Shown: one piece after another, positions 1-64,000 of the stretch
Numbering within the stretch: position 1 is the first letter of the stretch
Layout of the letters: every line of letters starts with the position of its first letter
Assembly: GCF_014204915.1 (NCBI RefSeq)
Contig: NZ_JACHMH010000001.1
Coordinates: forward strand, 1,798,001-1,862,000
Direction: 5' to 3'
DNA length: 64,000 bases
Source of the DNA: Crossiella cryophila
Lineage (GTDB): Bacteria; Actinomycetota; Actinomycetes; Mycobacteriales; Pseudonocardiaceae
The notes under the pieces: model-generated
Databases searched by the model: none
Seen by the model: only the letters and a program-made list of their open reading frames with translations
What the model was told of the DNA's origin: nothing
Made by a program: the position numbers and the translations under genes

Positions 1-126
1 GGGCTGGACCAGCGCGCCGGTGCTGGTCTCGTGCAGCGGCAGGCCGAGGCCGTCGGTGTGCAGGTAGGAGGTGGGCGGCACCGCGCCCGGGTACGGGTCG
101 GCGGGGAAGTCCTCGTCGCGGTACAC
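1..126 (-). CDS. 5'-partial CDS of unknown function (runs off the left edge)
   Basis: The minus strand is open from 126 to the window edge with strongly GC-biased third positions. It reads V-Y-R-D-E-D-F-P-A-D-P-Y-P-G and then contains PPTSYLHTDGLG. I do not recognise the family. The start is uncertain: GTG at 126-124 is used here, but an in-frame TTG at 138-136 would add four residues (LAGA), and the frame stays open to about 215 without an ATG. No convincing ribosome binding site precedes either codon. Only 42 codons are visible, so no domain can be assigned. It is transcribed divergently from the GH8 gene. Confidence 0.5.
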   Translation of the reverse strand, partial: MYRDEDFPADPYPGAVPPTSYLHTDGLGLPLHETSTGALVQP

Positions 127-537
127 GGCCCCAGCCAACCATCGACTTTCGTCAGCGCACCGCTCGACCTCCGGTCGTACTTCCGCACCGGGGGCCGCGG
201 ATAACGTTCGTGGTGTTCAAAGCCCCACTGCGCAAAGCTCCGGCGAGAGGCCCCAACCCGGACCGCTGGAGCCGGGGGCGCTGACCAGGCGGGCGTCCAT
301 CGGCATGGGGGAGAGATGGGCGCCCGCCTCCCTTACGAACGCGGCCGTTGCGTGTGACGCACCGGCCGCGTTCGGCTGCGTTCGGCCAGTTGGCACAAAC
401 GATTGCCCCAAGCAGGCCAGTTTGCGCCGCAATAGACAGGAAAGTTACCTAACAACCTTGACGGCCGACGTGGCCTGGGTCACCCTCGGATCCCCCTGCC
501 GCTTCTCCCGATCCGCTAGTCGAGAGGACGCGAAACC
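127..537. other. intergenic region between divergent genes
   Basis: About 410 bases separate the partial minus-strand gene from the GH8 gene. It must hold both promoters. I see no perfect palindrome, no RNA gene and no further codon-biased frame. Immediately before the GH8 start there is a GAGAGGA ribosome binding site (about 521-527). Confidence 0.5.
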
Positions 538-2157
538 ATGAACGGCTCACCTCGGCTGATCACCGGTGTCGTGGTCACGACACTGCTCGCCGGTCTCTGC
601 GTCGGCGCGGGCACCGCCTCCGCCGCCACCAACCTCGCCCTGGGTGCAAACGTCAGCACGTCCTCCGTGGAGGAGGCGTCGCTGGCCGGCCCCTCGGCCG
701 TGGACGGCAACACCGGCACCCGGTGGGCCAGCGCCGAGGGCGCCGATCCACAGTGGATCCAGCTGGATCTGCGTGCTGCCAAGGACATCCGGCAGATCCG
801 GCTCAACTGGGAGGACGCCTACGCCAGGGCCTACCGGCTGGAGGCATCCGACGACGGCAACACCTGGCGTGCCCTGCACAGCACCAGTTCGGGCGACGGC
901 GGCCTTGACGAGATCAACGTCAGCACCACCGCCCGGCACCTGCGGCTGACCGGCACCCAGCGCGGCACCGTCTACGGCTACTCGCTGTGGGAGTTCGAGG
1001 TCTACGGCGTCGGCGGCCAGGAACCGCCGCCCACCGGTGGCTACCTGCCCGGCACGCTGCGCCCCTCGGTCTCCCAGGCCGAGCAGGACCAGGTGCTCTC
1101 CCGCTACTACCAGCAGTGGAAGACCAACTTCCTCACCACCAGCTGCGGCGGCGGCCAGTGGGCGGTGCGCTCGGTGGACGCCGACCACGCCTTCGTCGGC
1201 GAGGGCCAGGGCTACGGGATGACCATCTCCGCGCTGATGGCCGATGTCGACCCGCAGGCGCGCACGGTCTTCGACGGCATCCTGCGCTTCGTCAAGAACC
1301 ATCCCTCGGTGATCGACCGGGACCTGCACGCGGCCGAGCAGAACCCGGACTGCGTCAGCGTCAACGGCAGCGACTCGGCCACCGACGCGGACCTGGAGAT
1401 CGCCTACGCACTGCTGCTGGCCGACCGCCGGTGGGGCAGTGGCGGCGCCTACAACTACCGCCAGGAGGCGCTGCGGATCATCGCCGCGATCAAGCGCAGC
1501 GAGGTCCACGCCGGCAACAAGCTGCCGCTGGTGGCCGACTGGGCCAGCTCCGGCTCGCACAACAACGGCTCGCGCTCCTCGGACTGGATGCCCGGCCACT
1601 TCCGCGCCTTCGCCAAGGCCACCGGCGATTCCTTCTGGCACAACGTGCGTGGCGCGACCGAGAACGCGGTCACCCGGTTGCAGCAGCAGTTCGCGCCGAA
1701 CACCGGTCTGCTGCCGGACTTCGTGCAGGACACCCAGTCCTCGCTGCGGCCCGCGATCGGCAAGTTCCTGGAGAACGCCGAGACCGACGGCAAGTACAGC
1801 TGGAACGCCTGCCGCGACCCGTGGCGGCTCGGCGTGGACGCGATCACCGTCTCCGGCAGTGCGGCCCAGGCCCAGGTGCGCAAGATGAACGCCTGGATCA
1901 AGCAGGCCACCGGCGGTGACCCGAACCGCATCGCCAAGGGCTACGACCTCAACGGCGCGGTGGTGGAGAGCGGCAGCTCAGCCGCGTTCTTCGCGCCGTT
2001 CGCGGTGGCCGCGATGGCCGACCCCGGCAGCCAGGCGTGGCTGGACCGGTTGTGGGCCAAGCTCGCCAGCACCTCGCTCAGCACCACCGACTACTACGCC
2101 AGCAGCATCCAGGTCCAGGTGCTGCTCGTGCTCGCCGGACGGTACGTGGCGGCATGA
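538..2157 (+). CDS. secreted GH8 glycoside hydrolase with N-terminal F5/8 type C (discoidin-like) domain
   Basis: A Sec signal peptide (residues 1-30, ending TASAA) is followed by an F5/8 type C/CBM32-like sugar-binding domain (about 32-156), a short Pro-rich linker, and a GH8 catalytic domain (about 168-539). The catalytic domain shows the acid motif GEGQGYGM with Glu222. It also shows the family signature ATDADLEIAYALLLADRRW at 281-299, whose first Asp (283) is an active-site residue in the family pattern. GH8 enzymes are inverting endoglucanases, chitosanases, licheninases or xylanases; the sequence alone does not decide the substrate. The product is probably exported and acts on beta-linked polysaccharide outside the cell. 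The start is ATG with a GAGAGGA ribosome binding site. It has no operon partner. Confidence 0.9.
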   Translation: MNGSPRLITGVVVTTLLAGLCVGAGTASAATNLALGANVSTSSVEEASLAGPSAVDGNTGTRWASAEGADPQWIQLDLRAAKDIRQIRLNWEDAYARAYRLEASDDGNTWRALHSTSSGDGGLDEINVSTTARHLRLTGTQRGTVYGYSLWEFEVYGVGGQEPPPTGGYLPGTLRPSVSQAEQDQVLSRYYQQWKTNFLTTSCGGGQWAVRSVDADHAFVGEGQGYGMTISALMADVDPQARTVFDGILRFVKNHPSVIDRDLHAAEQNPDCVSVNGSDSATDADLEIAYALLLADRRWGSGGAYNYRQEALRIIAAIKRSEVHAGNKLPLVADWASSGSHNNGSRSSDWMPGHFRAFAKATGDSFWHNVRGATENAVTRLQQQFAPNTGLLPDFVQDTQSSLRPAIGKFLENAETDGKYSWNACRDPWRLGVDAITVSGSAAQAQVRKMNAWIKQATGGDPNRIAKGYDLNGAVVESGSSAAFFAPFAVAAMADPGSQAWLDRLWAKLASTSLSTTDYYASSIQVQVLLVLAGRYVAA

Positions 2158-2305
2158 CCGGTTTCCGACAGAAGAGACGATCGGGGGTTGTTTAGCCCAG
2201 TGCCGCAGACCAGTCTTTCGGGTGGTTGGGAGCGGTCTCACGAATTGGGTTGAACCATCCCGGCACTGCGATCCGTACCAGGTACAGCAGGTCGCACCAT
2301 GAACG

Positions 2306-2343
2306 TGAGGGGTTGTCCGTCTGGCGGCGGGGGCAACCCCTCA
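2306..2343 (+). terminator. hairpin downstream of the GH8 gene
   Basis: TGAGGGGTTG (2306-2315) and CAACCCCTCA (2334-2343) form a perfect 10-bp stem with an 18-nt loop, followed by CCCCTTT. It lies 150 bases after the GH8 stop. It also lies inside the first codons of the P450 reading frame if the ATG at 2299 is used, which argues for the later P450 start. Confidence 0.5.
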
Positions 2344-2382
2344 CCCCTTTCGAAGTCCGGGGGCGCCGGGTTTGATGAGACG

Positions 2383-3567
2383 GTGCCCCCGGACTACCCG
2401 CCGAGCCGGGTGAACCCGCTCGACCCACCACCGCGCTTCGCCCACCTGCGCGCGCACGAGCCGGTCTCGCTGGTGCGCACCCCGCACGGCGAGACGGTCT
2501 GGCTGGTCACCCGGTACGCCGATGCCCGGTTCGTGCTCGGCGATCCGCGCTTCTCCAGCGACCCGGCCAATCCGGGCTTCCCGCAGATCCGGCCGGCGCC
2601 GGAAGGCCCCCGGATGCCCGGCATATTCCTCTCGATGGACCCGCCGGAACACGGCCGGTATCGCCGGATGCTCACCGGCGAGTTCACCGTGCGCCGGATG
2701 GCCGCGCTGCGCCCCGGCATCCAGGCCGTGGTCCGGGACTGCCTGGCCGGGCTGCTCGGCCAGGGCCCGCCCGCCGACCTGATGAGCGCCTTCGCCCGGC
2801 CGCTGCCCGCGCTGGTCATCTGCGACCTGCTCGGCGTGCCCTTCGCCGACCGCGAGTTCTTCGCCGGCCGCAGCGAGATCCAGCTCGACCGCTCCCGGCC
2901 GGGGCACGAGGTCACCGCGGCCATGGCCGAGCTGTGGGACTACCTGGACGGCCTGGTCGCCCGCAAGCTCGCCGACCCGGCCGCGGACCTGATCAGCAGG
3001 CTGGCCGTGCAGCGGGTGCGCACCGGCGAGCTGACCAAGGACGACCTGGTCGGGATGAGCAGGCTGCTGCTGGTCGCCGGGCACGAGACCACCGCCAACA
3101 TGATCGGCATCGGCATGCTGCTCCTGCTGCGCCGCCCGGCGCTGTGGGCACAGCTGCTGGCCGATCCGGGGCTGGTGCCCGCCGCGGTGGAGGAGCTGCT
3201 GCGGCACGCCACCGTGGTGCAGCAGGGCGTGGTGCGGGCGGTGCTGGGCGAGGTGGACCTCGGCGGCGTGCGGCTGGCCCGCGGCGACGGCGTGATCGTC
3301 TCGCTGTCCTCGGCCAACCGGGACGCCGCGGTCTACCCGGAGCCGGACGAACTCGACCTCCAGCGGCATGCCGCCCCGCACCTGGCCTTCGGGCACGGGG
3401 TGCACCAGTGCCTCGGGCAGTTGCTGGCCAGGGCCGAGCTGACCGAGGCCGTGCGCGCTCTGTTGCCAGTTCCGGGATTGCGGCTGGCCATTGCCCCCGA
3501 TCAGGTGAAGTTCAGGCACGAGATGGCGGTTTACGGCGTGCGGGAGCTGCCGGTTGAGTGGCACTGA
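2383..3567 (+). CDS. cytochrome P450
   Basis: A soluble actinobacterial CYP of about 394 residues. It shows the I-helix oxygen-binding motif AGHETT (about 232-237), the K-helix ExxR inside EELLR (270-274) and the heme-binding loop FGHGVHQCLG with the axial Cys near 343. The N-terminus VPPDYPPSRVNPLDPPPRFAHLR is typical of the family, so GTG at 2383 is preferred. An ATG at 2299 would add 28 Gly/Ser-rich residues unlike P450s and would place a terminator-like hairpin within the gene. Substrate is unknown. The gene is followed after 16 bases by a YqcI/YcgG-like gene, so the two are probably co-transcribed. No ferredoxin or ferredoxin reductase gene is adjacent. Confidence 0.9.
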   Translation: MPPDYPPSRVNPLDPPPRFAHLRAHEPVSLVRTPHGETVWLVTRYADARFVLGDPRFSSDPANPGFPQIRPAPEGPRMPGIFLSMDPPEHGRYRRMLTGEFTVRRMAALRPGIQAVVRDCLAGLLGQGPPADLMSAFARPLPALVICDLLGVPFADREFFAGRSEIQLDRSRPGHEVTAAMAELWDYLDGLVARKLADPAADLISRLAVQRVRTGELTKDDLVGMSRLLLVAGHETTANMIGIGMLLLLRRPALWAQLLADPGLVPAAVEELLRHATVVQQGVVRAVLGEVDLGGVRLARGDGVIVSLSSANRDAAVYPEPDELDLQRHAAPHLAFGHGVHQCLGQLLARAELTEAVRALLPVPGLRLAIAPDQVKFRHEMAVYGVRELPVEWH

Positions 3568-3583
3568 TAATCGGGAGGACGAG

Positions 3584-4012
3584 ATGACGACGCCCCAGCG
3601 CGCCCACCGGCGCTTGGTGCAACGCGCCTACGGCAGCCTCGCCGATCCCGCGGATGCCGCGCGGACCTGGGCTGACCTGGCCGGACTGGTACGCGGTGCG
3701 GGCGCTTTCGACCCGAGCTGCACCACCTTCGTGGCCGCCTTCGACGCCCAGACACCCGCCGGTGGCGAGGCCGCCTACCGGCACCTGCTGCTGATGGCCG
3801 AGGAGGACCGTCGCCGGGACGCCTCGGAGGATCCGGTCCCGCCGCGGCGCACCGGGGTGGACTTCGTGATCACCGTGGCTGATCAGCGTTTCTTCGTCAG
3901 CCTGCTCGCGCTGGCCGCGCCCGCGCTGTCCTTCACCCCGTGCGCGCAGTTCGCCAGGGGCACCGCCATCCCGGCCCCGCGCTGCGCGGAAACCCCCGTG
4001 CTCTGGGACTGA
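3584..4012 (+). CDS. short YqcI/YcgG (GntA-like) family protein, tentative
   Basis: A protein of 142 residues from the ATG at 3584, which has a GGGAGGA ribosome binding site; a TTG at 3554 overlapping the P450 end is a weaker alternative. The order CTTFVAAFDAQTP, then YRHLLLMAEEDRR, then DFVITVADQRFFVSLL, then LSFTPCAQFARG resembles the core of YqcI/YcgG proteins, which include the heme-dependent N-hydroxylase GntA of guanitoxin synthesis. It is shorter than usual for that family. The conserved family string around N-P-H-x-Q-F reads TPCAQF here, so a His appears replaced by Cys. Pairing with a P450 suggests an oxidative pathway, but the function is unknown. It ends just before a convergent membrane-protein gene. 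Confidence 0.5.
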   Translation: MTTPQRAHRRLVQRAYGSLADPADAARTWADLAGLVRGAGAFDPSCTTFVAAFDAQTPAGGEAAYRHLLLMAEEDRRRDASEDPVPPRRTGVDFVITVADQRFFVSLLALAAPALSFTPCAQFARGTAIPAPRCAETPVLWD

Positions 4013-4040
4013 ACTCCCGAGCCTTCCGCTCTCCCGGGTC

Positions 4041-4520
4041 TCAGCCCGATTCCGCGGAACGCGGCTCGGGCAGCCATTCGCCGCTCTGCCGGGGCGGGTT
4101 GAGCACGCGCCCGAACTCCGCCCGGTCCAGATCCAGGCTGTGCGCGGCCACCGCGGCCCACAGCAGCGCCTCCCGGCGGCGGGTGATGCCGACCAGCACG
4201 ACCACCAGCACGAGCAGCGCGCCGACCGCGCAGCCACTGGCCAGGAAACGTGGCACGTTGAAACTGTGCAGCGTCACCGAGACCGCTACCAGCGTGAATC
4301 CCACCAGTGCGGTATAGACCAAAAGTGAGGAGCGGCGGTCGAAGGCGCGGAATTCGACGCTGCGCTCGCGCAGTGAGGCGAGCAACAAACGTTGGTCACG
4401 TAGCGACATGTGCATGTATTCGGCAATACGTTCCTCAATCGGGTTCAGCTCGCCTGCCCGATGTCGGTGAGTGCTGACCGAATGCGCGGCGGGCGACGGA
4501 AAGGTCGCCGGGGTGGTCAT
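4041..4520 (-). CDS. small integral membrane protein, unknown function
   Basis: 159 residues from the ATG at 4520, chosen because GGAAGGG precedes it; the frame is open further upstream without a better start. The N-terminal third is polar and charged, with ELNPIEERIAEYM and RDQRLLLASLRERS. Two transmembrane helices follow: LLVYTALVGFTLVAVSVTL and then FLASGCAVGALLVLVVVLVG. The C-terminal cytoplasmic tail ends in PEPRSAESG. I do not recognise a family. It is convergent with the P450/YqcI pair (28 bases apart) and divergent from the HTH regulator at 4690. Confidence 0.75.
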   Translation of the reverse strand: MTTPATFPSPAAHSVSTHRHRAGELNPIEERIAEYMHMSLRDQRLLLASLRERSVEFRAFDRRSSLLVYTALVGFTLVAVSVTLHSFNVPRFLASGCAVGALLVLVVVLVGITRRREALLWAAVAAHSLDLDRAEFGRVLNPPRQSGEWLPEPRSAESG

Positions 4521-4689
4521 GGTCCTGGTCCCTTCCTGCTGCCTTGCCGGGGTCACTCGAATGAGTGAGACGGGGTGACCTGTACCGTGCGGCCACCCAG
4601 ACTTATCGCACAGTAAAACAGAATGTTCCATTTTCCACATCCCTCGAAGGTGTAACTGTGCGTGCCGGAGGTTGACGAGGAGGCCCTAC

Positions 4690-5538
4690 ATGGCCGAAAG
4701 CCCCACGGTGCGTCGCAGGCACGTCGGTGCGGAACTGCGTCGGTTGCGCGAGTCCGCAGGCGTGGACCGGGAGAGCGCGGCCGAGCTGCTCGACTGCTCG
4801 CTGTCCAAGATCACCAAGATCGAGCTGGGCAATGTCGCGGTGAAGCGGGCCGAGCTGGAGAAGCTGCTCGAGTGTTATTCCGCCCCCGCCGAGCTGTCAG
4901 CGTCCCTGCTGGTCATCGCGGCCGAGGCGAAGAAGCGCGGCTGGTGGTCGCGCTACGGCAAGGCGGTGCCGGACTGGTTCCGCACCTTCGTCGGCCTGGA
5001 GTCGGCCGCCTGCGAGATGCGGGTCTACGAGGCCGAGCTGATCACCGGCGTGCTGCAGACCGAGGCGTACACCAGGGCGGTGATCGCCGCGGTCAGCCCG
5101 GAGCTGGCCGAGGAGCAGGTGGAGCGGCTGGTGCGGGTGCGGGCGGAGCGGCAGGCCCGGCTGCTCAGTGGTGACCCTCAGCGACTGAATCTCATCATGA
5201 GTGAGGCCGCCGTTCGCCGGATGGTGGGTGGTCCGGCGATTATGCGAGAACAACTCGCATTTCTGGTGGCGGTGCAGCGTCGCCCCAACGTGACCATCCA
5301 GGTGCTGCCTTTCCGGTCCGGGGCGCACGCGGCCATCGGATTCACCTTCACCATGCTCCGTTTCCCTGACGAACCGGCTCCCACGCTGGTGTATCTGGAG
5401 GATCTGACCTCCGCCGCCTATCTCGATGAAGCCGCGGATTTGGACGTGTATAAGCTCACGTTCGACCGCCTGCAAGCGTTGGCACTCGGCCCGGCCGAGT
5501 CCGTCGCGGTCATCGAGCGGGCAGTAAGTGAATTCTGA
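4690..5538 (+). CDS. XRE helix-turn-helix protein with DUF5753
   Basis: 282 residues. An N-terminal Cro/C1-type HTH (about 5-65; RRRHVGAELRRLRESAG ... LLDCSLSKITKIELG) is followed by a DUF5753 domain (about 80-275) with the typical W-F-R-T-F-V-G-L-E and YEAELITGVLQTEAY strings. The start is the ATG at 4690, preceded by GAGGAGG; an upstream in-frame TTG is less likely. Such genes are abundant in Streptomyces and Pseudonocardiales and are paired with a DUF397 gene. The BldB/WhiJ-related pairs influence development and secondary metabolism. Here the DUF397 partner follows after 16 bases. Confidence 0.9.
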   Translation: MAESPTVRRRHVGAELRRLRESAGVDRESAAELLDCSLSKITKIELGNVAVKRAELEKLLECYSAPAELSASLLVIAAEAKKRGWWSRYGKAVPDWFRTFVGLESAACEMRVYEAELITGVLQTEAYTRAVIAAVSPELAEEQVERLVRVRAERQARLLSGDPQRLNLIMSEAAVRRMVGGPAIMREQLAFLVAVQRRPNVTIQVLPFRSGAHAAIGFTFTMLRFPDEPAPTLVYLEDLTSAAYLDEAADLDVYKLTFDRLQALALGPAESVAVIERAVSEF

Positions 5539-5554
5539 GTAAATAGGGGTCAGT

Positions 5555-5764
5555 ATGTTGTCCTCCGACCTTTTCTACGCCACCTGGCGCACGTCCAGTC
5601 GCAGCAGCGGCAATGGCGGCCAGTGCGTGGAGGTCGCTGTCGTCCCGGACGTCGTCGGCGTGCGGGACTCCAAGAACGCCAGTGGCCCTGCCCTGGTGTT
5701 CACCCCCGGCGCGTGGGGCACCTTCCAGTCGACACTGCTGGCCGGGTCCTTCGACCTGGTCTAG
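5555..5764 (+). CDS. DUF397 domain protein
   Basis: A 69-residue protein with the full DUF397 signature: WRTSSRSSGNGGQCVEVA, then VGVRDSKN, then GPALVFTPGAWGTF. It directly follows the HTH/DUF5753 gene and almost certainly forms an operon and functional pair with it. In known WhiJ-type systems the small partner modulates the DNA-binding protein. The start is ATG with a weak AGGGG ribosome binding site. A strong hairpin follows the stop. Confidence 0.92.
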   Translation: MLSSDLFYATWRTSSRSSGNGGQCVEVAVVPDVVGVRDSKNASGPALVFTPGAWGTFQSTLLAGSFDLV

Positions 5765-5779
5765 TCGCACCTGGTGGAC

Positions 5780-5808
5780 GAGGGCGGTCGACATGGTCGG
5801 CCGCCCTC
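5780..5808 (+). terminator. terminator of the HTH/DUF397 operon
   Basis: GAGGGCGGTCGAC (5780-5792) and GTCGGCCGCCCTC (5796-5808) pair over 13 bp with one G-T wobble and a 3-base loop (ATG). It starts 16 bases after the DUF397 stop. Confidence 0.75.
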
Positions 5809-5822
5809 CCTTCATATGAAGG
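5809..5822. promoter_or_regulatory. perfect 14-bp palindrome upstream of the GH97 gene
   Basis: CCTTCATATGAAGG is a perfect palindrome abutting the preceding terminator, 82 bases before the GH97 start. It lies in an AT-richer stretch that also contains GTATAC (about 5831). A regulator-binding site for the GH97 promoter is plausible but not proven. Confidence 0.4.
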
Positions 5823-5903
5823 CTGAAAACGTATACAGGAGTACTTCACGCGACCGGGTTGACTCGGAGTGCCTGCCGCCAGGTATCTGGGAGGGAACGC
5901 ACG

Positions 5904-7781
5904 ATGAGACGACAATCGCCGCACCGCAGCGGCGCCAGGGTCGCGCTGGTCTGTGTGCTGGCCGGTAGCGCGGTCACGCTCAGCCTGCCCGCGATCGGCA
6001 GCGCCAGCGCCGCGACGAACTGGCAGCTCACCGCGCCCGGCGCCCGCTCCGTGCCAGGCGCGGCCGCGACCCCGTCGGCCGAGCTGGACCTGGGGCAGGA
6101 CGGGCGGCTGAAGCTGACCGTGCGCCGGGGTGAGACCACCGTGCTGGAGCCGTCCGCGCTGGGGGTGGAGACCGCGCACGCGGACTTCACCAGCGGCCTG
6201 CGGTTCACCGGCATCAGCCAGCGCGCGGTGCACGAGAAGTACACGACCACCGTTGGCAAGCGCCGCGAGCACAGCACGGACGCGGCCGAGACCACGTTGC
6301 GCTTCATCAAGGACGGCCAGCGGATCGACGTGGTGGTGCGGGTTTCCGCCGACGGCGTGGCCTACCGCTACGTGCTCTCCGGCCCGAAGTGGGTGACCGT
6401 GGTCGGGGAGGCATCGGAGTTCGCCGTGCCGGCCGCCGCGGACTCCTTCCTGCTGCCCTTCGACAACGGGCGCGGGGACTACGAGTCGGCGCACAAGCAC
6501 AGCAGCGTGGCCCAGGCCGAGGCCACCGAGTACGGCTACCCCTCGCTGTTCAAGGTCGGCGACAGCTGGCTGCTGCTGGCCGAGTCCGATGTGGACGGTC
6601 GCTACGGCGGCTCGCGGGTGCGGCTGGACCCGGCCGACCGGCGCTTCAAGCTGGTGCTGCCGGACCCGGCCGAGGTGAGCAACGGCCCGCTGGCCACGCC
6701 ATGGCGCACCCTGGTGGTCGGCGACCTGGCCACGGTGACCGAGAGCGACCTGATCACCGACCTGGCCCCGCCGTCCAAGATCGCGGACACCTCCTGGATC
6801 AAGCCCGGCGTCGCGGCCTGGTCCTGGTGGGCGCTGGGCACCGGCGACCTGAACCTGCAGAAGCGCTACGTGGACTACGCGAGCAAGCAGGGCTGGGAGT
6901 ACAACCTGGTCGACTCGGGCTGGGCGGACGCCTGGATCCCGGACCTGGTCGCCTACTCCAAGGCGCGCAACGTGGACACCTGGCTGTGGGTGCGCTGGCA
7001 GACCATCGACACCCCCAGCGAGCTGGAGCGGTTGTTCAAGCGGTACCAGGACTGGGGCGTGGTCGGCCTGAAGATCGACTTCGTCGAGTCCGACGGCCAG
7101 GACCGGATGCGCTGGTACGACATGGTCTTCGCGGCCGCGGCCAAGTACAAGCTGATGCTCAACTTCCACGGGGCGCCGATCCCGCGCGGCACCGAGCGCA
7201 CCTGGCCGCACGTGATGACGGTGGAGGCGGTCAAGGGCGCGGAGGGCACCAAGCCGCGGCCGGGGCGCGAGCCGTTCCCGATCGAGCACTACCTGACCTT
7301 GCCGTTCACCAGGAACCTGACCGGCTCGATGGACTTCACCCCGGTGACCTTCAGCGGCGTGCGGCCCAACTCCGACGCCGGTGAGCTGGCCCTGTCCGTG
7401 GTCTTCGAGTCCGGCGTGCAGCACTTCGCGGACAGCCCGGAGAACTACGCCAAGCAGCCACTGGCCGAGGAGTTGCTGCGCTCGGTCCCGGCGGCCTGGG
7501 ACGAGACCAAGCTGGTCGACGGCGACCCTGGCAAGCACGCGGTGTTCGCCCGGCGGGCGGGCGCCGAGTGGTACGTGGGCGCGGCACTGGCCGGTCCGGG
7601 CCGCAATGTGGACGCGGCGCTGTCCTTCCTGCCCGCGGGTGAGTGGACGGCCGACATCTACGGCGACGGCCCGGAAGGCAAGATCGTCCGCACCAGCCAG
7701 CGGGTGAGTCGGGACAGCACCCTGTCCGTGCCGGTGGCCAAGAACGGGGGCTACGTCGTCCGGCTGCGCCCGGCTGGCTGA
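5904..7781 (+). CDS. secreted GH97 glycoside hydrolase, retaining (alpha-galactosidase-like) type
   Basis: 625 residues from the ATG at 5904 (ribosome binding site GGGAGGG), with a signal peptide ending ASAATN near residue 37. GH97 enzymes have an N-terminal beta-supersandwich, a (beta/alpha)8 barrel and a C-terminal beta-domain. The barrel here shows GLKIDFVESDGQ, where Asp392 matches the nucleophile of retaining GH97 enzymes such as the Bacteroides alpha-galactosidase. MTVEAVKGAEG, with Glu441, matches the acid/base. The inverting SusB-type glutamates are not evident. Substrate is probably an alpha-linked galactoside, by inference. The galT/ABC importer 50 kb away could use its product, but linkage is only conceptual. 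A 14-bp palindrome lies upstream and a 17-bp hairpin follows. Confidence 0.87.
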   Translation: MRRQSPHRSGARVALVCVLAGSAVTLSLPAIGSASAATNWQLTAPGARSVPGAAATPSAELDLGQDGRLKLTVRRGETTVLEPSALGVETAHADFTSGLRFTGISQRAVHEKYTTTVGKRREHSTDAAETTLRFIKDGQRIDVVVRVSADGVAYRYVLSGPKWVTVVGEASEFAVPAAADSFLLPFDNGRGDYESAHKHSSVAQAEATEYGYPSLFKVGDSWLLLAESDVDGRYGGSRVRLDPADRRFKLVLPDPAEVSNGPLATPWRTLVVGDLATVTESDLITDLAPPSKIADTSWIKPGVAAWSWWALGTGDLNLQKRYVDYASKQGWEYNLVDSGWADAWIPDLVAYSKARNVDTWLWVRWQTIDTPSELERLFKRYQDWGVVGLKIDFVESDGQDRMRWYDMVFAAAAKYKLMLNFHGAPIPRGTERTWPHVMTVEAVKGAEGTKPRPGREPFPIEHYLTLPFTRNLTGSMDFTPVTFSGVRPNSDAGELALSVVFESGVQHFADSPENYAKQPLAEELLRSVPAAWDETKLVDGDPGKHAVFARRAGAEWYVGAALAGPGRNVDAALSFLPAGEWTADIYGDGPEGKIVRTSQRVSRDSTLSVPVAKNGGYVVRLRPAG

Positions 7782-7851
7782 TCGGCCGAATTCCCGAAGA
7801 TAGTTCGCGTTACCGCCGTTCGGTGCTACCGACCGGTAAACCTCGCGGTCA

Positions 7852-7901
7852 CGCTGTCGTCACGCGCCTGCACTGCACTTGCCGGGCGCGTGACGACAGC
7901 G
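7852..7901 (+). terminator. 17-bp perfect hairpin between GH97 and phosphatase genes
   Basis: CGCTGTCGTCACGCGCC (7852-7868) and its exact complement (7885-7901) enclose a 16-nt loop. It lies 70 bases after the GH97 stop and ends 21 bases before the phosphatase start, just ahead of its GAGGAGG ribosome binding site. It could be the GH97 terminator or an attenuator or operator in the phosphatase leader. Confidence 0.6.
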
Positions 7902-7922
7902 CGCTGACTGCGAGGAGGCGAC

Positions 7923-8522
7923 ATGCGGGTTCTGCGATCCGCCCTGGTCGGGATGATCACCGTGGCGGCACTGGGCCTGGGCGCGCCCGCGGCGCTGGCC
8001 GCGCCGACGGCCCCCGCCCCGGCCCGCCTCGCGGCGGACAAGCCCCCGTACGAGACCTGGATCCGGGACGTCACCGCGGTGACCACCCAGCTCAGCAGCT
8101 ACCTCGACAGCAGGCTGCCCGGCGGCGGCAAGAAGGCCGTGGTCTTCGACATCGACAACACCACGCTGGAGACCGCCTACAACTTCGGCATCCCCACCCC
8201 GGCCATCCCACCGGTGCTGGCCGCGGCCAAGCGGGCCAAGCAACAGGGCGCGTCGATCTTCTTCGTCACCAACCGCCCGTACCTGCTCGGCCTGCCAACC
8301 GAGGACAACCTCAAGCGGGTCGGCTACGCCGTGGACGGCCTGCACCTGCGCCCCTGGTTCAACTTCGACCCGACCGAGAAGGTCAAGACCGACGCCCGCA
8401 TCGCCATCGAGAAGCAGGGCTACACCATCGTCGCCAACGTCGGCAACAACACCTGGGACCTGGCAGGCGGCCACGCCGAACGCACCTTCAAGCTCCCCGA
8501 CTACGACGGCGCTTTGGACTGA
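7923..8522 (+). CDS. secreted HAD-superfamily acid phosphatase (class B/IIIB type)
   Basis: 199 residues with a signal peptide (about 1-27, PAALAAP). HAD motif I is DIDNTTLE, with the nucleophile Asp76 and acid Asp78 of VVFDIDNTTLE. Motif II corresponds to IFFVTNRPY. The rest fits plant-type/class B acid phosphatases of subfamily IIIB, with GNNTWDLAGG as the last acidic motif. It is probably exported and dephosphorylates organic phosphate esters. The start ATG has a GAGGAGG site. It is followed by a bidirectional terminator shared with the convergent LacI gene. Confidence 0.85.
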   Translation: MRVLRSALVGMITVAALGLGAPAALAAPTAPAPARLAADKPPYETWIRDVTAVTTQLSSYLDSRLPGGGKKAVVFDIDNTTLETAYNFGIPTPAIPPVLAAAKRAKQQGASIFFVTNRPYLLGLPTEDNLKRVGYAVDGLHLRPWFNFDPTEKVKTDARIAIEKQGYTIVANVGNNTWDLAGGHAERTFKLPDYDGALD

Positions 8523-8545
8523 TCTGGCCGGACCCGAGCAACAAA

Positions 8546-8578
8546 CGTGGGCGCCACCCTGACCCGGTGGCGCCCACG
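8546..8578. terminator. bidirectional terminator between phosphatase and LacI genes
   Basis: CGTGGGCGCCACC (8546-8558) and GGTGGCGCCCACG (8566-8578) form a perfect 13-bp stem with a 7-nt loop. It sits in the 80-base gap between convergent genes. Confidence 0.85.
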
Positions 8579-8602
8579 AATGTTCGCGCTTGCTTTGTCC
8601 AG

Positions 8603-9709
8603 CTACGCCGACGGCGCGGGTGCGGTGGAAGCCCGCACCACGAGTTCCGGCGGTGTGGGGAGCACCAGCTTGCTGGGCCGGTTCCCCTGGAGCACCTGCA
8701 ACAACATGTGTGCCGAGGCACGGCCCAGCTCCCGTTGCGGCGTCTTCACCGCGGTCAGGGGAGGGTCGGTGTGCGCCGCGACGATGTGCTCGTCGATGGC
8801 GATCACGCTCAGGTCGTGCGGCACGGAAAGGCCCAGCTCACGGGCTGCGCTGAGAGTGCCGAGGGCACTCAGCAGGTTGGCCACCACCAGGGCGGTCGGC
8901 CGTTGGGCGGCCGGCGCGTCCAGGATGTGCAGGGCTGCCTGGTGGCCGCCCCGCCAGTGGAAGTTGCCGTCGCAGATCCATTCCGGGCGCACGGTGAGCC
9001 CGTGCGACCGCATGGCCGCGGCGAAACCCTGGCGCCGCCGCAGGCCGGTGTCGGTGCGCAGTGGTCCGCTCACATGACCGATCCGCCGGTGCCCCAGTTC
9101 CACCAGGTGATCGACCATGATCGAGACGTTGCGCACCTCGTCCATCACCACCGCGGCCGGGTAGCCGGGGGTGCCGCGCTGCACGAGCACCATGGGCAGG
9201 TGCTCGCGGGAGGCCCACTCCTGGATGTTCGGGTCATCGACGCTGGCGAAGGCCACCAGCACGCCGTCCACCTTGCCTTCGAGCCCGAGCTTGTCGTAGG
9301 CGTTGCCCGCGCCCTCACCGCTGCCGGCCTCGACCACCATCAGTGTGTAGTCCTGCTCGGTCGCCACTTCCTGGACGCCCCGCATTATCTGCGTGAAGCC
9401 GAAATTGTCCAGGTCGGGCACGAGCAGACCGATGGCCTGCTGTCGTTGCAGGCGCAGTGCGCGAGCCTGTGCGTTCGGGCGATACCCGAGCGCTTCGGCG
9501 GCGTCGAGTACCCGCTGCCGTGTCTCCGCCCGATAGGCGGTGTCCTGTCCCCGCAACAGCCGCGAGGCTGTCGACACATCCACCCCGGCCGCCGCCGCCA
9601 CCTCGCGCAAGGTCGGACGATCACGCCGCCGACTTCGAGTGAGGGACAAGGACGCGCCGGGCGAAACTGCCACTGGCCGCCAGCCAGCGGCCTCTGGCCG
9701 AGTTACCAC
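8603..9709 (-). CDS. LacI-family transcriptional regulator
   Basis: 368 residues. The LacI HTH RPTLREVAAAAGVDVSTASRLL (about 31-52) and hinge helix region YRPNAQARALRLQRQ are followed by a periplasmic-binding-protein-like effector domain (IGLLVPDLDNFGF to ELVVRAST). The GTG start at 9709 has an AAGGGGG site 5 bases upstream; it leaves an unusual 29-residue N-terminal extension before the HTH, so a later start (GTG at 9676) is possible. No sugar operon is adjacent, so the regulon cannot be named. Glycosidase genes nearby (GH97, GH8) are possible targets by inference only. Confidence 0.9.
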   Translation of the reverse strand: MVTRPEAAGWRPVAVSPGASLSLTRSRRRDRPTLREVAAAAGVDVSTASRLLRGQDTAYRAETRQRVLDAAEALGYRPNAQARALRLQRQQAIGLLVPDLDNFGFTQIMRGVQEVATEQDYTLMVVEAGSGEGAGNAYDKLGLEGKVDGVLVAFASVDDPNIQEWASREHLPMVLVQRGTPGYPAAVVMDEVRNVSIMVDHLVELGHRRIGHVSGPLRTDTGLRRRQGFAAAMRSHGLTVRPEWICDGNFHWRGGHQAALHILDAPAAQRPTALVVANLLSALGTLSAARELGLSVPHDLSVIAIDEHIVAAHTDPPLTAVKTPQRELGRASAHMLLQVLQGNRPSKLVLPTPPELVVRASTAPAPSA

Positions 9710-10028
9710 TCCAACCCCCTTGAACCCCCTCCGGTACAGCCGTCACTCTAGGGGGTTTGTCGGCTGCTGAGTGTGGGCTGTCCAGGTGTCTCGGTGATCC
9801 CCACCCGAACGGCCGCAGTCAACTGGCGGAAGCTCGACAAAAGTGGAACTCCTGGATGCCGGACGCTACTCCGAACAGGCTCCCCGCACGACATTCGGCA
9901 ACACTGATGGTTTAGGGAAGCTGTTGTAGGCAATCGGTTTCTGCCCCCGGACACGACAACGGGGGTGCCGCACCCTCACCTGGTTGGCAAGAATGCGACA
10001 CCCCCGCAGGGTGTGTCGAGTTAGGACA
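9710..10028. other. intergenic region between LacI and LVIVD genes
   Basis: About 320 bases, upstream of lacI and downstream of the LVIVD gene (both minus strand). It contains the LVIVD terminator at 9961-10005. The block near 9710-9765 holds two C/G runs (AACCCCCTTGAACCCCCTCC and a later AGGGGGTTT), which could pair and may mark lacI autoregulation. No gene was seen. Confidence 0.4.
9961..10005 (-). terminator. terminator of the LVIVD-repeat gene
   Basis: GGGGGTGCCGCA (9961-9972) pairs with TGCGACACCCCC (9994-10005) over 12 bp with one wobble. A second, overlapping inverted repeat around CGACACCC/GGGTGT (9997-10016) would compete. It lies 24 bases beyond the stop of the minus-strand gene. 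Confidence 0.65.
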
Positions 10029-11462
10029 TCAGCCGAAGTAACGGCCCTGGGTCTGCACGTTCAGCTCGTCGAAGTGCTGGAACTTCGCGAGGTCGGTGCG
10101 CCAGTCGTCAAGCCGGAGGACGTCGAAGCCCTTCTGGATGTCCGAGGAGTAGATGTAACCGTTGTACCAGTAGGCCGACCAGGAACCGCCGGTCTTGAGC
10201 TGGGTGTCCGAGAGCGGGCCGCGCTCCCAGAAACCGATCTCCTTGGGCTTGCTGGAGTCGGTGAAGTCCCACACCGACACGCCGCCCTGGTACCAGGCCT
10301 GGACCATGATGTCCTTGCCGGGAACCGGGATCAGCGAGCCGTTGTGCGCCACGCAGTTCTCGGTGTCCTTCTGCGGCCGCGGGATCTTGTAGTAGCTGCG
10401 GAAGACCAGCTTGCGCTTGTCGCCCTTGCCCACGATGTCGTAGACGCCGTTCGCGCCGCGCTTGTCGCCGGTGGCCGCGTTGCAGGTGGCGCCACCGCCG
10501 CCGCCGAGCTCGTCGGTGAAGACGACCTTGTCGCCGCGGTTGTTGAAGGTCGCGGAGTGCCAGAACGCGAAGTTCACGTCATCGCGCACCCGCTCGATCA
10601 CCTTCGGCTTCTCCCGGTTGGAGATGTCGAAGAGGATGCCGTCGCCCATGCACGCGCCGGCCGCCAGGTCCAGCTTGGGGTAGACGGTGATGTCGTGGCA
10701 GCCCGAGGTCGCGGACAGGTTCGGGTTGGTGCTGGGGCTACCGCCGGGGTTGCCACCGTCCGGGAACAGCACCGGCGCGGAGATCACCGAGGCGGCCGCC
10801 GGGTTGCGCAGCGGCACCTTCACGATGGAGATCTTGTCGTGCGGCGGCTGGCAGTCCGGGAAGGCGGCCGACGGGCCGTAGGAGGAGCTGTACAGGTACA
10901 CGTTCCGGTTGCCCTTGTCGGGCACCAGGGTGTGCGTGTGCGAGCCGCAGTCGTTCTCCACGGCGGCGACGTACTTGGGGTTGCGCACGTCGCTGATGTC
11001 GAAGATCTTCACGCCCTCCCAGGACTCCTTGACCGTGGCCGGCTGGCTCACGTTCTCGCAGGAGTTGTTGCTGCGGGAGGAGTCGGTGGACAGGAACAGC
11101 AGGTTCCCGTGCACCGAGACGTCGTTCTGCCCACCAGGGCAGAGCACCTGGGCGACCCGCTTCGGCTTCGCCGGACGGCGGATGTCGAAGATGTCGAACC
11201 CGTTGTAGTTGCCGACGAAGGCGTAGTCGCCCTGGAAGGCCATGTCGGTGCCGAGCGCGTTCTCCGGTGCGAACGGCCCTTCCTTCGGCAGGTTCGCGAC
11301 CTGCTTGATGTTCCTGCTGCTGACGATCTGGTCAACGCCGGGGATGCCGTCGGTCGGCTCGGCTGCCACAGCGGGCGAGCCGGCGAGCGTGGAGGCGGCG
11401 ACGAGCGCCGCTCCGGACAGCACCATCAGTAAACGGCGTGCAGTGCGTTGGGTAGACGCCAC
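10029..11462 (-). CDS. secreted LVIVD-repeat (beta-propeller-like) protein
   Basis: About 477 residues with a signal peptide (RRLLMVLSGAALVAASTLAG ... AVAA). The mature part is made of LVIVD-type repeats such as YAFVGNYNGFDIFDI, GVKIFDISDVRNPKYVAAV, ILFDISNREKPKVI and GVSVWDFTDSSKPKEIGF, as in other actinobacterial secreted LVIVD proteins of unknown role. GTG at 11462 is preferred because GGGAG lies 8 bases upstream and a compact signal peptide results; ATG at 11477 would add five residues without a ribosome binding site. It is divergent from the DUF305 lipoprotein gene. Several Cys residues (CPGGQ, CENVS, CQPP, CHDI) may form disulfides. Confidence 0.85.
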   Translation of the reverse strand: MASTQRTARRLLMVLSGAALVAASTLAGSPAVAAEPTDGIPGVDQIVSSRNIKQVANLPKEGPFAPENALGTDMAFQGDYAFVGNYNGFDIFDIRRPAKPKRVAQVLCPGGQNDVSVHGNLLFLSTDSSRSNNSCENVSQPATVKESWEGVKIFDISDVRNPKYVAAVENDCGSHTHTLVPDKGNRNVYLYSSSYGPSAAFPDCQPPHDKISIVKVPLRNPAAASVISAPVLFPDGGNPGGSPSTNPNLSATSGCHDITVYPKLDLAAGACMGDGILFDISNREKPKVIERVRDDVNFAFWHSATFNNRGDKVVFTDELGGGGGATCNAATGDKRGANGVYDIVGKGDKRKLVFRSYYKIPRPQKDTENCVAHNGSLIPVPGKDIMVQAWYQGGVSVWDFTDSSKPKEIGFWERGPLSDTQLKTGGSWSAYWYNGYIYSSDIQKGFDVLRLDDWRTDLAKFQHFDELNVQTQGRYFG

Positions 11463-11602
11463 CCTCAAAGCTCCCATCGCGTGACGGCTGGATCTGTGCA
11501 GTATCTACGTGTGCTTTCGGTTAGGAAACAGCCTTTGGCCCCCCGCTGCACACAGTTTTTCCAGGTTCCCAGCAGGCGGACGCCCAGGTAGCGTCGCTGG
11601 TC

Positions 11603-12256
11603 GTGAGCCGTCTGCCCTGGAAAACCGGTGTCCTCGCGGTATTCGCCGTCCTGTCGCTCACTGCCTGTACCGGCAATGGCACGCAGGGTGCGCCGCCGGA
11701 GGCCACCGAGCGGGTGCCGGTGATCGCGCCGGGCAAGCCTGGTGAGCCGGCGAAAACCCTGTCGAGCATGCCGCCGCTGGCCGAGCGGCCGCCCGGTGAT
11801 GCCGATTTCCGCTATGTCTCGATGATGATTCCGCATCACCGGCAGGCGCTGGAGATGACCGCGCTGGCCCCGGACCGCGCCCAGCACCAGGATGTGCGCG
11901 GGCTGGCCGCGCGGATCGACGGCGCGCAGGCCCCGGAGATCCAGGCCATGTCGGCCTACCTGCAGCGGCACAAGAAACCGGTGCCGGAGGCGCATGCCGG
12001 CGGCGGACACGGTTCCGGTGACGCGGCCATGCCGGGGATGGCCTCCTTCGCGGACATGGTCCACCTCAAGAACAGCAGGGGCGCGGACTTCGACAAGCTG
12101 TTCGTGCGCTTGATGATCGCCCACCACGAGGGCGCGGTGAAGATGGCCAACGACGTGCTGGCCAGCGGGCACGACATCTTCGTCGAGGAGATGGCCCAGG
12201 ACGTCATCGCCACCCAGACCGCGGAGATCAAGCGGATGAAGGAAATGCGGTTCTGA
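11603..12256 (+). CDS. DUF305 lipoprotein
   Basis: 217 residues. A lipoprotein signal peptide with lipobox LTAC (Cys near 22) precedes a DUF305 domain with its paired His motifs: MMIPHHRQALEMTALA (about 74-89) and FVRLMIAHHEGAVKMANDV (about 168-186). DUF305 proteins are ferritin-like four-helix folds, often linked to metal, especially copper, handling; substrate and function here are unproven. Start GTG at 11603 has only a weak ribosome binding site. It is divergent from the LVIVD gene and precedes the subtilase pair. Confidence 0.87.
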   Translation: MSRLPWKTGVLAVFAVLSLTACTGNGTQGAPPEATERVPVIAPGKPGEPAKTLSSMPPLAERPPGDADFRYVSMMIPHHRQALEMTALAPDRAQHQDVRGLAARIDGAQAPEIQAMSAYLQRHKKPVPEAHAGGGHGSGDAAMPGMASFADMVHLKNSRGADFDKLFVRLMIAHHEGAVKMANDVLASGHDIFVEEMAQDVIATQTAEIKRMKEMRF

Positions 12257-12307
12257 ACCGTTTCCGGCGGAAGCCTTGACGCACAACCGTTATGTGGGAT
12301 GGCTAAC

Positions 12308-12338
12308 GTCCATAGTGGACTGTATTGAACAGTATTGA
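12308..12338. promoter_or_regulatory. overlapping inverted and direct repeats upstream of subtilase 1
   Basis: GTCCA-TAG-TGGAC (12308-12320) is an inverted repeat. It overlaps ACTGT-ATTGA-ACAGT (12319-12333) and a direct repeat GTATTGA at 12322 and 12332, exactly 10 bp apart. The stretch is AT-rich compared with its surroundings and lies about 80 bases before the start. A variant GTCCA-TTG-TGGAT occurs before subtilase 2. Confidence 0.45.
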
Positions 12339-12415
12339 GTGCTCCGTTTGCGCCATTGAACTTCCCCTGGCGGCGGGTTCTGCTCTTGGGCATCGTTCCC
12401 AAGAAGGGATCAGCC

Positions 12416-15400
12416 GTGACCAACCCCTCCACCCGCCGCTGGCGTGCGCCTGCCGCGGCCGTGCTGGCCGCAGCGCTGGGCACCGCCGCGTTCGGCCTGG
12501 CCGCGCCCGCCTCGGCGGCCCCGCAACAGAATCCGCCCCAGGCGGACAAACAGCTCGACAAGCGCGACCGGGAACTCCTGGCCGAGGCCGCCCGCGAGGG
12601 CAAGCAGAACGTGACCCTGCTGGTGGCCGCGGCCAAGGGCCGCACCGACAAGGCCGTTGAGGAGCTGCGCTCGCTCGGCGGTGTCGTGGAGTCCACCGAG
12701 AAGAGCGTGGACTACGTCAAGGTCTCCGTGCCGCGCGAGAAGGCCGAGCAGGTCGCGAAGCTGAAGTCGGTGGACGCCATCGACGTCGACGCGGTCATCC
12801 CGGTCGACGACCCGCGTCCGCAGCCCAACGGCGCGGTGCAGCCGCTGCCGCAGAAGGCGCCCGACGCCAAGACCCCCCGGGTCAACCCGTACATGCCGAC
12901 CGGCGACATCGGCGCCGCGCAGTTCGGGCAGACGCTGCCGTTCTGGGACGGCCGGGGCACCACCATCGCGATCCTGGACTCCGGCGTCGACCTCGACCAC
13001 CCGGCGCTGGCCACCACCAGCACCGGTGAGCGCAAGATCGTCGACTGGTACACCGCGAACTCGCCCACCTCCGGCGACGGCACCTGGGTCGCGATGACCA
13101 AGAACGGCCGCACCGGCAAGTTCACCGAGGCCGGCCGCGAGTGGACCGCGCCCAGCACGGGTGGCCCGTACTCCTTCGGCCTGTTCAAGGAGACCGCGCA
13201 GGACCTGGGCGCGGCGGGCAGCGAGATCGGCGGCGACGTCAACCGGGACGGCGACCGCGCCGACTCCTGGGGCGTGCTGCAGGACATCGTCACCAAGGAG
13301 GTCCGGGTCGACCTCAACGGCGACGGCGACTTCACCAACGACAAGGTGATGATCGACTACAAGGTCAAGCAGGACGTGCAGTACTTCGGCACGGACAAGG
13401 CCGAGACCGCCAACATCGTTGAGCGGATGGCCTTCGTGGTGCAGACCGACCGCTCGATCTACGACATCGGTGGCACCCCGTACGTCAGCCTGGGCATCGC
13501 CTCCGGCTCGCACGGTTCGCACGTGGCAGGCATCGCGGCCGGGCACAAGCTGCTCGGCGGCAACATCGCAGGTGGCGCGCCGGGCGCGAAGCTGATCTCG
13601 ATCAAGGCCTGCCTGTCCAGCCCCGGCTGCACCTCCAGCGGTCTGCTCGACGGCGTGCTGTACGCGGCCAAGAACGGCGCGGACGTCATCAACATCTCCA
13701 TCGGCGGACTGCCCGGCCTCAACGACGGCAACAACGCGCGGGCCGCGCTCTACAACCGCACCATCGCCGAGTACAAGATGCAGATCTTCATCTCGGCCGG
13801 TAACAGCGGCGCAGGCGCGAACACCGTCGGCGACCCCTCGGTGGCCACCGACGCGGTCAGCGTGGGCTCCTCGATCACCGCGGCGACCTGGCTGAGCAAC
13901 TACGGCTCGGAGGCCGCGGCCAAGGAGGGCCTGCACCCGTTCTCCTCGCGCGGTCCGGCCGAGGACGGCGGCTTCAAGCCGAACATCATCGCCCCCGGCT
14001 CGGCGATCTCCACCACGCTGCGCTGGCAGGCCCCCGGTCCGACCGTCGGCACCTTCCAGCTGCCTGCCGGGTACTCGATGTTCAACGGCACCTCGATGGC
14101 CTCCCCGCAGGCGACCGGCGCGGCCGCGCTGCTGCTCAGCGCGTACAAGGCCACCCACGGCGGGCAGCGTCCGACGCCAGCCCAACTGCGCAACGCGATC
14201 TACTCGAGCGCCAAGTTCCTGCCGAACCTGGGCGCCTACGAGCAGGGCGCCGGCAAGTTCGACGTCTGGGGCGCGTTCTTCGCGCTGCAGCGCGGACCGG
14301 CCACCGACACGGTGCGCACCGAGGTCGAGGTGGACACCTCGCTGGAAGGCCAGCTGGCCAAGCCCGGCTTCGGCGTCGGCATCCACGACCGTGAGGGCGT
14401 GGCCGCCGGCAAGTCCTACACCAGGACCTACACCCTGACCCGCACCACCGGCGCGGCCGGCAACCACCGCTACTCGGTGGACTGGGTGGGCAACGACGGC
14501 ACCTTCTCCTCGGCGCGTTCGGTGCAGCTCCCGCTGAACACCCCGGTCAAGTTCGAGGTCAAGGTCAACCCGAAGTCGGCAGGCGCGCACTCCGCCCTGC
14601 TGCGCCTGGACAACCCGGCCACCCCTGGCATCGACTCGCAGGGCCTGGCCGCGGTCTTCGCCGCCCAGGACTTCACCGCCGCGGCCGGGTACAAGGTCAC
14701 CTCCACCGGTGAGATCGGCCGCAACCAGGCCAAGTCGGTCTTCGTGCGGGTGCCCCAGGGCGCCAGCGCACTCAAGATCGACCTGGCCGCCGGCGGCGCT
14801 GCGGGCAAGGGCCAGGTGCGCTTCCTGCGCTACGACCCGACCGGTGTGCCGAGGGATGTCACCTCGACCACCAACTGCTACAACCCGGACGCGGGCGCCG
14901 GTTGCTCGGGCGGCACGCCGAACAGCCGCACCATCACCAACCCGCAGCCCGGCGTGTGGGAGATCATCATCGAGGCCCGCCGGACCTCGGATGTGAAGGT
15001 CGCGCCGTACTCGGTCACCGCCGAGGTGCTGGGCACCAAGATCACCCCGAACCCGGACGTGATCCCCACGGCCGCGGTCGGCACTCCGCTGGAGCGCCAG
15101 TACACCGTGGCCAACAACCTGGCAGGCTTCACCGGCAAGCTCGTCGGCGGCACCCTGGCCAGCGCGAAGACCGACCGGCCGAGCATCGCCAACCTGACGT
15201 CCCAGCAGTACGACGTCACGGTCCCGGCCGGCGCGTCCAGCTTCACCGCCACCATCGGCAACACCGCCGACGCCGCCGCCGACCTGGACCTCACCGTCCA
15301 GAACTGCACCAGCGGCACCTGCGTGGACACCGCGGCCAGTGCCGACGGTGACTCGGAGGAGTCGGTCACCATCGCCAACCCCGCCGCGGGCAAGTGGCGC

Positions 15401-15667
15401 GTGGTGATCGACGGCTACTCGGTGCCCGCCGGCACCACCGCCTATGACTACCTCGACTCCTTCGTCGCGGCGGCCCTTGGCAACATCACGGCGACCGACA
15501 CGGACGCCGCGCACGCGGCGGGCACCTCGTGGGCGGTCCCGGCGAAGATCAACGTCGGCGGCCAGCCCGGCGCCGGGCGGCACCTGCGCGGCGATCTGCT
15601 GGTGCAGACCGCCGACAAGGTGACCGTCGGCCGTGGCGCGGTGCAGATCCAGGCCGTGACCGGCTGA
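12416..15667 (+). CDS. large secreted S8 subtilisin-like serine protease (paralogue 1)
   Basis: 1083 residues from GTG 12416 (AAGGGA site). Signal peptide ends PASAAP. A propeptide-like domain (about 45-135; QLDKRDRELL ... VIPVDDPRP) precedes the catalytic domain. The triad is visible: Asp188 in AILDSGVDLDHP, His366 in HGSHVAGIAAG and Ser560 in FNGTSMASPQATG, with the oxyanion Asn463 in ISAGN. A long insertion between Asp and His carries two calcium-loop-like strings (DVNRDGDRAD and DLNGDGDFTND). The C-terminal about 480 residues are beta-rich, resembling pre-peptidase C-terminal domains with repeats such as GVWEIIIEARRTSD and GKWRVVIDGYSVP. It is likely exported. Its gene is followed by a terminator and then a close paralogue. 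Confidence 0.93.
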   Translation: MTNPSTRRWRAPAAAVLAAALGTAAFGLAAPASAAPQQNPPQADKQLDKRDRELLAEAAREGKQNVTLLVAAAKGRTDKAVEELRSLGGVVESTEKSVDYVKVSVPREKAEQVAKLKSVDAIDVDAVIPVDDPRPQPNGAVQPLPQKAPDAKTPRVNPYMPTGDIGAAQFGQTLPFWDGRGTTIAILDSGVDLDHPALATTSTGERKIVDWYTANSPTSGDGTWVAMTKNGRTGKFTEAGREWTAPSTGGPYSFGLFKETAQDLGAAGSEIGGDVNRDGDRADSWGVLQDIVTKEVRVDLNGDGDFTNDKVMIDYKVKQDVQYFGTDKAETANIVERMAFVVQTDRSIYDIGGTPYVSLGIASGSHGSHVAGIAAGHKLLGGNIAGGAPGAKLISIKACLSSPGCTSSGLLDGVLYAAKNGADVINISIGGLPGLNDGNNARAALYNRTIAEYKMQIFISAGNSGAGANTVGDPSVATDAVSVGSSITAATWLSNYGSEAAAKEGLHPFSSRGPAEDGGFKPNIIAPGSAISTTLRWQAPGPTVGTFQLPAGYSMFNGTSMASPQATGAAALLLSAYKATHGGQRPTPAQLRNAIYSSAKFLPNLGAYEQGAGKFDVWGAFFALQRGPATDTVRTEVEVDTSLEGQLAKPGFGVGIHDREGVAAGKSYTRTYTLTRTTGAAGNHRYSVDWVGNDGTFSSARSVQLPLNTPVKFEVKVNPKSAGAHSALLRLDNPATPGIDSQGLAAVFAAQDFTAAAGYKVTSTGEIGRNQAKSVFVRVPQGASALKIDLAAGGAAGKGQVRFLRYDPTGVPRDVTSTTNCYNPDAGAGCSGGTPNSRTITNPQPGVWEIIIEARRTSDVKVAPYSVTAEVLGTKITPNPDVIPTAAVGTPLERQYTVANNLAGFTGKLVGGTLASAKTDRPSIANLTSQQYDVTVPAGASSFTATIGNTADAAADLDLTVQNCTSGTCVDTAASADGDSEESVTIANPAAGKWRVVIDGYSVPAGTTAYDYLDSFVAAALGNITATDTDAAHAAGTSWAVPAKINVGGQPGAGRHLRGDLLVQTADKVTVGRGAVQIQAVTG

Positions 15668-15683
15668 CCAACTGAATGAACGA

Positions 15684-15718
15684 AGACCCCGTCCGGGCTG
15701 CACTCCCGGACGGGGTCT
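15684..15718 (+). terminator. terminator of subtilase 1
   Basis: AGACCCCGTCCGGG (15684-15697) and its exact complement (15705-15718) form a 14-bp stem with loop CTGCACT, followed by CGTCCTTTCC. The same loop heptamer is used by the subtilase 2 terminator. Confidence 0.9.
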
Positions 15719-15760
15719 CGTCCTTTCCGGCCAAGGCACCCGTCTCGAAGCGCCGAAACC

Positions 15761-15773
15761 GTCCATTGTGGAT
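15761..15773. promoter_or_regulatory. GTCCA-TTG-TGGAT near-palindrome upstream of subtilase 2
   Basis: A 13-bp inverted repeat with one end mismatch, 47 bases before the subtilase 2 start. It corresponds to the site upstream of subtilase 1 and belongs to a palindrome family scattered across the window (TCCAC-W-GTGGA), so it may not be a dedicated operator. Confidence 0.35.
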
Positions 15774-15820
15774 ACCGTGCGACCGATGCTCCGCTGATCG
15801 TCCGTACGAAGGGTGCCGCC

Positions 15821-18800
15821 GTGACCACACCGCTTCGCCCGCCGCGTCATCCCGGCGCGGTGCTCCTGCTCGCCTGCTCGGTGCTGGCCGCGATGAGCCT
15901 CACCGCGCTGCCCGCGACCGCGGCCCCGCCGGGCGAGGCGGTCAAACAGCTCGACAAGGCCGACCGCGGCCGGATCGCCGAGGCGCGCGGTGCCGGGCAG
16001 GCCACGGTCACCCTGCTGGTCGCCGCCGAGACCGGGCGGGCCGGGGACGCCGAGGCCGAGTTGCGGGAACTGGGCGGGGTGGTGCGGGCGAGTGAGCCCG
16101 CGGTGGGGTACCTCAAGGTCGACCTGCCCGCCGAGCACGCCGAGCGGGCGGCCCGGCTGGCCTCGGTCAAGGCGGTGGACGTGGATCACCTGGTGCGCCG
16201 GGAGAATCCGCGGCCGGACGGCGCCGAGCAGCCGATCCCGCAGCCCGCGCCCGGCCCCGCGACCCCGCGCGACAACCCCTATCTGCCCACCAGGGACATC
16301 GGCGCGCCCGGCTTCGGCGCCGACGGCCGGGGCACCACGATCGCGATCCTGGACTCCGGCGTGGATCTGGATCACCCGGCGCTGGCCACCACCAGCACCG
16401 GTGAGCGCAAGATCGTCGACTGGTACACCGCGAACTCGCCAACCTCCGGCGACGGCACCTGGGTGCAGATGTCCACCAAGCTCCACAGTGGACAGTTCAA
16501 CGCCGCCGACCGGGACTGGTCCGCACCCGCGACCGGTGGGCCCTATTCCTTCGGCCTGTTCCGGGAAATCGCGCAGGACCTGGGTGCGACGGGCAGTGAG
16601 ATCGGCGGCGACGTCAACCGGGACGGCGACCGCGCCGACTCCTGGGGCGTGCTCCAGGACACGGTCACCAAGCAGGTCCGGGTCGACCTGGACGGCGACG
16701 GCGACTTCACCGACGAGACGCCGATGATCGATTACAAGGTGAAGCACGACATCGGCCACTTCGGCCAGGACCGGCCGCAGACGCCGGTGCTGGACCGGGT
16801 CGCCTTCGTGGTGCAGACCGACCGCTCGACCTACGACGGCAAGGCCACGCCGTATGTGAGCCTGGGCATGGCCAGCGCAGCGCACGGCTCGCACGTGGCC
16901 GGGATCGCGGCCGGGAACAAGCTCTTCGGCGGGGCGATGGCCGGTGGCGCGCCGGGTGCGAAGCTCATCTCGGTCAAGGCCTGCCTGGCCACCGTGGCCT
17001 GCACCTCCAGCGGCCTGGTCGACGGCGTGCTCTACGCCGCGCGCAACGGCGCCGATGTCGTCAACATCTCCATCGGCGGCCTGCCCGGTCTCAACGACGG
17101 GGACAACGCCCGCGCCGCGCTCTACAACCGCACCATCGCCGAGTACAAGGTCCAGCTCTTCATCTCCGCGGGCAACGAGGGCGCGGGCGCGAACACCGTC
17201 GGCGACCCCTCGGTGGCCGCGGACGCGGTCAGCGTCGGCTCCTCGATCACCGCCGAGACCTGGCTGGCCGACTACGGATCCGTGGTCTCGGCCAAGCAGG
17301 GCCTGCACCCGTTCTCCTCCCGCGGACCGGCGGAGAACGGCGGCTTCAAGCCGAACATCATCGCCCCCGGCGCGGCGATTTCCACTGTGCCACCGTGGCA
17401 AACGCCCGGTCCGATCGCCGGCACCTATCCGCTGCCCGCCGGGTACTCGATGTTCAACGGCACCTCGATGGCCTCCCCGCAGGCCACCGGCGGCGCGGCG
17501 CTGCTGATCGGCGCGCACAAGGCCGCCCGCGGCGGCGCCCGGCCCGATCCGGCCTTGCTGCGCAACGCGATCTACTCCACCGCACGCTTCCTGCCGAACC
17601 TGGGCGCCTACGAACAGGGCGCCGGACTGATGGACGTCCCGGCCGCTTTCGCCGCCCTGCAACGGGATCCGGCGCCAGAGGTGATCAAGGCCGAGGTCGG
17701 AGTCAAGACCGTCCTGTCCGGACAGCTGGCCAAACCCGATGTGGGCGTTGGCATCCACGACCGCGAGGGCGTCCAGGTCGGCGTGGGCTACACCCGCACC
17801 TACACGCTCACCCGCACCACCGGATCGCCGAACCGGGCCTGGCACCGGGTGGAATGGCTCGGCAACGACGGCACGTTCAGCTCCGCGAGCAGCATCCGGC
17901 TGCCGCTGAACCAGCCGGTCACCCTGCCGGTGCGGATCACCCCGCGCACCGCGGGCGCGCATTCCGCGCTGCTGCGCATCGACAACCCGATGACCCCCGG
18001 CATCGACCTGTTCACCCTCAACTCGGTGTTCGCCCCGCTGGAACTCAACGCCGCCAACGGTTTCACCGCCAGTGCCAGCGGCGAGGCCGGGCGCAACAGC
18101 ACCCGCTCGACCTTCGTCAGGGTGCCGGCGGGCAGCACCGGCCTGAAGATCGATTTCGCCGGTGGCGGCGCGCCGGGCAAGGGCCAGCTGCGGTTCCTGC
18201 CGTTCACGCCCACCGGCCAGCCGTACGAGGAGACCGGGTCCCGGTTCTGCTACCTGCCCGACGGCGGCGGTGGTTGTCCCACCGGCTCACCGAGCAGTCG
18301 CACGGTGCTCGCGCCGCAGCCGGGGGTGTGGGAGATCGTCGCCGACGCCCGGCGTACCTCCGACGCGCTGGCCGCCCCGTTCACCGTGACCGTGGCCGCG
18401 CTGGCGATCAAGGTCCAACCGGATCCGGACGTGGTGGCCACCGCGCCGCTCGGCCGGCCGGTGTCCAGGGAGTACGCGCTGCACAGCACCATGGCCGCGT
18501 TCACCGGACGGCTGGCGGGCGGCCCACTGGGCAGTGCGCGCACGTTGCGGCCCACCATCGCCGCGGGTACTCAGCTGAGTTACGAGGTGACCCTGCCCGA
18601 GGGCACCTCCACGCTCACCGTGCGCACCGGCAACCCGGCCGACCCCGGCGCCGACCTGGACCTGCTGGTCTTCGACTGCTCAAGTGGCACCTGCGCGCAG
18701 GCCGGGTCCAGCGGCGGACCCACCGCGACGGAGAAGGTGACCATCAGCAACCCGAAGGCCGGGCGCTGGCGGATCGAGATCGACGGCTACGCGGTGCCCA

Positions 18801-19039
18801 CCGGCAGTACGGCCTATGACTACCTGGACCTCTACGCCGCGCCCTCACTCGGCGCGGTCGAGGTCAGCGACACCGATCAGGCGAGGCCGAGTGGGAGTAC
18901 GTGGACGGTGCCGGGCACGGTGACCGCGCGCAGCGGTCTGGCGCCGGGCCGGGCGTTGCGCGGTGAACTCCAGGTCCGCACCACCGCCGAGGGCGTGGCC
19001 GCCATCAGCGGGGTCGAGGTCCGCGCCACCAGCGGCTGA
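15821..19039 (+). CDS. large secreted S8 subtilisin-like serine protease (paralogue 2)
   Basis: 1072 residues from GTG 15821 (GAAGGG site), collinear with paralogue 1 throughout. Signal peptide ends LPATAAP. Propeptide region QLDKADRGRIAEARGAG to VRRENPRP (about 43-132). Triad Asp178 (AILDSGVDLDHP), His355 (HGSHVAGIAAG), Ser549 (FNGTSMASPQATGG), with Asn in ISAGNEG. The two acidic calcium-like loops and the beta-rich C-terminal half are kept. The best-conserved stretches include the region after the catalytic Asp (TTSTGERKIVDWYTANSPTS). This is a tandem duplication. The next gene, convergent, encodes a lipoprotein with the same propeptide domain. Confidence 0.93.
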   Translation: MTTPLRPPRHPGAVLLLACSVLAAMSLTALPATAAPPGEAVKQLDKADRGRIAEARGAGQATVTLLVAAETGRAGDAEAELRELGGVVRASEPAVGYLKVDLPAEHAERAARLASVKAVDVDHLVRRENPRPDGAEQPIPQPAPGPATPRDNPYLPTRDIGAPGFGADGRGTTIAILDSGVDLDHPALATTSTGERKIVDWYTANSPTSGDGTWVQMSTKLHSGQFNAADRDWSAPATGGPYSFGLFREIAQDLGATGSEIGGDVNRDGDRADSWGVLQDTVTKQVRVDLDGDGDFTDETPMIDYKVKHDIGHFGQDRPQTPVLDRVAFVVQTDRSTYDGKATPYVSLGMASAAHGSHVAGIAAGNKLFGGAMAGGAPGAKLISVKACLATVACTSSGLVDGVLYAARNGADVVNISIGGLPGLNDGDNARAALYNRTIAEYKVQLFISAGNEGAGANTVGDPSVAADAVSVGSSITAETWLADYGSVVSAKQGLHPFSSRGPAENGGFKPNIIAPGAAISTVPPWQTPGPIAGTYPLPAGYSMFNGTSMASPQATGGAALLIGAHKAARGGARPDPALLRNAIYSTARFLPNLGAYEQGAGLMDVPAAFAALQRDPAPEVIKAEVGVKTVLSGQLAKPDVGVGIHDREGVQVGVGYTRTYTLTRTTGSPNRAWHRVEWLGNDGTFSSASSIRLPLNQPVTLPVRITPRTAGAHSALLRIDNPMTPGIDLFTLNSVFAPLELNAANGFTASASGEAGRNSTRSTFVRVPAGSTGLKIDFAGGGAPGKGQLRFLPFTPTGQPYEETGSRFCYLPDGGGGCPTGSPSSRTVLAPQPGVWEIVADARRTSDALAAPFTVTVAALAIKVQPDPDVVATAPLGRPVSREYALHSTMAAFTGRLAGGPLGSARTLRPTIAAGTQLSYEVTLPEGTSTLTVRTGNPADPGADLDLLVFDCSSGTCAQAGSSGGPTATEKVTISNPKAGRWRIEIDGYAVPTGSTAYDYLDLYAAPSLGAVEVSDTDQARPSGSTWTVPGTVTARSGLAPGRALRGELQVRTTAEGVAAISGVEVRATSG

Positions 19040-19048
19040 ACCGGCCGA

Positions 19049-19504
19049 TCACGACGGCCCCACACCGGGCTGCACTCCCGGTGTGGGGTCGTCTCGCGGG
19101 ATCAGCCGATCCAGTTCCACTGATGTGACAGAGGGCAGCGCGGCGGCTCGTTCCACGGCGTCGAGGGGCACTTCGACCCGCAGATAACCGACCGCACCGT
19201 CACTGACCTCCACAGTCGCCCCGAGTTCGCGTAGCCCCGTGGTGACCTTCTCGGTCGCACCGGGTTCGGTGAACACCATGAGCAGCATGGTCTTCCGGCC
19301 CTCCTGACGGGCCTTGGCCACCTGCTGGCGTTTCGCCTCATCAAGCTTGCGCACTGGCGACTCGCTACTGACCTGCGTACTGGGCGAACCACTGGACGTG
19401 GCCGAGGGCGGGGAACCGGCCTGGGGCCGCGCGCCGCATGAGCCGAGCGCGAGGGCGGCCGTGACCGCGAACACCCCAGCACCGACCCGGCAGAGCGAAC
19501 CCAT
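19049..19504 (-). CDS. lipoprotein made of a stand-alone subtilase-propeptide-like domain
   Basis: 151 residues from the ATG at 19504 to the TGA at 19051-19049. A lipoprotein signal peptide (lipobox ALGSC, Cys23) and a Ser/Thr/Pro-rich spacer (24-50) lead to a single domain: RKLDEAKRQQVAKARQEG, then LRELGATVEVSDGAVGYLRV, then VERAAALPSVTSVELDRLIP and RDDPTPG. It aligns without gaps to the propeptide region of both neighbouring subtilases; by hand count about 39 of 89 positions match paralogue 2. Propeptides of S8 proteases act as folding chaperones and tight inhibitors, and stand-alone I9-type inhibitors are known elsewhere. A membrane-anchored inhibitor or chaperone of the two proteases is inferred. 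The gene converges on subtilase 2 and its 3' end contains that gene's terminator hairpin. It is not detectably a fragment, since it has its own lipobox. Confidence 0.85.
   Translation of the reverse strand: MGSLCRVGAGVFAVTAALALGSCGARPQAGSPPSATSSGSPSTQVSSESPVRKLDEAKRQQVAKARQEGRKTMLLMVFTEPGATEKVTTGLRELGATVEVSDGAVGYLRVEVPLDAVERAAALPSVTSVELDRLIPRDDPTPGVQPGVGPS
19053..19093 (+). terminator. terminator of subtilase 2, embedded in the lipoprotein gene
   Basis: Bases 19053-19069 and 19077-19093 form a 17-bp stem with one wobble around loop CTGCACT, the same loop as the subtilase 1 terminator. On the other strand it encodes the last residues of the propeptide-like lipoprotein (DPTPGVQPGVG). Confidence 0.8.
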
Positions 19505-19591
19505 CCGAACTCCTCTTCTCCTCGTCCCAACCGCAAGGACGGAAGCCCGGCGAAAGACGGTTGCACCCGAGTTCGCAATGAATGAAAATAC

Positions 19592-20338
19592 GTGACCATG
19601 CATACTCAGTCGATCTCGTTCGGGAGGCTCGCCTCCGAGGCATGGCCGGGCCTGCACACCCGCGAGGTGGACGGCTGGCTGGTGCGCACCGCCGGCGGGG
19701 TGACCAACCGGGCCAACTCGGTCCTGGCCGAACAGTCCCCCACTGACCTGGAGGCCGCACTGACCGAGGTCGAACGGCACTACGCCCGCCTCGGCCAGCC
19801 CAGCGTCTTCCAGGTAGGCCCGGACAGCAGACCAACAAACCTGGACGAGGTCCTCGCCGCCCGCGGCTACCGCATCGTCACCCCGGTCCACGGCCAGACC
19901 GCCCCCATCCCCACGGCCCTGGCGGCCCTCGGCGAGCAGACCCGGCACCCCGTGGTCACCGATCACCCCACCGAGACCTGGCTGGACCTGCATTGGGCGG
20001 AAAGCGGCCGCACCGACCCGGCAGGCAGGTTCATCACCCACCAGATCCTGACCGCGGTCCCGGCCGGCTACGCCAACCTGAACGACCAGGCCCTGGCCAG
20101 GGGCGCCCTGGTGCGGGACTGGGTCGGCATCTTCGGCATGTGGGTGGACCCCGCGGCCCGCGGCCAGGGCCTGGCCCGCGCGGTGCTCGCCGGCCTGCTG
20201 CACTGGGCAGCGGACCGGGGAGCGACCCACGCGTTCCTCCAGGTGATGGAGCAGAACACGGTCGCGCAGCGGTTGTACGCCAGCGCCGGATTCAGCACCG
20301 TCAGCCGGTACCACTACCGCGTACTCGACCAGCCGTGA
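19592..20338 (+). CDS. GNAT-family N-acetyltransferase
   Basis: 248 residues. An N-terminal part (LASEAWPGLHTREVDGWLV) is followed by a C-terminal GNAT domain with the acetyl-CoA binding motif GMWVDPAARGQGLARAVLAGL (about 185-205) and the C-terminal motif NTVAQRLYASAGFSTVSRYHY. The substrate is unknown. Start GTG 19592 or ATG 19598; there is no clear ribosome binding site, so a leaderless transcript is possible. The gene converges on the chitinase gene with 10 bases between stops. Confidence 0.85.
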   Translation: MTMHTQSISFGRLASEAWPGLHTREVDGWLVRTAGGVTNRANSVLAEQSPTDLEAALTEVERHYARLGQPSVFQVGPDSRPTNLDEVLAARGYRIVTPVHGQTAPIPTALAALGEQTRHPVVTDHPTETWLDLHWAESGRTDPAGRFITHQILTAVPAGYANLNDQALARGALVRDWVGIFGMWVDPAARGQGLARAVLAGLLHWAADRGATHAFLQVMEQNTVAQRLYASAGFSTVSRYHYRVLDQP

Positions 20339-20348
20339 TCGGTCCCCG

Positions 20349-22163
20349 CTAGCCGAGGAACGGCCCGGCCATCGCGTTGAGCAGGCTGTGCTGGGCGTCG
20401 TCATCGGACAACTCCCACATGAACGTGCCGCGCAACCCGGTCTGCTTGGCGTAGGCCGCCTTCACCGCGATCGAGGTCGGGTCCTCGTAGCTGATGAAGG
20501 TCTTGCTCGAGGCGTTGTACAGGTACGGCACCTGGGCGGCGCCGTGCCGGAGCTGTTGCCAGGCCGGGTTGTTCAGGTACTGCGCCTTGATCGTCTTCCA
20601 CTGCGGCGCGTTGATGGTGCCGGAGTAGGGCAGGAACAGCCCCTTCCGCGCGTCCGCCTGCGGGCTGTTGATGGTGAAACCCCGCGAGTAGAACGGCGTG
20701 CCCAGCACCATCTTGTTCTTCGGCACCCCGTTGGCCAGGTAGTGCTCGATCCCGCCGATCACGTTGTTGCCGCCCTTCATCGGCTGCCCGGTCGGGTCCT
20801 CGGCGGCGGCCCGCATCGGCGCGTTGAACATCGAGATCGGCGAGTAGCCGGTGCCCATGTCGTAGGTCATCACGTTGTAGAAGTCGAGCGTCTTGGCCAC
20901 CTCGGCCAGCTCGAAGCTCTGCGTCACGTCGTACGGGCCGTCGTCCTGGAACCGCCCGACCGGCGTGGCCGCGATGAGCTGCAGCCTGCGGCCCTGCGCG
21001 ACACCGACCGCGTCGATCTGCCGCCGCAGCTCCTGGAACAGCAGGGTGGCGTTGCGCTTGTCCTCCGGCCGCTTGGTGATGATGCCGCCGGAGACCGGGA
21101 ACTCCCAGTCGATGTCGATCCCGTCGAAGACATCCCGGTGCTGCTTGAGGTACAGGTCAACGCACGAGCTGGCGAACGCGCTACGCGCGGCCGGGGTCAG
21201 CGCCCCGTCGGAGAACCCGTCCGCACCCCAGCCCCCCAACGAGATGATCACGTTGAGGTGCGGGTGCCGCTGCTGCAGCGTGCGCAGCTCGGCGAAGTGG
21301 TTCAGCGCCGCGGCACTGGGCGCCTGGCACCGACCACCCTGCACCGACCCGAAGGCGTAGTACAGGTGGGTCAGCTTCTGCGCCGGGATCTGCGCGACCG
21401 GGAACCCGGTCCAGCCCGCGTAGTAGGCCCCGACGATCCCGCCCCTGGGCGCACTGGTGTCCGCAGGCGTGCTGCCGGTGACAGCCTGGCTGCGCCCGGA
21501 CTCGTTGCCGGCCGCGTCCACCGCGGTCACCACGTAGGTGTGCGTGCTCTCCGGCGCCAGCCCGGACACGGTCACCTCCGCACCCGCGCTGGTGCCGACC
21601 AGCACCGAGCCCTCGTACACCCGGTACCCGGCCACACCCACGTTGTCCGTGGCCGCGGTCCAGGCCAGCGTCAGGCTGCTCGCCGTGCTCCCACTGACCC
21701 GCACCGCGCCAGGCACACTCGGCGCCAGGGTGTCGACGGGCCCGCCGACACAAGGCGCTCCGTTGACCGTGCAGCCGGTCGGCCCGGCGAGGGCGCCGGT
21801 GAAGCTGCCGTTGAAGCCGACGGTCACACTCTGGCCCGCGCCGATCGTGCCGTTCCAGGACAGCGCCTGCACGGTGTTGCGGTTGCCGGACACCGAGTGC
21901 TGCCCGTTCCACAGGCTGGTCACCCGGACGTTGTCCGGCAGGTCGAACACCAGCGTCCACCCGCTCGCGGGCGAGTCACCGGTGTTGCGGATGGTGTACT
22001 GCGCCCCGAACCCGGAATCCCAGGTCCCGGTGGTGGCGAAGCTCGCGGACAGCTGCGCTGCCGCACTCGCCGAGGGCGGTATCAGGAGCCCGGACAACGC
22101 GAGCAGTCCTCCGGACAACAGGGCCAGCAGACGGGTACTCGGGCGGGAACGCGGATGGGACAC
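20349..22163 (-). CDS. secreted chitinase, GH18 with CBM2 and fibronectin type III domains
   Basis: 604 residues from GTG 22163, which is preceded by GGAGGA. Signal peptide ends ASAAAQ. The domains in order are a CBM2-type module (about 36-140; WTLVFDLPDNVRVTSLWNG ... VTVGFNGSF), a fibronectin type III domain (about 146-233; PGAVRVSGSTASSLTLAW) and a GH18 catalytic barrel (about 240-604) with the DxxDxDxE motif DGIDIDWEFP, catalytic Glu354. SLGGW and YDMGTGYSP are further GH18 strings. It hydrolyses chitin outside the cell. A DasR-type operator 51 bases upstream indicates control by N-acetylglucosamine availability. Confidence 0.93.
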   Translation of the reverse strand: MSHPRSRPSTRLLALLSGGLLALSGLLIPPSASAAAQLSASFATTGTWDSGFGAQYTIRNTGDSPASGWTLVFDLPDNVRVTSLWNGQHSVSGNRNTVQALSWNGTIGAGQSVTVGFNGSFTGALAGPTGCTVNGAPCVGGPVDTLAPSVPGAVRVSGSTASSLTLAWTAATDNVGVAGYRVYEGSVLVGTSAGAEVTVSGLAPESTHTYVVTAVDAAGNESGRSQAVTGSTPADTSAPRGGIVGAYYAGWTGFPVAQIPAQKLTHLYYAFGSVQGGRCQAPSAAALNHFAELRTLQQRHPHLNVIISLGGWGADGFSDGALTPAARSAFASSCVDLYLKQHRDVFDGIDIDWEFPVSGGIITKRPEDKRNATLLFQELRRQIDAVGVAQGRRLQLIAATPVGRFQDDGPYDVTQSFELAEVAKTLDFYNVMTYDMGTGYSPISMFNAPMRAAAEDPTGQPMKGGNNVIGGIEHYLANGVPKNKMVLGTPFYSRGFTINSPQADARKGLFLPYSGTINAPQWKTIKAQYLNNPAWQQLRHGAAQVPYLYNASSKTFISYEDPTSIAVKAAYAKQTGLRGTFMWELSDDDAQHSLLNAMAGPFLG

Positions 22164-22213
22164 CGGCAGTCCTCCAGCAGCTCGTGCGGTGGCGGCGGCG
22201 AGCCCACCGAGCA

Positions 22214-22229
22214 TCTGGTCTAGACCTAT
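22214..22229. promoter_or_regulatory. DasR-responsive element (dre) upstream of the chitinase
   Basis: TCTGGTCTAGACCTAT has the perfect 10-bp palindrome GGTCTAGACC (22217-22226), the core of the DasR consensus ACTGGTCTAGACCACT from Streptomyces. It lies about 50 bases upstream of the GTG start. DasR is a GntR-type repressor released by phosphorylated amino sugars; no dasR gene is in this window. Confidence 0.8.
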
Positions 22230-23083
22230 TCGCTGTCAAGCAAGGGCACCGATCCGGGCCCCGGCGGACATCCTGGCCGCCACCCCGGTGGAGACCGCGG
22301 CGCGGCATTGCCGGTTGGCATTCACCTCCAGTCGTTGTCGCAGGTAGCCGACCTGAGTCGGTGTTTAGCGGCGGTATTGGCGCCGCGGTTAGCGTTGGTC
22401 CCGCTGCCCCGGGCACCCGGAACCCTCAGCAGAGGGATGCCCGGAACGCGCGCGACCGGCTTCCGGCATTCCTCGGCCCCGAGCCCCGGAAGCCGGTCAG
22501 CCCGCCCAGCGCCCATCCAGCCGCGCCCGACACACGCCGCGCCCAGCACACCGCGCCACACTTCCGGCCGCGCCCGACACACGCCGCGCCCAGCGCGCTG
22601 CGCATCCGGCCGCGCCCAGCTTTCCGCCGCGCCCGGCATCCCGCGAGGTCCTGGACCGGCCGCGCCCGGCGTCCGGCCGCGCTGGGCAACCTGCCAGATG
22701 CTGCACCGGCCGCGCCCGGCATCGGGCCATGCTGGGCAACCCGCCAGGTCCTGCACCCGCCGGGCCGCGCATCCGGCCGTGCCCGGCAACCTGTCAGGCC
22801 CGGCGCCCCGGCGCGCTCAGCATCCCGCCGGGTCCGCCGTCCGGCACTCCGTCCGGTCCGGCGCCCGGCTCCACCCGGAGCCCAGTCGCCGCCGCTGCCC
22901 GCATTCCCGGCCCAGCCACCAGCCCAAGCCGCGCCCATGCTCCAGCCCATGCCCCGGCCTCGGCCGGGCCGCTCCGTCCGCCCTCGTGGCCGGCACCGTG
23001 ACACCTCGCCCGCTCCCGGGCGCTTCGCTGCGAATTCCGCGTTCCATGCCTCCACCCTGCCCACATCCGCCACCTCGCACCAG
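22230..23083. repeat. GC-rich degenerate repeat region without genes
   Basis: About 850 bases rich in short units such as CCGCGCCCGGCATC and CCGCGCCCAGC. A 27-bp block (22521-22547) recurs exactly at 22568-22594. A longer imperfect unit beginning GCTGGGCAACC occurs near 22682 and 22732, with a diverged third copy (CCCGGCAACCTGTC) near 22787. Several frames are open only because stop codons are rare at this composition; none has the normal actinomycete codon-position bias, a ribosome binding site or recognisable domains. It lies between the chitinase promoter and the sigma-factor terminator. Confidence 0.6.
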
Positions 23084-23130
23084 GGGACTCCGAGTCCCAG
23101 GGACTCCCCGTCCCTGGGACTCAGAGTCCC
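23084..23130 (-). terminator. 21-bp terminator hairpin after the sigma-factor gene
   Basis: Bases 23084-23104 and 23110-23130 form a 21-bp stem with a single C-A mismatch and a 5-base loop (TCCCC). GGGACTC and its complement recur within it. It begins 15 bases beyond the stop of the minus-strand sigma gene. Confidence 0.8.
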
Positions 23131-23145
23131 TGGTTAGCGGCCCCG

Positions 23146-24039
23146 TCAGCCGAGTAGCGTCATCGACAGCCGCCCGAGTCGCTCCGGGTCGGCAACGACG
23201 TCGATGCCGACGATCCGATCGTCGACAACGGTGAGCGCGAAGGCGACCCGGGTCCGACTGCCCGTGACGACCACCGCGCCCACCACGCCGTCGAGCAAGG
23301 CCGGCTGGGCCGCCCGAGCCCGGCCGGAGAAGGTCTTCGCGACAGCCTCGGCGCCCCGCAGTTCGGCAGTCAGCAGTGGTGCGCCCTGCTTCGCGTAGGT
23401 CTTGGCGGTGGTGACCGCCACCTGGTCGGCGCGGAGCACGACGTCGGGGTCGAGCACCGCGAGCAGGGCCTGGAGATCACCACCGCGGGAGGCGGCCAGG
23501 AACGCCTCCACCACGGCGCGTTGCCGGTTCTGGTCGGGTTCCGGCTCGGCGGGTGCGCCCTGCACCCGCCGGCGCGCCCGGCTGGCGAGTTGACGGGTCG
23601 CCTCGGGCGAGCGGCCCACGATCGGCGCGATCTCGTCGAAGGGCACCGCGAAGAGATCGTGCAGCACGAAGGCGAGCCGTTCCGCGGGCGCCAACGTCTC
23701 CAACACGACAAGGAGGGCAACACCGACTGAATCAGCGAGCAGGGCCGCCTGCTCCGGGCCGTCCGCCTCGGCGACCTGCTCGGGGAGCTGTTCCCCCGGC
23801 AGTTCCTCCCGCCGGGAACGCTTGGCCCGCAACATGTCCAGGCACACCCGCCCCACCACGGTGGTCAGCCAGCCCGCGAGGTTGTCCACCTGGTCCGTAT
23901 CGGTCCGGCTCAGCCGGAACCAGGCTTCCTGCACCGCGTCCTCGGCCTCGGTGCGGGAGCCCAGCACGCGGAAGGCCACCGCCAGGAGGTGGTTGCGGTT
24001 CTCCTCGAATCGCGCCGCGAGCACATCGTGTTCGTCCAT
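23146..24039 (-). CDS. ECF sigma factor with C-terminal SnoaL-like domain (ECF41/SigJ type)
   Basis: 297 residues. Sigma region 2 (FRVLGSRTEAEDAVQEAWFRLSR) and region 4 (LAPAERLAFVLHDLFAVPFDEIAPIVGRSPEATRQLASRARRR in the genome's frame, about 120-160) are followed by a SnoaL/NTF2-like extension of about 115 residues. In ECF41 sigma factors this extension both contacts the core enzyme and autoregulates activity, and carries an NPDKL-like motif near its end; here DPERL at 284-288 corresponds. ECF41 genes usually sit beside a carboxymuconolactone decarboxylase, oxidoreductase or epimerase target gene; none is adjacent. Start ATG with GAAGGA upstream. Confidence 0.88.
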   Translation of the reverse strand: MDEHDVLAARFEENRNHLLAVAFRVLGSRTEAEDAVQEAWFRLSRTDTDQVDNLAGWLTTVVGRVCLDMLRAKRSRREELPGEQLPEQVAEADGPEQAALLADSVGVALLVVLETLAPAERLAFVLHDLFAVPFDEIAPIVGRSPEATRQLASRARRRVQGAPAEPEPDQNRQRAVVEAFLAASRGGDLQALLAVLDPDVVLRADQVAVTTAKTYAKQGAPLLTAELRGAEAVAKTFSGRARAAQPALLDGVVGAVVVTGSRTRVAFALTVVDDRIVGIDVVADPERLGRLSMTLLG

Positions 24040-24191
24040 CGGTCACATTCCTTCGCCGGGGTCCGTCACTGGCTCTGACGGAGCAGAACCGCGGGATGTG
24101 ACAGAAGCAGAACACCAGGTTCGCCCGGCCGGCCGGGCGGGCCTGGCGGGACCCACCGGCCGGGGCGGCCGGGCACACCGGGCCCGGCTGG

Positions 24192-26258
24192 TCAGCTGAC
24201 CTTGCCGACCGGCTGCTCCTCGCCGTGGATCTCCTTGTCCCACAACACATCGCACAGTCTGCTGAGGCCGGTCTGCAGGTGCCGTCGATAGGTGCTGAAC
24301 GGCAGGCCGAGGCGGGACGCGGCGGCCTCCTGGGTGGGGGCGCCGCGGGTGTAGGTGGCGGTGACCGCGCGGTGGTACTTCTCGCCGCCGCGGTCCTCGC
24401 GCAGGGACTGGATGGCGCGCAGCAGCAGGTCGTTGAGGGGTGTTCTGGTCTCGGCGACCAGGCGGCTGTGGGTCAGTGGGTTGGCGGTGTGGGCTTCGGC
24501 GTCGCGCAGGCAGCGCAGGGCGTCGCGGACCGCGCTGTCGAACTCCGGGCGGGTCAGCACGATCAGGCCGCGTGGGCCGGGCCGTTGTGCCGCGGTGCCG
24601 CGCAGCGAGGTCAGGCGGGGCGGTGTGCTGTGGCTGCGCCAGTCGCGGGCGAACAGGGTGTAGCTGTATTCGCCGACGGTCGGCCGGTCCGGCACGGGGT
24701 GGTTGCCCCAGTGGGTCAGGTGCGGGGTCCAGAACTCCGGGTCCCGCAGCACGGTGTATGTCCAGGCAATGCGGTGTGGGCGCAGGGTTTCCGCGATGGC
24801 GCCGCAGCGCATCAGGTCGAGCACAGGGGAGGGACGCTGGTAGGACTCCGGGTGTACCGCGAAGCGGGCCACCGCGAGGGTTTCGCCTTCGCGTAGTGGC
24901 GCGGTGGCGCGGGCGTGTGCCCAGGCGGCGGCGACCACCGGGTCGGTGTCGGTGCCCTCCTGGTCGGCCAGGCGCAGCCAGGCGGCGAAGGCGATCACCC
25001 GGCTGGTGCGGGTGCACTGGTAGAGGCGGAACGCCTCGGGCTGGCGGGCCAGCCAGTAGCGGGCCAGGTCGGCGGCGTCGGGGCCTTCGGCGGCCTCGGT
25101 CAGTGCGAGCACGGTGGCGTGTTCGGCCGGGGTGTACGGCAGTTCGCGTACCGAGCCCGCGTCGCGGAAGGTGTGCGTGGCCCGCACCGCAGGGTCGCGG
25201 CGCAGGTAGAGCAGGGCGTCGATGAGTGGCAGGGCCTCGGCGCGGGCGGCGGCGTGGGTGGTGACGCGGGCGGCTGGGTGGGCGGCGGAGTTGGTGGCCG
25301 TCTGTACGGCGGCGCGCAGGTGTTCCCGGATCTGGCCGTGCATGGTCTGGTGGGCGTCCGGGTCACGCCAGCGCAGGTCCGCCTCCAGGGCCGCGCGCAC
25401 CACCGGGCTCGGGTACAGCCCGCGTTCGGTGACCGCGACGAACGGCAGTCCGCGCAGCCAGCCGAACAACTCCGCGGCGGCCTCGCCGAGTACCGCGCGC
25501 AGCAGGCCCTCGGTGGTGACCCGCGCGTGCGCGCACACCTCCAGCGCCCGCCGGTGCAGTGCCGAGGGCAGTTCGCCGATCAACTGCGGCAGCAGTGCCT
25601 CCAGCACGCCGTGCCCCGGCGTCCAGTCGGCCGGCGGTGCCGACTCGTGCTGGGCGAGGGCGGCGGCCAGGGCCAGGGCGAGTGGGTTGCCGCCGGTGAA
25701 GGACAGCAGCGCGTCGATCGCCTTCGCCGGCACGCCCCGGTCACCCAGGAAGGTCGCCGCCTCGGGCGGGGCCAGGTCGCGCACGGGCAGCGGGCGGAAC
25801 AGTCCGGCCCAGCCCGGGTCGACCAGCCACCGGCTGCCCGGTGGGCGGCGGCCGGCCAGCACGGTGACCACGCCGATGGGCAGCCGGGTCAGGAAGTCCT
25901 CGCGTAGCCAGTCCGCCAGGCCCGCGCAGGCGTCGAAGTCGTCCACCAGTAGCACCGCGCGCTCATCGGCGAGGGCAACCTGAGCGCTATTCGCGAATTG
26001 CCCTGGATCGGTCCCGGTAATACGTCCGTCGATCTCCACAACGGTGCGGCCGGCCGAACGGGCAACCTGCCCGAATCGTCGAAGCAGGGTCGACTTGCCA
26101 ATGCCGCCCGGACCGTGCGCGAACAACACGGACGCGGCCTGACCGGTCCCGGCCAGTGCCTCGGTGAAGGCGCTGAGCTGGGCTTCCCGGCCGATGAAGG
26201 CGCGTTCCCGCATTGCCTGCACGCGGCGGCCGAGTAGGGACTTCTCATTTCCGGACAT
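24192..26258 (-). CDS. STAND-type ATPase regulator
   Basis: 688 residues from ATG 26258 (GAGGTGG site). The N-terminus MRERAFIGREAQLSAF starts an AAA/NACHT-like ATPase with Walker A GPGGIGKST (49-57), Walker B AVLLVDDFD and a later TGGNPLALALA sensor-like motif. A long helical middle lacks recognisable repeats. The C-terminus ends with QEAAASRLGLPFSTYRRHLQTGLSRLCDVLW, which looks like a DNA-binding helix-turn-helix seen in related actinobacterial ATP-binding proteins. The likely role is ATP-dependent signal sensing and transcriptional regulation. It is divergent from an alpha/beta hydrolase, with an AT-rich palindrome between. Confidence 0.8.
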   Translation of the reverse strand: MSGNEKSLLGRRVQAMRERAFIGREAQLSAFTEALAGTGQAASVLFAHGPGGIGKSTLLRRFGQVARSAGRTVVEIDGRITGTDPGQFANSAQVALADERAVLLVDDFDACAGLADWLREDFLTRLPIGVVTVLAGRRPPGSRWLVDPGWAGLFRPLPVRDLAPPEAATFLGDRGVPAKAIDALLSFTGGNPLALALAAALAQHESAPPADWTPGHGVLEALLPQLIGELPSALHRRALEVCAHARVTTEGLLRAVLGEAAAELFGWLRGLPFVAVTERGLYPSPVVRAALEADLRWRDPDAHQTMHGQIREHLRAAVQTATNSAAHPAARVTTHAAARAEALPLIDALLYLRRDPAVRATHTFRDAGSVRELPYTPAEHATVLALTEAAEGPDAADLARYWLARQPEAFRLYQCTRTSRVIAFAAWLRLADQEGTDTDPVVAAAWAHARATAPLREGETLAVARFAVHPESYQRPSPVLDLMRCGAIAETLRPHRIAWTYTVLRDPEFWTPHLTHWGNHPVPDRPTVGEYSYTLFARDWRSHSTPPRLTSLRGTAAQRPGPRGLIVLTRPEFDSAVRDALRCLRDAEAHTANPLTHSRLVAETRTPLNDLLLRAIQSLREDRGGEKYHRAVTATYTRGAPTQEAAASRLGLPFSTYRRHLQTGLSRLCDVLWDKEIHGEEQPVGKVS

Positions 26259-26431
26259 GAACCACCTCGGGTCGGATGTCACGTTGCTGCCAGTGCCGTG
26301 ACGAGGTTGTTCTACGTCGAAAGACCTTCTCCGGGCCAGGTCGCGGCCGTTGTCGGCCAGATCATTGCCCGCGAATAGCGCATTCGGGATTTCTATATCG
26401 AGCTGTTTGGCTGGTTGCGTGTACGTAGGAG

Positions 26432-26441
26432 TATACGTATA
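26432..26441. promoter_or_regulatory. AT-rich palindrome in the divergent ATPase/hydrolase promoter region
   Basis: TATACGTATA is a perfect 10-bp palindrome, preceded by GTACGTA (26421-26427), in otherwise 70% GC DNA. It lies between the ATPase start (26258, minus) and the hydrolase start (26487, plus). It may be an operator or overlap the hydrolase -10 element. Confidence 0.4.
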
Positions 26442-26486
26442 GTCGGCGACGCCACCGACCACACCGGAACCGAGGGGGACCACGAG

Positions 26487-27374
26487 ATGACCCAGGCAGC
26501 CGCGTTACCGCTGGGCGAGCACGTGCGGGTGGCCGGGCGGAGCTTGTTCACGCACCGATCCGGCCGGGGCGGGCCGCCGGTGGTGTTCCTGCCAGGGGCG
26601 AGCATGGTCGGCCTGCACTACCTCAACCTGCACAACCGGATCGCCGAGCACACCACCTGCGTGCTCTACGACCGGGCGGGCACCGGCTTCAGCGAGCGGA
26701 TCCCGTTGCCGCGCACCGCGGCCGAGGTCGCCGACGAACTGCGCGAACTGTTGCGGGTCAGCGGGATCAGCGGCCCGTACCTGCTGGTGGCGCACTCCCT
26801 CGGCGGGGTCTACGCCCGCCGCTTCGCCCAGCGCTACCCGGACCAGGTGGCCGGGCTGGTGTCACTGGAGGGCGCGCACGAGGACTGGGACGACTACATG
26901 CCGCCGGAGCTGCGGATCCAGCACGGGGCGGCGGACGCGCCGATGCCCGAACCATCCACCGAGATCATCCAGCGGTTCCGCGAGCTGATCACCGCGAAGC
27001 TGGCCGACTGGCCTGCGGAGATCCGCGAGCTGCTGATCGAGCGGCAGCTCGACCTGGAGTGGATGCGGATCGGCGCCCTGGAGCGGTCCAACCTGGCGAC
27101 GGTGTTCGCCGAACTACGCCGTGGCGGGCCGATCCCGGATGTGCCGTACCTGCTCTACACCGCCAACGGCATCGACCCGAGCCAGCGGCTGTTCCTGTCC
27201 GAGGAACTGCTGCGGGTGCAGGGCGAGCGCAAACTGGCGATGTACCGGGCACTCGCCGCCGCCGCGCCGCGGGGCGAGCACCGGGTGCTGGCCCATGGCA
27301 GCCACAGCTGGCTGCACATGGACCAGCCCGAGGAGGTCGTCGAGGGCATCCTCGACGTGCTCAAGCGGGTCTGA
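26487..27374 (+). CDS. alpha/beta hydrolase
   Basis: 295 residues from ATG 26487 (GAGGGGG site). Oxyanion-region PGASMVGLHYLNLHN and DRAGTGFSER precede the nucleophile elbow VAHSLGG with Ser104. The C-terminal His lies in HGSHSWLHMDQPEEVVEGI. It has no signal peptide, so it is cytoplasmic. Substrate is unknown; the family includes esterases, lipases, haloperoxidase-like and epoxide hydrolases. The gene is divergent from the STAND ATPase, which may regulate it, and ends one base before the convergent helicase gene. Confidence 0.87.
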   Translation: MTQAAALPLGEHVRVAGRSLFTHRSGRGGPPVVFLPGASMVGLHYLNLHNRIAEHTTCVLYDRAGTGFSERIPLPRTAAEVADELRELLRVSGISGPYLLVAHSLGGVYARRFAQRYPDQVAGLVSLEGAHEDWDDYMPPELRIQHGAADAPMPEPSTEIIQRFRELITAKLADWPAEIRELLIERQLDLEWMRIGALERSNLATVFAELRRGGPIPDVPYLLYTANGIDPSQRLFLSEELLRVQGERKLAMYRALAAAAPRGEHRVLAHGSHSWLHMDQPEEVVEGILDVLKRV

Positions 27375-27375
27375 C

Positions 27376-29079
27376 TCAGCGCCCGCTGCGGCGAGCGCCC
27401 GCCCTGCTCTTCGCGGAGAAGCTCGCCGCGCTGCCGGCCGGGGTGGCCGCGGCGACGGGCGAGGCGGGAGCCCGGCGTGCGCCGGATCCACCGCGCCGGG
27501 CGCCGGTGCTGGTGTCGGCGTCCTTGGCCGCCCGCGGACCGCCGCGCTGGCCGGAACCGGAGCGCTGGTCAGAGCCGCCCCGGCTGGAATCGCCGCGGCC
27601 GGAGCCGCCCCAGCCGGAATCGCCCCGGCCCGAGCCGCCACGACCGGATCCACCCCGGCCGGAGCCGGTGCGCTGGCCGGAACCACCGCGCTGGCCCGCG
27701 CCCTCGCGGGAGCCGGAGCCCTCGTCGGGAGCGGCGCCGTTGCGCGGCGCGGCGCCTGCGCGACCGCCCGAGCCCCGGCGGGCGCCCGCACCACCACGGC
27801 CACCGCCACCGGCTGCGGCGCGGCGCGCCGGCTGGCGCTCCGACGGCGCCGGGGTGGGCGGCGGGGTGACGTAGGAGCGTTCGCCGACCGCGAGCTGTGC
27901 CAGCAGCGGGTGCTCCGGCGTGACCTTGGTCAGCTGCGGGGAGATGCCCGCCTTGCGGGTCAGGTCCCGGACGTCGGCGGCCTGGTCGGCGGTCATCAGC
28001 GTGACCACCGTGCCTGCCGCGCCCGCCCGTGCCGTGCGGCCCGAGCGGTGCAGGTACGCCTTGTGCTCCATCGGCGGATCGGCGTGCACGACCAGCGTGA
28101 CGTCGTCCACGTGGATGCCGCGGGCGGCGATGTCGGTGGCCACCAGGGTGCTGATCCGGCCCTCGGCGAAGGCGCCAAGGTTCCGGGTCCGCGCGGACTG
28201 GCCGAGGTTGCCGTGCAGTTCCACCGCGGGCACGCCCGAGGCGATGAGCTGCTTGGTCAGCTTGGTGGCCCCGCGCTTGGTGCGGGTGAACACCACGGTC
28301 CGGCCCGGCGCGGCGGCCAGGTCGGCCAGCACCGGCAGCCGGTGCTCGGCGCGCACCTGCAGCACGTGGTGGGTCATCGCGGTGACCGGCGACTGGGCCG
28401 AGTCCACGCTGTGCGTCACCGGGTTGCTGAGGTAGCGGCGCACCAGGGTGTCCACCCCGCTGTCCAGGGTGGCGGAGAACAGCAGCCGCTGCCCGCCCTT
28501 GGGCGTGGTGTCCAGCAGCCTGCGCACCACCGGCAGGAAGCCGAGGTCGGCCATGTGGTCGGCCTCGTCCAGCACGGTGATCTCCACCGCATCGAGGTTG
28601 GCGTGGCCCTCGCCCATGTGGTCGGCGAGCCTGCCGGGGCAGGCCACCAGGATGTCCACACCGGCACGCAGACCGTTGATCTGCGGCCGGGGAGCGACCC
28701 CGCCGAAGACGTTCAGCGTCCGCAGGTTCAGCGCCTTGGCAAGCGGGGCAAGGGATTCGGTGATCTGGCCGACCAGTTCACGGGTCGGCGCGAGGATGAG
28801 CGCGCGCGGCCTGCCCGGCCGCCGGGGGGTGTTGCTCGCGGCCAGCCGGGCCAGCATCGGCAGCAGGAACGCGTAGGTCTTGCCGGAGCCGGTGCGGCCG
28901 CGGCCGAGCACGTCGCGACCGGCCAGGGAGTCCGGCAGGGTCGCGGTCTGGATCGGGAACGGGGTGTCGATGCCCCGCTCCGCGAGCACCGCGGCCAGCG
29001 CCGCGGGAACGCCGAGACCGGTGAAGGTGGCGGCGGGCTGAGCAGGCGAAAGAGTCGTGTGAGGGCGGCGGGCCGCCAT
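27376..29079 (-). CDS. DEAD-box ATP-dependent RNA helicase (RhlE-like) with RG/SG-rich tail
   Basis: 567 residues from ATG 29079 (GGAGA site). It has the Q motif (FPIQTATLPDSL), Walker A GRTGSGKT (61-68), PTRELVGQ, DEAD (171-174), SATLD, and helicase-C motifs TRTKRGATKL, ATDIAARGIHVDDV and HRSGRTARAG. From about residue 420 to the end the protein is a low-complexity basic tail of repeated GSGRGGSGRGDSG-type units, typical of RNA-binding tails. Such helicases act in rRNA maturation and cold adaptation. The frame is open far upstream, but only this ATG has a ribosome binding site and matches family starts. Confidence 0.93.
   Translation of the reverse strand: MAARRPHTTLSPAQPAATFTGLGVPAALAAVLAERGIDTPFPIQTATLPDSLAGRDVLGRGRTGSGKTYAFLLPMLARLAASNTPRRPGRPRALILAPTRELVGQITESLAPLAKALNLRTLNVFGGVAPRPQINGLRAGVDILVACPGRLADHMGEGHANLDAVEITVLDEADHMADLGFLPVVRRLLDTTPKGGQRLLFSATLDSGVDTLVRRYLSNPVTHSVDSAQSPVTAMTHHVLQVRAEHRLPVLADLAAAPGRTVVFTRTKRGATKLTKQLIASGVPAVELHGNLGQSARTRNLGAFAEGRISTLVATDIAARGIHVDDVTLVVHADPPMEHKAYLHRSGRTARAGAAGTVVTLMTADQAADVRDLTRKAGISPQLTKVTPEHPLLAQLAVGERSYVTPPPTPAPSERQPARRAAAGGGGRGGAGARRGSGGRAGAAPRNGAAPDEGSGSREGAGQRGGSGQRTGSGRGGSGRGGSGRGDSGWGGSGRGDSSRGGSDQRSGSGQRGGPRAAKDADTSTGARRGGSGARRAPASPVAAATPAGSAASFSAKSRAGARRSGR
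27560..27770. repeat. repetitive DNA encoding the helicase RG/SG tail
   Basis: On the plus strand short units around GGAGCCGCCCC, GGAATCGCC and GGATCCACC recur every 15-24 bases. They encode the Ser-Gly-Arg-Gly repeats of the helicase C-terminus on the minus strand. Copy-number variation between strains would be expected. Confidence 0.6.
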
Positions 29080-29212
29080 GAAGTCTCCGAACGTATGAGG
29101 TGTCGTCCTGCCCGGCGCGGATCGTCCGCAGCGCAATGGTGGATCGACCAGAAGGGCAGCCCGAGGCAGAACTGAGCGGGCCGCGTCTCCAGTGTAGCCC
29201 AGCCGGGCCAGG

Positions 29213-30181
29213 TCAGACCGAAATAACGACCTTGCCCCTTGCCTTGCCCTCGTGCAGGTACCGGATCGCGGCCGCGGTCTCAGCCAGCGGGAACGTCCGA
29301 TCCAGCGCGGGTGTGAGCTTGCCCTCCTCGGCGAGTTCGCCCAGCAGCGCGAAGTCCGTGGCCCGTTCGGTGGTGAACAGCCCACGCAGGTTCTGCTTGA
29401 GCAACGGTGACCACAGCGCGGCGCGCAGCACCCGGTCGATGCCGCCGAACCAGCGCCCGGAGCCCTCGCCGCCGACGATGACCAGGGTGCCCGTCGGGGT
29501 CAGTGCCCGGCGCAGGTGGGCGAGTGCGCAGAGCCCCGAGTTGTCCAGGATCAGGTCGTAGCGGGTGCCGTCGACGAAATCCTGCCGGCTGCGGTCGATC
29601 ACCCGGTCCGCGCCGAGCGAACGGACCAGCTCGACCCGCTCCGGCCCGCACACCGCGGTCACCTGGGCGCAGAACTCCTTGGCCAGCTGCACCGCGAAGC
29701 TGCCGACCCCGCCGCCCGCGCCGGTGATCAGCACGTGCTGCCCGGCCCGGATCCGGCCGGCGTCCCGCAGGCCCTGCAACGCGCTGCCCGCGGAGATGGG
29801 CATGGCCGCCGCCTGCTCGAAGGTCAGGTTCGCCGGTTTGGCCGCGAGCCGGTCCGCCCTGGCGCACACATACTCGGCGAAGGAGCCCTCCGCGGTCCCG
29901 AACACCGCATCACCGGGCTGGAACCCGGTCACACCGGGCCCGACCGCCTCGACCACGCCGGCCACATCCCGGCCGCGCACCGCGACCTTCGGCCTGCGCA
30001 GGCCGAAGCCCATCAGCCGGAGCAGGTAGGGCTGCCCGGTCATCAGGTGCCACACCCCGGGGTCCACCCCGGCCGCCCGCACCCGCAGCAACACCTCGCC
30101 GTCCTTGGGCGTCGGCACCGGGATGTCCTGGAACGCCAGCACATCCGTCGAGCCGTAGCGGTCCTGCGCGATCGCCTTCAT
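29213..30181 (-). CDS. NAD(P)-dependent zinc-free quinone oxidoreductase (MDR superfamily)
   Basis: 322 residues. A GroES-like N-terminus (MKAIAQDRYGSTDVLAFQDIPVP) is followed by a Rossmann fold with ITGAGGGVGSFAVQLAKEF as the dinucleotide-binding motif. Catalytic zinc ligands are not evident, so it belongs with NADPH:quinone reductase-like enzymes. The C-terminus has TFPLAETAAAIRYLHEGKARGKVVISV. It overlaps the XRE regulator by 4 bases (ATGA), so the two are translationally coupled and probably regulated together. Confidence 0.9.
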   Translation of the reverse strand: MKAIAQDRYGSTDVLAFQDIPVPTPKDGEVLLRVRAAGVDPGVWHLMTGQPYLLRLMGFGLRRPKVAVRGRDVAGVVEAVGPGVTGFQPGDAVFGTAEGSFAEYVCARADRLAAKPANLTFEQAAAMPISAGSALQGLRDAGRIRAGQHVLITGAGGGVGSFAVQLAKEFCAQVTAVCGPERVELVRSLGADRVIDRSRQDFVDGTRYDLILDNSGLCALAHLRRALTPTGTLVIVGGEGSGRWFGGIDRVLRAALWSPLLKQNLRGLFTTERATDFALLGELAEEGKLTPALDRTFPLAETAAAIRYLHEGKARGKVVISV

Positions 30182-30411
30182 GATCTCTCCCCTGCATCGC
30201 CCGGATACTGGAAAACGTCGTCGAGCCCCACGTTGAACACCCGCGCGATCTGGAAGGCCATCTCCAGCGACGGCGAGTACCGGCCGCCCTCGATGGCGAT
30301 CACCGTCTGCCGGGTCACTCCGATCAGATCGGCCAGCTCGGCCTGGGTCATCTGGTCCTGCCCGAACCGCAGCGCGCGGATCGAGTTGGTCACCTTGGTC
30401 GGCTTCACCAC
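30178..30411 (-). CDS. small XRE-family regulator
   Basis: 77 residues, essentially a single Cro/C1-type HTH: MTQAELADLIGVTRQTVIAIE and SPSLEMAFQIARVFNVGLDDVFQY. Proteins of this type (YozG-like) are commonly coded with a membrane protein of the kind found just upstream. GTG start at 30411 overlaps the end of the membrane-protein gene by 7 bases. It probably autoregulates the operon promoter near 30890. Confidence 0.9.
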   Translation of the reverse strand: MVKPTKVTNSIRALRFGQDQMTQAELADLIGVTRQTVIAIEGGRYSPSLEMAFQIARVFNVGLDDVFQYPGDAGERS

Positions 30412-30833
30412 GGCTGGAACCCCTGGCGGTAGGCGCTCAGTTTGGCCGCCGAGCCGAGCACCGCGGAGAGCACGAAGCCCAGGTAGATCGTGTTGGCGAT
30501 CCAGAAGTGCGGCGCCTCGGCCATGGTCATGACCAGCGCGGACATCGCGCCGATCACGATGAAGGACCCGCCGACGTGCTCACCGAACTGGTTGATCTCC
30601 CGGTCCCGCTGATCGGTCCGGTTGGCCGCGGCGGAGGTGCCGATGGAGGCCAGGATGTGCAACACGATCCCGGCCACGATGCCACCGCCGATGGTCCACA
30701 ACATCGTTGCGACATAGGGGGTTTCCGCCAGCGGCCCGGGTCCGGACCGCCCCAGCACGAGGATCAGGTAGGTGGTGTAGCCAAGGATCGCCACCACCAT
30801 CAAGATCCACGCACGCTTCTCATCGATCGCCAC
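30405..30833 (-). CDS. four-helix membrane protein paired with XRE regulator
   Basis: 142 residues with four predicted transmembrane segments: WILMVVAILGYTTYLILVLG, MLWTIGGGIVAGIVLHILASI, FIVIGAMSALVMTMA and ANTIYLGFVLSAVLGS. A short charged loop (RTDQRDREINQFGEHVG) lies between helices 2 and 3. It is the first gene of the membrane protein/XRE/oxidoreductase operon. Start GTG 30833 with AGGAG upstream. The function of such membrane partners is unknown; a role in signal input to the XRE protein is possible. Confidence 0.85.
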   Translation of the reverse strand: MAIDEKRAWILMVVAILGYTTYLILVLGRSGPGPLAETPYVATMLWTIGGGIVAGIVLHILASIGTSAAANRTDQRDREINQFGEHVGGSFIVIGAMSALVMTMAEAPHFWIANTIYLGFVLSAVLGSAAKLSAYRQGFQPW

Positions 30834-30844
30834 GCCGGGCTCCT

Positions 30845-30898
30845 ATGTAAAGGAAACTTGACACGACCGAATGTAAAGCAGACCCGACACCGTGTCAA
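30845..30898 (-). promoter_or_regulatory. sigma-70-type promoter with repeated CTTTACAT elements
   Basis: Reading the minus strand, TTGACA (30898-30893), 17 bases, then TACATT (30875-30870) is a near-consensus housekeeping promoter. CTTTACAT covers the -10 region (30878-30871) and recurs at 30852-30845, 26 bases downstream, next to the start codon. Two copies placed so are plausible XRE operators. Confidence 0.7.
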
Positions 30899-31051
30899 AC
30901 ATTCTTGACCCGGATGTGGCGCGGTGATCGTGGAGCACCACGCCAAGATCATCGATGGCGGCGATGCTGACGTGCCGTGCTGGATCTGCGCGCGTGTTTG
31001 GCGTGGACACCCGCAACGGCCCGGACCCAGCTGGACATGTCCGGACAAGAC

Positions 31052-31096
31052 AAGATCGGCCCGCTACCCTGTTTGTGCAGGTAGCGGGCCGATCTT
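31052..31096 (-). terminator. terminator of the tRNA-Arg gene
   Basis: Bases 31052-31068 and 31080-31096 form a perfect 17-bp stem with an 11-nt loop. It lies 14 bases beyond the tRNA 3' end on the minus strand; the transcript continues with TTGTCTTGTCC. Confidence 0.75.
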
Positions 31097-31109
31097 TGCT
31101 GTTCAGTGG

Positions 31110-31185
31110 TGGTGGCCCCGGCAGGATTCGAACCTGCGACACCCGCTTTAGGAGAGCGGTGCTCTATCCCCTGAGCTACGAGGCC
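31110..31185 (-). tRNA. tRNA-Arg (anticodon CCU)
   Basis: The minus strand folds into a complete 76-base tRNA. The acceptor is GGCCTCG/CGGGGCC with one wobble, the D-arm is GCTCAGGGGATAGAGC, the anticodon stem CCGCT/AGCGG encloses loop CTCCTAA (anticodon CCT), and the T-arm is CAGGTTCGAATCCTG. The 3' ACCA is encoded. It reads AGG codons, which are rare in such genomes. No integrated element is seen at its 3' end here. Confidence 0.97.
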
Positions 31186-31245
31186 GGGACAAGCACCGCC
31201 AGCCTAGCGGGTGGGCGGCGGCTTGTCCTCGGTGGATCGGGCTGA

Positions 31246-31288
31246 GCCCGGAGGGGTGGCGGAGATCGCACCCACAGCCCCTCCGGGC
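31246..31288 (-). terminator. terminator after the permease-rhodanese-M1-thioredoxin operon
   Basis: GCCCGGAGGGG (31246-31256) and CCCCTCCGGGC (31278-31288) form a perfect 11-bp stem with a 21-nt loop, 10 bases beyond the thioredoxin stop. Confidence 0.65.
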
Positions 31289-31297
31289 GCCCGGCAC

Positions 31298-31762
31298 TCA
31301 GCCCTTGGCGAGCTGGGCGTTGATCCAGTTCTTCAGGTCGCGCTCGGCGTTGGCGCCGCCGTAGCCGATGCGGCGGGAGTCGGGCAGGTCCTTGGCGTTG
31401 CGGATGCCCTGCAGGGTCGGCAGGTACTTGATGTTGTGCTTGTCCAGGATCGCCTTGGACTCGTCCGCGTCGACCTCGGCGAGCACCCACTTGCCGCCGT
31501 TCTCCTTGGCCATCTTCTCGATGACCGGCTTCATCTTCTGGCACGGAGGACACCAGGTGGCGCCGAAGTCCATGATGACCAGCTTCTGCTTGGAGCTTTC
31601 CATCACCTGGTCGTAGTTGGCGCTGGTCACGTGGACGATGTTCTCCTCGGCGCGGACGCCCGAGGTCTCCACGCTGCTGGGCGCGGCGGCGGCGGTGCCG
31701 GCGAGAGCGGCCGTGGCCAGGGCGGCCGCGGCCAGCGCGGCGGCGAAACGGGTCTTGCGCAT
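31298..31762 (-). CDS. secreted thioredoxin-fold protein
   Basis: 154 residues. Signal peptide (1-27, LAGTAAAAP) followed by a thioredoxin domain with active site ATWCPPCQKMKP (Cys71, Cys74) and cis-Pro motif YLPTL. The mature protein would sit outside the membrane as a disulfide oxidoreductase. Start ATG with AAAGGAA site. It is the last gene of the operon and follows the M1-like gene after 29 bases, suggesting it serves the redox state of secreted partners (inference). Confidence 0.92.
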   Translation of the reverse strand: MRKTRFAAALAAAALATAALAGTAAAAPSSVETSGVRAEENIVHVTSANYDQVMESSKQKLVIMDFGATWCPPCQKMKPVIEKMAKENGGKWVLAEVDADESKAILDKHNIKYLPTLQGIRNAKDLPDSRRIGYGGANAERDLKNWINAQLAKG

Positions 31763-31791
31763 GGTGGTTCCTTTCGATCAATGGTGGGACA

Positions 31792-33177
31792 TCAGGCGGG
31801 GAAGAGGTGTTTGTCCGCCGGGATGGCGGTGCCGTGCGACCAGGCGTCCAGGAACTCCTTGAGGTCCATCTGCGCCTCGGCCTCCAGGTACAGCTCCAGG
31901 TCGTGCCAGCCCTGGTTCCAGCCCTGGTTTATGGTCGGGAAGTTGGACAGGACCGTGTTGAACGCGCGTTCGCCGATCTTGCGGCGCAGCGCGTGCACGA
32001 ACAGCGCGCCCTTGTCGTAGATCGCGCTGAACTCCTTGCCGCGGCCGGGATCGGCGAGTTTGCGGGACCAGAAGTCGGCGTTGTTCCTGACCGACTCGAC
32101 GAGCTTGCGGTAGTGGGCGTCCAGGTCCTTGTTCTCCTTGGCCTCGGCCCACATCCAGCTCAGGTAGTTCGCGAAGCACTCGTGCGTGCAGGTGTCGGCC
32201 CAGTTCTCCACCGACATCGACCCGCCCCACCACTGCGCGGCCAGGGTGCGGATCAGCGCGTTGAGATCGGCGTTGCGGCCCAGCACCGGGCGGGTCTGAC
32301 TACCCACCTGGTAGGGCAGGTTGTCGGCCAGGTGCACGCTGCCGACGGTGCCGAAGTGGTAGTCGCCGAGCTTGCCGTTGAGGAACTTCAGCACCTCGGG
32401 CAGCTTGTCCGCCAACGCCTTCCCGTTGCTGCCCGGCGCGAACGCGGAGAGCACCGATGTGCTGTCCACTGTGGACTCCTGGAAGGTCCACTTGTCGATG
32501 CCCAGCATGATCAGGTGCGGTGCCACCGGGTCGGTGGCGGTCCAGGTGGTGGTGGTTTTCCCGTTGCTGGTGCTGGGTTTGTTCCTGGTGCCGTTGGAGA
32601 CGCTGTGCCAGCCCTGCGGCGTGGTGGTGGTGACGGTGAAGGTGGCCTTGTCCATCGGGGTGTCGTTGACCGGGAACCAGGTGCTGGCCGAATGCGGGGC
32701 GCCGGCGGCGATCACGCCGCCCGAGGGGGTGCCGCGCCAGCCGCCGAGGCCGGTGACCGGGTGCCGGATCGGTTGCGGCTGGCCGCAGTAGGCGACCTCG
32801 ACGACGATCTCGGCATCCTTGGCCAGCGGGCCGGCCGGGGTGATCACCAGCTCGTGCTCGCCCGCTCGGGTGAACTTGGCGGGCTGGCCGTTGACCTTGA
32901 CCGAGCTGACCTTCAGGCCGCGCAGGTCCAGGTTGAACCGGCTCAGCTCCTGGGTGGTCTTCGCGGTGATCTTGGCGATGGCGTCCAGGCCGCGGGTGGC
33001 CGGGTCGTAGGACAGTTTCACGTCGTAGGCGCTGACGTCGTAGCCGCCGTTGCCGTCGGTGGGGTAGTAGGGGTCACCGACGCCGTCCTTGCCCGGTTCG
33101 GCGGCGGCCAGTGCCGTGCCGGCACCGAGGGCGAGTGTGCTGACCAGGGCGCCCAGCACCAGGCTGACCTTGCGCAT
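31792..33177 (-). CDS. secreted M1-metallopeptidase-like protein without the zinc site (pseudoenzyme)
   Basis: 461 residues with a signal peptide (LALGAGTALAAAE). The fold is that of actinobacterial secreted M1 peptidases: an N-terminal beta-domain (YDVSAYDVKLSYDP) and a helical domain with QTRPVLG, QWWGGSMSVENWAD, HECFANYLSWMW and YDKGALFVHALRRKIG. In active M1 enzymes the zinc motif is HEXXH-X18-E. Here residues 310-314 read RTLAA, so both His ligands and the catalytic Glu are gone, while the third ligand Glu333 and the active-site Tyr (IYDKGALF) remain. The substrate N-terminus-binding Glu of the GxMEN/GALE motif is also absent (YQVGSQTRP). Hydrolytic activity is not expected; a binding or scaffold role is inferred. 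Start ATG overlaps the rhodanese stop (TGATG). Confidence 0.88.
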   Translation of the reverse strand: MRKVSLVLGALVSTLALGAGTALAAAEPGKDGVGDPYYPTDGNGGYDVSAYDVKLSYDPATRGLDAIAKITAKTTQELSRFNLDLRGLKVSSVKVNGQPAKFTRAGEHELVITPAGPLAKDAEIVVEVAYCGQPQPIRHPVTGLGGWRGTPSGGVIAAGAPHSASTWFPVNDTPMDKATFTVTTTTPQGWHSVSNGTRNKPSTSNGKTTTTWTATDPVAPHLIMLGIDKWTFQESTVDSTSVLSAFAPGSNGKALADKLPEVLKFLNGKLGDYHFGTVGSVHLADNLPYQVGSQTRPVLGRNADLNALIRTLAAQWWGGSMSVENWADTCTHECFANYLSWMWAEAKENKDLDAHYRKLVESVRNNADFWSRKLADPGRGKEFSAIYDKGALFVHALRRKIGERAFNTVLSNFPTINQGWNQGWHDLELYLEAEAQMDLKEFLDAWSHGTAIPADKHLFPA

Positions 33178-33530
33178 CAGGCCACCGCCCGCTCGGTGGA
33201 CAGGCCGGCGCCCGCCCAGTCCTCGATGCCCTCGCGGTACTTGCGCACGTTGGCGTAGCCGAGCTGCACCAGCCGCTGGCCGACGAACTCGCTGTTGCGG
33301 CAGGGCACGTTCGCGCAGTACACGACGACCGCGACGGCCTTGTCCGGCAACACCTTCGGCGCGTACTCGTCGGTGAAGTCCGCGGCCTGCTCGTACGGGA
33401 AGCCGGGGATGTTCACCGCGCCGGGCAGGTGCTCCCGCTCGTAGTAGGCCACCGGCATGGTGTCGACCACGACGACTTTGCCTTGCGCCAGTTCGGTTTC
33501 CAGCTCGGCGCGACTGATCAGGGGCAACAC
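33177..33530 (-). CDS. rhodanese-domain protein
   Basis: 117 residues, a single rhodanese domain: ISRAELETELAQGKVVVVDTM, YYEREHLPGAVNIPGF and active-site loop VVVYCANVPCRNS with Cys72 (and a second Cys77). It has no signal peptide, so it is cytoplasmic. It transfers sulfane sulfur or acts as a redox switch. GTG start at 33530 with AAAGGAGGAA; the start overlaps the permease gene by 13 bases and the stop overlaps the M1-like ATG, so translation is coupled in both directions. Confidence 0.9.
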   Translation of the reverse strand: MLPLISRAELETELAQGKVVVVDTMPVAYYEREHLPGAVNIPGFPYEQAADFTDEYAPKVLPDKAVAVVVYCANVPCRNSEFVGQRLVQLGYANVRKYREGIEDWAGAGLSTERAVA

Positions 33531-34870
33531 GGTGCTTCCTCCTTTGTGGACGGTTCGGTGCGCGTGGTCGGCACGCTGCCGAGCCCGCGGGTCAGGCCGA
33601 GGCGGCCCAGCAGCAGGTAGCCGAAGAAGGCCGCCAGCACCGAGGTGAGAGTGGGGATCCCGAAGGGCAGCAACGCGCCCGCCACCGCGCCGAGCACCCA
33701 GCAGGCAGCGGCCGCGGGCACCCAGTCCGGCGCGGTGGCGGGCAACTCGCCCCGGCCCCTGGACTCCTCCAGGTCCCGGCGCCAGGTGCGAACCAGGAAG
33801 TACTCGGCGATCACGATCCCGGCGATCGGCGGGCTGATCACCCCGATCCAGGTCAGGAACCCCTGGAACTGCTCGAGGATCCCGAGCGCGGACAGCACCG
33901 AGCCGAGCAGGCCGAGCCCGACCGTGGCGGCGATCCGGTTGGTGCGCCTGCCCAGCAGCACGTCGATGGTGTTCACCAGGCCGAGCGAGGCGCAGTACAG
34001 GTTCCAGTCGTTGACCTTGAGGATGGCCGCGACCAGGATCAGCGTGCCGAGGAAGCCCGAGGACGAGGTGATGATGTGCACCACGTCGGAGGTCTTGGCC
34101 GCGTGCGCCAGCAGCACCCCGATCAGCCCGATCACGAATTCGCCGAGGGTCACGCTGAGCACGGTCTGCTTGACCACGTCGGAAGTGCTGCGGTTGAACC
34201 TGGTCAGGTCCGGGGTCATGATCGCGCCCATGATGAACGCGCCGGAGACCAGCGTGGTGCCCGCGGCCAGGGACAGCGCCGGACCCGGCGGGGCCGCGCT
34301 CATCAGCTCGCTCAGCGAGTGCATCCGCAGGCCGTCCCAGATCGCGTAGCCGCTGAGCAGCAGGAAGGCCGGCACGGTCAGGTAGGCGGTCCAGGCCATG
34401 CCGTGGATGCCGAAGACCACGATCGCGGTCACCAGCAGCCCGCCGATCAGCGACCAGGCCCACAGCGGCGGCCCGCCGAGCAGGTTGCGCAGGCCCTGGG
34501 CGAACGCGCCGTTCTGCACGCCGAACCAGCCGGCCAGGCTGATCGTCATCAGCAGCCCGACCAGCGCCGAACCGCGGTGCCCGAAGCCGGACCAGCGGGT
34601 CAGCACCGAGGTGGACAGCCCCTCCCGCATCCCGGCCACGCCGAGCAGGACGGTGATCACCTCCATGATCGCCGCGCCCAGCGTGATGGCCAGCACCGCG
34701 TTCCAGAACGTCATTCCGAATCCGAGCACCGCGCCCAGCAGGAACTGGTGGAAAGAGGCAATCTGCCCAAATCGCTGCACGGCGATGGAAAACCACGGCC
34801 GGCGGGCTGACTCCGGTACCCGGGTCAGCGAGTAGTCGTCGCGGCCCACCGCGTTCGCTGTTCCGCTCAT
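33518..34870 (-). CDS. NCS1-family purine/cytosine permease
   Basis: About 450 residues with around 12 hydrophobic segments. Typical NCS1/CodB features are FGFGMTFWNAVLAITLG-type helix 1, LAGWFGVQNGAFA, IMTPDLTRFNRSTSDVV and GVISPPIAGIVIAEYFLVR. It imports a nucleobase or related heterocycle; substrate not decidable. Start uncertain: ATG 34870 has no ribosome binding site, while an in-frame GTG at 34906 has AGAAG upstream. It is first in the operon with rhodanese, M1-like protein and thioredoxin, and is divergent from the cyclodipeptide synthase. Confidence 0.87.
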   Translation of the reverse strand: MSGTANAVGRDDYSLTRVPESARRPWFSIAVQRFGQIASFHQFLLGAVLGFGMTFWNAVLAITLGAAIMEVITVLLGVAGMREGLSTSVLTRWSGFGHRGSALVGLLMTISLAGWFGVQNGAFAQGLRNLLGGPPLWAWSLIGGLLVTAIVVFGIHGMAWTAYLTVPAFLLLSGYAIWDGLRMHSLSELMSAAPPGPALSLAAGTTLVSGAFIMGAIMTPDLTRFNRSTSDVVKQTVLSVTLGEFVIGLIGVLLAHAAKTSDVVHIITSSSGFLGTLILVAAILKVNDWNLYCASLGLVNTIDVLLGRRTNRIAATVGLGLLGSVLSALGILEQFQGFLTWIGVISPPIAGIVIAEYFLVRTWRRDLEESRGRGELPATAPDWVPAAAACWVLGAVAGALLPFGIPTLTSVLAAFFGYLLLGRLGLTRGLGSVPTTRTEPSTKEEAPCCP

Positions 34871-34942
34871 GGCCAAAAGTCTGTGCATTTCGGCATTCGA
34901 TTGCACCCTACTTCTGGGGGGTGCTTTTCGAGGTGCCTTGAA

Positions 34943-34953
34943 CTGAATTTCAG
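34943..34953. promoter_or_regulatory. CTGAA-T-TTCAG palindrome upstream of the cyclodipeptide synthase
   Basis: A perfect 11-bp palindrome in the 169-base divergent region between permease and cyclodipeptide synthase. The half-site TTTCAG(T) recurs three times at 36732-36755 upstream of the first HTH regulator and once at 37732-37739 before the second. A shared operator is plausible. Confidence 0.5.
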
Positions 34954-35039
34954 GCGTTCACAACGCGTTGACGTGCGGGTTTGCTCCGACGTACGAAGTG
35001 GTCAGCACGTACTGGAAACAGCGACGAACGGAGCGCGCG

Positions 35040-35735
35040 ATGTATGTTGTGAGTCCGCTGGTGGAAAGCTGTCCGGCTTCGGTGATCGAGGCCGAACATG
35101 CCTGTGTCGGTATCAGCCCGTTTAATGGATATTTCACTCCGGAGCGAATCAACGAACTCGCCGCCTGGGCGGTTCGGACGTTCCCGAGTTGCCACTTCTT
35201 CGTGCCCGACGGGCCATCGGTGCACACCCTGGAAGCCCTCGGCTATTCCCCGAGCAAGGCGCGGTCCAAGGCCCGCCGGCAGGGTTGCTACGTCTACAAC
35301 AAGATCCACAAAGCCCTGTCCGAGCTGGGGGTGCCGGACCCGGGCGCGCTGATCCTGGACTCGGCCGCGCTGGAGCACAACCCGGACTACCAACGGCTCT
35401 TAGCCCACGGCGAGCAGCTCTACCGGGTGGACGAGGAGTTCCGCGCGGCCTGCCTGCGGGCCAGCCACTGGGTGCTCGACCGCAAGCTGCCCGACGGCCA
35501 GCGGCCCAGCCCCGAACAACTCGCCAAGGCGGTGCGTTACTTCCTCGCCGAGCTGCCGCTGTTCGCCGACACCACCGGCATCGTCGGCCGCCGCGCCTCG
35601 GTGTTCGTCTACCACCAGCGGGTGGCCTTCCTCGAACGCTTCTACCGGCGCGAGCTGAGCTGGAAACCCGCTGCGGGACAAGGGTTCCTGGTGGTCACCC
35701 CGGTCGGCGAACTGGTCAGCGCCACAGCCAGCTGA
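35040..35735 (+). CDS. cyclodipeptide synthase (NYH subfamily)
   Basis: 231 residues. It diverts two aminoacyl-tRNAs from translation to make a cyclic dipeptide. The family core is intact: GISPFNGYF with nucleophile Ser26 (Ser37 of AlbC) and Asn29, PDGPSVHTLEALGYSPSKARSKARRQ, then YFLAELPLFADT with Tyr167 and Glu171 (Tyr178/Glu182 of AlbC), and VYHQR with Tyr191-His192. Asn29 plus Tyr-His place it in the NYH subfamily. The pocket residues do not let me name the product. No tailoring oxidase or methyltransferase is directly adjacent; the nearest P450 is 31 kb away. ATG 35040 has GGAG upstream. Its 3' end overlaps the convergent HTH regulator by 20 bases. Confidence 0.93.
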   Translation: MYVVSPLVESCPASVIEAEHACVGISPFNGYFTPERINELAAWAVRTFPSCHFFVPDGPSVHTLEALGYSPSKARSKARRQGCYVYNKIHKALSELGVPDPGALILDSAALEHNPDYQRLLAHGEQLYRVDEEFRAACLRASHWVLDRKLPDGQRPSPEQLAKAVRYFLAELPLFADTTGIVGRRASVFVYHQRVAFLERFYRRELSWKPAAGQGFLVVTPVGELVSATAS

Positions 35736-36636
35736 TGCCGTGCCCGCCGGGCCCGAGGTCGAAACCGACGAGCTGCGCCTCGTTGCGCGCGCCCAGGCGC
35801 AGCTCGGTCGCCTCCCGCTGGCCGTCCCGGCCCGCCGGGTGCGCGGCGGCGCGGTGCACCCGCCACACCTTGGCCGGGGTGGCCCGTGGATCGAAGGCCA
35901 CGGTCAGCCGGTACTCCCGGCAGCCCAGCAGGAACCGGCGCTCGCAACTGGTCACCAGCGCCTCCTCCGGCCGGTAGCCCAGCTCGTAGTCGGCCAGGCA
36001 GGTCTCGGTCTGCCGCAGCGGCCGGTCGAAGCGCAGTTCGGCGAGCACGCCGCCGCCGTCCGGGTCGGTGTGGATCCGGCCCAGCCGGCAGGTGTCGCTC
36101 TGCCAGCGATTGGGCAGCGCGCCCGCCGGTGCGGCCAGCCGCACCAGGTGCCGGTCCACGCCGTCGACCATGGCCTGCAGCACCGCCCGCACCCGCATCG
36201 CGCGCACCGCCCGGTCCGGCCCGACCGTCCAGTGCTCGTGCACGCTCAGCGGCACGATGGCATCGGCCGGGTGCGGCAGCCTGCGGCCGGAGATCGGCGC
36301 GCCGCGGCGGCCACGCAGCACCAGCGGGTGCGCCGGTGCCACCGGGGGTTCCGGCGCCGGGCGGTCCAGCAGGGCCAGCAGGGCCCTCGGCGGCAGCTCC
36401 AGCACCTCCTCCAGCTCACGCACCACGCGCAGCGAGGCGTGCCGGTGCGGACGGCTCTGCCCGCGTTGCCAGTAGCTCAGGCTGGCCAGGCTCACCCGGT
36501 GCCCGCGATCGGCCAGCCGGACCTGGATCCGTTGCAGGGTCAGGCCGCTGAGCTGGATGGCCAGGTACAGGGCGTGATGGAACGGGCCGCCGCGCAGCGC
36601 CGCGGTCAGTTCCTCTGGCACCGTCGCCGCTGTCAT
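35716..36636 (-). CDS. HTH regulator with uncharacterised C-terminal domain (paralogue 1)
   Basis: 306 residues from ATG 36636 (GGGGGAAACC upstream). An N-terminal HTH (GGPFHHALYLAIQLSGLTLQRIQ ... VSLASLSYWQRGQSRP) is followed by a beta-rich C-terminal domain of about 200 residues containing VPLSVHEHWTVG, NRWQSDTCRLGRIHTD and AKVWRVHRAA and ending GISWLWR. The second paralogue (36766) is collinear. The family is common in actinomycetes but its ligand is unknown. It converges on and overlaps the cyclodipeptide synthase and probably regulates it, by context. Confidence 0.8.
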   Translation of the reverse strand: MTAATVPEELTAALRGGPFHHALYLAIQLSGLTLQRIQVRLADRGHRVSLASLSYWQRGQSRPHRHASLRVVRELEEVLELPPRALLALLDRPAPEPPVAPAHPLVLRGRRGAPISGRRLPHPADAIVPLSVHEHWTVGPDRAVRAMRVRAVLQAMVDGVDRHLVRLAAPAGALPNRWQSDTCRLGRIHTDPDGGGVLAELRFDRPLRQTETCLADYELGYRPEEALVTSCERRFLLGCREYRLTVAFDPRATPAKVWRVHRAAAHPAGRDGQREATELRLGARNEAQLVGFDLGPGGHGISWLWR

Positions 36637-36730
36637 GGTTTCCCCCATCCGCCGCCTGCTTGATGTGCGCCATTGTTGAAAACTGGTGTCGAGAACAGCA
36701 CCCCACCATGGGTGTAGGGATTTCACAATA

Positions 36731-36755
36731 TTTTCAGTTTCAGTCTGTTTTCAGT
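36731..36755. promoter_or_regulatory. three TTTCAGT repeats upstream of HTH regulator 1
   Basis: TTTCAGT occurs at 36732, 36738 and 36749 within an AT-rich stretch between the two HTH genes. The same hexamer forms the palindrome in the cyclodipeptide synthase promoter and lies just upstream of HTH regulator 2 (37732-37739). Confidence 0.5.
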
Positions 36756-36765
36756 TGACCGATGG

Positions 36766-37674
36766 TCAGTTCCAGCACCAGCGCATGCCGTAATAGCCGG
36801 GCGGCAGGTCGAAGTCGATGAAATGGGCAACAAGGTTGCCATCAACCTGAATGTCCCCGACATCCACCGTCGGCGAGCTGTTGTCCGGCCGGAACACCCG
36901 CCACACCCTGGCCGGTGGATCACCGGCCGGGAACCGCACGGTCAGGCAGTAGGTCTGCGCGCCCGCCCGGAACCCGCCGCCCCATGCGGTGCAGGCCGAG
37001 CCGCGGCCGGTGAACTCGAAGACCGTGTCCACCAGCAGGTTCTCCCCGCGGTGCAGCGGGTGCGGGAAGCGGGCCTCCACCACCATCACCCCGGCCTGGT
37101 GATCGGTGGCCACCCGGCCCAGCCTGGTCCGGTCGCTGCGCCAGCGCACCGGCAGCTCGCCCGGCTCGCAGGCCGCGATCACCGCGTCCCGGTCCACCCC
37201 GTCGATCCTGGCCTGGCGCAGTATCTGCAAGTCCAGCTCGTCGATGCCGCGTCCAGGGGCCAGTGCCAGGTGCTCGTGCACGCTCAGCGCGATGAGCTGC
37301 CCGTCGAAGGGGTTGGCCAGCTCCACCAGCAGCCGCTGCACCGTCTCGGCGTTCGCGCACACCTGCCGGGGCGTCACCGCGTACCAGGGCCGTTCCGGGG
37401 CAGGCTGCTGCTGCCTGGCCGGGCTGAGCAGGGTCTGCAGGGCGCCCTGGGGCACCCCGACGACCTCCTCCAGCGTCCGCACCAGCGCGGCCGAGCGCGG
37501 TCTGCTCCGGCCCCGCTGCCAGTAGCTCAACGTGGCCAGACCGACCGGCATGCCGCGCTCGGCCATCCGGGACCTGATCCGGGCCAGGGTCAGCCCACTG
37601 GCCTGGATCGCCAGCCGTAATGCGTGCTCGAACGGACCGGTGCGCAGGGCCTCATGCAGTCCGCTCGACGCCAT
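36766..37674 (-). CDS. HTH regulator with uncharacterised C-terminal domain (paralogue 2)
   Basis: 302 residues from ATG 37674. HTH region TGPFEHALRLAIQASGLTLARIRSRM ... VGLATLSYWQRGRSRP, then a C-terminal domain with IALSVHEHLALAPG, VRWRSDRTRLGRVATD, ARVWRVFRPDN and final FDLPPGYYGMRWCWN, collinear with paralogue 1. The start is uncertain: a TTG at 37710 has a better GGAAAG site; the ATG matches the paralogue's N-terminus. It follows the penicillin-acylase gene by 60 bases in the same direction, so it may be co-transcribed with it. Confidence 0.8.
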   Translation of the reverse strand: MASSGLHEALRTGPFEHALRLAIQASGLTLARIRSRMAERGMPVGLATLSYWQRGRSRPRSAALVRTLEEVVGVPQGALQTLLSPARQQQPAPERPWYAVTPRQVCANAETVQRLLVELANPFDGQLIALSVHEHLALAPGRGIDELDLQILRQARIDGVDRDAVIAACEPGELPVRWRSDRTRLGRVATDHQAGVMVVEARFPHPLHRGENLLVDTVFEFTGRGSACTAWGGGFRAGAQTYCLTVRFPAGDPPARVWRVFRPDNSSPTVDVGDIQVDGNLVAHFIDFDLPPGYYGMRWCWN

Positions 37675-37734
37675 CTCCGATTTCCGCACACCGGTGATGG
37701 TGGCAGACAACGGCTTTCCAGAACATTTCGGTTT

Positions 37735-40700
37735 TCAGTGCGCGTAAACTTCAATTTCGAATAATGAGTAGCCGTAGCGGGTGGCCCGGCTGATCCCGGT
37801 CATCCGCACGAATCGGGCCTGGGTGGCCGCGAACGGGATGTTGTCCTCGCCGCCGTCACCCTCGGCCACCGTGGCCACCGGCCGCCACTGCTGCCCGTCG
37901 GCGGAGACCTCGATCCGGTAGGCCTTGCCGTAGGCGGCCTCCCAGCGCAGCACCGCCCTGGCCACCTGCTGCACCGAACCGAGGTCCACGGTGATCGACT
38001 GGTTGTCCGACCAGTCACTGGCCCAGCGGGTGCCGCGGTCGCCGTCCACCGCCTTGCCGGGCGGGGAGGGGTACATGCCGGTCTCGTGGCTGGACGCGCT
38101 GATCGCCTTGGCCTGGGCCAGGTTGCCGATCTGCTCGCCGCGGCGGGCCGGGAACTCGACCACCTGCTGGTAGGTGGGCCGGTTCTGCCACTGGGTCTTG
38201 TCCTGGGTGATGCCGCCGGTTGGCCGGTGGATGATCTGGTCCCGGCAGAACTGGTCGCCCGGCTTGCAGTCGGCGTCCCCTGGGTAGGTGGTGGTGGCCG
38301 GGGTGTTCACCGCCGCGCGCAGCGAGTCCAGCAGCGCGGTGCGGCAGGCGGCGGCGTTCCCGTTGCCGCAGAAGGCGTTCGGCGTCCACGCCTGCACCGG
38401 GTCGCCGAGCACCTTGCGCAGGTCCTTGTGCACGTAGCCGTACCAGCCGTACTGGAAGGCCGAACCGGTGTGCCCAGGCTGCTCGTCCACCCGCATCGCG
38501 GCCAGCAAAGCCTTGTGCAGTGCGGGTTCCAGGCCGGGCTCGAAGATCGCCTTGGCCAGCAGCGGGAACCAGGCGTCCAGCACCCGGATCGCCTCGCTGT
38601 GCAGGTAGACGTACTTGCCGGAGGCGGTCGGATCGCCGTCGGTGGTGCGGTGCCCGCCCGCTCGCTGCCAGAGGCGGAGCTGCTCCACCGCGGTGGCCAG
38701 CGCCGGGTCGGTGACCGGGGCCTGGTCGAGCACCCGCAGCAGCAGCGGCAGCACCTTGTCCGCGCGCAGGTCCACTGTGGACGCGTCAGCCATCGCCTTG
38801 GTCAGCTTGGCCCTGGTGAACTTCTCGCCGCGGTCCAGCAGCGGCTTGATCCGGTCGTCCAGCGGCTGCGAGCGGTGCACCGGGCCGAAGCTGAAGTTGC
38901 CGTCCGCGGCCGAGAAACCGGGCGCCTGCTTGTTGTTCCAGCTGGTCAGGTAGTCCTGGTTGATCACCTGCGGATGCTGCTCGAACGGGGTGTACCTGGC
39001 CTGGTTGTCCGCGGGCCGCCAGTCCTGCCACTCATACGCGGTGTCCCCGCGCACCGGCAGGTTCGGGTCGTGGCCGGGCTTGCGCACCGGGTTGAAGCCG
39101 GAGTTGAAGTAGGCGATGTCCTTGCTGTCGGCGTAGAACCAGTTGAAGCCGTAGCCGATCTGGTTGGCCGCACGCTGGAAGTCCGCGGCCGAGCGGATCG
39201 CGTCCGGGTCGTTGAACAGCTGGAAGCCCAGGGTGGACTCGACCTCGCGCAGGTAGGTCGAGCGCAGCTTGGTGAAGGCCATCGGCTTGCCTGCCACGGT
39301 GCCGCGGTGGGAGATCAGGCCGAGCTTGGTGCGCTGGGTGACCAGCGTGTACGACCCGGCCGGGGTGGCATCGGCCAGGCTGGGCTTCCAGGCGTTCTTC
39401 TTGGTCAGCTCCTCGATGGCCAGGCACTCGCCGCGGAAGCGGTAGTGCGCCGACTGCAGGGTGGGCGCGCCGCCGCCGGGCTCGCACAGCTCGACCGCGT
39501 AGCTGTCGGTGATGTCCTGGGAGGCGGTGGTCGCGCTCCACGCGTAGTCCTGGCCGCGGCCGAGCAGCACGTACAGGCCGAGTCCGGCGAAGGAGGCGCC
39601 GCGCGAGCTGATGCCGGGGGCCTGGATCTCCTGGATGGTCAGCAGCTGCGGGGCGAAGTAGCCGGTCTGCGGGCCGAACACGGCCACCGGGTGACCGCTC
39701 TCGGTGTGCGCGCCGGAGACCAGCAGCGCGTTGGACATGCCGCGCTGGGCCGGCGGAGCAGGGGCCAGTGAGTCCTTGCTGGCCGGGCCGGTGGGATCGC
39801 GCACGATCGGCTGCTGCACCACCGAACCGCGGTCGGGCAGCACCACGCCCGCGGCGTCCGGATCGCTGGAGCCGTAGGGGAAGGAGGTGCCGTTGTGCAC
39901 GGTCACCGGGGCTTCCGGGTCGTTCTGCGCCCGGAAGGCCGACCAGACCGCGTCGCCCTGGGCCTTGCCGTAGCGGGCCCGTGCCTCGACCAGGGCCACC
40001 GCGGAGATGACCTCCTGGCCGCCGCCCGCGCCGAAGATGCCGCCGACCAGCGAGGCGATCGCGCCGATGTCGGTGGGCTTCCAGGGTTCCGGGCCGCCCT
40101 CGTTGGTGATCGCGTTGGCCTTGCCGATGGCCACGTACTCACCGGGGAAGTACCGGCCTGCCTTGCTCTGCGAGATGTAGAGGTTGATGCCGGCCACGTA
40201 GTCCAGCACGTCCTGCTTCATCTGCTTGCCGCGCGCGCCGAGCTGGTCCAGCCGGTCGAACTGGGCCTGCAGGTCGGCCTCGGTGTAGGGCGCGATGGAC
40301 CACTGCTGCTGCTCGAACTCGCGGTTGCCCACGGCGCCGCCCGCGAAGGAGGAGACCTCGCCGCGGCCGACGTGCCGGAGCACGTCCATCAGGAACAGCC
40401 GGTCCTGCGCGGAGGCGAAGCCGGAGCCGAACATGCCGCCGGAGCGGGTGGTGCCGGTGATGTGCGGGGTGCCGGTGGCCTTGTCCCGCACGATGGTCAC
40501 GTCCGGGCGCGGCGAGCTGGTGCTGGCCACCTGGTCGGCTGGCACGCCGAAGGAGGCGTCGTTGAAGTAAGTGTTGAGCTGCTCGTCGGTCAGGCCGCTG
40601 TAACCCCAGACCAGCTTCTCGTAGCGGGACTTCTGGTCGCTGGAGTGCGGTGGCCGGATGCCCAGGGCCTTGAACAGCAGCAGCTCGGCGAAGGTGGCGT

Positions 40701-40863
40701 TGCCGTTCTGGCCGGGCGGCAGGATGTCGTCGCACTGACTGATGCAGTAGTCAGGTGGTGGCGCGGCGGCTCGGGTGCCGGTGGGCTGTGCGGCCGCGGG
40801 CGGGGCCCCTAGGAGGGCGATGGCGGTCGCGGAGGTGAGCAGCAGGGCCAGGCTTCGTCGCAT
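37735..40863 (-). CDS. secreted penicillin-acylase-family Ntn hydrolase with C-terminal F5/8 type C domain
   Basis: 1042 residues from ATG 40863 (GAGGAG 8 bases upstream). Signal peptide ends PPAAAQP. An S45 penicillin amidase domain covers about 110-860: VTIVRDKATGTPHITG in the alpha region and autocatalytic Ser377 in QRGMSNALLVSGAHTESG. The C-terminal 140 residues form an F5/8 type C domain (AVDGDRGTRWASDWSDNQSITVDLG), related to that of the GH8 enzyme at 538. S45 enzymes hydrolyse amide bonds in penicillins, acyl-homoserine lactones, cyclic lipopeptides and similar acylated molecules; substrate here is unknown. The processing Ser is intact. Confidence 0.9.
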   Translation of the reverse strand: MRRSLALLLTSATAIALLGAPPAAAQPTGTRAAAPPPDYCISQCDDILPPGQNGNATFAELLLFKALGIRPPHSSDQKSRYEKLVWGYSGLTDEQLNTYFNDASFGVPADQVASTSSPRPDVTIVRDKATGTPHITGTTRSGGMFGSGFASAQDRLFLMDVLRHVGRGEVSSFAGGAVGNREFEQQQWSIAPYTEADLQAQFDRLDQLGARGKQMKQDVLDYVAGINLYISQSKAGRYFPGEYVAIGKANAITNEGGPEPWKPTDIGAIASLVGGIFGAGGGQEVISAVALVEARARYGKAQGDAVWSAFRAQNDPEAPVTVHNGTSFPYGSSDPDAAGVVLPDRGSVVQQPIVRDPTGPASKDSLAPAPPAQRGMSNALLVSGAHTESGHPVAVFGPQTGYFAPQLLTIQEIQAPGISSRGASFAGLGLYVLLGRGQDYAWSATTASQDITDSYAVELCEPGGGAPTLQSAHYRFRGECLAIEELTKKNAWKPSLADATPAGSYTLVTQRTKLGLISHRGTVAGKPMAFTKLRSTYLREVESTLGFQLFNDPDAIRSAADFQRAANQIGYGFNWFYADSKDIAYFNSGFNPVRKPGHDPNLPVRGDTAYEWQDWRPADNQARYTPFEQHPQVINQDYLTSWNNKQAPGFSAADGNFSFGPVHRSQPLDDRIKPLLDRGEKFTRAKLTKAMADASTVDLRADKVLPLLLRVLDQAPVTDPALATAVEQLRLWQRAGGHRTTDGDPTASGKYVYLHSEAIRVLDAWFPLLAKAIFEPGLEPALHKALLAAMRVDEQPGHTGSAFQYGWYGYVHKDLRKVLGDPVQAWTPNAFCGNGNAAACRTALLDSLRAAVNTPATTTYPGDADCKPGDQFCRDQIIHRPTGGITQDKTQWQNRPTYQQVVEFPARRGEQIGNLAQAKAISASSHETGMYPSPPGKAVDGDRGTRWASDWSDNQSITVDLGSVQQVARAVLRWEAAYGKAYRIEVSADGQQWRPVATVAEGDGGEDNIPFAATQARFVRMTGISRATRYGYSLFEIEVYAH

Positions 40864-40963
40864 CGCCATCACTCCTCGTGGGTTGTGACGCACGTTACGG
40901 GCGAGTAGCTTCTCGTGAAAGAGGTTCACGTTCGTGCGTTCGGATGATCCGAAAATGCTGGCG

Positions 40964-40973
40964 AGAGCGCTCT
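40964..40973. promoter_or_regulatory. LacI-type palindrome AGAGCGCTCT
   Basis: A perfect 10-bp palindrome (GAGAGCGCTCTA context) in the region between the acylase (minus) and the NarL-type regulator (plus). The core GAGCGCTC is shared with LacI-family operators such as the CebR box TGGGAGCGCTCCCA. The window has one LacI gene, at 8603. Confidence 0.4.
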
Positions 40974-41133
40974 ACTCACACGTTCGGTAACTCTGCGTGG
41001 AGATCCGGTTCCCTAAGTGGATGCTGCGCAAACGTCTCGAACGTGATGGGATAACCGCAAAGTGACATAGATAGGCAATACTGCACGCCCACGCTTACTC
41101 GTGACCACGTCACGCCCAATCGGGGAGGCGTCC

Positions 41134-41781
41134 GTGATCAAGGTGCTACTGGTCGACGATGAAGACCTGGTGCGCTCCGGACTTCGCATGATCCTGTCCC
41201 GCGCAGGCGACATTGAGGTCGTCGGCGAATGCGACGACGGTTCTCTCGTCGTCGATCGGGTCCGCCAACTGCGGCCGCACGTCGTGCTGCTCGACATCCG
41301 CATGCGCACAACCGACGGCCTGTCCGCGCTGCGCAGGTTACGTTCGCTGCCCGAGCCGCCCAAGGTGGCCATGCTGACCACGTTCGACATGGACGAGTAC
41401 GTCAGCGAGGCGCTCCGGCTGGGCGCCAGCGGATTCCTGCTCAAGGACACCGAGCCGACCCAGCTGGTCAAGGCGGTGCGCGATGTCGCCCGTGGCGGCG
41501 CGGTGCTGGATCCTGGCGTGGCTGCCAGGGTGCTGGCCGCGGTCGCGCACGGCGAACGGGCCGCCGAACCGGCTCGCAGCCTGCTCGGCAACCTGTCCGA
41601 ACGCGAGCGCGAGGTGCTCGCGCTGATCGGCCAGGGCATGTCCAACGCCGAGATCGGCAGCGCGCTGCATCTGTCCGAGGCCACCGTGAAGGGCTACGTG
41701 TCCTCGGTGCTCGGCAAGATCGGCGCGGTGAACCGGGTGCAGGCGGCGCTGGTCGCCTACCGCGGTGGCCTGATCGCCTGA
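41134..41781 (+). CDS. NarL/FixJ-type response regulator (orphan)
   Basis: 215 residues from GTG 41134 (GGGGAGG site). Receiver domain with Asp8-Asp9 acidic pocket (VDDED), phospho-acceptor Asp54 in VVLLDIRM, Thr and Lys switch residues (MLTTFD, LLKDTEP). A LuxR HTH (LSEREREVLALIGQGMSNAEIGSALHLSEATVKGYVSSVLGKIG) follows. No histidine kinase is adjacent. It converges on the diguanylate cyclase gene. Confidence 0.92.
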   Translation: MIKVLLVDDEDLVRSGLRMILSRAGDIEVVGECDDGSLVVDRVRQLRPHVVLLDIRMRTTDGLSALRRLRSLPEPPKVAMLTTFDMDEYVSEALRLGASGFLLKDTEPTQLVKAVRDVARGGAVLDPGVAARVLAAVAHGERAAEPARSLLGNLSEREREVLALIGQGMSNAEIGSALHLSEATVKGYVSSVLGKIGAVNRVQAALVAYRGGLIA

Positions 41782-41787
41782 GGTGCC

Positions 41788-41809
41788 GGGTGGCGGTGCG
41801 CCGCCACCC
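41788..41809. terminator. bidirectional terminator between response regulator and GGDEF genes
   Basis: GGGTGGCGG (41788-41796) and CCGCCACCC (41801-41809) form a perfect 9-bp stem with a TGCG loop in the 45-base gap between convergent stops. Confidence 0.7.
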
Positions 41810-41826
41810 TCACTTCGGCGCCCTGC

Positions 41827-43413
41827 TTACTTCGACGGCAGCAGCGGCGGGTGGACCTCCACCCGGTTCCGCCCGTGCCGCTTGGCCCGGTACAGGGCCT
41901 CGTCCGCGGCGTCGAAGAGGTCGTCCAGGTTGGCCGGTCCGGCCGCCACGCCAATGCTCACGGTGGGTCGCCTGGTGCTGCCCAGCACCAGCGACCAGTC
42001 GTGGCAGTCCACCGCGGACCGGATCCGCTCGGCCACCGCGGGCCCGGCGTCCTGCCATTCGTCGGTGGCGTCCACCAGCAGCACCACGAACTCGTCCCCG
42101 GCCCAGCGGGCGACCACGTCGTCGGCCCGGCACTCCGCGCGCAGCAGCTGGGCGATCTCGCGCAGGGCCACATCGCCCGCGGCGTGCCCGGCGTCGTCGT
42201 TGAGGCCCTTGAACCAGTCCACATCGACCAGCACCAGCCAGGGCACCCTGCCCTTGGCCGCGGTGCTCTCCAGCAGCAGCGGCGCGGCCCGTTCCAGGCC
42301 GAGCCGGTTGGACAGGCCGGTCAGCGGATCCCGGGCGGCGGCTTCCTGCGCGGCCATCGCCAGCCGCTGCGCCTGCACCGCCAGCCGCCGCTGCTCCAGG
42401 GCCTGGCCGAGCCCCTCCTGCAGGGTCTCCACCGCCTTGCGCCCGGAGGCCACACTGCGCCGCAACGCCTCGGACTCGCCGACGTAGTCGCCCAGTTCGG
42501 CGCAGATGTTGGCCAGGTCCAAGGAGAACCGCAGCAGCAGCGTGGTGTCGTTGATCTTCTCCGCCTCGGCCACCGCGCGGCTGGCCATGGTGCGCGCGTC
42601 GGTGAGCCGGTTCTGGGTGTGCCGGACGGTGGCCAGCACCCAGTGGCACATGGCCAGGCCCCAGCGGTCCTCGTGCGCGGTGGCCAGCCGTTCGGCCGCG
42701 CGGGCGGTGCGCTCGGCCGCGGCCAGCTCGTTGATCCCGGCCAGCGCGCGGGCGTAGGAGCCCAGCAGCGCCCGGTGCACGTAACCGGTGTCGACCAGCT
42801 GCAGGCCCTCCCTGAGCAGTTCGCTGGCCTCGGCGAAGATCCGGCCGGAGGCCTCCGGCGGGGCGTCCACCGCGCGGAAGTTCAGTGCCGCGCCCAGTCG
42901 TTGCAGGCAGTGCGCCAGGGTGTGCGGGTCGTCGGCGTCCCTGGCCACCTGGACGGAGAGCCGCATCATGTCCAGCCCGGCCCGCCGGTGCCCGATGCCC
43001 TCGAGCAGGTAGGCCAGCATGCCGATGGTCTGCGCCGCGGCCGGGCCCTTTGGCTGATCGGTCTCCAGCTCGGTCCAGCCGTCCGCGGCCAGCTCAAGGG
43101 CCAGCGGCAACCTGCCCAGCCGCCAGGCCACCACGGCCCGGTAGACCAGCACCGTGGCCCGCCGCCAGCGATCGCCGTCCTCGGCCGCGGGGGAGCGCAC
43201 CACCACGTCGTCGAAGAGGGTGTTGGCCTCCACGACCCGGCCTGAGTCCAGCAGGATCCGCACCTCGCGGTCCTGCCGCGGGATGTCGCCTTCCTGCCTC
43301 GGGAGATCGACCCCCGTCACCGGATCGTCCTGCCTCACCGTGCCCTCGGCCTCCACCACCTGGTACGACCTGCCCGACAGGCTACCGTCACCGTCGCTGC
43401 CCGTACCGCTCAT
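41827..43413 (-). CDS. diguanylate cyclase with TPR-like N-terminal region
   Basis: About 528 residues. The N-terminal 340 residues are helical repeats resembling TPRs (for example AVVAWRLGRLPLALELAADGW, HCLQRLGAALNFRAV). The C-terminal GGDEF domain has DVDWFKGLNDDAGHAAGD and catalytic RWAGDEFVVLL; Ala in the first GGDEF position is tolerated in active enzymes. RADD lies five residues before the motif, so the product-inhibition I-site (RxxD) is kept. It should make cyclic di-GMP in the cytoplasm. Start at ATG 43413 is uncertain (weak ribosome binding site); it overlaps the bluB 3' end, suggesting translational coupling. Confidence 0.9.
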   Translation of the reverse strand: MSGTGSDGDGSLSGRSYQVVEAEGTVRQDDPVTGVDLPRQEGDIPRQDREVRILLDSGRVVEANTLFDDVVVRSPAAEDGDRWRRATVLVYRAVVAWRLGRLPLALELAADGWTELETDQPKGPAAAQTIGMLAYLLEGIGHRRAGLDMMRLSVQVARDADDPHTLAHCLQRLGAALNFRAVDAPPEASGRIFAEASELLREGLQLVDTGYVHRALLGSYARALAGINELAAAERTARAAERLATAHEDRWGLAMCHWVLATVRHTQNRLTDARTMASRAVAEAEKINDTTLLLRFSLDLANICAELGDYVGESEALRRSVASGRKAVETLQEGLGQALEQRRLAVQAQRLAMAAQEAAARDPLTGLSNRLGLERAAPLLLESTAAKGRVPWLVLVDVDWFKGLNDDAGHAAGDVALREIAQLLRAECRADDVVARWAGDEFVVLLVDATDEWQDAGPAVAERIRSAVDCHDWSLVLGSTRRPTVSIGVAAGPANLDDLFDAADEALYRAKRHGRNRVEVHPPLLPSK

Positions 43414-44032
43414 GGTGCACAACGTCATCAAGCGGCAGTCTCTTCCGCCAGCCGTGCCGCTCCAGATCCGGCGTTTGGGCGAGTCCGCGCACCGGTCCGA
43501 GGCAGAGCCAGGCCACCGGCCGGACCCCGCCGGGGATGCTCAGCAGCCTGCGCAGGAAGTCCTCCCGGTAGAAGCTGACCCAGCCGACGCCCCAGTTCTC
43601 GGCGGTGGCCGCCAGCCACAGGTTCTGGATGGCCAGGCACACCGAGTACAGGCCGGCGTCGGCGATCGCGTGCCTGCCGAGCACGGTGGGCCCGCCGCGT
43701 TCCGGGTCGTAGGTGACCACCACGCCGAGGCTGGACTCCAGCACGCCCTCCACCTTGATCCGGGCGAAGGTCTCGGCCCGCTCGCCCGAGAGGTCGGCCG
43801 CGAAGACACTGCGTTCGGCCTGCACGTGCTCCTGGAAGGCCCGGCGCAGTGCCCGATCGCGCACCACGACGAAGTCCCACGGCTGACTCAGCCCGACGCT
43901 GGGCGCGGCGTGCGCGGCGGTGAGGATGCGGCGCAGGGTCGGCTCCGCCACCGGTGCGCCGGTGAACTCGGCGCGCACATCGCGCCGCCGGTGCAGCACC
44001 TCGTAGAAAGGGGTGTCCAAGGGGGAGTCCAT
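43388..44032 (-). CDS. bluB: 5,6-dimethylbenzimidazole synthase BluB
   Basis: 214 residues from ATG 44032. It belongs to the nitroreductase family and has the BluB pattern YEVLHRRRDVRAEFTGAPV, LTAAHAAPSVGLSQPWDFVVV and the later VTYDPERGG and NLWLAATAENWGVGWVSFY. BluB cuts reduced FMN with oxygen to give 5,6-dimethylbenzimidazole, the lower ligand of vitamin B12. No other cobalamin gene lies in the window. Its 3' end overlaps the diguanylate cyclase start. The frame is open upstream for 57 codons, but conservation starts at this Met. Confidence 0.87.
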   Translation of the reverse strand: MDSPLDTPFYEVLHRRRDVRAEFTGAPVAEPTLRRILTAAHAAPSVGLSQPWDFVVVRDRALRRAFQEHVQAERSVFAADLSGERAETFARIKVEGVLESSLGVVVTYDPERGGPTVLGRHAIADAGLYSVCLAIQNLWLAATAENWGVGWVSFYREDFLRRLLSIPGGVRPVAWLCLGPVRGLAQTPDLERHGWRKRLPLDDVVHHERYGQRR

Positions 44033-44157
44033 CCGGCCGATCCTGCCTGACCGCGGTTGGCCTGACCCCGGCGGTCCGGTGGTCAACACCGCGTAAAGGT
44101 GCGGGTACTGAGCGTCAAGATCGCGTTTACGGCGGTCGCGGCCGGATCGGCGGCGGG

Positions 44158-44601
44158 GTGCACTGGGGCGTGCTGTTCGTTCCGGTCGCCCCGGACACCG
44201 CACGGCTGCCCCGGCTGGCCTGTCCGCAGGGCTCCGGGCTCGGATTCGGTGTCGGGTTCACACTCACCGGGGTCGTGGTGCTCGCCGCGGCCCGGCCGGT
44301 GCTCGCCCTGGTCATCGCGGTCGCCGGGGTCGCCCTGGTCTCCGTGCTGACCACGGTGCCGGGCGCGTTGCTGGTCGCGGCCCAGTCCTGGGGGCTGCAC
44401 GTCGGTTTCGTCGCCGGGCACTTCGGCGAACTCAGTTTCGACGAGCACGCCCAGCGGACCGGCGCGCTGCTGGTCGTGGTGGCGGTGCTGGCGAGCGTGC
44501 TGGGGGCGGTGGCCAGAAGCGTGCGCACCGCCCCCTCGCTCAGCGCGCGGGCTTCGCCGGTCCGGGGTAGGGCAGCAGGGCCATCTCCCGCGCGTTCTTG
44601 A
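44158..44601 (+). CDS. small membrane protein, unknown function
   Basis: 147 residues in a frame with good codon-position bias. Three hydrophobic segments are visible: [44 protein letters not shown] in the genome's frame, and [22 protein letters not shown] 44158 is the only in-frame start and lacks a good ribosome binding site. The 3' end overlaps the convergent rpsR gene by 62 bases, so the last 20 residues (Ser/Arg-rich) may not be constrained. I do not recognise the family. Confidence 0.55.
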
Positions 44602-44788
44602 TCGCGGTCGCCACCTCGCGCTGCTGGGACGGGGTCAGCCCGGTCACCCGGCGGGAGCGGATCTTGCCGCGGTCGGAGAGGAACTTGCGCAGCAGGCCGA
44701 CGTCCTTCCAGTCCACGTGGAAGATTCCCTCGCGCAGCAACAGGTTCGGCTTGCGCTTGAGGCCGGGTCGGCGCTCGAACTTGGCCAT
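44540..44788 (-). CDS. rpsR: ribosomal protein bS18, zinc-independent paralogue
   Basis: 82 residues: [43 protein letters not shown] and [20 protein letters not shown] are standard bS18 strings. The Cys residues of zinc-binding paralogues are absent. It is the last gene of the rpmB-rpmG-rpsN-rpsR operon, which in actinobacteria is repressed by Zur and replaces zinc-binding ribosomal proteins under zinc starvation. Confidence 0.95.
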
Positions 44789-44798
44789 GGTCTCCCCC

Positions 44799-45104
44799 TC
44801 ACCAGCTCGACTTGCGGACGCCGGGCAGTTCGCCGCGGTGGGCCATCTCGCGCAGCCGCAGCCGGGAGATGCCGAAGGCGCGGAAGAACCCGCGTGGGCG
44901 GCCGTCGGCCACGTCCCGGTTGCGCAGCCGGGTCGGGCTGGCGTTCCTGGGCAGCTTCTGCAGCGCGGCCAGCGCGGCGGACTGCTGCTCGACGCTGGAC
45001 TTCGGCGATCGGATGATCTCCTTCAGCTCGGCCCTTTTCTCCGCGTACCGGCTGACGATCTCGCGCCGCTGCAGGTCGCGGGCGATCTTGGACTTCTTGG
45101 CCAT
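44799..45104 (-). CDS. rpsN: ribosomal protein uS14, zinc-independent paralogue
   Basis: 101 residues: [34 protein letters not shown] and [28 protein letters not shown]. The long form without the CxxC-CxxC zinc ribbon. ATG 45104 overlaps the rpmG stop by one base (TGATG), and rpsR follows after 10 bases. Confidence 0.95.
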
Positions 45105-45268
45105 CAGCGCTCTTCCTTGAACTCGACGTGCTTGCGCAGCACCGGGTCGAACTTGCGGATCACCAGCCGGTCCGGGTCGTTGCGGCGGTTCTTGCGGGTC
45201 ACGTAGGTGTAGCCGGTGCCAGCGGTGGACCGGAGCTTGATGATCGGGCGGAGTTCGTTGCGGGCCAT
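45104..45268 (-). CDS. rpmG: ribosomal protein bL33, zinc-independent paralogue
   Basis: 54 residues ([19 protein letters not shown], then [16 protein letters not shown] and [16 protein letters not shown]) without any Cys, so the usual zinc ribbon is absent. Start and stop each overlap the neighbouring ribosomal genes by one base (TGATG). Confidence 0.95.
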
Positions 45269-45504
45269 CAGAACTTCTCCCCTCGGCGGCGCAGTTCGGC
45301 CACCACGGATTCGATGCCGCGCTTGTCGATGGTCTTGATGCCCTTGACCGAGACCCGGAGGTTGATCCACCGGTCCTCGCTGGCCAGCCAGTAGCGGCGG
45401 CGCTGGATGTTGGGCAGCCACCGGCGCGAGGTCCGCACATGCGAGTGCGAGACCTGTTTGCCGTAGCCCGGCTCTCGGCCGGTCACCTGGCAGCGGGCGG
45501 ACAT
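45268..45504 (-). CDS. rpmB: ribosomal protein bL28, zinc-independent paralogue
   Basis: 78 residues from ATG 45504 (AAGGAG site): [37 protein letters not shown] and [19 protein letters not shown]. Only one Cys remains, so zinc is not bound. First gene of the operon, divergent from mrf with candidate Zur sites between. Confidence 0.95.
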
Positions 45505-45531
45505 GCGCGGCTCCTTCACGATCTTGTTGCG

Positions 45532-45601
45532 AACGACATCCATTTTCGTTTAGCTCGCTCCGAGGGTAGCCTGCGCTTGTCGGTGATGGAAATCGTTCCC
45601 A
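45532..45601. promoter_or_regulatory. two candidate Zur boxes in the rpmB/mrf divergent promoter
   Basis: AACGACATCCATTTTCGTT (45532-45550) and TGGAAATCGTTCCCA (45587-45601) are imperfect palindromes. By hand, each matches about 10 of 15 positions of an actinobacterial Zur box (TGAAAATGATTTTCA). Their location between two zinc-starvation operons is as expected. Confidence 0.5.
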
Positions 45602-45614
45602 ACTGGAGGACAAC

Positions 45615-46844
45615 GTGACGCCACCCCGCACCTCGTTGGTGCTGGTCGCGGGCCTGGCGGCCGGACATGCCAGCGCCGTGGCCGACCGCTTCGCGGCTGA
45701 TCCGGGCACCGTGGTGGTGCACCACGACCTGCGCGAGGTGACCCACGGCGTGGTGGTCCGGCGGCTGCGGCACGGCACCCTGGACGCCACCGAGACCCTG
45801 GAACTGGCGCACGGCTGCGTGTCCTGCACGCTGCGCGAGGACCTGCTGCCACTGGTGCTCCGGCTGGCCCAGGCCCCCGACGTGCGCCGGATCGTGCTGC
45901 ACTGCGACCGCGCGCTGGAACCCGAGGCGGTCTGCTGGGCGCTCCAGCACGTGCTGATCGACGGCCGCACCGTGGACGAGGTCGTCTACCTCGACGCGGT
46001 CCTCACCGTGGTCGACGCGGAAACCTGGTTCGCCGACGCCACCGGCGACATCGAGCTGAGCGAACGCGGTCTTGGCGCCAGCGCCGACGACGAGCGCACC
46101 ATCGCCCAGGTCGCGGTCGGCCAGGTCGAGTTCGCCGACCTGGTGGTCATCGCGGGCAGCGCCCCGGACGCCTGGACCGCGGCCCGCACCGACGCGGTGC
46201 TGGACCGGCTGGCCCCGCTGTCGCCCCGGATCCGGCTGGCCGACCTGGACCCGCTGAGCGCACTCGACCTGGTGCCGGCCGGCTCCCGGCGCGGCGAGAT
46301 CGACGACGCGCACTCCCCGCTGCTGCGCGGCCAGCCGCCGCTGGAGGCCGAATCGGGCGTGCAGGTCACCGTGTTCAGCCAGCGCAGGCCGTTCCACCCG
46401 GACCGGCTGCACGAGGCACTGGACTTCCTGCTCGACGGCGTGGTCAGGGCCAGGGGCCGGGTGTGGGTGGCCAGCCAGCCCGATGTCGCGCTGTGGCTGG
46501 AAACCGCGGGCGGCGGCCTGCGGATCGGCCACGCCGGACCATGGCTGGCCGCACTGGATGACTGGTCCGGTGTTGACCCGGACCGCCGCGCCATGGCCGA
46601 CCTGAACTGGGACCCGTACTACGGCGACCGCGCCCAGGACATCGTGGTGCTCTCGCACACCGCGGTGCCGGCCGAGATCGCCGAGGCGCTGGAATCCGCG
46701 CTGCTCACCGACGAGGAACTGGCCGAAGGACAGGACGCCTGGCTGGCCTACGCCGACCCGTTCGGCTCCTGGCACGAGGACCCCTGCGACGACGACCGCG
46801 CACCGGCGGACGTGATCATCAGCAACCAGAAGGAAGAACAGTGA
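45615..46844 (+). CDS. mrf: COG0523 protein MRF (ribosome hibernation factor-recruiting GTPase)
   Basis: 409 residues from GTG 45615 (GGAGGA site). COG0523/CobW-like: metal-binding C-x-x-C motif in [14 protein letters not shown] (Cys68, Cys71), [15 protein letters not shown], and a CobW C-terminal domain ([21 protein letters not shown] ... [29 protein letters not shown]). The P-loop is degenerate ([14 protein letters not shown]), without a clear GKT. In mycobacteria the zinc-regulated counterpart recruits the hibernation factor Mpy to C-minus ribosomes. Its stop overlaps the L31 start (GTGA). Confidence 0.85.
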
Positions 46845-47107
46845 AAAAGGGCATCCACCCCGACTACCACCCGGTGGTCTTCCAGGACTCCTCCACCGGG
46901 ATGACCTTCCTGACCAGGTCCACGGCCACCTCGAACCGGACCATCGAGTGGACCGACGGCAACACCTACCCGCTGCTGCTGGTCGACGTCACCGCGGACT
47001 CGCACCCGTTCTGGACCGGCGCCGCCAGGGTGATGGACACCCAGGGCCGGGTGGAGAAGTTCCGCCGCCGCTACGGCGACCGCGCCGACCGGAAGGGAAC
47101 CAACTGA
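46841..47107 (+). CDS. rpmE2: ribosomal protein bL31 type B
   Basis: 88 residues: [60 protein letters not shown]. It lacks the CxxC of type A L31 and is the zinc-free form. GTG start overlaps the mrf stop by 4 bases, and rpmF begins one base after its stop. Confidence 0.95.
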
Positions 47108-47108
47108 G

Positions 47109-47264
47109 ATGGCCGTCCCCAAGCGCCGGATGTCCCGCAGCAACACCCGCAGCCGCCGGGCCCAGTGGAAGGCCGAGGCCCCTGACCTGGTGCCGGTGGT
47201 GGTCAAGGGCAAGAAGATGCTGGTGCCCCGGCGGCTGATCCGCTGGGCGCACAGCCAGGCCTGA
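47109..47264 (+). CDS. rpmF: ribosomal protein bL32, zinc-independent
   Basis: 51 residues, [20 protein letters not shown] followed by [20 protein letters not shown] and [12 protein letters not shown]32 normally carries a zinc ribbon; this copy has no Cys. ATG 47109 lies one base after the L31 stop, so it is the third gene of the mrf operon. In mycobacteria rpmF also lies just upstream of mprA. Confidence 0.95.
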
Positions 47265-47271
47265 CCGAGCA

Positions 47272-47299
47272 GCCCGTCCCGGCCTGAACCGGGACGGGC
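47272..47299 (+). terminator. terminator of the mrf-rpmE2-rpmF operon
   Basis: GCCCGTCCCGG (47272-47282) and CCGGGACGGGC (47289-47299) form a perfect 11-bp stem with a 6-nt loop, 8 bases after the rpmF stop and ahead of the convergent phosphatase. Confidence 0.85.
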
Positions 47300-47309
47300 C
47301 CAGGGCCTC

Positions 47310-48014
47310 CTACGCCGGGCGGGCGACCTCGCCGTTGCCGTCGACCTGCACCGCGCCGTCGGGGGAGTCCCGCCACTGCTCGAACGGGCGGTCCAGGCTC
47401 CACCGGCCGTCCGGGCCCTTGTGCAGGATCCGCTGCTCGCAGTGCCGGGGGTTGGACAGCGACTCGAACAGCTCGATGCTCCACATGCACAGCCGCCGCA
47501 CCAGCAGGCGCAGGGTCAGGCCGTGCGAGACGATCAGCACCGTGCGCGGGTGCGAGGGCTCGGTCTCCATCCGGCGTTCCAGGTCCGACATGAACCCGGC
47601 CACCCGGTCGTCCACGTCCGCGCCGGACTCGCCGTGGGCCAGCCGGAAGAAGAAGTGCCCGAAGGCGTGCCGCGCCTGCTTCTGCCGCTCCTGCTCGATC
47701 GGGTCCTGCAGGTTGCCCCAGTCCTGCTCGCGCAGCCGCGGCTCGTGCACCACCCGCTCGAACACCTCGCCCAGGTCGAGCCCGCGCAGGGTCTGCTGGG
47801 TGCGCAGGTACGGGCTGACGTAGACCGCGACCGGGCCGGGGCCCAGCGCGGCCCGCACCGCGGTCCGCGCGGCCCTTGCCTGTTCCTGACCGCGCTTGGT
47901 CAGCGGGAGGGCATGGTCGGGCACCCGGCAGTACGCCATCTCGTCGACGTTGCCGAGGCTCTCGCCGTGCCGCAACAGAATGATCCGCACAACACCATCG
48001 TGCCTGGTTTCCAC
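47310..48014 (-). CDS. histidine phosphatase (phosphoglycerate-mutase superfamily)
   Basis: 234 residues. Catalytic RHGE motif LLRHGESLGN near residue 15, acidic loop REQDWGNLQ, and second catalytic His in VLIVSHGLTLRLL. Substrate unknown; the family covers sugar phosphatases, mutases and nucleotide phosphatases. GTG 48014 is used; GTG 47990 (VRIILLRHGES) is an alternative closer to the family start. It converges on the mrf operon and is divergent from the hydroxyacyl-CoA dehydrogenase. Confidence 0.88.
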   Translation of the reverse strand: METRHDGVVRIILLRHGESLGNVDEMAYCRVPDHALPLTKRGQEQARAARTAVRAALGPGPVAVYVSPYLRTQQTLRGLDLGEVFERVVHEPRLREQDWGNLQDPIEQERQKQARHAFGHFFFRLAHGESGADVDDRVAGFMSDLERRMETEPSHPRTVLIVSHGLTLRLLVRRLCMWSIELFESLSNPRHCEQRILHKGPDGRWSLDRPFEQWRDSPDGAVQVDGNGEVARPA

Positions 48015-48165
48015 TACTCCAACCGGTCGAACATCAGGAAACCGGGCCCTTCGAGGTGGTCAAGCACCCGATCGGCCCGCACTCCAACGGATGCTCGCTG
48101 TTACAGTCCGATCGGAATAGTGGACGGGAGTGTCACATGATCGAGTGCATTGCCGGGTTCCGGGC

Positions 48166-49023
48166 ATGACCGCGCCGAAGCGGGCCGTGGTCGTCGGCGG
48201 CGGCACCATGGGCGCGGGCATCGCGCACGTGCTGCTCGTGGCGGGTGCCCAGGTGACCGTGGTCGAGGCCGACGCCGACCGGTGCGCCACCGCCCGCCAG
48301 ACCGTGACCGCCTCCCTGCGTAAGGCGCAGGAGCGCGGCAAACTGCCCGAAGGCGTGACCGCGGAGTCCTGCGCCGGGCTGCTGAGCACCGCCGACGACC
48401 TGGCCCGGCTGAGCCCGGATACCGAACTGATCGTCGAGGCCGTGCCCGAGCGGGTCGACCTCAAACGGCAGGTGTTCGCCGCCGCCGCGACCGCCTGCCC
48501 GAACGCCGTGCTCGCCTCGAACACCTCCTCGCTGTCGATCTCCCAGATCGCCGCCGGACCTGCCGCCGATCGCACCCTGGGCATGCACTTCTTCAACCCG
48601 GTGCCCGCGCAGAAGCTGGTCGAGCTGGTCACCCACGCCGAACTGGCCGAGGCCAACCTGACCAGGGCGAAGGACTGGGCCGAAGCGCTGGGCAAGACGG
48701 TGATCGTGGTCAACGACTCGCCCGGCTTCGCCACCTCCCGCCTCGGCGTCGCGGTCGGCCTGGAGGCCATCCGGATGGTCGAGGAGGGCGTGGCCAGTGC
48801 CGAGGACATCGACACCGGCATGACCCTGGGCTACCGCTGGCCGATGGGCCCGCTCAAGCTCACCGACCTGGTCGGCCTGGACGTCCGGCTGGCCATCGCC
48901 GAGCACCTGGCCGCCCAGCTCGGCCCCCGGTTCGAGCCGCCGAGGCTGCTGCGGGACAAGGTCGCCCGCGGTGAGCTGGGCCGCAAGTCCGGCAAGGGCT
49001 TTTTCGATTGGCCCGATGCTTAG
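48166..49023 (+). CDS. 3-hydroxyacyl-CoA (3-hydroxybutyryl-CoA) dehydrogenase
   Basis: 285 residues. NAD-binding Rossmann motif VVVGGGTMGAGIAHVL, then NTSSLSISQIA, MHFFNPVPAQKLVELV (containing the catalytic His of HFFNP) and DSPGFATSRLGVAVGLEAIRM. The C-terminal helical domain ends GRKSGKGFFDWPDA. It oxidises or reduces 3-hydroxyacyl-CoA in fatty-acid or butanoate metabolism. ATG 48166 fits the family; an earlier GTG (48130) would add 12 residues. Confidence 0.92.
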   Translation: MTAPKRAVVVGGGTMGAGIAHVLLVAGAQVTVVEADADRCATARQTVTASLRKAQERGKLPEGVTAESCAGLLSTADDLARLSPDTELIVEAVPERVDLKRQVFAAAATACPNAVLASNTSSLSISQIAAGPAADRTLGMHFFNPVPAQKLVELVTHAELAEANLTRAKDWAEALGKTVIVVNDSPGFATSRLGVAVGLEAIRMVEEGVASAEDIDTGMTLGYRWPMGPLKLTDLVGLDVRLAIAEHLAAQLGPRFEPPRLLRDKVARGELGRKSGKGFFDWPDA

Positions 49024-49032
49024 GCTCTCCCC

Positions 49033-50184
49033 ATGGGAGACGTGACAGTCCGGGACTACCGGTCCAGCGACGCGGACGCGGCCTGGCGGCTGCGCGAGGT
49101 GCCCTTCGGCGGGCCCAAGGAAACCCCCGAGCTGTGGCGTGGGCAGACCACCTGGCGCGGGTTCGTTGCCGAGAGCGGCGGCGAGCGCACCGGCTTCGCC
49201 ATGGTCCGGCCCTACCGCCAGTTCTTCGGCGGCCAGGCGGTGCCGATGGGCGGCATCGCCAGCGTCGCGGTCGCCCCGCAGGCCCGTGGCAAGGGCGTGG
49301 GCAGCGCGCTGCTGGACACCATGCTGGCCGCGATGCGCGCCGACGGGCAGCCGATCAGCGCGCTGTACCCGACCGTGCCCGCGCTCTACCGCGGCCGCGG
49401 CTGGGAACGCGGCGGCGTGCTGGAGTCCATCGACCTGCCCGTGCACGCCTTCCAGGGCCGCCGCTCGAACATCGAGCTGCGCGCGGCCACCGAGGCGGAC
49501 ATCCCGGCCATGCAGGACTGCTACTACCGGATGGCCCAGTCCGTGGACGGCATGCTGGACCGCCGCACCAGGTCCTTCCGCACCGTCGAACTGCTCGAAG
49601 CCGACGCCTCGCTGGTCACCGACGGCGGCTACCTGCTCGCCCAGCCCGACCGCAAGCAGCGGGTCCTGGAGGTCCGGGAGCTGGTCGCGGACACCCCCGA
49701 GGTCGCCCTCGGCCTGCTCGACTCGATCGGCTCCTGGACCGGGCTGCTCGACCGGGTGAAGTTGCACATCGCCGACGAGACCCTGCTCGGCGTGCTGGAG
49801 TGGTCCGGCCTGGACGGCAGGAAGCGCACCCAGCCCTGGCTGCTCCGGGTGGTCGACCTGGCCGCCGCGGTGGCCGCCCGCGGCTGGCCAACCGCGCCCT
49901 ACCTCGACGACCGGACCGTGGACCTGGAGATCGAGGACCGGCACGCGCCCTGGCAGGCCGGGCGGCAGCGGCTGATCGTCAAGAACGGCGAGGTCGCGGT
50001 GGAACCCGGCGGCACCGGCGAGGTCCGGATCACCGCCCGCGGCCTCGGCGCCTGGTACTCCGGCTCGGCCAGTACCGCCGGACTCCGCCGGGCGGGCCTG
50101 CTGCGGGGCGATCCCGAACACACCGCACTGCTGGACCTGCTGGTAGGCGCACCGGGCACGGCCAGGATGGCCGACTATTTCTGA
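49033..50184 (+). CDS. Eis-like GNAT acetyltransferase
   Basis: 383 residues in the three-part Eis architecture. An N-terminal GNAT domain carries the acetyl-CoA motif VAVAPQARGKGVGSALL. A second degenerate GNAT domain begins at IELRAATEADIPAM. A C-terminal SCP2-like domain contains VEPGGTGEVRITARGLGAWYSG and ends in ADYF; in Eis the terminal Phe carboxylate acts as general base. Mycobacterial Eis acetylates aminoglycosides and protein lysines; the substrate here is unknown. It follows the dehydrogenase after 9 bases and may be co-transcribed. Confidence 0.9.
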   Translation: MGDVTVRDYRSSDADAAWRLREVPFGGPKETPELWRGQTTWRGFVAESGGERTGFAMVRPYRQFFGGQAVPMGGIASVAVAPQARGKGVGSALLDTMLAAMRADGQPISALYPTVPALYRGRGWERGGVLESIDLPVHAFQGRRSNIELRAATEADIPAMQDCYYRMAQSVDGMLDRRTRSFRTVELLEADASLVTDGGYLLAQPDRKQRVLEVRELVADTPEVALGLLDSIGSWTGLLDRVKLHIADETLLGVLEWSGLDGRKRTQPWLLRVVDLAAAVAARGWPTAPYLDDRTVDLEIEDRHAPWQAGRQRLIVKNGEVAVEPGGTGEVRITARGLGAWYSGSASTAGLRRAGLLRGDPEHTALLDLLVGAPGTARMADYF

Positions 50185-50206
50185 CCAGGATGCCTAAGAT
50201 CCGCTG

Positions 50207-50812
50207 GTGCTGCTGACCGTCCTGGAACTCGTCGGCATCGCGGTCTTCGCCGCCTCCGGGGCGCTGGCCGCGGTGCGGGCCCGGCTCGACGTGTTCGGGG
50301 TGGTCGTGCTCGGCATGACCACCGCGCTCGGCGGCGGGATCATCCGGGACGTGCTGCTCGGCATCCACCCGCCCACCGCCCTGCGCACCTGGCCCTACCT
50401 GCTGGTCTCCGCGGCCACCGGCCTGCTGGTGTTCGTCTTCCACCCGCAGGTGGCCAAACTGCGCCGGGCCGTGCTGCTGGCCGACGCGGTGGGCCTCGGC
50501 CTGTTCACCACCGGCGGCACCACCACCGCGCTGGCCGCTGGCGTCCCGGTCTACACCGCCTGCCTGATCGGCATGACCACCGGCATCGGCGGCGGCGCCC
50601 TGCGCGACCTGCTGCTGCGCGAGATCCCCACCGTGCTGCGCCAGGAGATCTACGCGGTGGCCGCGCTCACCGGCGCCATCGTGGTCGCCATCGGCCACCG
50701 GCTCAGCCTGCCCGCCGGACCGACCGCGGTGGTGGCCGCCGCGCTGATCTGCGGGCTCCGGCTGCTCGCGCTCTGGCGGCGCTGGGACGCGCCAAGGCCA
50801 CGCGAACGATAG
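50207..50812 (+). CDS. TRIC/YadS-type (UPF0126) membrane protein
   Basis: 201 residues with about seven hydrophobic segments and the twofold repeat of trimeric intracellular cation channel relatives: [21 protein letters not shown] and [20 protein letters not shown]. Bacterial TRIC proteins form potassium-permeable trimers; some YadS-family members have been linked to amino-acid transport. GTG start 22 bases after the Eis-like stop. Confidence 0.9.
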
Positions 50813-50837
50813 TTTTTGCTGGTCCAGGTTCAGCGTG

Positions 50838-50856
50838 CTCTCAGGCGACTCTTAGG
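50838..50856 (+). promoter_or_regulatory. MprA-box-like direct repeat upstream of mprA
   Basis: CTCTCAGG-CGA-CTCTTAGG: two 8-bp direct repeats separated by 3 bp, a 19-bp element like the MprA box described in Mycobacterium tuberculosis. It ends 21 bases before the mprA start. A matching element precedes pepD at 58631-58649. Confidence 0.65.
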
Positions 50857-50877
50857 GAAACCGGTCAGACTACCGAT

Positions 50878-51573
50878 ATGCGCATCCTCGTTGTGGACGA
50901 CGACCGAGCCGTTCGGGAGTCGTTGCGGCGGTCCCTCCAGTTCAACGGCTACCAGGTGGAGCTGGCCAATGACGGTCAGCAGGCCCTGGAGGTGCTGGGG
51001 CACAACCGGCCGGACGCGATGGTGCTGGACGTCATGATGCCCAGGGTGGACGGCCTCGAGGTGTGCAGGCGGCTCCGCGGCACCGGCGACGACCTGCCCA
51101 TCCTGGTGCTCACCGCCAGGGACGCGGTCTCCGACCGGGTCGCCGGCCTGGACGCGGGCGCCGACGACTACCTGCCCAAACCCTTCGCCCTGGAGGAGCT
51201 GCTGGCCCGGCTGCGCGCGCTGTTGCGCCGGGTCGGCCCGGAACAGGACAACGCCAACGCCCAGCTGGCCACCCTCAAGTTCGCCGACCTGGACCTGGAC
51301 CCCGGCACCAGGGACGTCAACCGGGCAGGCAGGCCGATCAGCCTGACCCGCACCGAGTTCTCCCTGCTCGAACTCCTCCTGCACCACCCGAGACAGGTCC
51401 TGACCAGGGGCCGCATCCTCGAGGAGGTGTGGGGCTACGACTTCCCCACCTCGGGCAACGCCCTTGAGGTCTACGTCGGCTACCTGCGCCGCAAAACCGA
51501 GGCCAACGGCGAACCCCGTCTGCTGCACACGGTGCGCGGGGTCGGATATGTACTGAGGGAGACCCCTCCGTGA
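50878..51573 (+). CDS. mprA: OmpR-type response regulator MprA
   Basis: 231 residues. Receiver domain (VVDDDR, Asp51 in MVLDVMMP, Lys in YLPKPF) and winged-helix DNA-binding domain ([31 protein letters not shown] ... [10 protein letters not shown]). Identification as MprA rests on the sequence type plus the downstream kinase and the regional gene order. MprAB responds to envelope and detergent stress and controls pepD in mycobacteria. It overlaps mprB by 4 bases (GTGA). Confidence 0.88.
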
Positions 51574-53036
51574 GCGAGGTGCCCACCGTGCGCGTCGGTC
51601 GTGACGCGCACCAGCCCCGCATGCAGCGGGTCACCCTGCAGAACCGGCTCACCCTCTTCGCCGCGATCGGCGTGGGCACCGCGGTCGCCCTGGTGTCCGT
51701 CGCCGCCTACTTCACCGTGCTGCGCAGCCTCTACAGCGAGCTGGACGAGCAGCTGATCAGCCGGGCCAACGTGATCGCGGACAGCGCGCTCGGCCAGGGG
51801 ATCGAGCTGGAGCGGCAGTCCGCGGCCATCTTCGCCGCGATCGACCTGCGGGTCGGGCTGGCCGAGACGTTGCCGGACGGCCGGGTCAAGGTGACCTCCC
51901 CGCTCAACTCGCCGCAGGTACCGGTCGGGCCGGAGGAGATCTCGGTGATCACCGGGCAGCTGGACCACTCGGTCCGGACCGACGCGCGCAGCGACCAGCG
52001 GGTGATCGCGGTGCCGGTGTACCGCAACGCCGCACTCGTGGTGGCCCAGCCGCTCAAGCCCACCAGGGACACCCTGGGCAGGCTGGCCTGGGTGCTGTTC
52101 GCGGTCGGTGGCGCGGGCATCGTGCTGGCCGCGGCCGGTGGACTGGCCGTGGCGCGGACCGCGATCCGGCCGGTGCAGCGGCTCACCAAGGCCGCCGAGC
52201 ACGTGGCCAGAACCGGTGACCTGCAACCGATCCCGGTCACCAGCGAGGACGACGAGCTGGCCAGGCTGACCAACAGCTTCAACGCCATGCTCGGCGCGCT
52301 GGCCGACTCCCAGGAACGTCAGCGCAGACTCGTCGCCGACGCCGGACACGAGCTGCGCACCCCGCTGACCTCCTTGCGCACCAACCTGGAACTGCTGGTC
52401 GCCTCGCAGCAGGCCGACGCCAGGTACCGGCTCTCCGATGAGGACCGGGCCGAGATCTACGCCGATGTGCGGGCCCAGATCGAGGAGCTGACCACGCTGA
52501 TCGGCGACCTGGTCGAGCTGGCCCGCGACGACGCGCCGCTGGTGGTGCACGAGTCGGTCGAGCTGGTCGATGTGGTGGAGCGGGCGCTGGACCGGGCCCG
52601 CCGCCGGGCGCCGGGGGTCAGCCTGGACATCCGGTTGCGGCCGTGGACCCTGGTCGGGGACGCCAACGCGCTGGAGCGGGCGGTGATGAACCTGCTGGAC
52701 AACGCGGTCAAGTGGTCTCCGCCGGACGGCAGGGTGCGGGTGGAGCTGCGCCAGGCCGGGGCACAGGCGGTGGTGCTGGAGGTGGCCGACAGCGGTCCCG
52801 GCATCGCCGAGTCCGACCTGCCGCACGTCTTCGAGCGCTTCTACCGCTCCACCGAGGCACGCACGCTGCCCGGTTCGGGGCTGGGGCTGGCGATCGTGAA
52901 GCAGGTGGCCGAACGGCACGGCGGCACCGTCACCGCGGGTCGTTCACATGAGGGTGGCGCGCTGATGTCGTTGTGGCTGCCGGGAAATCCGTCGGAGACC
53001 TTCCACTCGGACGGGTTCCCGGAACACCAGAACTAA
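51570..53036 (+). CDS. mprB: sensor histidine kinase MprB
   Basis: 488 residues. Transmembrane helix 1 ([21 protein letters not shown], about 28-48), an extracytoplasmic sensor region (50-170), helix 2 ([21 protein letters not shown], about 172-192), HAMP, dimerisation/phosphoacceptor box [15 protein letters not shown] with His260, and ATPase motifs [17 protein letters not shown] and GSGLGLAIV. Phosphorylates MprA. The usual third gene of the operon, pepD, is 5.6 kb downstream. Confidence 0.9.
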
Positions 53037-53046
53037 AAGGCCGGAA

Positions 53047-53080
53047 CCCCGCGTCGCCCCCGGAAGAAGGCGACGCGGGG
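53047..53080. terminator. bidirectional terminator between mprB and the ABC permease
   Basis: CCCCGCGTCGCC (53047-53058) and GGCGACGCGGGG (53069-53080) form a perfect 12-bp stem, flanked by AAGGC/GCCTT. It lies in the 51-base gap between convergent stops. Confidence 0.85.
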
Positions 53081-53087
53081 AGCCTTG

Positions 53088-53966
53088 TCAGCCCTTCGTC
53101 GAGCCGAGGGTGAGCCCGGCGACGAAATGGCGTTGCAGGGTGAAGAAGACGACCAGCGTGGGCACCGCGACCAGCAGGGAGCCTGCCGCGATCAGGTTGT
53201 TGTCCTTGAAGAACTGGCCGCCGAGGTTGTTCAGCGCCGAGGTGATCGGCATCTTGTCCCCGGTCTGGATCAGCACCAGCGCCCACAGGAAGTCGTTGTA
53301 GATCCAGGTGAACTCCAGCGTGGCCAGCGCGGCCAGCACCGGACGGCACAGCGGCAGGATCACCTGCCAGTACTGCCGGAACACCCCGGCCCCGTCCACC
53401 CTGGCCGCCTCGGTCAGCTCCATCGGGATGGTCTTCATGTAGTTGCTGAGCACGAAGACGCAGAACCCGGTCTGGAAGGCCACGTGGATCAGGATCACGC
53501 CGAGCTGGGAGTCCAGCAGCGAACCCGAGTCACTGATCCACTCCGGCACCTCGATCAGCCGGTACAGCCGGTAGAGCGGGGTGACGATCACCTGCTGCGG
53601 GAACAGGTTGCCGGCGGTGAACAGCATCAGCAGCGCCAGGTTGAAGCGGAAGCTGAAGCGGGAGACCACGAAGGCGACCATCGAGCTGAAGAACAACGTG
53701 ATCAGCAGCGCCGGGATGGTGATGATCAGCGTGTTCAGGTAGTAGTGCGGCAGGTCCGCCTGCTCCCAGGCCTTGCCGAAGTTGTCCAGGGTCAACTCGG
53801 TCGGCCAGGAGAAGTAGCCGTTCTGGTTGGTGTCCTCGATGGTGCGCAGTGAGGCGAAGGCCGCCCACAGCACCGGGGCCAGCCACACCAGGCAGGTCGC
53901 CACCAGGAAGGTGTGCAGCGCGATCCGCCCGGCCCGGCCGCCGGCCGTGTTCGTCGTGCCGGTCAC
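53088..53966 (-). CDS. sugar ABC transporter permease (MalG-type)
   Basis: 292 residues, six transmembrane segments. The EAA loop is ELTEAARVDGAGVFRQYWQVILPL, and VTPLYRLYRL and VPTLVVFFTLQRHFVAGLTLGSTKG are typical of CUT1 inner-membrane subunits. It overlaps the upstream permease gene by 4 bases. Third gene of the binding protein/MalF/MalG operon; no ATPase gene is present, so a shared MsiK-type ATPase is probable, as in other actinomycetes. Confidence 0.93.
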   Translation of the reverse strand: MTGTTNTAGGRAGRIALHTFLVATCLVWLAPVLWAAFASLRTIEDTNQNGYFSWPTELTLDNFGKAWEQADLPHYYLNTLIITIPALLITLFFSSMVAFVVSRFSFRFNLALLMLFTAGNLFPQQVIVTPLYRLYRLIEVPEWISDSGSLLDSQLGVILIHVAFQTGFCVFVLSNYMKTIPMELTEAARVDGAGVFRQYWQVILPLCRPVLAALATLEFTWIYNDFLWALVLIQTGDKMPITSALNNLGGQFFKDNNLIAAGSLLVAVPTLVVFFTLQRHFVAGLTLGSTKG

Positions 53967-54916
53967 GGCCGCTCCTCCTTGCGGAAGGTCTGCATCAGGT
54001 AGGTGATGATGAAGCCCATCGAGATCAGCAGCAGCACCACGGCCAGCGCCGAGCCCCAGCCGATCCGGCTGGCCTCGCCGATGATGTTGTCGGTGACCAG
54101 GATGGACAGCAGCTCCAGCCCCTGCCTGCCCTTGTTGATGATGTAGACGATGTCGAATGCCCGCAGCGACTCGATCACCGTGATCACCAGCACCACGATG
54201 TTCACCGGCTTGAGCGCGGGCAGCGTGACGTGCCAGAAGGTCTGCCAGCCGGTCGCGCCGTCCAGTGCGGCGGCCTCCTTCAGCGAGGGGTCCACCGCCT
54301 TGAGCCCGGCCAGGAACAGCAGCATCACGTACCCGGCGTGCCGCCAGCCCGCGGCCACCAGCACCGCGTACAGGTTGATGTCCGGATCACCCAGCCAGTT
54401 GGTCGGATGATCGTTGGCGGTGCCGAGCAGGTTGTTCAGCAGCCCCTGGTCCGGCTGGTAGATGAGCTGCCAGATGAACCCGATCAGGGCCAGCGACAAC
54501 ATCATCGGCAGGTACAGCACGCTCTGGTAGATCCGGCCCATGCGCAGCTTGCGGTCCAGCAGCACCGCCATGAACAAGCCGAACATGGTCGGCAGCACCA
54601 GCAGGAACACCAGCCAGGTCAGGTTGTTCCACAGCGCGGGCCAGAACCGCGGGTAGGTGGTGAGGATGTCGGTGTAGTTCTGCACCCCGACGAAGGCGAT
54701 GTCCTCCACCCCGCCGATGCCGTCCCATTCGGTGAAGGACAACAGGATCGAGCCCAGCGTGGGAAACCACACCAGGCCCAGGTGCAGCAGCGAGGGGACG
54801 CCGAGCATCACCGTGAGCACCAGCTTGTCGGCGGTGGTGAACGCGCTGGCCCGGCGTCGCCTGCGCTTGCGTGGCGGTGCGCTCGCGGCGGCGCCCGCCT
54901 GCTCCAGAACAGTCAT
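53963..54916 (-). CDS. sugar ABC transporter permease (MalF-type)
   Basis: 317 residues from ATG 54916. A basic N-terminus (PPRKRRRRRASAF), six transmembrane segments, and EAA loop SLKEAAALDGATGWQTFWHVTLP. LYLPMMLSLALIGFIWQLIY is typical of the family. It follows the binding-protein gene after 5 bases. The open frame continues far upstream antisense-like through the neighbouring gene, but only this Met starts the permease. Confidence 0.93.
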   Translation of the reverse strand: MTVLEQAGAAASAPPRKRRRRRASAFTTADKLVLTVMLGVPSLLHLGLVWFPTLGSILLSFTEWDGIGGVEDIAFVGVQNYTDILTTYPRFWPALWNNLTWLVFLLVLPTMFGLFMAVLLDRKLRMGRIYQSVLYLPMMLSLALIGFIWQLIYQPDQGLLNNLLGTANDHPTNWLGDPDINLYAVLVAAGWRHAGYVMLLFLAGLKAVDPSLKEAAALDGATGWQTFWHVTLPALKPVNIVVLVITVIESLRAFDIVYIINKGRQGLELLSILVTDNIIGEASRIGWGSALAVVLLLISMGFIITYLMQTFRKEERP

Positions 54917-54921
54917 CAGCC

Positions 54922-56220
54922 TCAGCCCGTGAAGATGTTCTTGGCCTGGTCGGCCATGCCCTTGAGCACCGTGTTGACGTCGTTGGGGTTGGTCAGGAAG
55001 GCGTTGATCCCGTTGATCGCCGCGTCGTTGGCGAAGCGCGGGTCGGTGTCGCGGTCCAGGAACTGGGTGATGTGCTTGGCCTCGGCCACGAACTTCACGC
55101 ACTTCTTCTGCAGCTCGTTGTAGCCGCTGGTGTCGGCCTTGCCGCTGGCCGCGATGGTCACCGGGTCGGTCTTGAGGTAGGCCAGCTGCGCGGCCGGGCT
55201 GGCCAGGTAGGTCAGCAGCTTGCGCGCGCCGTCCTCGTTGCCGGGCTTCTTGGCCAGCATGAAGCCGTCGATCGGGGCTTCCACGGTGTCCGTGCCGTAG
55301 GTCGGGTTGATCTCGGGGAAGGCGAAGAAGTCCAGGTCGTTCAGCTCGTTCTTCATCTGCTGACCGATCTGCTGGGACCCGACGATCATCATGCCGCCCT
55401 TGCCCTGCTGGATGGTCTGCGCGGCTTCCTGCCACTCCCGGCCCAGCGGGTTCTCCTGGTACAGCGGCAACATCCGCTTCCAGTTGTCGAAGACGTCGCG
55501 GACCTTCTTGCCCTGCCAGTCCTCCTTGCCGGCCATCAGGCTGACGTGGAAGTCGTAGCCGTTGGTGCGCAGGTTGAGCTGGTCGAAGGTGCCCAGCTGC
55601 GGCCAGCCGTTCTTCTGTCCCACCGCCATCGGCACGATGCCGTCGGAGCGCATCTTGGTGCCAAGCGCGATCAGCTCGTCGAAGGTCTTGGGCACGGTGT
55701 AGCCGCGCTGCTTCCAGATGCTCGGCCGGTAGAAGACCGCCCACGGGTAGGAGTAGAACGGCACGAAGTACTGCTTGCCGTCGCTGCCGGTGGCCGCTTC
55801 CTTCTGCGCGGGGGTGAAGTTGTCCCCGATGGTCTTCCACAGCTCGGTGAGGTCCCCGGCCAGGCCCTTGCTGGCGAAGAAGCGCATCCGGTAGCCGGCG
55901 AACCAGGACCAGACATCGTCCGGCTTGCCCTGCAGGTAGTTGTTGATCTGCTGCTGGTAGGTCTCGTGGTCCTTGGTGTTGATTTTGACCTCGAGGCCGT
56001 TCTGCTGCTTGAAGGTGTCCAGCACCCCGGCGATGCCCTCGCGCGGCACCGCGTCGGAGTAGTTGGAGCCGAAGCCCACCGTCTTGCCGTCACCGGCGGA
56101 TCCGCCGGAACCACAGGCGGCCAGGCCGGGCACGGCGGCCAGCGCGGAGGCGCCGAGCAGGCCCTTGAGCACGGTGCGACGGCCGAGCAGCGGGTTGGGC
56201 GGTAACGGTGTGTTGGCCAT
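54922..56220 (-). CDS. sugar-binding lipoprotein of ABC transporter
   Basis: 432 residues from ATG 56220 (AGGAGT site). Twin-arginine-like N-terminus GRRTVLKGLLGASALAAVPG and lipobox LAAC place it at the outer face of the membrane. The mature part is a family 1 extracellular solute-binding protein (INNYLQGKPDDVWSWFAGYRM, KQYFVPFYSYPWAVFYRPSIW, GKGGMMIVGSQQ). With the two permeases it forms a CUT1 importer. Being divergent from deoR-galT, a galactose-containing oligosaccharide is the likely cargo, by inference. Confidence 0.93.
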   Translation of the reverse strand: MANTPLPPNPLLGRRTVLKGLLGASALAAVPGLAACGSGGSAGDGKTVGFGSNYSDAVPREGIAGVLDTFKQQNGLEVKINTKDHETYQQQINNYLQGKPDDVWSWFAGYRMRFFASKGLAGDLTELWKTIGDNFTPAQKEAATGSDGKQYFVPFYSYPWAVFYRPSIWKQRGYTVPKTFDELIALGTKMRSDGIVPMAVGQKNGWPQLGTFDQLNLRTNGYDFHVSLMAGKEDWQGKKVRDVFDNWKRMLPLYQENPLGREWQEAAQTIQQGKGGMMIVGSQQIGQQMKNELNDLDFFAFPEINPTYGTDTVEAPIDGFMLAKKPGNEDGARKLLTYLASPAAQLAYLKTDPVTIAASGKADTSGYNELQKKCVKFVAEAKHITQFLDRDTDPRFANDAAINGINAFLTNPNDVNTVLKGMADQAKNIFTG

Positions 56221-56384
56221 GGTGACTCCTGTCGCGGCTACCAGGTTGTATCGAACTATTTCCAACAAAGTTGCGCACAATGTGGTAGCCGCCACGGTCC
56301 GGTGTCAAGGGCGGGAACGCTCCGGTCAGGCCAGACAGCGTAAGAAGATGCCGGTTCGTTAGGCGTGTTCAGATAGGTGAACCA

Positions 56385-56428
56385 GTCAAACACGGACCAA
56401 CAACCTCCGATGTTCGACTATGTTTGAC
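56385..56428. promoter_or_regulatory. TGTTYGAC repeats between the ABC operon and deoR-galT
   Basis: TGTTCGAC (56411) and TGTTTGAC (56421) are direct repeats exactly 10 bp apart. GTCAAACA (56385-56392) is the same octamer inverted. CAACAACC (56399-56406) and GGTTGTTG (56435-56442) form a further inverted pair. Helically phased repeats suit a DeoR-family repressor controlling both operons. Confidence 0.55.
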
Positions 56429-56460
56429 GTGTGCGGTTGTTGTGAGTCAGGCTTGAGCCC

Positions 56461-56700
56461 GTGTCGAGCTGGCTGACCGAGGACGCCTGGCGTCTCCGCC
56501 GAGTGCCGCTCGGGTCCACTGTGGACACCGGGCCGGCCCGCGCGGTCCGCGCAAGTCCTGGTGTCGCACCCGTTATCCAGGTCACGAGCGGGGACGCGGT
56601 GGTGCGTCGGCGCGCTCGGCCCGCCGGTGAGCCCGTATCGTGGCTGGTCGCGCTGACGGTGCCGGCCGGCGTGGTCGCCGTGGTGCGGGAAGAGGGGTAG
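56461..56700 (+). CDS. possible small protein preceding deoR
   Basis: A 79-residue frame (GTG start) ending two bases before the deoR start codon, with moderate codon-position bias: VPLGSTVDTGPARAVRASPG ... PVSWLVALTVPAGVVAVVREEG. No family recognised. It contains the STVD-encoding palindrome at 56514-56526. Either a leader protein translationally coupled to deoR or a chance frame. Confidence 0.35.
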   Translation: MSSWLTEDAWRLRRVPLGSTVDTGPARAVRASPGVAPVIQVTSGDAVVRRRARPAGEPVSWLVALTVPAGVVAVVREEG

Positions 56701-56702
56701 AG

Positions 56703-57506
56703 GTGCTCGCTCGGCAGCGGCAGGCGGTGATCCTGGAGGAGATCCGGCGCACCGGTGCGGTCCGGGTCTCCGACCTGGTGACCCGGCTCGCGGTCTCGGA
56801 CATGACAGTGCGCCGCGACCTGGACGTGCTGGCCCGCAGGGGACTGGTGGAAAAGGTTTACGGCGGCGCCACCTCGGTGGTCGGGCGCAGCACCGACGAG
56901 CCGGGGTTCGAGGCCAAGTCGGTGCGCCAGCTGCCGGAGAAGGAGTCCATCGCCGCGCTGGCCGCGGGCATGGTGCGGCCGGGCACCGCGATCGGCCTGT
57001 CCGCCGGGACCACCACCTGGACCATGGCCCGCTACCTCGACGACGTGCCGGACCTGACCGTGGTGACCAACTCGATCCGGGTGGCCGACGTGCTGCAACA
57101 GCGCGGCCGCACCGACCGGACCGTGGTGCTCACCGGCGGGGTGCGCACGCCTTCGGACGCGCTGGTCGGCCCGGTGGCCGTGCAGGCGTTGCGCGCGCTG
57201 CACCTGGACGTGGTCTACCTGGGCGTGCACGGGATGGCGCCGCAGGCCGGGTTCACCACGCCGAACCTGAACGAGAGCGAGACCGACCGCGCGCTGGTCG
57301 ACGCGGCCAGCAGGCTGGTCGTGCTCGCGGACAACACCAAATGGGGCACGGTCGGCATCTCCACGATCGCCGACCTCGATGAGGCGGATGTGCTGATCAC
57401 TGACGAGGGACTGGGCTCCGACGCCCGGCAGGTCCTGTCCGAGCAGGTCGGCGAGCTGGTGCTCGCCCCCGTGTCCGCACGGTCCCGTGCCGAGGAGCTG
57501 GCGTGA
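56703..57506 (+). CDS. DeoR-family transcriptional regulator
   Basis: 267 residues. N-terminal DeoR HTH (RQRQAVILEEIRRTGAVRVSDLVTRLAVSDMTVRRDLDVLARRG) and C-terminal sugar-phosphate-sensing domain (IGLSAGTTTWTMARYL, VVTNSIRVADVL, GGVRTPSDALVGP, NLNESETDRALVDAA, LADNTKWG). GTG 56703 with GAGGGG. It overlaps galT by 4 bases and likely controls both galT and the divergent ABC operon. Confidence 0.93.
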   Translation: MLARQRQAVILEEIRRTGAVRVSDLVTRLAVSDMTVRRDLDVLARRGLVEKVYGGATSVVGRSTDEPGFEAKSVRQLPEKESIAALAAGMVRPGTAIGLSAGTTTWTMARYLDDVPDLTVVTNSIRVADVLQQRGRTDRTVVLTGGVRTPSDALVGPVAVQALRALHLDVVYLGVHGMAPQAGFTTPNLNESETDRALVDAASRLVVLADNTKWGTVGISTIADLDEADVLITDEGLGSDARQVLSEQVGELVLAPVSARSRAEELA

Positions 57507-58591
57507 GGCGCACGACGGCCAAGCTCGCCGACGGCCGCGAGATCATCTACTTCGACGACACCGAGGACGCCCCCGCGCGCACCGCGGTGGACACCAGGGA
57601 CCTGCCGGAGCAGAAGCCCAGTTCGGAGATCCGCCGGGATCCGCTCACCGGTGAGTGGGTGGCCATGGCCTCGCACCGGCAGACCCGCACCTACAAGCCA
57701 CCGGCCGACCTGTGCCCGTTGTGCCCCACCACGCCGGGGCGGCCGACCGAGATCCCCGAGTCCAGCTACGACGTCGCGGTGTTCGAGAACCGCTTCCCGT
57801 CGCTGTCCCAGCACGTGCCGCCGGTTCCGTCCACTGTGGATGGTCTGCCGATGGCCGAACGCCGTCCGGGCTACGGCCGCTGCGAGGTGGTCTGCTTCAC
57901 CTCAGACCACAACTCCGCCTTCGCCGCGCTGACCCCGGGCCGGGTGCGCACCGTGGTGGACGCCTGGGCCGACCGCAGTGCCGAACTCGGCGCGCTGCCA
58001 GGGGTCGAGCAGGTCTTCTGCTTCGAGAACCGCGGCGAGGAGATCGGCGTCACCCTGCACCACCCGCACGGGCAGATCTACGCCTACCCGTTCGTCACCC
58101 CGCGCACTGAACGCATGCTGGCCACCGCCAAGGAATACCGGGCCCAGCACGGCACCCACGTCCTGGGCGACGTCATCGAGGCCGAACTCGCCCAGCGCGC
58201 CCGCCTGGTCGCCACCACCGAACACTGGGTCGCCCTGGTGCCGCCCGCCGCCCGCTGGCCGGTGGAGGTCATCCTGGCCCCGCGCAGCCAGTGCGCCGAC
58301 ATCCCGGAGCTGACCCCGGCCCAGCGCGACGACTTCGCCCTGCTGTACCTGGACGTCCTGGCCCGCCTGGACCGCCTCTACGACCGCCCGCTGCCCTACA
58401 TCGCGGCCTGGAACCAGGGCCCGGTGCACGCGCCGAAGGAACTGTCCTGGCTGCACCTGCAGGTCTTCTCGGTGCTGCGGACCGCGGACAAGCTGAAGTA
58501 CCTGGCCGGTTCGGAGTCCGGCATGGCGGTCTGGATCAACGACGCCACCCCGGAGCAGATCGCCGAACGCCTGCGCGCCGCCGGAAGCTGA
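57503..58591 (+). CDS. galT: galactose-1-phosphate uridylyltransferase
   Basis: 362 residues. Leloir-pathway enzyme exchanging UMP between UDP-glucose and galactose-1-phosphate. The nucleophile motif is HHPHGQIYAYPFVTP (His189 of H-P-H-G-Q), a zinc site CPLC lies at 71-74, and FENRFPSLS and CFENRGEEIGVTLH are family strings. GTG start overlapping deoR. galK and galE are not in the window. Confidence 0.95.
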   Translation: MRRTTAKLADGREIIYFDDTEDAPARTAVDTRDLPEQKPSSEIRRDPLTGEWVAMASHRQTRTYKPPADLCPLCPTTPGRPTEIPESSYDVAVFENRFPSLSQHVPPVPSTVDGLPMAERRPGYGRCEVVCFTSDHNSAFAALTPGRVRTVVDAWADRSAELGALPGVEQVFCFENRGEEIGVTLHHPHGQIYAYPFVTPRTERMLATAKEYRAQHGTHVLGDVIEAELAQRARLVATTEHWVALVPPAARWPVEVILAPRSQCADIPELTPAQRDDFALLYLDVLARLDRLYDRPLPYIAAWNQGPVHAPKELSWLHLQVFSVLRTADKLKYLAGSESGMAVWINDATPEQIAERLRAAGS

Positions 58592-58630
58592 GAACAACTC
58601 ACGGCGGAAACACAAGAGAGCCAAAGCTGG

Positions 58631-58649
58631 ATCTCAGCACGTTCTCAGG
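58631..58649 (+). promoter_or_regulatory. MprA-box-like direct repeat upstream of pepD
   Basis: ATCTCAGC-ACG-TTCTCAGG: two 8-bp direct repeats with 3-bp spacer, the same architecture and CTCAG core as the element before mprA. It ends 22 bases before the pepD start, so it may place pepD in the MprAB regulon despite separation from mprAB. Confidence 0.65.
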
Positions 58650-58671
58650 TCCACGCCGCAGAGTGAGTCCC

Positions 58672-60270
58672 ATGACCGAGAACACCCCCGGCGCTCCGGG
58701 CCCCCAGCCAGAGCGCCCGCAGCAGTCAGCCGAGGGCACCACCCCCGCGGAGCAGCCCCAGGCCTCACCCTGGGCCGCCGCCCCGCAGCAGCGGCAGGGC
58801 GGCCCCGCCGAACCCGGTTTCGGCGAGGCCCCCACGCACCCGGCCACCCCGGCCGCGTTGCCGGCTCAGGGCACCTCGGCCACTTCACCGGCTTCGGGCA
58901 CCCCGGCCGCTCAGCCGGGCTCCGGCTACGGCCAGCCGACCTCGGGCAACCCCGCCGGTCTCGGCACCCCCGGCGCCTACGCCGGCTCCGCCTACGGCAC
59001 GCCGTCGAGCCACGGCGCCCAGTCCTCCGATGTTTCCAGCGGCGGCTCCGGCGGCTACCCGCCGCCCGGCGGCCCCGGCTACGGCGCCCCCCTGACCAAC
59101 CCGCTCGGCGTGCCGGTGCAGACCGTGCCCCAGCAGCGCAAGACCGGTGGCCGCGGCAAGCTGGTGGCAGGCGCCCTCGCGCTGGTCCTGCTCGGCGGCG
59201 CGATCGGCGGCGGCATCGGCGGCGCGGTCGCCTACAACCTGGCCGGTTCCTCGAACAGCGCCTCCTCCGGCAACGCGCTCAACCAGCCCAAGCCTGCGGC
59301 CAAGGACATCAACAGCCCGGCGCCGCAGGGTTCGATCGAGCAGGTGGCGCAGAAGGTGCTGCCGAGCGTGGTGCAGCTCAAGGTCACCGGTCAGACCGGC
59401 TCCGGTTCCGGCTCGGGCATCATCCTCAGCAGTGACGGCATGATCCTGACCAACAACCACGTGGTCGAGGCCGCTGCCAACGGTGGCGAGATCCTGGTGC
59501 AGCTCAACGACGGCCGGACGGCCAAGGCCAAGATCGTCGGCCGGGACGCCACCTCCGACCTGGCCGTGGTCAAGATCGACGGGGTCTCCGGACTGACCCC
59601 GGCCGAACTCGGCCGCTCCGACGACCTGCGGGTCGGCCAGCAGGTCGTCGCCATCGGCGCCCCGTTCGGCCTGTCCAGCACGGTCACCAGCGGCATCGTC
59701 AGCGCGGTGCAGCGCCCGGTGCGCACCGGCGAGAGCCAGGACCAGGCCACCGTGATGGACGCGGTGCAGACCGACGCCTCGATCAACCCCGGCAACTCCG
59801 GCGGTCCGCTGGTGGACATGCAGGGCAAGGTCATCGGCATCAACTCGGCCATCCGCACCGCGGCCAGCGGGGGCGCGGGCGGTCAGCAGCAGGGCGGTTC
59901 GATCGGCCTCGGCTTCGCCATCCCGGTGGACCAGGTCCGCCGGATCGCCGAAGAGCTGATCAAGAACGGCAAGGCCACCCACTCGCTGCTGGGCGTCGGC
60001 CTCGCCCCGGCCACCCGCAACCAGCAGACCCAGGGCGCCACGGTCTCCCAGGTCACCCAGGGCGGCGCGGCCGAGCAGGCGGGCATCAAGGTCGGCGACG
60101 TCATCACCAAGATCGACAACCGTCGGATCGAGGACGCCGACTCGCTGATCGCCGCGGTCCGCTCCTACGCCCCCGGCAGCAAGGTCAAGCTGACCATCAA
60201 CACCGCGGGCGGCGACCGCGTGGTCGAGGTGACCCTGGGCAGCCAGAACCTCGACAACGGCCCCCGCTGA
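58672..60270 (+). CDS. pepD: HtrA-family membrane-anchored serine protease (PepD-like)
   Basis: 532 residues. A long Pro/Gly/Ala-rich cytoplasmic N-terminus (1-160), one transmembrane helix (GKLVAGALALVLLGGAIGGG, about 162-190), a trypsin-like domain with triad His263 (TNNHVVEA), Asp296 (SDLAVVKID), Ser376 (NPGNSGGPL), and a PDZ domain (about 430-525; QGGAAEQAGIKVGDVITKID). Envelope protein quality-control protease. In mycobacteria it follows mprB directly. ATG 58672; a GTG three codons earlier is possible. Confidence 0.93.
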   Translation: MTENTPGAPGPQPERPQQSAEGTTPAEQPQASPWAAAPQQRQGGPAEPGFGEAPTHPATPAALPAQGTSATSPASGTPAAQPGSGYGQPTSGNPAGLGTPGAYAGSAYGTPSSHGAQSSDVSSGGSGGYPPPGGPGYGAPLTNPLGVPVQTVPQQRKTGGRGKLVAGALALVLLGGAIGGGIGGAVAYNLAGSSNSASSGNALNQPKPAAKDINSPAPQGSIEQVAQKVLPSVVQLKVTGQTGSGSGSGIILSSDGMILTNNHVVEAAANGGEILVQLNDGRTAKAKIVGRDATSDLAVVKIDGVSGLTPAELGRSDDLRVGQQVVAIGAPFGLSSTVTSGIVSAVQRPVRTGESQDQATVMDAVQTDASINPGNSGGPLVDMQGKVIGINSAIRTAASGGAGGQQQGGSIGLGFAIPVDQVRRIAEELIKNGKATHSLLGVGLAPATRNQQTQGATVSQVTQGGAAEQAGIKVGDVITKIDNRRIEDADSLIAAVRSYAPGSKVKLTINTAGGDRVVEVTLGSQNLDNGPR

Positions 60271-60311
60271 CCCCACGACTCCCGGTCACCACCACCCGAC
60301 CGGGCCGATAG

Positions 60312-60362
60312 CCGCGGCGTCGAAGTCTCGCGAAGCCCTCTCGCGGAACTTCGGCGCCGCGG
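60312..60362 (+). terminator. nested hairpin between pepD and moaB
   Basis: CCGCGGCGTCGAAGT (60312-60326) pairs with ACTTCGGCGCCGCGG (60348-60362) over 15 bp with one wobble. Inside the loop CGCGA (60329-60333) pairs with TCGCG (60341-60345). A smaller hairpin, CCCGGTC/GACCGGG (60281-60287/60298-60304), precedes it. It may terminate pepD or attenuate moaB. Confidence 0.65.
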
Positions 60363-60402
60363 ACGCGCATCCGCCCACACCCGCCGAGGAGAGCCAGCTA
60401 AC

Positions 60403-60912
60403 GTGATCGGCATGGAACGCACCGCGCAGCGCCTGGGACGGGCATTGGTCGTGCTTGTGGACGACCGGGTGGCACAGAAGGAGCACGAGGACACCACCGG
60501 TCCGCTGGTGGGCGAACTCCTCGAAGAGGCAGGGTTCATCGTCGACGGCACGGTCGCCGTCGCCGGTGAGGTCACCGACATCCGCAACGCGCTCAACACG
60601 GCCGTCATCGGCGGTGTCGACCTGGTGGTCACCGTCGGCGGCACCGGCGTCTCCCCCAGGGACGTCACCCCGGACGCCACCCTCGGCCTGCTGGACCGGC
60701 CGATCCCCGGCATCGCCGAGGCCCTCCGCGCCTCCGGCCTGGCCGCGGGCGCCACCGACGCCGGCATCTCCCGCGGCGTGGTCGGCGTCTCCGGCAGCAC
60801 CCTGGTGGTCAACCTGGCCGCCTCCCGCTCCGCCGTCCGCGACGGCATGGCCACCCTCACCCCGCTGGTCCAGTTCGTCATCGAACAGATCAGCGGCCTG
60901 GAGGAGAGCTGA
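60403..60912 (+). CDS. moaB: MoaB/MogA-type molybdopterin biosynthesis protein
   Basis: 169 residues. MogA/MoaB fold with VTVGGTGVSPRDVTPDATLGLLDRP in the genome's frame (about 80-104) and the GISRGVVGVSGSTLVVNL motif. Catalyses adenylylation of molybdopterin in molybdenum-cofactor synthesis. In M. tuberculosis the equivalent moaB2 follows pepD. GTG 60403 has GAGGAGAG upstream; ATG 60412 is the alternative. A conserved small gene overlaps its stop. Confidence 0.9.
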   Translation: MIGMERTAQRLGRALVVLVDDRVAQKEHEDTTGPLVGELLEEAGFIVDGTVAVAGEVTDIRNALNTAVIGGVDLVVTVGGTGVSPRDVTPDATLGLLDRPIPGIAEALRASGLAAGATDAGISRGVVGVSGSTLVVNLAASRSAVRDGMATLTPLVQFVIEQISGLEES

Positions 60913-61079
60913 CCAGCCCCGACTCCGGTGCCGGGGCGGAACGCCCCCGCCGCCGCGTGGAGGAGGTCTTCGGCGAGGTCCTGCCGGAGACCACCTCAGA
61001 CGAACGTGACCCCAGCACCACCAACCGCCGAGACGACGACTGGTTCCTGGAGAACCGGCCCCCGCATCACGACCGCTGA
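60909..61079 (+). CDS. conserved small acidic/basic protein next to moaB
   Basis: A 56-codon frame with clear coding bias reads SPDSGAGAERPRRRVEEVF, then GEVLPETTSDERDPS, and ends DDDWFLENRPPHHDR. The central VEEVFGEVLPETTSDERDP and final ENRPPHH resemble a short conserved actinobacterial protein found next to moaB. The start is unresolved: no ATG is in frame. A CTG at 60909 overlapping the moaB stop (CTGA) with GGAGGAG just before it, or a GTG at 60957, are the options. Function unknown. Confidence 0.6.
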   Translation: MTSPDSGAGAERPRRRVEEVFGEVLPETTSDERDPSTTNRRDDDWFLENRPPHHDR

Positions 61080-61854
61080 TCCGGGGCGATCCGGGCGAGG
61101 CAGGGCGGGGCGGGACGGTTTGGCGACGGCGCGGGTTGGCGGGGTTCCCGCCCGGCTGGCTGACGCGCGGCTGTGCGCTGCGCGCTCACCGGCCTGACCG
61201 AACACACTCACCGCCGATCACGGGCACTCGAGGCAGCTGATCTTTCGCGCCCGGGGTCGTGGCCGGCGGATTTTGGCGTTGGTTGGTGGGTTTTGGCGTT
61301 CAGGGGTGGTCGGGTCGAGGGGATGGGCGTCGTTCCCGGGGACCGGCGGTGGTCGGCGGCGGACCTGGCAGGCCGCGGTGGACCACAGCGGAACCGGCGG
61401 ACAAGGGCGGATTCGGCGGGCGCTGGCGAGCTGAGGCAGCCTCGGCAGACCAAGGTGGGCTGCGGCGGCCCCGGCAGACCAAGGCGGACCCGGTGGACCC
61501 GGCCGACTCGGCGGATCCGGGCGGACCCAGCGGGCGCGGGCGGGCTGAAGTAGGCCCGGCAGACCGAGGCGGACCCGGCGGTCCCAGCCGACTCGGCTGA
61601 CAAGGCGGAGCCGGGCGGGCTGAGGCAGACCCGGCAGGTCAAGGTGGGCTGCGACGGTCCGGCAGGGCGTGGTTGGTGCGGGCCGGGGCGGGGTTGTCGT
61701 GGGTGGGTGGCGGCTCCGGTTGGGTGGGGGCTGCGGTGTGGTTGTGCCGGCCGGGTCCGGCCGTCGGTGTGCCCCGGGGGTTGGGGGATGAGCAGCCTGG
61801 CCGCCCAGGAGGTTGGTGGGGTTGGGTGGGCGGCCGGGCTGGCTGGGGGTGGGG
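61080..61854. repeat. GC-rich intergenic region with degenerate tandem repeats
   Basis: About 775 bases between convergent genes. From about 61430 to 61660, units like CGGCAGACCAAGG followed by CGGACCCGG recur: exact copies at 61443 and 61472 (29 apart), a variant at 61557, and a longer 22-base near-copy of the first at 61632. Upstream, TTTTGGCGTT occurs twice near 61272 and 61291. The last 180 bases are G-rich on the plus strand. No frame shows normal codon bias or a ribosome binding site. No clear rho-independent terminator for mscL was seen. Confidence 0.55.
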
Positions 61855-62256
61855 TCAGGGGGTCTTGTTCTGGTTGCGGAGCAGGTCTCGGATCTCGCCG
61901 AGGAGTTCGACGTCGGTGGGCTCGGCGGGGCCGGCTTCCTGGCCGCGCTTGCGGCGTTCCTGGAGCTTCTGCATGGGCAGGACCAGCAGGAAGTAGACGA
62001 CCGCTGCCACGATGACGAAGTTGATGGCCGCGTTGATCACCTCGCCGAGGTTGATGAACGTGGAGTCCTTGCCGGAGATGATGTGGAAGCCCAGCCCCTT
62101 GGCCGGGTCGGAGCCGCCGATGGAGTTCACCAGGGGCTGGATGAGGTATTTGGTGACCGTGGTGACGATGGCGGTGAACGCGGTGCCGATGACGACGGCG
62201 ACGGCGAGTTCGACCACGTTGCCGCGCATCAGGAAGTCCTTGAAACCCTTGAGCAT
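61855..62256 (-). CDS. mscL: large-conductance mechanosensitive channel MscL
   Basis: 133 residues. MLKGFKDFLMRGNVVELAVAVVIGTAFTAIV (split here: N-terminal helix plus TM1), a periplasmic loop, and TM2 AAINFVIVAAVVYFLLVLP followed by a charged C-terminal helix. Releases osmolytes on hypo-osmotic shock as a pentamer. Start ATG overlaps the SAF-protein stop (TAATG), so the two are translationally coupled. Confidence 0.95.
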   Translation of the reverse strand: MLKGFKDFLMRGNVVELAVAVVIGTAFTAIVTTVTKYLIQPLVNSIGGSDPAKGLGFHIISGKDSTFINLGEVINAAINFVIVAAVVYFLLVLPMQKLQERRKRGQEAGPAEPTDVELLGEIRDLLRNQNKTP

Positions 62257-62888
62257 TAGCGCAGCGTAATCGCCACCGATCGGGTGAGTGACGAGGTGGC
62301 CACCCTTGCGGCGTCCTGCCTGGGTACGGCGATCAGGACCAGGCGGTGGGACTCGCCCGCCTCGGCCCTGGGGGCTAACGCGGTGAGCACGGTGGCTGCC
62401 TCGGCCAACTGCTCGGGTGGGTCGGCGGAGAAGACGTCGACCTGGGCGCCAGGGGTCAGCAGCTCGGCCAGGGCCGGGTCGGACAGGCGGACCGGGACGG
62501 CGGTGGTGTCCTTGCCCGCGGTCAGGGCGGTCAGCCTTGGGCCGGTGAGGCTCAGGTCGGTGAGGGGTTCGCCGCGGCGGGCCGCGCGGGCCAGCAGGCG
62601 GCCGGTGGCGGCTGCCGGGTCGGTGAGGGCGCCGTCGGGGACGGCGTCAGTGGGGTGCTGGGACTGGCGCAGGTCGGTCGCGGCGAGCTGGGTTCCTGGC
62701 GACAGGTCCTTGGCGGCGAGCAGGACCGGGGTGGTGCGTGGGCCTGGGCTGCCTGGGTGCGCCAGCAGGGCCAGGGCGAGCAGGGTGCACAGGGCGGCGG
62801 CCAGCCGGCGCAGGGCCGGTGGCCTGGCGCCGGGCAGGCGGGTCAGCAGGGTGCGGAGGCGGTCCCAGGGGGTGGGGTCGAGGGGCAT
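62256..62888 (-). CDS. SAF-domain protein (CpaB/RcpC-like)
   Basis: 210 residues. A cytoplasmic N-terminus, one transmembrane helix (LRRLAAALCTLLALALLAH, about 26-44), and a SAF domain (VLLAAKDLSPGTQLAATDLR ... GRLLARAARRGEPLT) as in Flp-pilus protein CpaB/RcpC. The C-terminal LSDPALAELLTPGAQVDVFS and final VAITLR fit. No pilus genes are adjacent; in actinobacteria these stand-alone copies commonly sit beside mscL and FmdB. ATG 62888. Two DnaA boxes lie 53-79 bases upstream. Confidence 0.85.
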   Translation of the reverse strand: MPLDPTPWDRLRTLLTRLPGARPPALRRLAAALCTLLALALLAHPGSPGPRTTPVLLAAKDLSPGTQLAATDLRQSQHPTDAVPDGALTDPAAATGRLLARAARRGEPLTDLSLTGPRLTALTAGKDTTAVPVRLSDPALAELLTPGAQVDVFSADPPEQLAEAATVLTALAPRAEAGESHRLVLIAVPRQDAARVATSSLTRSVAITLR

Positions 62889-62940
62889 GGCTCGACGTTA
62901 AGGCCGCTGGGGGTGGGGTGGGGCTGGCCGCCGGGGTGGC

Positions 62941-62967
62941 TGTGGATAAGTGGGCGGCTGTGGATAA
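62941..62967 (-). promoter_or_regulatory. two perfect DnaA boxes
   Basis: TTATCCACA occurs twice on the minus strand (62949-62941 and 62967-62959), start to start 18 bp, embedded in a direct repeat GGCTGTGGATAA of the plus strand. They lie in the 87-base gap between FmdB and the SAF-protein gene, in the latter's promoter region. Confidence 0.6.
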
Positions 62968-62975
62968 CTCCGGGG

Positions 62976-63296
62976 TCAGCTCGCGGCGGAGCTTGTGGAG
63001 GTGGTGCTGGCCGAGGATGATGCCGGGCTGCTCGACTCGGACTTGGTCGAGGAGCTGCCCGAGTCCGCCTTCGACTCCGACTTGGACGAACCGGCCGACA
63101 CCGTGGACGAGCCACCGCTGCCCCGGCTGTCGGTGCGGTAGAAACCGCTGCCCTTGAACACGATGCCGACCGCGCCGAAGAGCTTGCGCAGCTTGCCCGA
63201 GCAGTTGGGGCACTCGGTGAGGGTGGCGTCGGTGAAGGCCTGCACCGCCTCGAAACGGTGCTCGCACTCGGTGCATGCGTACTGGTAGGTCGGCAC
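62976..63296 (-). CDS. FmdB-family zinc-ribbon protein
   Basis: 106 residues from GTG 63296 (GGAGGGACTGTC upstream). Zinc ribbon MPTYQYACTECEHRFEAVQ and ECPNCSGKLRKLF with Cys8, Cys11, Cys29, Cys32, then GIVFKGSGFYRTDSRG and a Ser/Thr-rich tail (about 60-106). The M. tuberculosis counterpart is Rv0991c, reported as a redox-regulated chaperone-like protein. Function here inferred from family and position beside the cyclo-ligase. Confidence 0.9.
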   Translation of the reverse strand: MPTYQYACTECEHRFEAVQAFTDATLTECPNCSGKLRKLFGAVGIVFKGSGFYRTDSRGSGGSSTVSAGSSKSESKADSGSSSTKSESSSPASSSASTTSTSSAAS

Positions 63297-63395
63297 GACA
63301 GTCCCTCCGCGAACGGCTCTGACTGGCACTCGTGCTGACAGAGTGCCAACAAATATGATGCGTCAGCCGAGGGGGCGAACGCAAACAGGCGTCGC

Positions 63396-63983
63396 TCACA
63401 CCCGTTCGGGGAATTCCACCAGTCCGCCATCCGGCGTCAGCGCGCCGGTCATCCGAATGTCGTGCGGCTCGGCGGGCAGCAGGTCCAGCAGCTCCTCGTC
63501 CCGCACCACCGCCAGCATTGGCACACCTGGCCTGACCAGCGGCAACGATCGATCGTAGTGCCCGGCCCCTCGTCCGAGCCGCACCCCGGACCGGTCCACC
63601 GCCAGCGCGGGCACCAGCAACCCGGCCAGCTCGGCCACGGCCGCCGGGCCAAGGCGCGGCCCACTCGGTTCGAGCAATCCGTAGCGAGCCGGGGCCAGCG
63701 ACTCCGGCCCCGCGTACTCGGCCCAGTCCAGCGGGGCCGCGCCGACCACGATCGGCAGCAGCACCCGGCGGCCCGCCGCGCGCAGCGCGTCCAGCAGCGC
63801 GGCCGAACCGGGCTCGGCGCCCACCGGCACGTAGGCTGCGACCGGTCCGGCCAGCCGGGCCGCCCACGCCGCCGCGGCCGTGGCCAGCGCCGCCGCCTCG
63901 GCAGCCCTGACCTCCGGCGACAGCGCCCGCCGGGCGGCCGTCAGCCGGGTCCGCCACTCGTTCTTCGAGGTCAACGCGCTCAC
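63396..63983 (-). CDS. 5-formyltetrahydrofolate cyclo-ligase
   Basis: 195 residues. Family motifs: RTRLTAARRALSPEVRAAE at the N-terminus, VAAYVPVGAEPGSAALLDAL, and the nucleotide/Mg loop VRLGRGAGHYDRSLPL. Converts 5-formyl-THF to 5,10-methenyl-THF with ATP. GTG 63983. Next gene beyond the window edge would be divergent. Confidence 0.93.
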   Translation of the reverse strand: MSALTSKNEWRTRLTAARRALSPEVRAAEAAALATAAAAWAARLAGPVAAYVPVGAEPGSAALLDALRAAGRRVLLPIVVGAAPLDWAEYAGPESLAPARYGLLEPSGPRLGPAAVAELAGLLVPALAVDRSGVRLGRGAGHYDRSLPLVRPGVPMLAVVRDEELLDLLPAEPHDIRMTGALTPDGGLVEFPERV

Positions 63984-64000
63984 AGTCGCTGACCCTAGCG

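Follow-up and report, generated by a model that had tools for sequence, protein, structure and literature searches.

SUB1-ProM of Plasmodium is a subtilase propeptide that stands alone, its gene neighbouring those of subtilases, and the recombinant protein inhibits SUB1. It differs from the system described here in belonging to a eukaryotic parasite, in having genes that run in the same direction, in probably residing in the parasitophorous vacuole and in having no bacterial lipoprotein signal (PMC6993865). The propeptide fold also acts as a separate subtilase inhibitor in POIA1, the yeast proteinase B inhibitor and Arabidopsis SPI-1, all of them eukaryotic and said in the same paper to lack significant sequence similarity (PMC6993865). 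A bacterial propeptide analogue adjoining its secreted protease is Spi, the SpeB inhibitor of Streptococcus, but its target is a cysteine protease of family C10, it is co-transcribed with that protease and it is believed to work in the cytoplasm (PMC2873492, PMC3462683). Several of the Bfi and Bti proteins, which inhibit C10 proteases of Bacteroides, are predicted to be lipoproteins; their genes adjoin those of the proteases, and a role in protecting the cell has been proposed for them. These inhibitors are, however, staphostatin-like rather than propeptide-like, directed at cysteine proteases, co-transcribed, and belong to a Gram-negative outer membrane (PMC2873492, PMC3462683). In the dentilisin system PrcB-PrcA-PrtP, lipoproteins are encoded together with a subtilisin-family protease to which they bind, whereas the genes there form a single operon, PrtP depends on PrcB, and PrcB reportedly has no homologues beyond oral Treponema (PMC8167434). 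Inhibitors that resemble propeptides and are encoded next to proteases, such as Spi and SUB1-ProM, and protease-linked inhibitors predicted to be lipoproteins, such as Bfi/Bti, are already known separately; in the open-licence literature, we found no description of a lipoprotein made from the propeptide of an adjoining subtilase. We also know of no lipid anchor for POIA1, the yeast proteinase B inhibitor or SPI-1.

The locus studied here lies in the soil bacterium Crossiella cryophila (GCF_014204915.1, contig NZ_JACHMH010000001.1) within an analyzed stretch of 64,000 nt, the window, to which all positions refer. Two open reading frames on the plus strand encode secreted S8 proteases, subtilase 1 (1083 aa; 12416..15667) and subtilase 2 (1072 aa; 15821..19039), and a stand-alone propeptide lipoprotein of 151 aa is encoded on the minus strand (19049..19504), convergent with subtilase 2 and separated from it by 9 bp. 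A sequence-only reading of the same DNA had placed the three genes at 12416-15667 (+), 15821-19039 (+) and 19504-19049 (-), and these coordinates were correct. A hairpin with 17-nt arms and the 7-nt loop CTGCACT lies within the final codons of the lipoprotein gene (19053..19093) and is probably the shared terminator of the convergent pair. A second hairpin, with 14-nt arms and the CTGCACT loop again, lies 3' of subtilase 1 (15684..15718) and probably terminates that gene. Scanning the locus for terminators returned one terminator-like site besides these two hairpins, and scanning it for sigma-70 sites returned no promoter.

The two proteases are 63% identical over their full length. Both match PF00082 (E 2.2e-44 and 2e-40) and possess the catalytic triad and oxyanion Asn of S8 subtilases; these residues (D139, H316, N413 and S510, numbered on the modelled part) are invariant in 37/37 aligned family members. 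Each protease has a Sec-type signal, assigned by eye, a C-terminal PPC domain and a complete cis propeptide. The propeptide of subtilase 1 covers approximately residues 45-137 (nt 12548-12826), with the catalytic domain at 179-612 and the PPC domain at 932-999, and that of subtilase 2 covers approximately residues 42-134 (nt 15944-16222), with the corresponding domains at 169-598 and 920-988. In the model of subtilase 2, the enzyme's own propeptide is predicted to dock as in solved pro-subtilisins.

The lipoprotein consists of a bacterial-lipoprotein signal peptide with the lipobox LGSC (19436..19504, minus strand), a linker rich in Ser, Pro and Thr, and a domain of ~90 residues. The lipobox cysteine, Cys23, is nearly invariant across the alignment of copies, and the domain (residues 53-142; 19079..19348, minus strand) was delimited by BLASTP and structural matches. 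By BLASTP, the domain gives a gapless alignment with the subtilase 2 propeptide (43/102 identical, E 3e-22), close to an earlier hand count of 39/89. Its alignment with the subtilase 1 propeptide (38/99 identical, E 1e-19) is also gapless, as first claimed, except for a single gap of four residues at the very C-terminal end. Local alignment scores were 181 and 200 against proteases 1 and 2, far above the best of 1000 shuffles each (55 and 58), and we therefore attribute the similarity to homology rather than chance. The model of the lipoprotein has block-mean pLDDT values of 94-98 over residues 61-130. Of the 18 top-ranked structural matches of the domain, 17 are subtilase propeptides. In a Foldseek search with the lipoprotein model, NapD ranked first and subtilase propeptides filled 18 of rows 2-24, with nothing below E 0.001. 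A profile search of solved structures returned the Tk-subtilisin propeptide over 64 residues (E 0.004), a match that proves nothing alone because short ankyrin/DARPin matches outscored it (E 0.0005), and profile comparison with seven propeptides from the other subtilases of the host genome gave a probability of 1.6%. Judged from its sequence, the lipoprotein domain is a subtilase propeptide standing alone, and the BLASTP hits to both propeptides together with the structural matches bear out the initial proposal to that effect.

No named family accommodates this domain. The lipoprotein did not match PF05922 (Inhibitor_I9) at E up to 1, and when 50 members were searched at E up to 0.1, the 25 families listed, of 26 matched, did not include PF05922; assignment to it or to another named family was dropped since no curated cut-off was reached. 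Pfam at E up to 1 returned only DUF4265 and NIL, both below cut-off, neither Pfam nor NCBIfam supplied a name, and the lipoprotein had no sequence match to the lipase foldase (LipH/Lif) family. In the broad sense the domain is I9-like, in that it carries an acidic pair, E130 and D132, resembling Glu69/Asp71 of BPN' (equivalence by eye). We expect it to act like an I9 inhibitor, although by score it falls outside PF05922.

In BPN' and malarial SUB1, helices of the catalytic domain are capped by two acidic propeptide residues (PMC6993865). We equated lipoprotein positions 130 and 132 with the BPN' pair by eye and counted residues in 60 copies and 94 propeptides. Position 130 is Asp in 94/94 propeptides and Asp or Glu in 55/60 copies; position 132 is Asp in 89/94 propeptides and Asp or Glu in 58/60 copies. 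Pro140 is invariant in both sets (60/60 and 94/94). Copies have a signature of their own, Glu133 and Pro134 (51/60 each), where propeptides mostly have Gly (71/94) and Leu (74/94), and position 141 is Thr or Glu in 55/60 copies and Arg or Lys in 76/94 propeptides. The last residue of the Tk propeptide aligns structurally to model residue 138-139, which places Pro140 just past the scissile position. There, we guess, it would resist cleavage, in a tail that is modelled with low confidence. Most copies end in Asp/Leu-Pro-Thr/Glu-Pro, and Crossiella copies run nine residues longer, through the hairpin.

We hypothesize, with moderate confidence, that the lipoprotein is a membrane-tethered propeptide inhibitor that acts in trans and shields the envelope from the protease that the cell itself secretes. 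The lipoprotein would be exported by Sec and lipidated at Cys23, placing its domain, via a flexible linker, at the outer surface of the cytoplasmic membrane. The tethered domain would bind the catalytic domain of the neighbouring subtilases at the site of the cis propeptide and block the active-site cleft. Protease remaining at the membrane, or diffusing back to it, would be kept inactive while released enzyme would be active at a distance; anchoring would restrict inhibition to the cell surface. An isolated propeptide can tightly inhibit its own subtilase, as reported for pernisine (PMC10580911), and the stand-alone malarial propeptide beside its protease inhibits as well (PMC6993865). Isolated propeptides of mesophilic Bacillus subtilases are reportedly disordered alone and degraded by their own enzyme (PMC10580911); a durable inhibitor would need more stability than these.

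A search of 390 Pseudonocardiaceae genomes with the host protease (E 1e-5) matched 157. All 157 were re-examined, as the Crossiella genus set, as 60 genomes by single sequence and as sets of 59 and 41 by profile, with eight genomes in two sets; of the 233 family genomes that gave no match, only those belonging to a 397-genome order set were profile-searched. In G223 and G238 the protease is broken into two frames, and every other matched genome has a protease-length frame. A separate gene for the propeptide is present and intact in 63/157, and 94/157 are without one. Every genome of Crossiella (5/5), Saccharothrix (g8, 25/25), Umezawaea (g42, 3/3), g43 (1/1) and g32 (2/2) has it, as do 23/24 of Lentzea (g25), 1/6 of g23, 1/8 of g22 and 2/43 of Amycolatopsis (g11); we found none in the remaining matched groups, such as Actinokineospora (g4, 16 genomes) and g33 (7 genomes). 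In none of the 63 copy-bearing genomes did we find an intact copy without the protease, an occurrence that would have spoken against the initial proposal.

Profile searches of overlapping order (397), class (394) and phylum (296) genome sets showed that the protease family occurs in other families, and among the short-frame candidates inspected in these sets there was no convincing stand-alone copy outside Pseudonocardiaceae. Weak short-frame matches in G952 and G464 were rejected because they look like broken protease frames. Six more that were inspected were also rejected: one is the beginning of a protease truncated at the edge of its contig, three are S8 proteases and two are an unrelated enzyme, which we take to be GlpX-type. 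Plasmid spread was dismissed as well, with only three records, two annotated as S8 peptidase and one unannotated.

One alternative is that the lipoprotein is a membrane-tethered steric chaperone (foldase) for the emerging protease, as LipH is for LipA. In mesophilic bacterial subtilases the propeptide serves both as chaperone and as inhibitor (PMC10580911), and a membrane-anchored foldase of a secreted enzyme has precedent (PMC13381987). However, both proteases keep a complete cis propeptide and many matched genomes do without an intact copy, which makes a foldase role unlikely; copies without a leader, described below, would also be unable to work outside the membrane.

The gene layout is largely conserved. 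The copy converges with the protease in 58/63 genomes and lies on the same strand in 4/63 (upstream in G061, G070 and G072, downstream in G219); in the remaining genome, G236, contig ends split the two genes in a manner compatible with the convergent layout. Because the genes are usually convergent, they are not co-transcribed. Stop-to-stop gaps of convergent pairs range from 4 bp to 2.7 kb, and since gaps exceed 790 bp in 8 g8 genomes, another gene may intervene there. All 5/5 Crossiella genomes have two proteases and one copy in identical order. The layout proposed at first thus stands insofar as the copy is conserved beside the protease, but tandem proteases are confined to Crossiella, and other genera have one protease and one copy. 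Six other window proteins were searched for at E 1e-10: four are found in Crossiella locus L126, two lie beyond its reach, and none appeared in the remaining 38 named loci, of which 25 carry a copy.

Start sites of the copies were picked by rule, with three amended by eye, and a lipobox was identified (motif rule and inspection) in 59/63. The remaining 4/63 lack a signal peptide; g11 contributes two of them, each 67 residues long, and g32 the other two, each 85 residues long. Membrane tethering as first proposed would thus apply to most copies and not to these four. The lipobox and linker of the 59 copies would also suit a docking site that holds part of the protease at the surface, with inhibition secondary, and the dentilisin lipoproteins PrcB and PrcA1 have been proposed as such (PMC8167434). 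Anchoring is impossible for leaderless copies, however, and the expected propeptide-type contact would mask the active site, so that a pure tether is improbable.

To trace the history of the copies, we built a FastTree of 95 protease rows, in which all copy-bearing rows fall within one fully supported protease clade; a copy is present in 63/77 rows inside it and 0/18 outside, and the label requires 6 changes. The two Crossiella proteases are sisters (support 99), and their duplication is therefore later than the origin of the copy. In a tree of the domain (99 rows; few columns, an arbitrary root and one artefact row), the 32 copies group as a single clade (82/89; 85% of 200 bootstraps) apart from the propeptides, and a recent origin from either Crossiella protease was rejected on this ground. 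The leaderless copies cluster (100/93), making a single loss of the leader the simplest reading. Copies are less similar to one another than the matching propeptides in 78/78 pairs from 13 genomes (mean 37.5% vs 62.4%). In the same 13 genomes a copy is no closer to its own neighbour's propeptide (31.4% identity) than to others (31.9%), and gene conversion from the adjacent propeptide was rejected on this ground. The pattern of sequence divergence does not speak for tight co-evolution. Whole-gene dN/dS is 0 to 0.56 (13 pairs), and short segments reach ~1 (signal peptide, G003 vs G001). In G229, of the Lentzea group, a decayed copy without the lipobox of its relatives lies beside an intact protease; with 94/157 genomes lacking an intact copy, the copy is therefore not always needed.

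Fast divergence, the decayed copy and these absences could also mark a functionless relic, a propeptide fragment that was duplicated long ago and happens to have stayed close to the protease, but the open frame retained in 63 genomes and the lipobox in 59, the low whole-gene dN/dS and the near-universal presence in the Saccharothrix and Lentzea groups make this very improbable.

For the lipoprotein, computation shows homology, propeptide fold, genetic linkage, a single clade and purifying selection; we infer lipidation from the lipobox, and likewise binding, inhibition and a protective role. Points against its reading as a tethered trans-acting inhibitor are the genomes without an intact copy, among them the one with the decayed copy, the four leaderless copies, the usually convergent genes, the fast divergence with no greater closeness to the neighbouring propeptide, the missing match to PF05922, the failed profile comparison with other propeptides of the host genome and the reported instability of isolated Bacillus propeptides.

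To our knowledge, it is poorly understood how Gram-positive bacteria that secrete broadly acting proteases avoid harm to their envelope. The pair described here is small and defined, is present in 63 genomes, and comes with natural controls in the form of genomes with the protease alone, a decayed copy, a leaderless copy or a duplicated protease, and it makes trans-acting propeptide function directly testable. It also provides a compact candidate inhibitor family without a Pfam or NCBIfam name. Tentatively, and as a possibility that we would not call probable, the copies may constitute an undescribed actinomycete inhibitor family, in which a propeptide split off once and became a convergently encoded surface guard, and one sub-lineage then became leaderless and cytosolic, so that one fold would serve in two compartments against the same enzyme.

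Each of the two secreted subtilase genes in the window is followed by a hairpin (15684-15718 after subtilase 1 and 19053-19093 after subtilase 2), and both have CTGCACT as their 7-nt loop. The hairpin after subtilase 2 falls within the final codons of the gene for the lipoprotein, a stand-alone copy of the subtilase propeptide, where it encodes the lipoprotein's Crossiella-specific tail. In all five other loci tested, a hairpin was found between the protease and copy genes or touching the stop codon.

Leaderless copies of 67 residues occur in two genomes of genus g11, assigned to Amycolatopsis by matching coordinates (locus L165, 5737-6201, minus strand; locus L166, 2350-2829, plus strand; both frames measured from stop to stop), and these retain the convergent layout with the protease. 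In one Lentzea-group genome, G229, the copy is decayed (locus L123, 3050-3325, plus strand), having no lipobox and missing parts of the domain, while the adjoining protease is intact. Three Saccharothrix-group genomes (loci L117, L118 and L119) carry the copy upstream of the protease on the same strand rather than convergent with it. Separately, we observed that proteases of the subtilase 1/2 family are split into two frames at loci L124, L162 and L075, which represent one genome of genus g23, one Phycicoccus record and one Lentzea-group genome.

Within the Crossiella genome, PF05922 (Inhibitor_I9) had nine matches outside this locus at E <= 0.001. The matching frames are 402-630 aa long, and none of the nine was a short stand-alone I9 frame. 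Immediately upstream of subtilase 1 is a DUF305/CopM-like protein (11603-12256), which among the named loci was matched only in Crossiella; elsewhere in the window, a GNAT acetyltransferase (19592-20338) adjoins a GH18 chitinase (20349-22214) that carries CBM2 and fn3 domains.

Finally, the Lentzea-type pair of protease and copy is present at locus L133, in a record whose title, Nocardia sp. NRRL S-836, may be a misnomer.
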